Source of the DNA: Stephanodiscus triporus
Taxonomy: Eukaryota; Bacillariophyta; Thalassiosirophyceae; Thalassiosirales; Thalassiosiraceae
Assembly (NCBI GenBank): GCA_036939755.1
Contig: JALLAZ010000168.1
Span: 1-23,052, forward strand
Length of the DNA stretch: 23,052 nucleotides
Direction of reading: 5' to 3'
The position numbers were made by a program, and so were the translations under genes. How positions within the stretch are numbered: the first letter of the stretch is position 1; every line of letters starts with the position of its first letter. The notes beneath the pieces were generated by a model. That model saw nothing but the letters and a program-made list of their open reading frames with translations, searched no databases and was not told the origin of the DNA. Positions 1 through 23,052 of the stretch are shown here, in pieces.

Positions 1-365
1 GCTGTCGGACGCAATAACTCCGCAAAAAATTATGGTACACCCACCAACAAAGTATCTGTACAGACTAAATCGGGGGCAGGGAACACAATGGTGATGTCAG
101 AATTGACCGGGGGGGGTCGATATGATGGGGTTATTAATATTTATAATAAACTAAATTTATGGGCGCTATATCAACCCTGACCAACAAGGAGATATTGTCC
201 TACCGCTGTGTTCACTGTTGGAACCGATACGACCATACTTCTGCTGATTCATCGCCTCACTATGCCGCAAGGGGATGCTGTGCTCATTGGGGATAGCGGA
301 ATATGAGCCACACGAGGTAACAAAAATGGAATCCGAAGTATGGATGTTACAGCTCGGTTCTCCAG

Positions 366-1575
366 GTGAACACCAGCTTGAGGACCATCTCCCCAGTAAC
401 ATCGGGTATCCCTCAGGATTTTCACTACCACCCGTTTCGATTTAGTGATTGGAATGAAGAAGCTTGGATGCAACAACAGGCGGCTGAGAGAGCGGAACGT
501 ACGAAGGAGTGCAAACGTAGGTATTACATGGACTATGGTTCATTCAAGCTTCCACATCCAATTATGCCCAAACCCAAAAAGAGGGATGACAGAGTTCTAT
601 CCTAAGATGGGTTTTCTTCATATCTACTTATTATTGATGAGGCCTCCTGGTATGTGTAGGTCCTTCTCACCAACATGAAGGAACCTCCATTGGAATTGAT
701 TGATCGACACCTTTCTGTCAAGCTTTGGTCATGATCAGGGCGGGTCTATTTGGACAGATCAGGGTGGGAAAATTGCTCGATCGTTCATATTTTCCGATCT
801 GGTCCTTCAAACACATACATATGTATAAGAACCTACGGGTGTTGATAGCCCTTCCCACACAAAACGGCGCTGTGGAGGTTTATAATAAGAAGTTGGCTGT
901 CAGGGCCCAAAACACGGCTTGGGACTCCCAGCGAAGTATTGGTCTGCTGCGCTCATACATTCAGTGTATCTCCACAACCGTATGGTTCACAGCACCACTC
1001 AGAAAACGCCTTTTGAAAGGATTCTACATTTATCCTGACAAGGCTTTCCATGACTGGTGGGTGCACCACAAGAAGCAGCCTCCACTGATGAAGTTATCCC
1101 TACACTTTCTTCAGAAGGTCACCATCCAAAAATCAACAGTAATATCAGACCTTGACACAATGCATCAACAGTTCATGCATTTGCCGATTCGGAATGGGCC
1201 ACGTGTGTCAAAACAATACTTTCATTTGGGGGAACTGTTATTTGCTTAGCAGGAGATACTTTTGCCTGCAAATCAAAATTAGAACCTACCGTGGCCGTGT
1301 CATCGCCAAAAGCAGAGTTTATGGCGGCCTATGATACTGGCAAAATGATCCTATTCATTCGAAGTGTTCTTTGGGATCTTAATACACCGCAAGAGGCGAC
1401 GACGATACTGTCACAAAAACCCACGCCACGCACGTCGACCAAGACCTCATTACGAAAGCACTTAATCGAGTGCTGTTGTATAGGCAAGCTGATTTCTCCA
1501 CCAATGTATTCACTGGTACACCACATCATTGTTGGGATGTATACTAATGATACGACGGCTTTTGAACGTAGATAG
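366..1575 (+). mobile_element. Decayed Ty1/copia retroelement: integrase and RNase H remnants, RT deleted
   Basis: This is a non-functional copia-type pol relic. The integrase core is spread over three frames. A DEAS block has its Asp codon at 636-638, IWTDQGG has its Asp codon at 757-759, and QNGAVEVYNKK has its Glu codon at 875-877, matching the order of the copia D-D-E triad. A conserved copia stretch beginning AKYWSAALIHS follows at 931, again in a shifted frame. RNase H begins near 1183 with ADSEWA and continues with the AVSSPKAEF block and a copia-like pol tail with a TPHHCWDV motif. Only about 150 bases separate integrase from RNase H, so the reverse transcriptase core is missing. In-frame stops and at least three frameshifts are visible. 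Similar material may extend left to about 190. A TGTTA at 1630 just after the pol end could be an LTR start, but no matching 5' LTR was found here. Copia membership is confident; both boundaries are not. Confidence 0.82.
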
Positions 1576-1754
1576 ATAAGCTAGTCACATCTTATCAAGT
1601 CTCCTCCTATTGCACCATGCTGATGGGATTGTTATAGTAGTTGTTGTGTGTTGAGTTGTGGCTCGTGTGTTTTACCTATATTGTATAGTAGATCATCACC
1701 TAACCCATGGTGACATTTTACCCAATTTTAACATAACGAATAATGCAAAAGTTC
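1576..1754. other. AT-rich tail of the copia relic / spacer, no gene seen
   Basis: There is no credible coding sequence. TGATGGGAT followed by TGTTATAGTAG at 1630 is reminiscent of a polypurine tract and LTR start in copia elements, but a second LTR copy is absent from the window, so the LTR reading is tentative. Confidence 0.3.
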
Positions 1755-2285
1755 GACGTGACCCTCCTACGGCAACACAACCATCACAACCATGACCACT
1801 GCCGGCGGAAATAGTCCCCTAGAGTATCGCAGGATGCTCTACGTCCCGTGCTGACACGTTGGATTGATCGGAGACAACCCCACGATCAAGCGAATATGCT
1901 TTTTGTGGGGGGTTGTAGGGTTTATGGCCCTCAAAATGCTCCTCGGTTTCGGCGATGATGCGCCACCACTGCTTCAGAGCGTTTTGAGGGCCATGCACAC
2001 TATAACCCCCCACAAAAAGCATATTCGCTTGCTCGGGGGGTTGTCCNGGCCCTCAAAATGCTCCTCGGTTTCGGCGATGATGCGCCGCCACTGCTTCAGA
2101 GCATTTTGAGGGCCATGCACCCTATAACCCCCCACAAAAAGCATATCCGCTTGCTCAGGGGGTTGTCCCCGATCAAGCCGACGTGTTGGCGCGGGTTGTA
2201 GGGCATCCTGTGAGACTCTAGGGGATCATTTCCGCCGGCGGTGGCCATGGTTGTGATGGTTGTATTGCCGGAGGGGGGTCACGTC
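1755..2285. mobile_element. Foldback / MITE-like palindromic element with nested hairpins
   Basis: The segment is a large imperfect palindrome. It starts GACGTGACC at 1755 and ends GGTCACGTC at 2285. The outer arms (about 1755-1925 and 2116-2285) are inverted copies with scattered mismatches, sharing blocks such as ACAACCATCACAACCATG and CCGGCGGAAAT. The centre holds two tandem copies of a 122-bp unit (1926-2047 and 2048-2169), and each unit is itself a hairpin bounded by GGCCCTCAAAATGCTC and its complement. No transposase or significant ORF is encoded, so it would be non-autonomous. No clear target-site duplication was found beyond the arms, and the superfamily cannot be assigned. The single ambiguous base at 2047 lies exactly at the junction of the two units, which suggests an assembly problem there. 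Confidence 0.85.
1926..2169 (+). repeat. 122-bp tandem duplication inside the foldback element
   Basis: Two near-identical units start with GGCCCTCAAAATGCTCCTCG at 1926 and 2048 and end with GGGGTTGTCC. They differ at a handful of positions, for example CCACCACT versus CCGCCACT and CATATTCGC versus CATATCCGC. The N at 2047 sits at their junction, so true copy number could be higher if the assembler collapsed units. Confidence 0.9.
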
Positions 2286-2491
2286 ACCAATATTTTTTTA
2301 TTCTTCTCTTTCTCGCAAGGGGAAATGTTCATTACTTGCACAGCGTGTTCTACAGTAGGTACTCTATCATAATAGGTATTGCACATACGTACGCTCATAA
2401 CCCCCCTCACCGACCGACCACACACTATCTCTACACACACTCAAACAAACACCGATCTCTTGTCGCGCCAAGCAAGGCAATATAAGTAACA

Positions 2492-3520
2492 ATGGCGGAA
2501 AACGGCCTCTACCCCTCCCGCCCTCCTCGGCCCAGGACAGTGACTATGAGCAGTAGCAGTAGTAGTAGTAGTAGGAGGAGGAGGCGCCGCGGGTGCTGCT
2601 GCATCCCCCCCCTCGACTTCCCCGAGCACCCCCTCGCCCACCCCCTCGCTCCCTACATGCGCAAGGGGTCGGCCGCGACGCCCACCACCTGCGACAGCAG
2701 CGGCGACGACGGCTATCGCGAAGATGATTACGGCTACGACGACTACTACGACATGGGCCGTGAAGGAGCAGACGACCGCCCGTCGCCCGCGTGGGGGATT
2801 CGTCGGGGAGACGAATCATCGTGGTCGTCTTGCTCGCATTCGCATTCGCATTCGCATTCGCATTCGCATTCGTCTCCCCGCGCGGTTGTCGCATCTCCGC
2901 CGTCGTCGGTCCACGGCTCCCTCGAGCGCGCTCCCGACGACGATGCGTTCGAACTGCAATTCGACCGATCGGGAGGAGGACTAGGAGGGGATGGGATGGG
3001 AGGGACGACGACGTCGGACCACGACGAGATACGCGCATATGCGGAGGAGGTCCTACGACGGGCCAACGACGTCGCAGTCGTCGGGGGAACGACGACCGCC
3101 TCTCGATCGTCGTCGTATTCGTATTCGTCGTCGTCGTATTCGCCCGTCGTCGTCGCCCTCGTCCGGCGCGGCCGCGGTCCGCGCTCCGACGCCGTCCCCC
3201 CCCCCGCGCGCCCCGATTCGCCCGCTGTCCGGATCGTCACATCGGCTGCGCCCGCCGCGGCGATCGTCGTCGCGCTCGTCGTCGCGCTCTTGACGGATGC
3301 CGCGCGCTCGTCGCGGTCCGTCGCGGCGTCGTCCTCGTCCTCGTCCTCCCCGTCGTCGTCGTCGGTCGAGTGGATCCGCGCGGTGGAAGTCTTGCGCTGG
3401 TCCCTGACGATTGGATCGTTCTTCCTATCGATCGCATCCCTCTGTCTGTCGATGCGGACGCAGAAGAGATTTCTCCGCAACAACAAAATCACGCGGCGCC
3501 GAAAATACAACCTGGCATGA
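2492..3520 (+). CDS. Ser-rich, low-complexity putative two-pass membrane protein
   Basis: This is an uninterrupted 342-codon reading frame with a favourable start context (AACAATGGCG). I do not recognise a family. The N-terminal two thirds is low complexity, with Ser runs near residue 20-28, a CCC cluster, an acidic-Tyr stretch, and six His-Ser pairs near residue 115-128 encoded by a perfect GCATTC hexamer repeat at 2836-2871. Two hydrophobic segments follow, at about residue 245-268 (Ala/Val-rich) and 307-325, separated by a Ser-rich linker. The protein then ends in a very basic tail. Because the DNA is rich in TCG/GTC/CGA triplets and poor in stops, other frames and the reverse strand are also open for 160-270 codons. 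This frame was preferred for its start context, its length, its two membrane segments and the clean basic C-terminus. Whether it is expressed is uncertain. Confidence 0.55.
   Translation: MAENGLYPSRPPRPRTVTMSSSSSSSSRRRRRRGCCCIPPLDFPEHPLAHPLAPYMRKGSAATPTTCDSSGDDGYREDDYGYDDYYDMGREGADDRPSPAWGIRRGDESSWSSCSHSHSHSHSHSHSSPRAVVASPPSSVHGSLERAPDDDAFELQFDRSGGGLGGDGMGGTTTSDHDEIRAYAEEVLRRANDVAVVGGTTTASRSSSYSYSSSSYSPVVVALVRRGRGPRSDAVPPPARPDSPAVRIVTSAAPAAAIVVALVVALLTDAARSSRSVAASSSSSSSPSSSSVEWIRAVEVLRWSLTIGSFFLSIASLCLSMRTQKRFLRNNKITRRRKYNLA
2836..2871 (+). repeat. GCATTC hexamer microsatellite coding for His-Ser
   Basis: Six perfect tandem GCATTC units lie inside the Ser-rich reading frame and encode alternating Ser and His. 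A 6-bp unit preserves frame when copy number changes, so length variation would be tolerated. Confidence 0.9.
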
Positions 3521-3683
3521 AATGTGATGGGCTCTGGCGCGGGAGGAGGGAGGACGGCTCATTCGCGATCGAACTCCTAATTGGATTATTCTTTTGAGAC
3601 AAATAGAAGGTTTATTAGGGATCTCAAGGTATGCGATTCATGTGTTACTTTTATTTTTGCCGCTCATGCAATTTTGTAAATAT

Positions 3684-6600
3684 TCAACCACCGACGAATT
3701 TGCTTGCCGTGATCGGGCCGGCATACTGTTCCGAATCGATGGCTCGGATGTACATCACGTTGAAGATCTTGTTAGGGGCCTTGAATTGCATCGTCACCGT
3801 CGTCGAGGTGCCCGCGCTCGTCAGAACCCTCCTCACCCTCGGTTGGCAGCTCGTCACGGAGTACAACGGATGGCAGTTGACGTATATTTCCACCGCTTTT
3901 ATGGTCTGTCGACCGGTGGGGAACATGATGCCGCTATCGTCGGCGTGTTTCGTACGAGCTCCGTCGCTTACCTGTATCTCCGCAACGATATATTTCCCAT
4001 CGCTTTTTTGGGTATAAGTTATCGTAGTGCAGAGAATGTCCGGCCCGCGACCATTTTTGTATGGCATCTTGGCAACTTTGGCCGCATGCAAAAGCATAGG
4101 AAAGACTTCGTTTATCACATCTGGAAGTGTGTCACACGTCTGGTAAAAACTTGTCCCGATTTCGAAGAAGAACGAAGCTACGCCGAGCAAGCCGTACATG
4201 GTGTCTATCGTGCTGCCATCAAATCCATCTTGTGAAATGCAACACAAGATATTGCGTGACATGTAAGATATAAAGAAAACATTCACGATCCCAATCTTGG
4301 AAGTATGCACATCACAACAGTGGTCCACTCACACTTGCGATTGGGCATTTCTGGCGCCCAGAGACTGTAGTTGCCGTACGACGCAAATTTGCGTCCGAGC
4401 GCGCCCAGAGCGGCGTTGTTGGGGGTGCGCTGATTTGCGAAGCCCCACGGCCACCCGATGTAACGTCCGTGGGAATGCACGTCGATGAATATTCCCTCGC
4501 TATCCTCGGCGAACGGCACGTTCATTAAATTTTCGGAAACTGCAACATTCCCCTTCCTCTGCTGGTCCGGAAATATCGATTTTGCGTAATTCAAAATTGC
4601 CTCCGTCTCCATCTCGCTCGTCGCGGCCGGGCCGCGGTACACCACCGACGAGCAGTCGGTGCTCGACGAGCATCTGTTGTCGGCCGTGGTGATGCACTGG
4701 CCCCATTTGAAGGGGAAGTTGCGATTCGGATCCACCCCGTACAATTCGCTCGCGCAAGTGCCTTTGTTGCGATTCTTCTTCCACAAAGTCTTATCTCCAC
4801 CTGTCTCGAGGTAATTACGTCCGTCGGGGTTGGCTGTTGAAAATACATTTTATTTGATGAAAGATTAGTTTTGAGAAAGGCACACTCTGACGAAAAAGAA
4901 GAACACCAGAACACAGAACACAGAACATACCATGAAAGATCAAGTGGATTTCGGTGTCTACTCTCCCAATAAAAAAGTACCACACCGATCCAACGAAAAA
5001 CAAAAAGAAAAACAATTAGGCATTACTCCCACACGCACACACATTTGTCTAAAAAAAGATGGACCATCATCATCGTATGTCGTCGTTGTAACTCACAGTC
5101 TACAATCCATGTGACATCAGGGTCGATTTTATACCGTTGAAGAAGATACTCTGCGAATCGCATCACTAAAAATGAAAAGGGCGAATATTGCATTGCGATG
5201 GGAGTTATGATGGATGCACTTGAGAGCGAGAGAGAGATAGATAGAGAGATCAAAAGAAAGGAGGCGCACTCACTCGTCTCGCCGGTGGAAAGCTCCCGGG
5301 CGTGTATGCTGCCTACGACAAACATCTTCCCCTTCCCCATGGCGCTAGCGACCTTGTTCTTATTCGTGATTTTGAAGACCTGCAGGCGCTGCCCCTTTTC
5401 CACTGTCTGGTAATCCGCGAGCACATACTTCGACGTCAGGGAGGGATATTCCGCGAGGAGGTCATCAACGGTGCGTCTGGTCCCCTCCTATGTGGGGTAT
5501 CCGGTTGATTTGGGGCGACATGTGCTGAGTGAGAAAGCGCGTTCGTGGAAGATGCGAAAGTTCAATAGTAAAATACACGCGCGTACCACCGTCCGATAGC
5601 ACTCATATCCGGGAAAACCCGCATAACCCGTGCCCGGTTTGACTATTTCGTAAGGTGTAAGTTCGGTCGGCGGGGGGGGCGGCGGGGGGGGGGGGGGGGT
5701 CGTGCGCAAAAGAAGAAGATCAGATTATCGAATATATGCGATGAAACTTCGAATGAGAGACGTCCCGACCGAAGAAAATAAATCCCCTCCATCCCAAATT
5801 ACATACCCCCATTCCACGCCCCAAAAATTTCACTCACATTTCGAGTTGTAATCTACGGGCAAAAGCACAGAGCACTCCCGCCGGTCGTCTTGGGTCGAAG
5901 TCGAATGAACAGTGATGAGCAGCTCCTCTTGATCCTCGACTTCCACTCTTTCTACATAATCATCTTCCGCCGCCGCCGGGTCATCCATTATTTCGCCCTC
6001 GTAGTGGGCCTCGTCGTCGTCGTCGTCGTCGTCGTACCGATCGTCGTCGTGGTAGTAAAGATCTCCCTCCTCCTCCATCATGTCAAGCTCCTCCTCGCCG
6101 ACAACGAACTTGTCGTTGCCGTATCCGCCGATGACCCCCTCCGCCCTGGGTATCCGGTCGTAGTCCGTCGTCGTCGGTCCCCCCCCCCCCCTCCTGCTCG
6201 CGCCTGCCCTCGCGTACGACGAGGACGACAGAATCGCGACCAACAGCGAGAGGGCGACGAGGAGCGCGATCGCGGCGATCGCTGCGCCGCGCCTCTCCTC
6301 GTCCGCCGTCGCGCTGCGATGGCGGGGGTCGTCGTCGCGGTCGTCGCTAGGATCCGAAGGGCGACCGCCGCCGCCCCTCCCGCCGGGATGCCGTTCCGTC
6401 GTGGCATCCGCCGTCGCCGTGACGTAGACCTCCGCTGTTGGCGAGGAGGAGGAGGAGGAGGAGGAGGAGGAGGGCGACCGACCCACCCCTCCCTCCGGAT
6501 CGTCGTCGTCGTCGTTGGCGGCGTCGGCGGCGGCTTGTTGCGCGTCCGATGCATCATCCGCCATCGAGGATGACGACGACGACGACGACGACGAGCTGGA

Positions 6601-6738
6601 ACGTCGGTCGAGAACGGTCGAGGTCGGCTCGAACGAGACGGCGGCCGTCCTCGGGGCAACTCGTACAGCCAGGGACGACCGGGACGCCTCTACCCCTGCG
6701 GGCGGCGATGACGTGGATGCTTCAGAAGTATCTAGCAT
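3684..6738 (-). CDS. Membrane-anchored M14 zinc carboxypeptidase, 7 exons, 771 aa
   Basis: The exon model is 6738-5838, 5642-5587, 5487-5274, 5165-5097, 4960-4931, 4833-4333 and 4228-3684; every junction is phase-consistent. The product should be a metallocarboxypeptidase that removes C-terminal residues from peptides. Zinc ligands are visible as His381 and Glu384 in SIHARE and His543 in IDVHSHG. Substrate-site residues lie in ANPDGR and in GVDPNRNFPFKWG. Glu613 in FFFEIG fits the catalytic Glu. A beta-rich C-terminal region of about 120 residues follows the catalytic domain. Exon 1 encodes about 300 residues that are not part of the catalytic domain: Ser runs, Asp runs and one hydrophobic segment at 151-170 preceded by arginines, suggesting a type II anchor with the enzyme lumenal or outside. 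It converges with the Ser-rich gene (163 bp between stops) and diverges from the TPR gene. The peptidase call is firm; the link of exon 1 to the rest rests on splice phase alone. Confidence 0.87.
5643..5837 (-). other. Intron 1 of the carboxypeptidase gene, with a poly-C tract
   Basis: On the minus strand the donor is GTGAGTG at 5837. Near the 3' end lies a run of 16 C (5684-5699) followed by a second run of 8 (5672-5679). The first AG after these runs is the TAG ending at 5643, and using it restores phase. Reading the C runs as coding polyproline is not supported: an in-frame TAA lies upstream and there is no AG between that stop and the C run to serve as an acceptor. Confidence 0.7.
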
Positions 6739-7403
6739 CGTCCCTTACTCCTTCTTTGTATCATCCCCGCTTGGCTTGTGGCTTGGTGCCCGGCTGTGAA
6801 TTTCGATTTTTTTTCTTTGAGCGGCGCCGACGGGGCGGTGGGGCGATTGTGTGTTTTGTGTTTTCTACCTCCAGGAAGCACACAACACATTTGGAAGAAA
6901 GGGGGAAGAATTTGACCGTTTGACGCCTCGACCGACCGATTTTAATTAAGTCGCTCGAGTCGTCAGTTGTATCTCCGCTGCTTTTCCCTGCGGCCAAGGC
7001 TTCATCTGAGAGTGCTGCAATATCGTACTAGATATCGTATATGGTACTCTTCAATTAAGTCTTTGAGTTAAAATATTAATAATATATTGAAAGGCGTGAG
7101 CTCGTTCCTTGGGCGGGTGCCCCTGGTGCCGCTGCCGCTACAGTAAGTACTTATTGTACTCTACTACGATACTACCAGATACCATACCATACATACCACA
7201 TGAACCCTCTTCATTCTAGAGTACAATAATACCGAGACAAACCTCTTCGTTTTTCGCGAGCAGCGAGCACGACGGGGCCGAAGAGACGCGAGAAACAAGA
7301 AACACACACTGAGAAAAGAGATATGATGAGGAGAGGATACTTTGTGTCACCTGACCAAGGCCAGACCGAGGGAAAAGTTGTCAGCTCCCGCACATAAAAC
7401 GCC
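6739..7403. promoter_or_regulatory. Divergent intergenic region between the carboxypeptidase and TPR genes
   Basis: This 665-bp spacer separates two start codons pointing away from each other, so it must hold both 5' UTRs and promoters. No confident core element was identified. Between about 7020 and 7200 it is AT-rich with several short ATAC/GTAT-type repeats. Small open frames here look like chance. Confidence 0.4.
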
Positions 7404-9180
7404 ATGATGAGCCTATCCGTCGGCGCCGCCTCCTACTATAGCCTCCACCCCGGTGGTGGTCGGTCGCTTCCGGCGGCATTGACGCCAGTGATATCTTCAT
7501 CTATAAGGTCGCTGACATTGGCCAAATCATCTCGTCGCGATGGTCACGGTCGTCGTCGTCGCCGTGCCGCGTCGTCGTCGTCGTCGTCGTCGTCGTTGGA
7601 CGCCCTGTTCTTCGATCCCCACCCTCCGCACGACGTTGCCCCATCCTTCCTTCCGTCGACGTCGACATCGTCATCCTTCCTGTTCGGCGCGACGACGACA
7701 ACATCGCGCGCCGACCCGCTGACTGGGTGGAATCCGCCCCGGAACGACGTCGCCCCACTCGTCGCCTTCGCGTCGACGGCGACTGCTTCTTCGCCGGATC
7801 GACCGCCCACCGAGGACGAGATCGGGCTGCTCCGGCGGGCGTTCTCCTACTTCTATGGCGCGGAGAGGGATCTACCGGAGGCGTACGCGGCCCTGACCAA
7901 GTGCATCGACGTATGGGAGGGCACGCGCCAGGGCGGCGACGAGATCGCCGGCCTATTCAGGGTTCGAGGAGATTTGGACATGGTGAGTTCGTGCGGGGCG
8001 GCGCGGTCCGGGAGGCGGCCTTGGGGGGGGGGGTGGTGAGGGGAGGGAGGGGAGGGAGGGAGATTCGCGGTGGCGAAACATCGGGGATGCCCGTTCTCAT
8101 CCGCGCCATCGACCGTACCGACGTTTGAACACAGGAGCTATCCCGGCCGAAAGACGCCGAGGCGGATTATTCAGTGGCCATTCGATACCTGGAAGGGCCG
8201 GACGGGGGCAGGGCCGACCCGGAGGAATTGCCGGCGTCTCGGTGAGTGAATCGGATCGTGCTCGTTCTGCGCCATCCGGGGGAAATATGTATTTTCGGAG
8301 CTTACGGAATCTCGACACGATTCGCAGGCTGGGAAGGGCGCGCGCGGTGCGATCGATGGGGAGCTCCGCCACTTACTCCCAGGCGCTGCGGGCGTCGAAG
8401 GACTACGAAAGTTACTTCCTTTCCACCTCCCGTATAGACGAGAACATGGGCGACGACGATGCCCCCGCCTCCGCGAACGGGGACGGTGATCGCGATGGCG
8501 GCACGTCGTTTTCCGACGCCGTCGTCGACGGAATACGGCGCAATCCGTACGCGGCCTGGGAGTGGGGGATGGTCGATCGGGTCGCGAGGAATTACGACCG
8601 GGCGTCTGAGATACACGGTCTGGCCGCCAGCGCTTTCGACGAGATCGGGGATAGGCCCAGGAGCGTGATCTGCGCCCTGGACCGAGGCTTGGATTTGGCA
8701 TCCGGGTTGGACGCCGTCGATTATGGCGGGGGGGGCAAGAGGGACGAGGAGAGTTTGGCGAAGACCAGGAAGGCGCTGGAGGACGCGATCTCAAGCACGG
8801 TCGACGTCGAGGGACGCGACGTGGGTTTGCTCCAGAGGGTGGTGGCGAAGGAGGGTGAGGCCCGGGTGGCCCTGTCGGGTATATTATGGAACTCCGATTC
8901 AAGGGGTTCCGCCGAGTCCCAGTTCGGGACTGCCTGCGCCCGCCTCGACGAGCTCAACGCCGACTATCGGACCAGGGAGGCGGACAGGGTCAGTAGGGGG
9001 GGGATGCCGTCATCGGTCGAACCGAGGGGCGCGAGTGTCAGATTTAGCATCGACGACATCGTCGGCGCCGAGGAGGCGAGTTGCAGCAGATTTAAGAACG
9101 AGAAATTCATTGAGGAGAAGGTTGTTTGGAGCGATGGTTTGAGGACATTTGTAAAGAAGTTTCTCGCACTGAGTCGTTAG
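7404..9180 (+). CDS. TPR-like helical-repeat protein, 3 exons, 512 aa
   Basis: The exon model is 7404-7982, 8135-8241 and 8328-9180, with introns of 152 and 86 nt, GTGAGT donors and phases that match. The first 110 or so residues are Ser/Arg-rich low complexity, with an SSRRDGHGRRRRR patch and a Ser run. From about residue 130 the protein is helical with TPR-like spacing: an AYAALTKCIDVWEG segment, then DAEADYSVAIRYLEGPDGG, then ASRLGRARAVRSMGSSATYS, then a later block beginning NPYAAWEWGM and containing HGLAASAFDEIGDRPRS. That later block resembles TPR-like proteins of photosynthetic eukaryotes, some of which are plastid-located. The N-terminus could be an organelle presequence, but I do not see a clean signal peptide with the diatom plastid ASAFAP motif, so location is open. 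The role is probably protein-protein scaffolding; no catalytic motif is seen. Confidence 0.75.
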
Positions 9181-9515
9181 ATACGAAGAAGGCAACTATA
9201 TTACGACATTAAGGCCCCTCATAATCGCTCCACACTCGCACCAGCAACGCCCCCACCCTCCTCTTAACCGTCTCCATCTGACTCGGACATGCCATCTATA
9301 TGAAGAACCCACCTTATTTAGTCGAGGTGCATGTTCGTCTTCGTATGCCTATGCATCGCAATGATGGTAGATGTCACCTACCTAACCAACCCCTCGTACA
9401 TATTTGAGCCACTCCTTCCTCTTGTCAACGACCATCAAGGATTTTCATTCACCTTTCGAATTTTCGACGTCACTAGAAGCATGAAAAATAAACAATTAAA
9501 AGAGGCCAACACATT
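9181..9515. other. Convergent 3' intergenic spacer
   Basis: This lies between the stop codons of the TPR gene and the HA-domain gene. It is expected to hold both 3' UTRs. A small plus-strand open frame starting at 9331 has no recognisable content and was not called. Confidence 0.5.
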
Positions 9516-11293
9516 TTACATCGAACCCTCCGGGAGAGAACTTCCTTCACCGGGACGACGATTCATGTGATTATTAGTGAACGGAATCATGCCCTGCGGA
9601 TGAGGCTGTTGGGGATGATACATCGGCTGGTCCTGATTACCCATCCCATATGTCATTCTGCTCACATAATTGGCATATTCAGCCGGGTAAACGCCTGGGG
9701 ACAGGAAATTCGGCCACATGGCGATGCTCGCGTGCTCCACGATTGGAAAGCCTGGAACTACTGACGATGGCAGCATGAATGGAGTGAGGACCCCCGGGTG
9801 ATATAACGAGGCCATGGGCATCCCATTGCCCTGTGCGTTGGGCAAGATTTCCATGAAACGGCCTTTTCCTCCGGTGTTCCACTTGAAGCCTTAAAAATAT
9901 TATTTGATTTCGGCGCGCAATATGCGATGTTTTGACATGAGAGACAAAGAGGGAGCAAAGGAAAACCCCCGACAGCAATGCATTAGAAGCAGAGCAACTC
10001 ACCGATCGAATTCAACCTGTCAATCTGCTCATCGGTCAGGTTGTTCTTTCGTCCCTCTATCAGATCCTTGTATTTCTTCCGCTGGCTATTCACCCACTGC
10101 GCCAGTGGTATATTCTCCTTCCACTGCCAGGGAACGTTGACGTGCCCGAACCTTTGTCTGTAATCCAATAAGGAAAGGAATCGTTCTTCCCATGACTTGA
10201 CCCCCCGCCGTTCTCCCCAATCGACCCCAAGGTCCTCCAGTAATTGAATCCGCTCGGCACTCAAGGCAGGAAGCTTATATTCCTGAGCGTTACGGTACTG
10301 CGTCACCTGCGTCTTGAGCCACGACCCTAGCTTGTCATCGGCGCTGAAGGGGACCCTGACGTGTCCGTGCTTCTCCTTAAATTCCTTCAGCAGCCCATAA
10401 TTTTTGAGCCACTTCTCAGGACCCGGACCCGAGTGAGGATCCCAGTTGAACTTCACTCGATTGAGCAGCTGGACCTTATACTCCTCGAGATCCCCCCTCC
10501 TCTTCAGCTTTCTCTGGCGGCATGTCCACCAGGACATATTGTAAACTTCCTTCGCCTCCGATTCCGACATCCCCTCAACGTCAGAGAAGGTGATGGTGCG
10601 CTTGAAGTTGGAGTGCCCCTCGCGCTCGTAGAACTGAACGAGCTTATTGTAGTGGTCATTCCAATGCGACGGTTCAAGGAGGAGGTCGTCCGCATCATTT
10701 ATGGCGTTCTGTACCAAAACACGACTGACGTTTTCATAGATCCCCTGAGCCTCTTCGACCTTCTGCTGACATCTCTGGAGTTCGGCCTTCAGACTGACTA
10801 GGCGGGTGAAGGCGGCGAGGAGGATCTTTGAGTCTTCGCGGCGGCGCTTATCAGCGGCGAGGAAACGGGCCTTATCGTCGGGGGAGAGGGCATCCAGACA
10901 GGCACTTTTGATGGAAAAGGGATCCTTTGTGTTCGAAGTGGGCTTTGAGTCATCCCCGTCGCCCCCTTCCTCTTCATCGCTGTCCTCGTCCTCCTTATCC
11001 ACGCTGCCTCCAGATGTGAAATCGCTGGGGGACGGCGAAGCATCCTCGCCGTCTTTCCTACCAAAATGAGCACCTTCATTGTCGTCGCCAGACGTCTGAA
11101 CGCGCTGTTTCTTCGTTTCGCCCCCTCCTCCATTGCACTCCCCGTTCGCCTCCCCCCAGGCCGTCTTCCTTTTCATATCTTCGTTGACCTCGGACGAATT
11201 CACATTCGCATCGCGCTGGCGCCGCTGCTTCTCCACCTCCTCCCAATCGCTACCCCTCATCGAACTGAAATTAATGTTGTCCATCAATAACAA
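9516..11293 (-). CDS. Protein with three helicase-associated (HA) domains, 2 exons, 554 aa
   Basis: The exons are 11293-10003 and 9889-9516, with a 113-nt intron (donor GTGAGT, acceptor TTTTAAG) whose phase restores the C-terminal GFKW of the last repeat. Residues 1-130 are charged low complexity with an acidic run near 98-115. A probable coiled coil covers about 150-200. HA domains follow at about 211-284 (divergent), 294-359 and 367-434, each with the family pattern of an initial Trp, a GH(V/S) core, a central Trp near QR or QV, and a closing G-(V/F)-x-W. The last 120 residues are rich in Pro, Met and Asn. HA domains were named from bacterial helicases, but here there is no helicase core. 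Such stand-alone HA proteins are expanded in diatoms and are thought to bind nucleic acid; the function of this one is unknown. A second ATG lies nine bases downstream of the chosen start. Confidence 0.85.
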
Positions 11294-11670
11294 ACTTGTT
11301 CCAAGAGTATGCCTATCCTTGTTGAGTTGAGAGTAGCGGTTTCATAGTAAAATTGTTGCCCAGAAGTTCCGTGCACCCTAGAGGTTTCGCGTGTTACTCT
11401 ATGGTAAGTGGTAAGGGATCGACTATTATGTTCTCCATCTGAATTTGTATGTGTCTTGATTTGGGATATCTTATTTGCAATTAGTATTAGTATTATTTAT
11501 TGGTCACTACGATTGATAATTATTCAGGAGAGAGGAGGGTTCGCACCACATGTCGTACAATAGAGAGGGGAAGGTTTGTTCAAACTCTGCAAACTGCCCA
11601 TACTTTTGTGGGTGACTGTAAGAGGTTGCGCATACTACCGCCTTAATAACAATTGAGACTGGCCGTACCG

Positions 11671-11758
11671 TAAGGGTTCATTAGGGGTTAAATAAGGGTT
11701 CGTTAAGGGTTCGATAAGGGCTGAATAAGGGTTGAGTAAGGGCTAGCTAACGGCTAGG
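11671..11758 (+). repeat. 11-bp periodic array, 8 units of TAAGGGTTNNN
   Basis: Eight consecutive units of exactly 11 bases run without a gap: TAAGGGTTCAT, TAGGGGTTAAA, TAAGGGTTCGT, TAAGGGTTCGA, TAAGGGCTGAA, TAAGGGTTGAG, TAAGGGCTAGC, TAACGGCTAGG. The first eight bases are conserved, the last three vary. Confidence 0.9.
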
Positions 11759-11848
11759 AATTCGATGTGCCCCTCGAAATCCTCCTCTCCTCTTTTTCCG
11801 CAAAACTCAACAGAAAACGGAATTGGTATTATCTACGAGGCTTTCTGC

Positions 11849-11903
11849 GCTAGCCAATTCCCAACCATTAGCAAACAGCTATTTAACCCTTAGCGAACCG
11901 TTA
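11849..11903 (-). repeat. Inverted partner of the 11-bp array, 5 units
   Basis: Read on the minus strand, five contiguous 11-base units are TAACGGTTCGC, TAAGGGTTAAA, TAGCTGTTTGC, TAATGGTTGGG and AATTGGCTAGC. The period and the TAAGGGTT core match the array at 11671-11758 in opposite orientation, 90 bp away. The units are more degenerate than in the first array. Confidence 0.75.
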
Positions 11904-11979
11904 GATTAGAGTGTAATTTTCCAGTGTGTATCCCGGTATTCGCGCAAGAAAAACACCTATTTTACAAAATTCCACAAAA

Positions 11980-12040
11980 CGGATACGCGAAAGAACAGCT
12001 GTGGACAAAAAAAAACTTTGCACCGTCTTTTGCGTATCCG
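11980..12040. repeat. 14-bp inverted repeat
   Basis: CGGATACGCGAAAG at 11980-11993 and CTTTTGCGTATCCG at 12027-12040 are inverted copies with one mismatch and a 33-base spacer. They could form a hairpin in the 3' flank of the chromatin gene. Confidence 0.6.
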
Positions 12041-12321
12041 CTTATCCGCGTATTGGGCTAAAAAAATCACAGCCTCGGGATGATGGGATGTTGTCAGTGT
12101 GATCATGCATGTCGACTCTCTCATTCGCGAAACCCCACACACGAAACAAAAAATTGTGACGACCCGCCCCGCCCAAAAAACTGAAGTGCAGTATTTGATT
12201 GCTTTGTCACTTTGATAGTAGCTAGCCGCATTTTGGGTTGTCATTGTTCATTGCTCTATTAATGGTGGTAGTGGCAGTACAGTGTTAATAGACCATTAAA
12301 AACTAGTAGGAGTAATGACTT

Positions 12322-15300
12322 TTAGTCCAGGTGTTTCTTCTTTTTCTGCTGATACTTCAAACACCTGTCAAGAACAGATACACGAAGTGCTATTGATGAC
12401 AGAGATGCCTCACCCATAGCTCGAAATTGCTTTGGAATACAGGCATAGAGTTGTGTGGCCTGAGAGTGGAGCCAATCGGGGTTGATAGCATCTTCCAGTA
12501 GCAGGACACACCTCATCAAAGACTCCGGACCCTGTGCATCCTTGACAAAATTGCGCCACAAAGCAGCTGATTCAGGAGTCCATGATCCATTCCTTGATAA
12601 TCCAACAGAGCCCCGGGGAAGGGCAGATTCAATTAGCAGTATTGCACCTTTCAATTGACTGAGCAGCTTTTCGCTGTTAGAAGCATGGGGTCTTGTGAAA
12701 GCACACTCAAATATCTCAGTTTTTGTTGCAGGAGTGGATCTGGCACGTTTTTTTGTGTTCAAGAATTGGTATGCAAACATACTCTCCAATGAGGGAGGCG
12801 TCATATCATTTGCAGTCGCGAAGTCTTGAAGTACTTCTTCCTGGGGATGAATAGAGGGAGGGTGGGGCAGTTAGACGAAAGTCAGTCGCAGAATATTTAA
12901 GAACACCATTGAAAAAAGAAAGAACAGTTGACTTGCCTGCACCTCCACGTTAACTTTGCTTGGCTCCACAACCCTATTGGGTACTACCCACTGGTCGAAC
13001 CTGCTGCTCCAATTCTTGAAGTGAACAAAGTATCCATTTACTTTACCTGTGTCGGAGTCTTTGGATACATCGACAATTACAGCGTCCCATAGAAATTTCC
13101 CATTTTCGGACTCAACAAGCACGTCTTCATCCTCGACAAAAGGCTGGAACAAACAGAAAGTATGAGAATTTATGTCATATTTGAGGCAGACTTTGGAAGA
13201 AAGAAGGGTAAGAAATTAATACTCACTTCACCATACTCAACTTGCTCTTCGGAGACTGACTTCGAGTTGTCTGGGGGAGATATTGCCTCGACAGCATCTG
13301 GCTTACGGAGAAGGCTCCGCCCATACAACAAAGTGGACCATGACCTATCTTTTACAGCCTTCGCCGATTCTGGGAAAGCCTCTTTCAATGTATCACACAA
13401 CGGGTGTTTGCCGAGGCATACCATCACGGATGCAATTTCCTCTGGCTTATCGAATCTGTGCCATTGTTTTTGAGTTGACGCTGACTCAGGGTTAGAGGTA
13501 TCTTGGCAAACAAAGAGAGATGTTGGCTCGGCACTGAACACCCAGTATGTCCTCCCAAATGGATCTGTTCCGATGGGAATGGTTTTTCCCACGCTAAAGG
13601 CTGCTATTCTTGTCATATTTGCTCTGTGAAAAGCTCGACGCTCAGCAAGCAGCTTCTCCTTCAGACTACGGTGAGCAGCAATTGCACATACTTCATGAGC
13701 TGAGAGGGAACCAGAAAGAATGGATAGGTTCAAATCTTGGCGGAACTTCAGCTCCGATTGGAATCCAGTGGGATTTCTTGGAAGGAACTGCACAAAAGGG
13801 ATGACCAGAAAAGAGTCAGGACATCTTGCGAGTGGTTTCGATTCGGCAATCAATAGCTCAACTTACCTGCTGCATTGCAGAGTCGAAGTTTTTGATGGCA
13901 TTGTCATCGCTCTTAAATTTTGAAGAGACGAGCTCGCCTCCTACACGGACTCTGATGGTGAGAAATTTCGTTCCTCGCTTTACGATGGAGTTGTCATTGC
14001 TATCCGTAATCTCTGCTATCATGTAAGTGGTTCGTTTATGCACAGCATGTGGGAATATTTCTCTCCACTCCTGTTCGTTGGGAGTGCGACAAAGAGGTGC
14101 ACCTAAAGCTACATCAGAAAGGCCGCAATAATGACATGCTTCTCGACAGCGGACTGCGGATAGATCGAGGCCCTCCTCCTGGTTACACAGGACGCTCTTC
14201 ACAATGGTTTGAATAAAATCCTCATCAAATGTCGCCGCAGTTGATTTCAGTCCGTTTCCGATGTAATATCCCATCAGGGCATCCTCTCTTTTCTTTTCAC
14301 GTCTCGTCTTCGCAAGGAAGCTAGACTCGCGCTTTCTTCGAAGCACATCTTCTTCTGAAAGCAAGGTGTCTTTCGAGGACTGAACAGTGGCGTGTGCGGC
14401 ATTGCTGCTGGCTTCATCAAGCCCCACGATTGAACTATTGAAACTTATCTCCACGTTGGTTGTGCGATCATCGGTAGAAGCTTCCTCTCTGGGATCTTTC
14501 GTTGTGATTTCAGTCGGAGGCTCGTCTTTTATTGGCGACTCTCCCTTCTTGGCCTTGTCTTCGATAATCGATGGAATTTCAGAAAGTGGCTCCCCTTCTT
14601 CGGAAGAATCAGTATCATCGTCAGAAACATTTGCAACAATATTTTTCGCGGCTCTGGCCCTCCAAAACGACATCATGTCAGTTGCGAGGCGAGAAGCTTC
14701 CTTATTTTCGAGTTTACTTGGGAGGGGAGAGGGAGCGAGCGATATTTCAATCAATTGTACGAAAACGGCGAACGAAAAAACAACCTGTGCGAAAATAGGA
14801 CGAATCCCGCGCAACTTAACTCACGAGGACAGCTCTTGGAGTTCATCCGACTGCGAGCATTTGGTCACAAGAAGCATAAGCAACTGGATCCATTCTTCTG
14901 CTGCCAAGTCTTCTGGCGGGTTTGTCAGAGAGATGCACACTGATAATGGAAGTTACAGTAAGCGATAGAGGGCGTTAGCCGACATCAAGTGATTATTGTG
15001 ATCGTCAAGCAAATGCAGATTTTTCAGCTGAAAGCACTGTTGCAACAACTGAGGTCGTATGCTTTTGCTGCCATCAAAGCATCTCTCTAGAAATGTGTGG
15101 CCACTACTCACCGGAAATTGTATCCTTGAATACTCCACTTGAGAGTGCAGCTTGAGCAGCTTTGTCGCCGATCAGTGGGTTGATAGCAAGTGGAAGTGCA
15201 CCTCCTACAGTGCCAGAATCACGGCCAAACCCATATCCAGGACTTTCTGCTAAAGCCTGCAGACAGCGTAGTGGTTCCACTGGATTGCCTAAAATAGATG

Positions 15301-18300
15301 TATCGACAGATTCTACTCCCCAGTACTCAATGTGGCCAGAATAGAGGGCTTTAACGCGATAGATAATTGAAGGCTTGCCGTCTTCGGTGAAAAGAAATTT
15401 GCATGACTGAACAGTTCCAGAAAATATTTCATTCTGAACTTTCCGTCCAATACGAGGATCCGCAGTCAGCCAACTCCTACCTGAAACACATCGCGGGCAA
15501 TACCAGTCACCACTAGGCACATGGTCTAATGCTGGCTTGAGACGACTCATGTTGTATTTTCCCTCACAAGCATCACAAAGGAGTACCATGGAAAAGACAT
15601 CACTCTCGTGGTGGTCAATACACATGTCATCATCCAAGTACTCCAATTCAGGTCTTTCCATCGTCGGTGCAAGAACCCAATCAAAAAACAAGCGCTCAAA
15701 TATTCTCGACATTTCTTCTGCGGAATTAACAATACTGTTCGAGGAATTGTTAATGATAGAGTTGTGTACAATTGTGCGAACTTTCCTTCCGACTTCAGCT
15801 ACTACCTCCTCTATTGCTGGGTCATCATGATTTGATGAGAAACTCTGACCAGCTTCATGAAGGAAAGTTCCAACATCGTACAAAGATGATGGATTCATAA
15901 CAGTTTCATAGTATCTTTGAAGGGAAAACACAAAAATAGTTATCGTAACATGGTAGAAACATGTCAAAAATATCACTCATTCAATAGCGCTCACCCTGGA
16001 TAAAGCTGGGGGTCAACCGGATATATAAATTGATCAGCTGAGTTTGTTGCACATAGAGCACGAATCACTGCCAGACATCGACGGATTAAATCGGGGGCAG
16101 CAATAACGTCTTCACAGAAATCATAGTCTGCCTTCGTGTCGGCAACTTTGTCATCTCCCCCTGCAACCTTACTGACAGCCTTGTTCCCAACCTGATTAGC
16201 AGGCTTAATCGGCTTGTTCCTCCCATGAAACTCCATTATTGCTGCTGCTTCGTCCCCATTGACAGTTTCCAAAATCTCAACGAAGCGCAATGCATCTGCT
16301 TTGGCTCTGAACCTTAGCCCCATCTTGGGAGAGTACCAATTTCGATCTGTGCGTTTGTCTGTAGGATTTAGTCGCGGAATACGGCGAATTTGCCAGCCAT
16401 CAGGAAAATCTTCAGCTTGCTCTGTGGGAAGATGGGAATCTTTCTTGCTAACAGTTGGATGATTGGTTGTGTTCATGGTCTCTACTGCAGTGGATGGACT
16501 TTCAGAAGAAGAGTCAGCTTCTGATTTCTTCTCTTCTTCCCCAGCCATATTAGTTACAACAGCTGAATTGCTTGATTGGTCAGAAAATGATGTGGTTGTC
16601 ACTAGATTGTCTTCTTTCTCTGGTTCGTTAAATCCAGACTCATTGGAGTCATCATTGTATGAAGAGTGTGTCCGAGATGTGATTTCTTCATTTGAAACTT
16701 TCATTTGCGAGGAAACCCTTGATTCGTTGTCAGAATCTTTCCTGTTAGTATTATTTTTGCCATCCTCATCTTCTTCGTCATCATCTTCGCAATCCTCTTC
16801 GTCCTCATCTTCATCGTCATTTGCATCATCATCTGCACTCTTCCTTTCCAAATCCTCTTTGAGTCTCAATGCAGCTTCCATATACTCTTCCTTTGACAGC
16901 TCTAATGCTTTGAACTGCTCCTTCGACATTTGATGTTTTTTATATAAGCCCATCATTTGACTTGTAGGCTCTTGGGTTGCACTAGTCAGTGATTGTTTTG
17001 CAGCTTTTTGAACGTCAGTTGAAGTCAGAGGAAAACATTTTTTCATTGTTGAATCAAGTACACCGACTACAAGGTCTTTTGCTTTATGCAAATCTGCTTT
17101 ATGCGATTCAAGAGCACCGGGAGCGATGTTATTGCTACTTTCTGAACGTTCCAATATAGCAAGACATTTTTCAAGGTCGTCAATGTAAGATTCTGGTTCT
17201 TTCATCCCAGAAGATATGTGCCTCAAAGCGGCCAAGGATTTCGTCACGTTATCCTTCATGTGAAGAAGTGAAGTCACAGGCTTCGACTTAATGTTGTGAA
17301 GATAGAATCTCCAGTCTTCTTGGCAGGGCACAGAAGAAGGTGTACTTGGAGTGCTCAACATTGCTCTCACTACACGCCTTCGAAACTGACTGGAAGCTTC
17401 ATCATCGTGATTTTCGAGACAATGATAAAAAATCACCACTGGAGACTCTTCAATCTTCTTCCATCTCTTTGCCTCTTTAGAATTCGGGTGGCCACCGCTT
17501 CTGTAACCTTTTACTAGGTTTGCTGCCTCCTGCTTGGAATATCCGAGGTCTTGAATCCATGGTTTCAAAATGGACACATGAGCGCAACACACAAAAAGAG
17601 AAAACAGAGACACGACAAATAAAAAAAAATTAACGCACCTGTGAGAACATCGTATATTATAACCATTCTCGCGATTTCTCGCCAGCTCCATTCTGTTACT
17701 GGGAGGCAAGATACATCTGCATCTTCTTGTGGTCCACCCTCTGTGCCGTTCTTTCCAATAGGTTCCAATTGGGTCGATGATGAAAGGATTTTCGTGAGGC
17801 TGTGGTCGAAGAGATGGCAGGATATGGATAAGGCATTTTTATACAGATAGAACAACACAATACTTCGCCGTCGCAATAAAGACTCACCCTGGGGAAATCA
17901 CTTTGCAAAGACCAATTGCGATTTCTTTGAACAACTCCATGGCCTTCAAACTCTTTTGTTTATCACAACTATTTGTACTTGTTCTTAGACAAACTATGGC
18001 ATCTTGTAAGGCGTCCAATGATGGTATAGAAATCTTTGAGAAGACATCGGAAAATGAGTGAAGGAAGTCCCAAATCCTAACAATCTCAACATCGTACGTC
18101 CGAGAAAGTGGAGGAAGCATTGCGCCAAATGGAACCAGAACAGTTGATGCGGTGTCCATAAAGGAGGGTGTCGTAGAACGATCGATGGTGTTGCCCACAA
18201 TTAGTTCGGTAGCCTTTCGGCGCCTGACAAACTCTTTAGCCATTCCCCTGACTAAATTCATAATATTCCTCTCTCTCATCATACATGCCTCTTTGAAGAG

Positions 18301-21219
18301 ACGATCGTCCATCTGACTGCTGAGCTGCGCAAGCCTCTTGTTCACTCGCTCCCTCTTTTTCTGATCATCCTCTTCTACTTTGAGTCGCCTTTTCTCCAAA
18401 ACTGCAGCTTCCAGAAGTTTTCGTTTCATTTCCTGGAGGCAGTATGTACAACCACAGTTAGCTTCGCTCGGTGAAACTGGAACAAAAAAAGCAACAGACC
18501 AACTGAATATGGCACCAATGCAGAAGCAATCACGCTACTTACTCTTTCCTCTTCGACTTTCGCCTTGGCATCGCCATGCTTCGTTGCCTTGCGTGCCTTC
18601 TCTTGCTTCTTATGATGCTGCTTTTGGTGACGAATCTTGGCCTCGTGAACCCACGCCTGGTTGCCTCCCGAAGCCGACCGATGGGCATGGAAGACGTAAG
18701 AAGGAGCAAACTCCGTGCCCGGCAGTCCCTCCACCAGGCGCTCAATCTTGGGAATGAAAAATGAATTCCTATTTTCCATCATTCTTTGAAAGAGGAAACA
18801 CACGAACGGTGATCGTAAAATTGCACGTAAATGTCGAAAAAAAATCTTCGTCAAAGGCACTCACGTGGAAGGCGTGACAATCTTCCGCTTATTTCCGGTA
18901 TAAGGCATCTGCGCTCTCTCTTTCTTCATTGCGGCTGCCATCCAAGACTTTTCTATTGACGCCGAATCATCGCGACAAAGAAAAGGATTAGCCGCAAAGG
19001 GGGAAATGGTGGCAATTCGCACGTTGGCAAGAGTCAACGAAGCAGCCTTGGACCGCTTCTTGGCATATTCGAGCTTCTTCTGCATATCTGCAAGTTTTTC
19101 CCTCAGTTCTGCCTCCTCTGGAGAGATTTCTGCCTTCACTGTTTCCGTCTTTTCGGCATCCATCTGATCATTAGTGTCATCTGTGCCGTGACTCTTGCTG
19201 TCATCGCCATCTATGGTATTGATGTTGGGGTGGGGCACTTTCTCTTTCGCTCTGTCATCTCTACGCTTCTTGTTGGCTGCATCGAGCTTTTCTTTGACTT
19301 CGTTGAATCCCTCGTTTCGCGCAGCATGAAGTGTTTTTAATGCCGCTTCATACATGATCTCATCAATGAGACCCAGAGAGAGCAGTGTTCTCCCCCAAGC
19401 CTCGAGAGGAGATTTTGCCAGCAAAGAACGAACTGGTTTGCCATTCATTTCCGTCACGAGCCCGTCCCCTGTTTCGATAGGTGGGCAGCCTGAGAGATTT
19501 TTAGGGCAACAAGCCGTCAAGTGATTAACAATGATACGATGTAGAATGCAACAAACTCTGTCAACAAAAATCACCCAACTCACCTTGGTAGGCCACAACA
19601 ATGTCAGGGTCAGGAAAGACAGCAACCTCAGTAACCCCGTCATCATACTGTATCGTGATGTTGCAAATAGCATTTTTGACATTTTTTGCCTGCTTTTCTA
19701 TCGGCTTGACACTGGTAATCGACCCCCCGTACTTTTTGCACTTGTCGAAACGCACACTGACCCTCATGCCAACTTCGGGGAAGCCCAAGGGCTTGTTGCC
19801 CTTCTTCGACGACAAGGGAACCGCGATCGTGTCGACGTCTCCTCCCAGGTGTGCCGAGGCAATGTACGGGTCGAAGGGACACGAAGGCTCCAACACCTTG
19901 TCCTCGTCCACTCCCTCGCCCCACGTGACGCGAAAGACGGGACCGTCCCCCAGATTTTCGACGTTTTCCTTCTCGCTCGATATCTTATCGTCCACTAGCG
20001 CGGGCTCGAGGCCGTTCTCGGATTTTGCCCTCGTCGGTCCGTCCTTCTTCGCCTGTTCCTCCCGATACTCCCGCAGGCTGCTCCCGTCAAGAATGTCGCA
20101 TCGCATCTTGATAACGCGTCCGTGCACCGGGCTGAACTCGAACCGATCGCACGAGAATCCCACGGGGTATATCGAGAGCGGACTGGAGTACAGGGCGTCG
20201 AGGGGGGCGGCGTTGTACTCGGGCTTGATCCTGCCAAAGCTGCGGATGGTGTGCGAGTCGGCGACCGCGTGCGGAAGGCTTGTGACGGCCTCCTGAAGGG
20301 TCGTACGCGCCTCCCACGCGGCTGCGGCCTTCTCGGCGGAGATCTCCGGCATGCCGTGGAGGCCTGCGGACGGTGACGGCCTCTTGGCCCCCTTCTTTGG
20401 CGCGGGCTTCCTCGCGGCCGCCTGCTTCGACGAGGTCCCCTTCTTAGCGCTCCCCTTGCTGCTTTTGATGTTCGTCGCCACAGCCATGACGTCCTCGGAG
20501 TCGCTCCCAGCGACGATGGTGGCGATGCAGGCGTCTCCGTCGGAATCGTCGTCGTCGTCGGAGCCCGTGTCGCTGCCATTGTCGGCGGGGGAGGGAGCCT
20601 TGCGCTTCCTAGACGCGGCGGTCGCCTTGGATGGGGACTTCTTGACCGGGGCCTTGGCGGATGATTTCTTGGGGGCCGGGGCGCTCCTCTTGCGCGATGC
20701 CGCTTTGGGTTTCGACCCCCTCGTCGTCTTGCTAGCGAGGGGCTCGTCGTCGCTAGAATCGTCATTACCCATCTTCATGATGAGACGCAGTTCCTTCCCC
20801 CTGGGCGGTCCGGGATTCGGATTAATCACCTGAGCGGTGGCGATGGCATGATTATTGTTGCCGGGGCTTGGCCTGGGGTCTCGCTCATCATCGCTGCTGC
20901 TGGAGTCGCTGTCGCCGCCTCCCACGGGGGGACGGAATGTCTTGCCGCGAGGCTGGACGGGCGCTGCCACGGCGGCGGCCGGCTCTTCATCGCTGTCGTA
21001 CTCAGAGCCTTCGTCGTCCTCGCTGGCGACGTCTTCTTCTTCATCTTCATCTTCCTCTTCCTCTTCGCTCGACTGCTCATGAACACTTTGACTGTTGGAG
21101 GTATTCATGGTCATGCTCGGGCGGCCATAGCTGTTGTAGCCCACGGCCGGTACGTGGGGTGGGGCAACCCCCGCCCCGAAGGAGTCGGAGTCATAACTCT
21201 CGCTGTCGGAATAGTCCAT
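12322..21219 (-). CDS. Giant multi-domain chromatin reader (FYR, DDT, MBD, bromo, PHD, WSD, chromo barrel), 12 exons, about 2605 aa
   Basis: The exons are 21219-19584, 19489-18865, 18783-18543, 18432-17888, 17799-17639, 17549-15995, 15914-15112, 14939-14825, 14716-13867, 13787-13227, 13143-12937 and 12840-12322. Every junction keeps phase, giving 2606 codons. Domains in order, with approximate residues: acidic and Lys/Ser-rich region 1-300; FYRN at 335-390 (LSIYPVGF) and FYRC at 422-460 (GPVFRVTWGEG); Tudor-like 484-546 (ITIQYDDG); helical block 565-625; DDT from 947 (VEIVRIWDFLHSFSDVF); WHIM1-like 1016-1069 (SWREIARMVIIYDVL); acidic stretch; MBD/TAM 1450-1510 (GWQIRRI, NWYSPK); bromodomain from 1550 (FIYPVDPQLYPG, then YYETVMNP, conserved Asn in IINN); degenerate PHD 1680-1730 (GDWYCPRC); Tudor-like 1740-1795; Cys cluster near 2080 (CHYCGL); WSD motif near 2245 (PIGTDPFGRTYW); chromo barrel 2365-2433 (FLWDAVIVDV, NWSSRFDQWV); helical C-terminus. 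The inferred role is a nuclear adaptor of an ISWI- or SWR1-type remodeller. It could in reality be two adjacent genes, but unbroken phase argues for one. Confidence 0.85.
12841..12936 (-). other. Probable GC-AG intron (last intron of the chromatin gene)
   Basis: The donor reads CAG|GCAAGT at 12937/12936, the classic consensus of GC-AG introns, and the acceptor is CCCCAG ending at 12841. Phase 0 is kept on both sides. A weaker GT donor six bases upstream (GAG|GTGCAG) is also in phase and would remove two residues (Val-Gln). Confidence 0.65.
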
Positions 21220-21226
21220 GCCTTGC

Positions 21227-21577
21227 CTGCTAATTCAAGTCAATAATGTTGAAGTTGGAGAGAGCGGAAGAAAAATGAGCGGCGATGTGGGGGAGGTCGG
21301 TGACAATCCGAATTACGAACTGGATGTTCGGTACCAAAGTCAACGTCGGCATTGCTGACGATTTGAGGCAAGGGTCCCGCCCGCAACGGCTTCAAAGCAC
21401 AGTCTCGCTGAGCGTAGACCGCCAAGCATGAGCGCCGCCCCTCGCCGCCGCCGCCTCCGGGTGCATTGCAAACGGTGGCCACGGTAACTGGCAGGGGTTA
21501 CTCCCCAGCATGCCATTATAGCCATCATCTGCATAGCGAGTTGGAAGACCCGATCGTCATTTTCATTTGGCACTCAC
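21227..21577 (-). other. Predicted 5' UTR intron of the chromatin gene
   Basis: On the minus strand a strong donor, CAG|GTGAGTG, occurs at 21577. An acceptor, TTAGCAG, ends at 21227, seven bases before the start codon, after a pyrimidine-rich stretch. No in-frame extension of the protein is needed. The 351-nt size is larger than the coding introns, and transcript data are lacking. Confidence 0.45.
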
Positions 21578-21634
21578 CTGCGTACTACAACGTGACAATA
21601 TAAGGCGTCACTGTCACCTTTGTTCAGGGCGGCG

Positions 21635-21640
21635 CTTATA
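21635..21640 (-). promoter_or_regulatory. TATA-like element upstream of the chromatin gene
   Basis: TATAAG on the minus strand lies about 57 bases upstream of the predicted 5' UTR donor, so a transcript starting about 30 bases downstream would give a short first exon. This is a six-base match only. Confidence 0.25.
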
Positions 21641-22234
21641 AGTACTGGAATGGAGGCCTCTAACCGGCACTGTGTTGTTGATGAGTTGATAGTTGAGGAG
21701 ACAAGGGTGCGTTATGATCGTGCGCGTAGTTGGGACTTTACGTTTGATTGCCAAGATGCGAGTGGGCTGGCGGAAGAAAGTATTTCGCAACGGATGCCGC
21801 AAATAAAATTCCTCTCTTCTCTCTTCCTCCATGTCATCACCTGTTGATCACACATGTCGAGAGAGAGGGATAAGTAGTAGGAGTATCGTATTTACATACA
21901 AATGATCTCTAAAAGCAAGAGGACAAGAGAGAAAAAAGATTTGACGACCTCAAGAGAGAGAGAGACAAAAAAGAGAGCACACCTTATTTTTTACCTGCCT
22001 TACCGCACATATCTACTCTCTCCTTCGGGTGTTCGCCGAGAGTTTTTAGGAGAGAGAGTTGTTTGAGTGTGTAAATAATAGGAGTGTACGATATTATTAT
22101 ATTGTACGAGATTGTACGATAAGCTGTACAATACGTACGTACGATTATTTGTCCAAGGGATTCTGCCCGTCGAAAATTCTTGTTCAACATAACAGGCGAA
22201 GGTATGCGTGGGATCGAACCCTGCTGCAGGCACA

Positions 22235-22276
22235 CTGTGTGAGTTGCTGCGCCCCTTTTGTGGGCGACTCACACAG
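22235..22276. repeat. Long hairpin with GGGCG stem
   Basis: CTGTGTGAGT (22235-22244) pairs with ACTCACACAG (22267-22276), and after a 5-base bulge CGCCC (22250-22254) pairs with GGGCG (22262-22266) around a 7-base loop. That is 15 perfect pairs. Function is unknown. Confidence 0.6.
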
Positions 22277-22999
22277 CGATGCCTCATTTAATTTTTTGCC
22301 CCACCAATTGGGGGTCCCCCCCGTTCGGCTGCCCCGACCACCGACCAGTTAGTGTTAGGTTAGGTCAGTGAGCGTGTGCATTATCATTATGATTATGGCT
22401 TTCGCTTTTGGCTGCCCCGGCCCTGGCCAGCTCTGGTGTGTGTCTGGTTGCCCCGGCCACCAACCAGAACCAGCAGAAAGTTAGGGTGAATGGGGTGTTA
22501 CAACCCTCAACCATCACCAGCCATCAACCAGCAGTTAGAAGGGCGCACGTGGTAGGGGGTCCGGTGGGTCCTCTCCCGCCGAATAGTTTTTGCTCTGGCG
22601 GGAACGCGAAAGTACAAAAAAAATCCCCGCGCAAATAAGCGACCGACAACGGACTGATGGGGGGAGCGATTTCGGCCATGACCTTTTTCCCCCTCACCTC
22701 CTCCCCCCCTCCCCCTGGAACATATTGTATACATCCAAGATGGATGTGGGATGCAGCCTGAAGCCTCATGCAGCCTCACCAATGAGACCCTTGAGTTATT
22801 TGGGCTCAGCTATACCCCGATATTTTAGATTTTGGCCCCCAGCGGGAGGTATTTAACAGCTTAACCGCTATAAGGTTCTGGCGGGAACCAAAAACTATGC
22901 CGTCGTACTTTTCGAGTAGGTACGTGTCATGCCGCGTAGATTTTTACGTAGGAATTAGTACTAAAACACAAAACACAACAAAAAACACACATCCCCACC

Positions 23000-23052
23000 A
23001 TGGTGAGCTTCCGCCGCCTCCAGCGGCACGGATTTTACAGTTGGACCGGATC
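23000..23052 (+). CDS. 5' end of a gene cut by the window edge
   Basis: An ATG at 23000 has a strong context (CCACCATGG) after an A/C-rich leader of the type seen before other starts in this window. It opens a frame of 17 complete codons, beginning MVSFRRLQRHGFY, that runs off the right end. Too little is present to identify a family. The call rests on start context and leader composition only. Confidence 0.4.
   Translation, partial: MVSFRRLQRHGFYSWTG

What the first reader, a model, noticed from the sequence alone, without database searches (positions are those of the whole stretch)
12322..21219. One polypeptide combining FYR, DDT/WHIM, MBD, bromodomain, PHD, Tudor-like, WSD and chromo barrel modules
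Each domain is recognisable from motifs and all eleven coding introns are phase-consistent, so the domains appear to be on one chain of about 2605 residues. Animal BAZ2 has TAM/MBD-DDT-WHIM-PHD-bromo, and plant MBD9 (as I recall it) combines MBD, PHD, bromodomain and FYR. I know of no described protein that also carries a chromo barrel and this order. It would read methylated DNA, acetyl-lysine and methyl-lysine together, a candidate single-protein hub for remodeller targeting in diatoms.
Basis: partly seen in the sequence, partly recalled or inferred. Interest (0 to 1): 0.85.

Follow-up and report, generated by a model that had tools for sequence, protein, structure and literature searches.

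The report
Diatom giant multi-reader chromatin protein
A diatom gene encodes one very large protein that joins many chromatin-reading modules with parts that in other organisms hold on to a nucleosome-moving motor; it is real, shared by many diatoms, and seems to be a diatom variant of proteins known from plants and animals.

Summary
On the minus strand, 21219-12322, twelve exons and eleven phase-consistent introns encode 2605 residues. All eleven junctions are continuous in a Thalassiosira protein and in an MMETSP transcript ORF, so it is one chain. Relatives with an organism name are diatoms; 16 of 38 aligned proteins, the window's included, span all 11 core modules in this order. The chromo barrel scores over Pfam's cut-off; FYRN, DDT, WSD, bromodomain, PHD and MBD are weak in the window protein; FYRC and WHIM1 were never reached. 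Corrections: the MBD is not core (4 of 38); the PHD-like module has lost its His/Cys zinc pair in 124 of 124 readable relatives; the acetyl-lysine asparagine is poorly conserved (4 of 36); an N-terminal Tudor-like barrel was overlooked. Best explanation: a diatom MBD9/BAZ2-like accessory subunit that tethers an ISWI (perhaps SWR1) remodeller through DDT/WSD and aims it with methyl-lysine readers. Partners and ligands are inferred. New variant of a known kind; nine literature searches listed no description of it.

The parts
12322..21219 (-). Gene: 12 exons (21219-19584, 19489-18865, 18783-18543, 18432-17888, 17799-17639, 17549-15995, 15914-15112, 14939-14825, 14716-13867, 13787-13227, 13143-12937, 12840-12322), 2605 aa
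   Evidence: no stop, all junctions continuous in P0001 and transcript ORF P0002
20083..20250 (-). FYRN (residues 324-379)
   Evidence: Pfam FYRN 0.0013, below cut-off; 16 of 21 relatives at E<=0.1
19849..19944 (-). FYRC-like stretch (residues 426-457)
   Evidence: motif and position after FYRN only; Pfam FYRC 0 of 21; AlphaFold confidence low around it
19591..19782 (-). N-terminal Tudor-like barrel, Tudor 1 (residues 480-543)
   Evidence: five strands, blocks of pLDDT 90-97 with one loop at 69 and the end at 80; SETDB1 8.0, PHF1 7.5, RDM15 7.4 (Z), while an unrelated myosin chain also reaches 7.2; PHF1 Tudor first by Foldseek, E 0.015, none at E<=0.001
19317..19457 (-). Conserved block of unknown fold (NGKPV..SPLEAWG..LGLIDEI)
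   Evidence: nearly invariant columns; Pfam gives only a sub-threshold UBA_RNF31 match
18678..19031 (-). Conserved block of unknown fold (GPF..NPF..KRKIVT..EGLPG..YVF), split by intron 18864-18784
17980..18117 (-). DDT domain (residues 940-985)
   Evidence: 22.6 bits, cut-off 22; under cut-off in 4 of 8 relatives' segments, not found in 4
17449..17708 (-). WHIM1-like region (residues 1047-1103), split by intron 17638-17550
   Evidence: motif W-x-E-(I/V)-A-R after a DDT and strong conservation; Pfam WHIM1 not reached (this gene)
16267..16401 (-). MBD (residues 1453-1497), lineage-limited, in the linker
   Evidence: profile of 4 sequences, 16 of 17 PDB matches at E<=1 are MBDs, best AtMBD6 1.2e-4; present in 4 of 38
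15665..16098 (-). Bromodomain (residues 1554-1671), split by intron 15994-15915
15482..15637 (-). PHD-like module with zinc-site-1 ligands lost (residues 1681-1732)
15287..15460 (-). Tudor-like barrel 2 (residues 1740-1797)
   Evidence: strands with pLDDT up to 97; besides SETDB1 Tudor (E about 0.09) the barrel matches are generic, EF-P, eIF5A, CarD; no Pfam match
14080..14154 (-). Conserved Cys knuckle (residues 2082-2106), C-x3-C-x2-C
   Evidence: the three Cys are C in 32, 35 and 35 of 35 rows with letters
13434..13592 (-). WSD, D-TOX E motif (residues 2243-2295)
   Evidence: below cut-off (23.2 vs 25.4 for the segment); 25.3, or 25.9 with neighbours, marked over cut-off; 15 of 21
12958..13143 (-). 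Chromo barrel, MSL3/MRG type (residues 2365-2426)
   Evidence: 48.1 bits, cut-off 28; MRG15 1.7e-9
12346..12801 (-). Conserved C-terminal region without known family
   Evidence: no Pfam match

Best explanation
A diatom non-catalytic remodeller subunit of the MBD9/BAZ2 kind. Shown: one chain carrying FYRN, Tudor 1, DDT, bromodomain, PHD-like, Tudor 2, WSD and chromo barrel in a fixed order, conserved in many diatoms. Inferred: DDT plus WHIM1/WSD clamp the ISWI ATPase (SLIDE module) and linker DNA; the C-terminal chromo barrel and Tudor 1 dock on methyl-lysine (most likely H3K36me or H3K4me) of transcribed genes; the bromodomain, PHD-like and Tudor 2 block forms one composite surface; in Thalassiosira and Skeletonema an MBD in the flexible linker adds DNA contact. 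The net effect would be to place ISWI, and possibly SWR1 as MBD9 does, on active genes.
For: One chain: and MMETSP-labelled ORFs P0002, P0012, P0020, P0041, P0063 among the relatives. Fixed order: 16 of 38 rows, window included, span all 11 core modules; the other 22 are all shorter entries (1458-2004 aa against 2233-3024). DDT and WSD. Methyl-lysine cage: chromo barrel W in 25 of 26 rows with letters, Y/F in 26 of 27, W in 24 of 26; Tudor 1 F 16 of 21, Y/F 20 of 23, Y/F 20 of 21 (that these are cage positions is recalled from MRG15 and PHF1). Possible partners in the same assembly: SLIDE at three places, YL1_C at two (the family is shared by SWR1 and INO80 subunits, recalled). Arabidopsis MBD9 holds MBD, BRD, two PHD, FYRN/FYRC, DDT and WSD and bridges SWR1 and ISWI (passages of PMC10451976; of PMC6659704). 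H3K36me3 lies mainly in promoters and genes in Phaeodactylum (abstract of PMC10421102).
Against: No interaction or ligand was tested. WHIM1 and FYRC were not reached by Pfam in the window protein, 21 relatives or the segments, although WHIM1 is found in another gene of the assembly; DDT is found in 1 of 21 full-length relatives and 4 of 8 segments. That other gene, on contig C77, is a clearer DDT-WHIM1-WSD protein and may be the main ISWI partner. The fourth MRG15 cage position is not conserved. I had no MBD9 sequence to compare, so orthology is untested.
Confidence: 0.6

Rival explanations
1. It is a scaffold of an acetyltransferase/SWR1-type complex (MRG15/Eaf3-like targeting through the chromo barrel) and does not bind ISWI; DDT/WSD are relics.
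For: The chromo barrel is the best-scoring Pfam module; MBD9 itself purifies with SWR1 and TRA1 proteins (passages); YL1_C homologues exist; a separate ACF1-like protein could serve ISWI.
Against: The DDT and WHIM1 region has letters in 38 of 38 aligned sequences and WSD in 35 of 38, so it is kept over long divergence.
Confidence: 0.25
2. It is a histone demethylase of the KDM5 type, as one database entry (P0006, Seminavis robusta) is named.
For: The PHD-like module best matches KDM5 PHD structures; P0006 carries the name 'specific demethylase 5C'.
Against: No JmjC, JmjN or ARID family among the matches of the window protein or of 21 relatives, P0006 included.
Confidence: 0.02
3. Gene-model fusion: two or more neighbouring genes wrongly joined.
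For: No cDNA of this species was available; 22 of 38 aligned entries are shorter and lack at least one core module, and P0014 and P0017 end within the bromodomain.
Against: All junctions are continuous in transcript ORF P0002 and in P0001, and in P0003 but for gaps near two junctions; 16 of 38 span all core modules; MMETSP-labelled P0063 (2184 aa) and P0041 (2172 aa) carry FYRN, bromodomain, WSD and chromo barrel by precomputed Pfam.
Confidence: 0.03

Closest known systems
Arabidopsis MBD9 (At3g01460)
   Same: FYRN/FYRC, DDT, bromodomain, PHD, WSD and (here in few species) MBD on one chain (content of MBD9 from a passage of PMC10451976)
   Different: The diatom protein adds a C-terminal chromo barrel and two Tudor-like barrels, has one PHD-like module lacking zinc-site-1 ligands where MBD9 has two PHDs, and its MBD lies between DDT and bromodomain in one subgroup only. 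MBD9's order was not checked. The review says MBD9's MBD cannot bind DNA for lack of key residues.
Animal BAZ2A/BAZ2B (TIP5)
   Same: MBD(TAM), DDT, WHIM/WSD, PHD, bromodomain; accessory to ISWI (recalled; abstract beginnings in the listing)
   Different: BAZ2 order is TAM-DDT-WHIM-PHD-bromo (recalled) with no FYR, Tudor or chromo barrel; here the bromodomain precedes the PHD-like module
MRG15/Eaf3/MSL3 chromo barrel proteins
   Same: Chromo barrel (MRG15 1.7e-9), three aromatic positions
   Different: No MRG domain among the Pfam matches; the barrel is one module of a giant protein
Plant PTM/DIR17-type Tudor
   Same: One of 21 relatives matches PTM_DIR17_Tudor at 0.0047
   Different: Weak single match; which stretch it covers was not shown

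Membership tests
MBD9 family | FYRN and FYRC | tested here: inconclusive
   FYRN 16 of 21 relatives at E<=0.1, FYRC 0 of 21
MBD9 family | DDT and WSD | tested here: met
   DDT segment 22.6 bits over cut-off 22; WSD marked over cut-off in the genome search (25.9 with neighbours) but below it
MBD9 family | bromodomain | tested here: met
   window protein 0.009, under cut-off; P0001 23.1 over 21.7 and 19 of 21 relatives matched; BPTF match
MBD9 family | two PHD fingers | tested here: not met
   one PHD-like match only, and it lacks zinc-site-1 ligands
MBD9 family | MBD | tested here: inconclusive
   present in 4 of 38; MBD by profile
MBD9 family | common descent with plant MBD9 by sequence or tree | not tested
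   no protein named MBD9 or from a plant is named in the listings of the three protein searches; no tree was built
BAZ2 family | TAM-DDT-WHIM-PHD-bromo order | tested here: not met
   bromodomain precedes PHD-like; MBD follows DDT
canonical PHD finger | Cys4-His-Cys3 zinc ligands | tested here: not met
   ligand 5 is N (122) or S (2), ligand 6 R (123) or L (1) in 124 relatives; window: N and R
chromo barrel | Pfam score over cut-off and aromatic cage positions | tested here: met
   48.1 vs 28 bits; W, Y/F, W conserved, fourth position not
ISWI accessory subunit | binding to ISWI | not testable with these tools
   needs purification or binding assay

The most novel reading that the evidence does not exclude
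Diatoms evolved one protein that does the work of several separate remodeller-targeting subunits: an MBD9-like ISWI/SWR1 bridge permanently fused to an MRG-type H3K36me reader and a PHF1-like Tudor, with a PHD fold re-purposed after losing its first zinc site, and onto which one lineage has additionally grafted a DNA-methylation reader.
Probability: 0.3. Interest if true: 0.75.

Novelty: new variant of a known kind. Interest (0 to 1): 0.55.

Why it matters
My searches found no account of how diatoms target nucleosome remodellers. This family is widespread in them, looks single-copy in this (possibly incomplete) assembly (only one other WSD match), and offers one gene whose tagging or knockout would test whether H3K36 methylation, ISWI and SWR1 are coupled in stramenopiles. 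The conserved loss of one PHD zinc site and the lineage-limited MBD are natural experiments on reader evolution.

Tried and rejected
Rejected: KDM5 demethylase label (no JmjC, JmjN or ARID); gene-model fusion; my own first automatic model, which mis-set introns 4-5 and missed the GC-AG intron, and its intron-2 acceptor, mended by comparison with relatives.

Led nowhere: the FYR part of the AlphaFold model is of low confidence and its fold matches cover only the Tudor part, so FYRC stays unproven. Tudor 2 gave mostly generic SH3-like barrels and its part of the model was barely covered. The UBA_RNF31 match at residues 565-597 is below cut-off. WHIM1 segments: I printed ten relatives' segments and gave eight of them to Pfam (P0008 and P0012 left out); none matched WHIM1. 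Non-diatom relatives: three protein searches gave 127 proteins; I count all but P0038 (a SNF2/CHD-like protein) in this family. Every one whose name shows an organism is a diatom, but most are unnamed, 13 of the 133 matches were not listed, and candidates must share short exact words, so absence outside diatoms is not shown. The PDB profile search printed 60 of 102 matches. No paper describing this protein appeared (listings of at most 20 papers each, of up to 152 found; subscription journals not covered).

Full report
What is there. The window belongs to an unnamed 21.65 Mb, 1324-contig assembly (contig C168); the closest relative of the protein, at 69-72% identity, is from Thalassiosira sp. 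AJA248-18, so I infer a Thalassiosirales diatom. The gene lies on the minus strand, ATG at 21219, stop at 12322. A splice model with eleven introns of 79-172 bases (ten GT-AG, the last GC-AG) is open throughout. My first complete model gave 2600 aa. Residue numbers in this report's parts are those of the 2605-aa model; earlier calls use the 2600-aa one (five less after residue 754).

Modules. Pfam on the whole protein finds the MSL3-type chromo barrel far over its cut-off and, below cut-off but in a sensible order, FYRN, DDT, bromodomain, PHD, WSD and Tudor-knot. MBD, FYRC and WHIM1 are not found there. Segments alone raise DDT just over its cut-off (22.6 vs 22) and give WSD 7.8e-5 and MBD 0.016, both under cut-off. 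Of 21 relatives scanned, 19 match chromo barrel, bromodomain and PHD, 16 FYRN, 15 WSD, 1 MBD, 1 DDT, none FYRC or WHIM1. Of 8 relatives' DDT-WHIM1 segments (8 of the 10 printed), 4 show DDT at E<=1, all under cut-off, and none WHIM1. In the genome-wide searches at E<=0.001, WHIM1 matched only contig C77 and MBD only contig C341, not this gene, while WSD and the chromo barrel did match it. A profile of 38 sequences matches solved PHD, chromo barrel and bromodomain structures. A profile of the four MBD sequences matches 17 PDB sequences at E<=1, 16 of them MBDs, best AtMBD6 at 1.2e-4.

Distribution. Searches returned 127 proteins, of which I count 126 in this family. All whose names show an organism are diatoms, among them Thalassiosira, Cyclotella, Skeletonema, Seminavis, Nitzschia, Cylindrotheca, Epithemia, Fragilaria, Mayamaea, Amphora, and by taxid Thalassionema frauenfeldii and Entomoneis paludosa; most have no name. 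In the 38-row alignment (window plus P0001-P0037), rows with letters in at least 60% of a module's columns are: FYRN, FYRC and Tudor 1 21, DDT and WHIM1 region 38, bromodomain, PHD and Tudor 2 36, Cys knuckle and WSD 35, chromo barrel 24, MBD 4; 16 rows, window included, hold all 11 core modules. The other 22 are all shorter entries (1458-2004 aa, against 2233-3024 for the 16); whether they are incomplete gene models was not tested.

How it probably works. DDT with WHIM/WSD is the hallmark of ISWI accessory subunits (established knowledge; a title on SLIDE binding DDT proteins stands in the reference list seen). MBD9 in Arabidopsis, with the nearest module content, purifies with SWR1 and with ISWI and sits at active genes (passages), and binds acetylated H4 and H3K4me1/2 peptides (abstract passage of PMC6695207). 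The assembly encodes SLIDE proteins at three places, one with a stop inside the match, and YL1_C proteins at two. The chromo barrel keeps three aromatic positions in nearly all rows and Tudor 1 keeps three in most, which fits methyl-lysine reading; H3K36me3 is mainly in promoters and genes in Phaeodactylum (abstract). I therefore infer a remodeller-targeting subunit. A separate DDT-WHIM1-WSD protein on contig C77 shows that this is not the only candidate ISWI partner.

Novelty. The parts are known and the overall kind (multi-reader DDT/WSD remodeller subunit) is known. The combination with chromo barrel and Tudor barrels, the uniform loss of a PHD zinc site and the lineage-limited MBD are new as far as the listings of nine literature searches show. 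I read passages of PMC10451976, PMC6695207, PMC6659704 and PMC9998398, and the abstract and outline of PMC10421102; no whole paper.

Noticed in passing
L002 (G000:C341), 967-3183: Open frame with an MBD (25.8 bits), a Tudor-like stretch and the start of a cytosine methylase-like domain by eye; possibly DNMT5b, which PMC9998398 describes in diatoms with CpG methyl-binding and Tudor domains (passages).
   Followed up: partly
L001 (G000:C77): Separate DDT-WHIM1-WSD protein of ACF1/BAZ1 type: WHIM1 and WSD by Pfam, DDT by eye, in an open frame of over 1000 codons.
   Followed up: partly
window 11670-11742: Degenerate telomere-like repeat, period 11, consensus TAAGGGTTCAA, about 6.5 copies, downstream of the gene.
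   Followed up: no
window 9983-11341, minus strand: Protein with three Helicase associated (HA) stretches, Pfam 1.3e-43.
   Followed up: no
window 4283-5487, minus strand: Zinc carboxypeptidase (Peptidase_M14) in two exon-like pieces.
   Followed up: no
window 704-1575, plus strand: Two overlapping frames that look by eye like a broken copia-type retrotransposon RNase H end; no Pfam match at E<=0.01.
   Followed up: no
window 1926-2168: Tandem repeat of 122 bases, two copies, 95% matches.
   Followed up: no
window 14080-14154, minus strand: Three conserved cysteines (C-x3-C-x2-C) followed by GLSD..LG.PL in nearly all aligned relatives; possibly a zinc knuckle.
   Followed up: no
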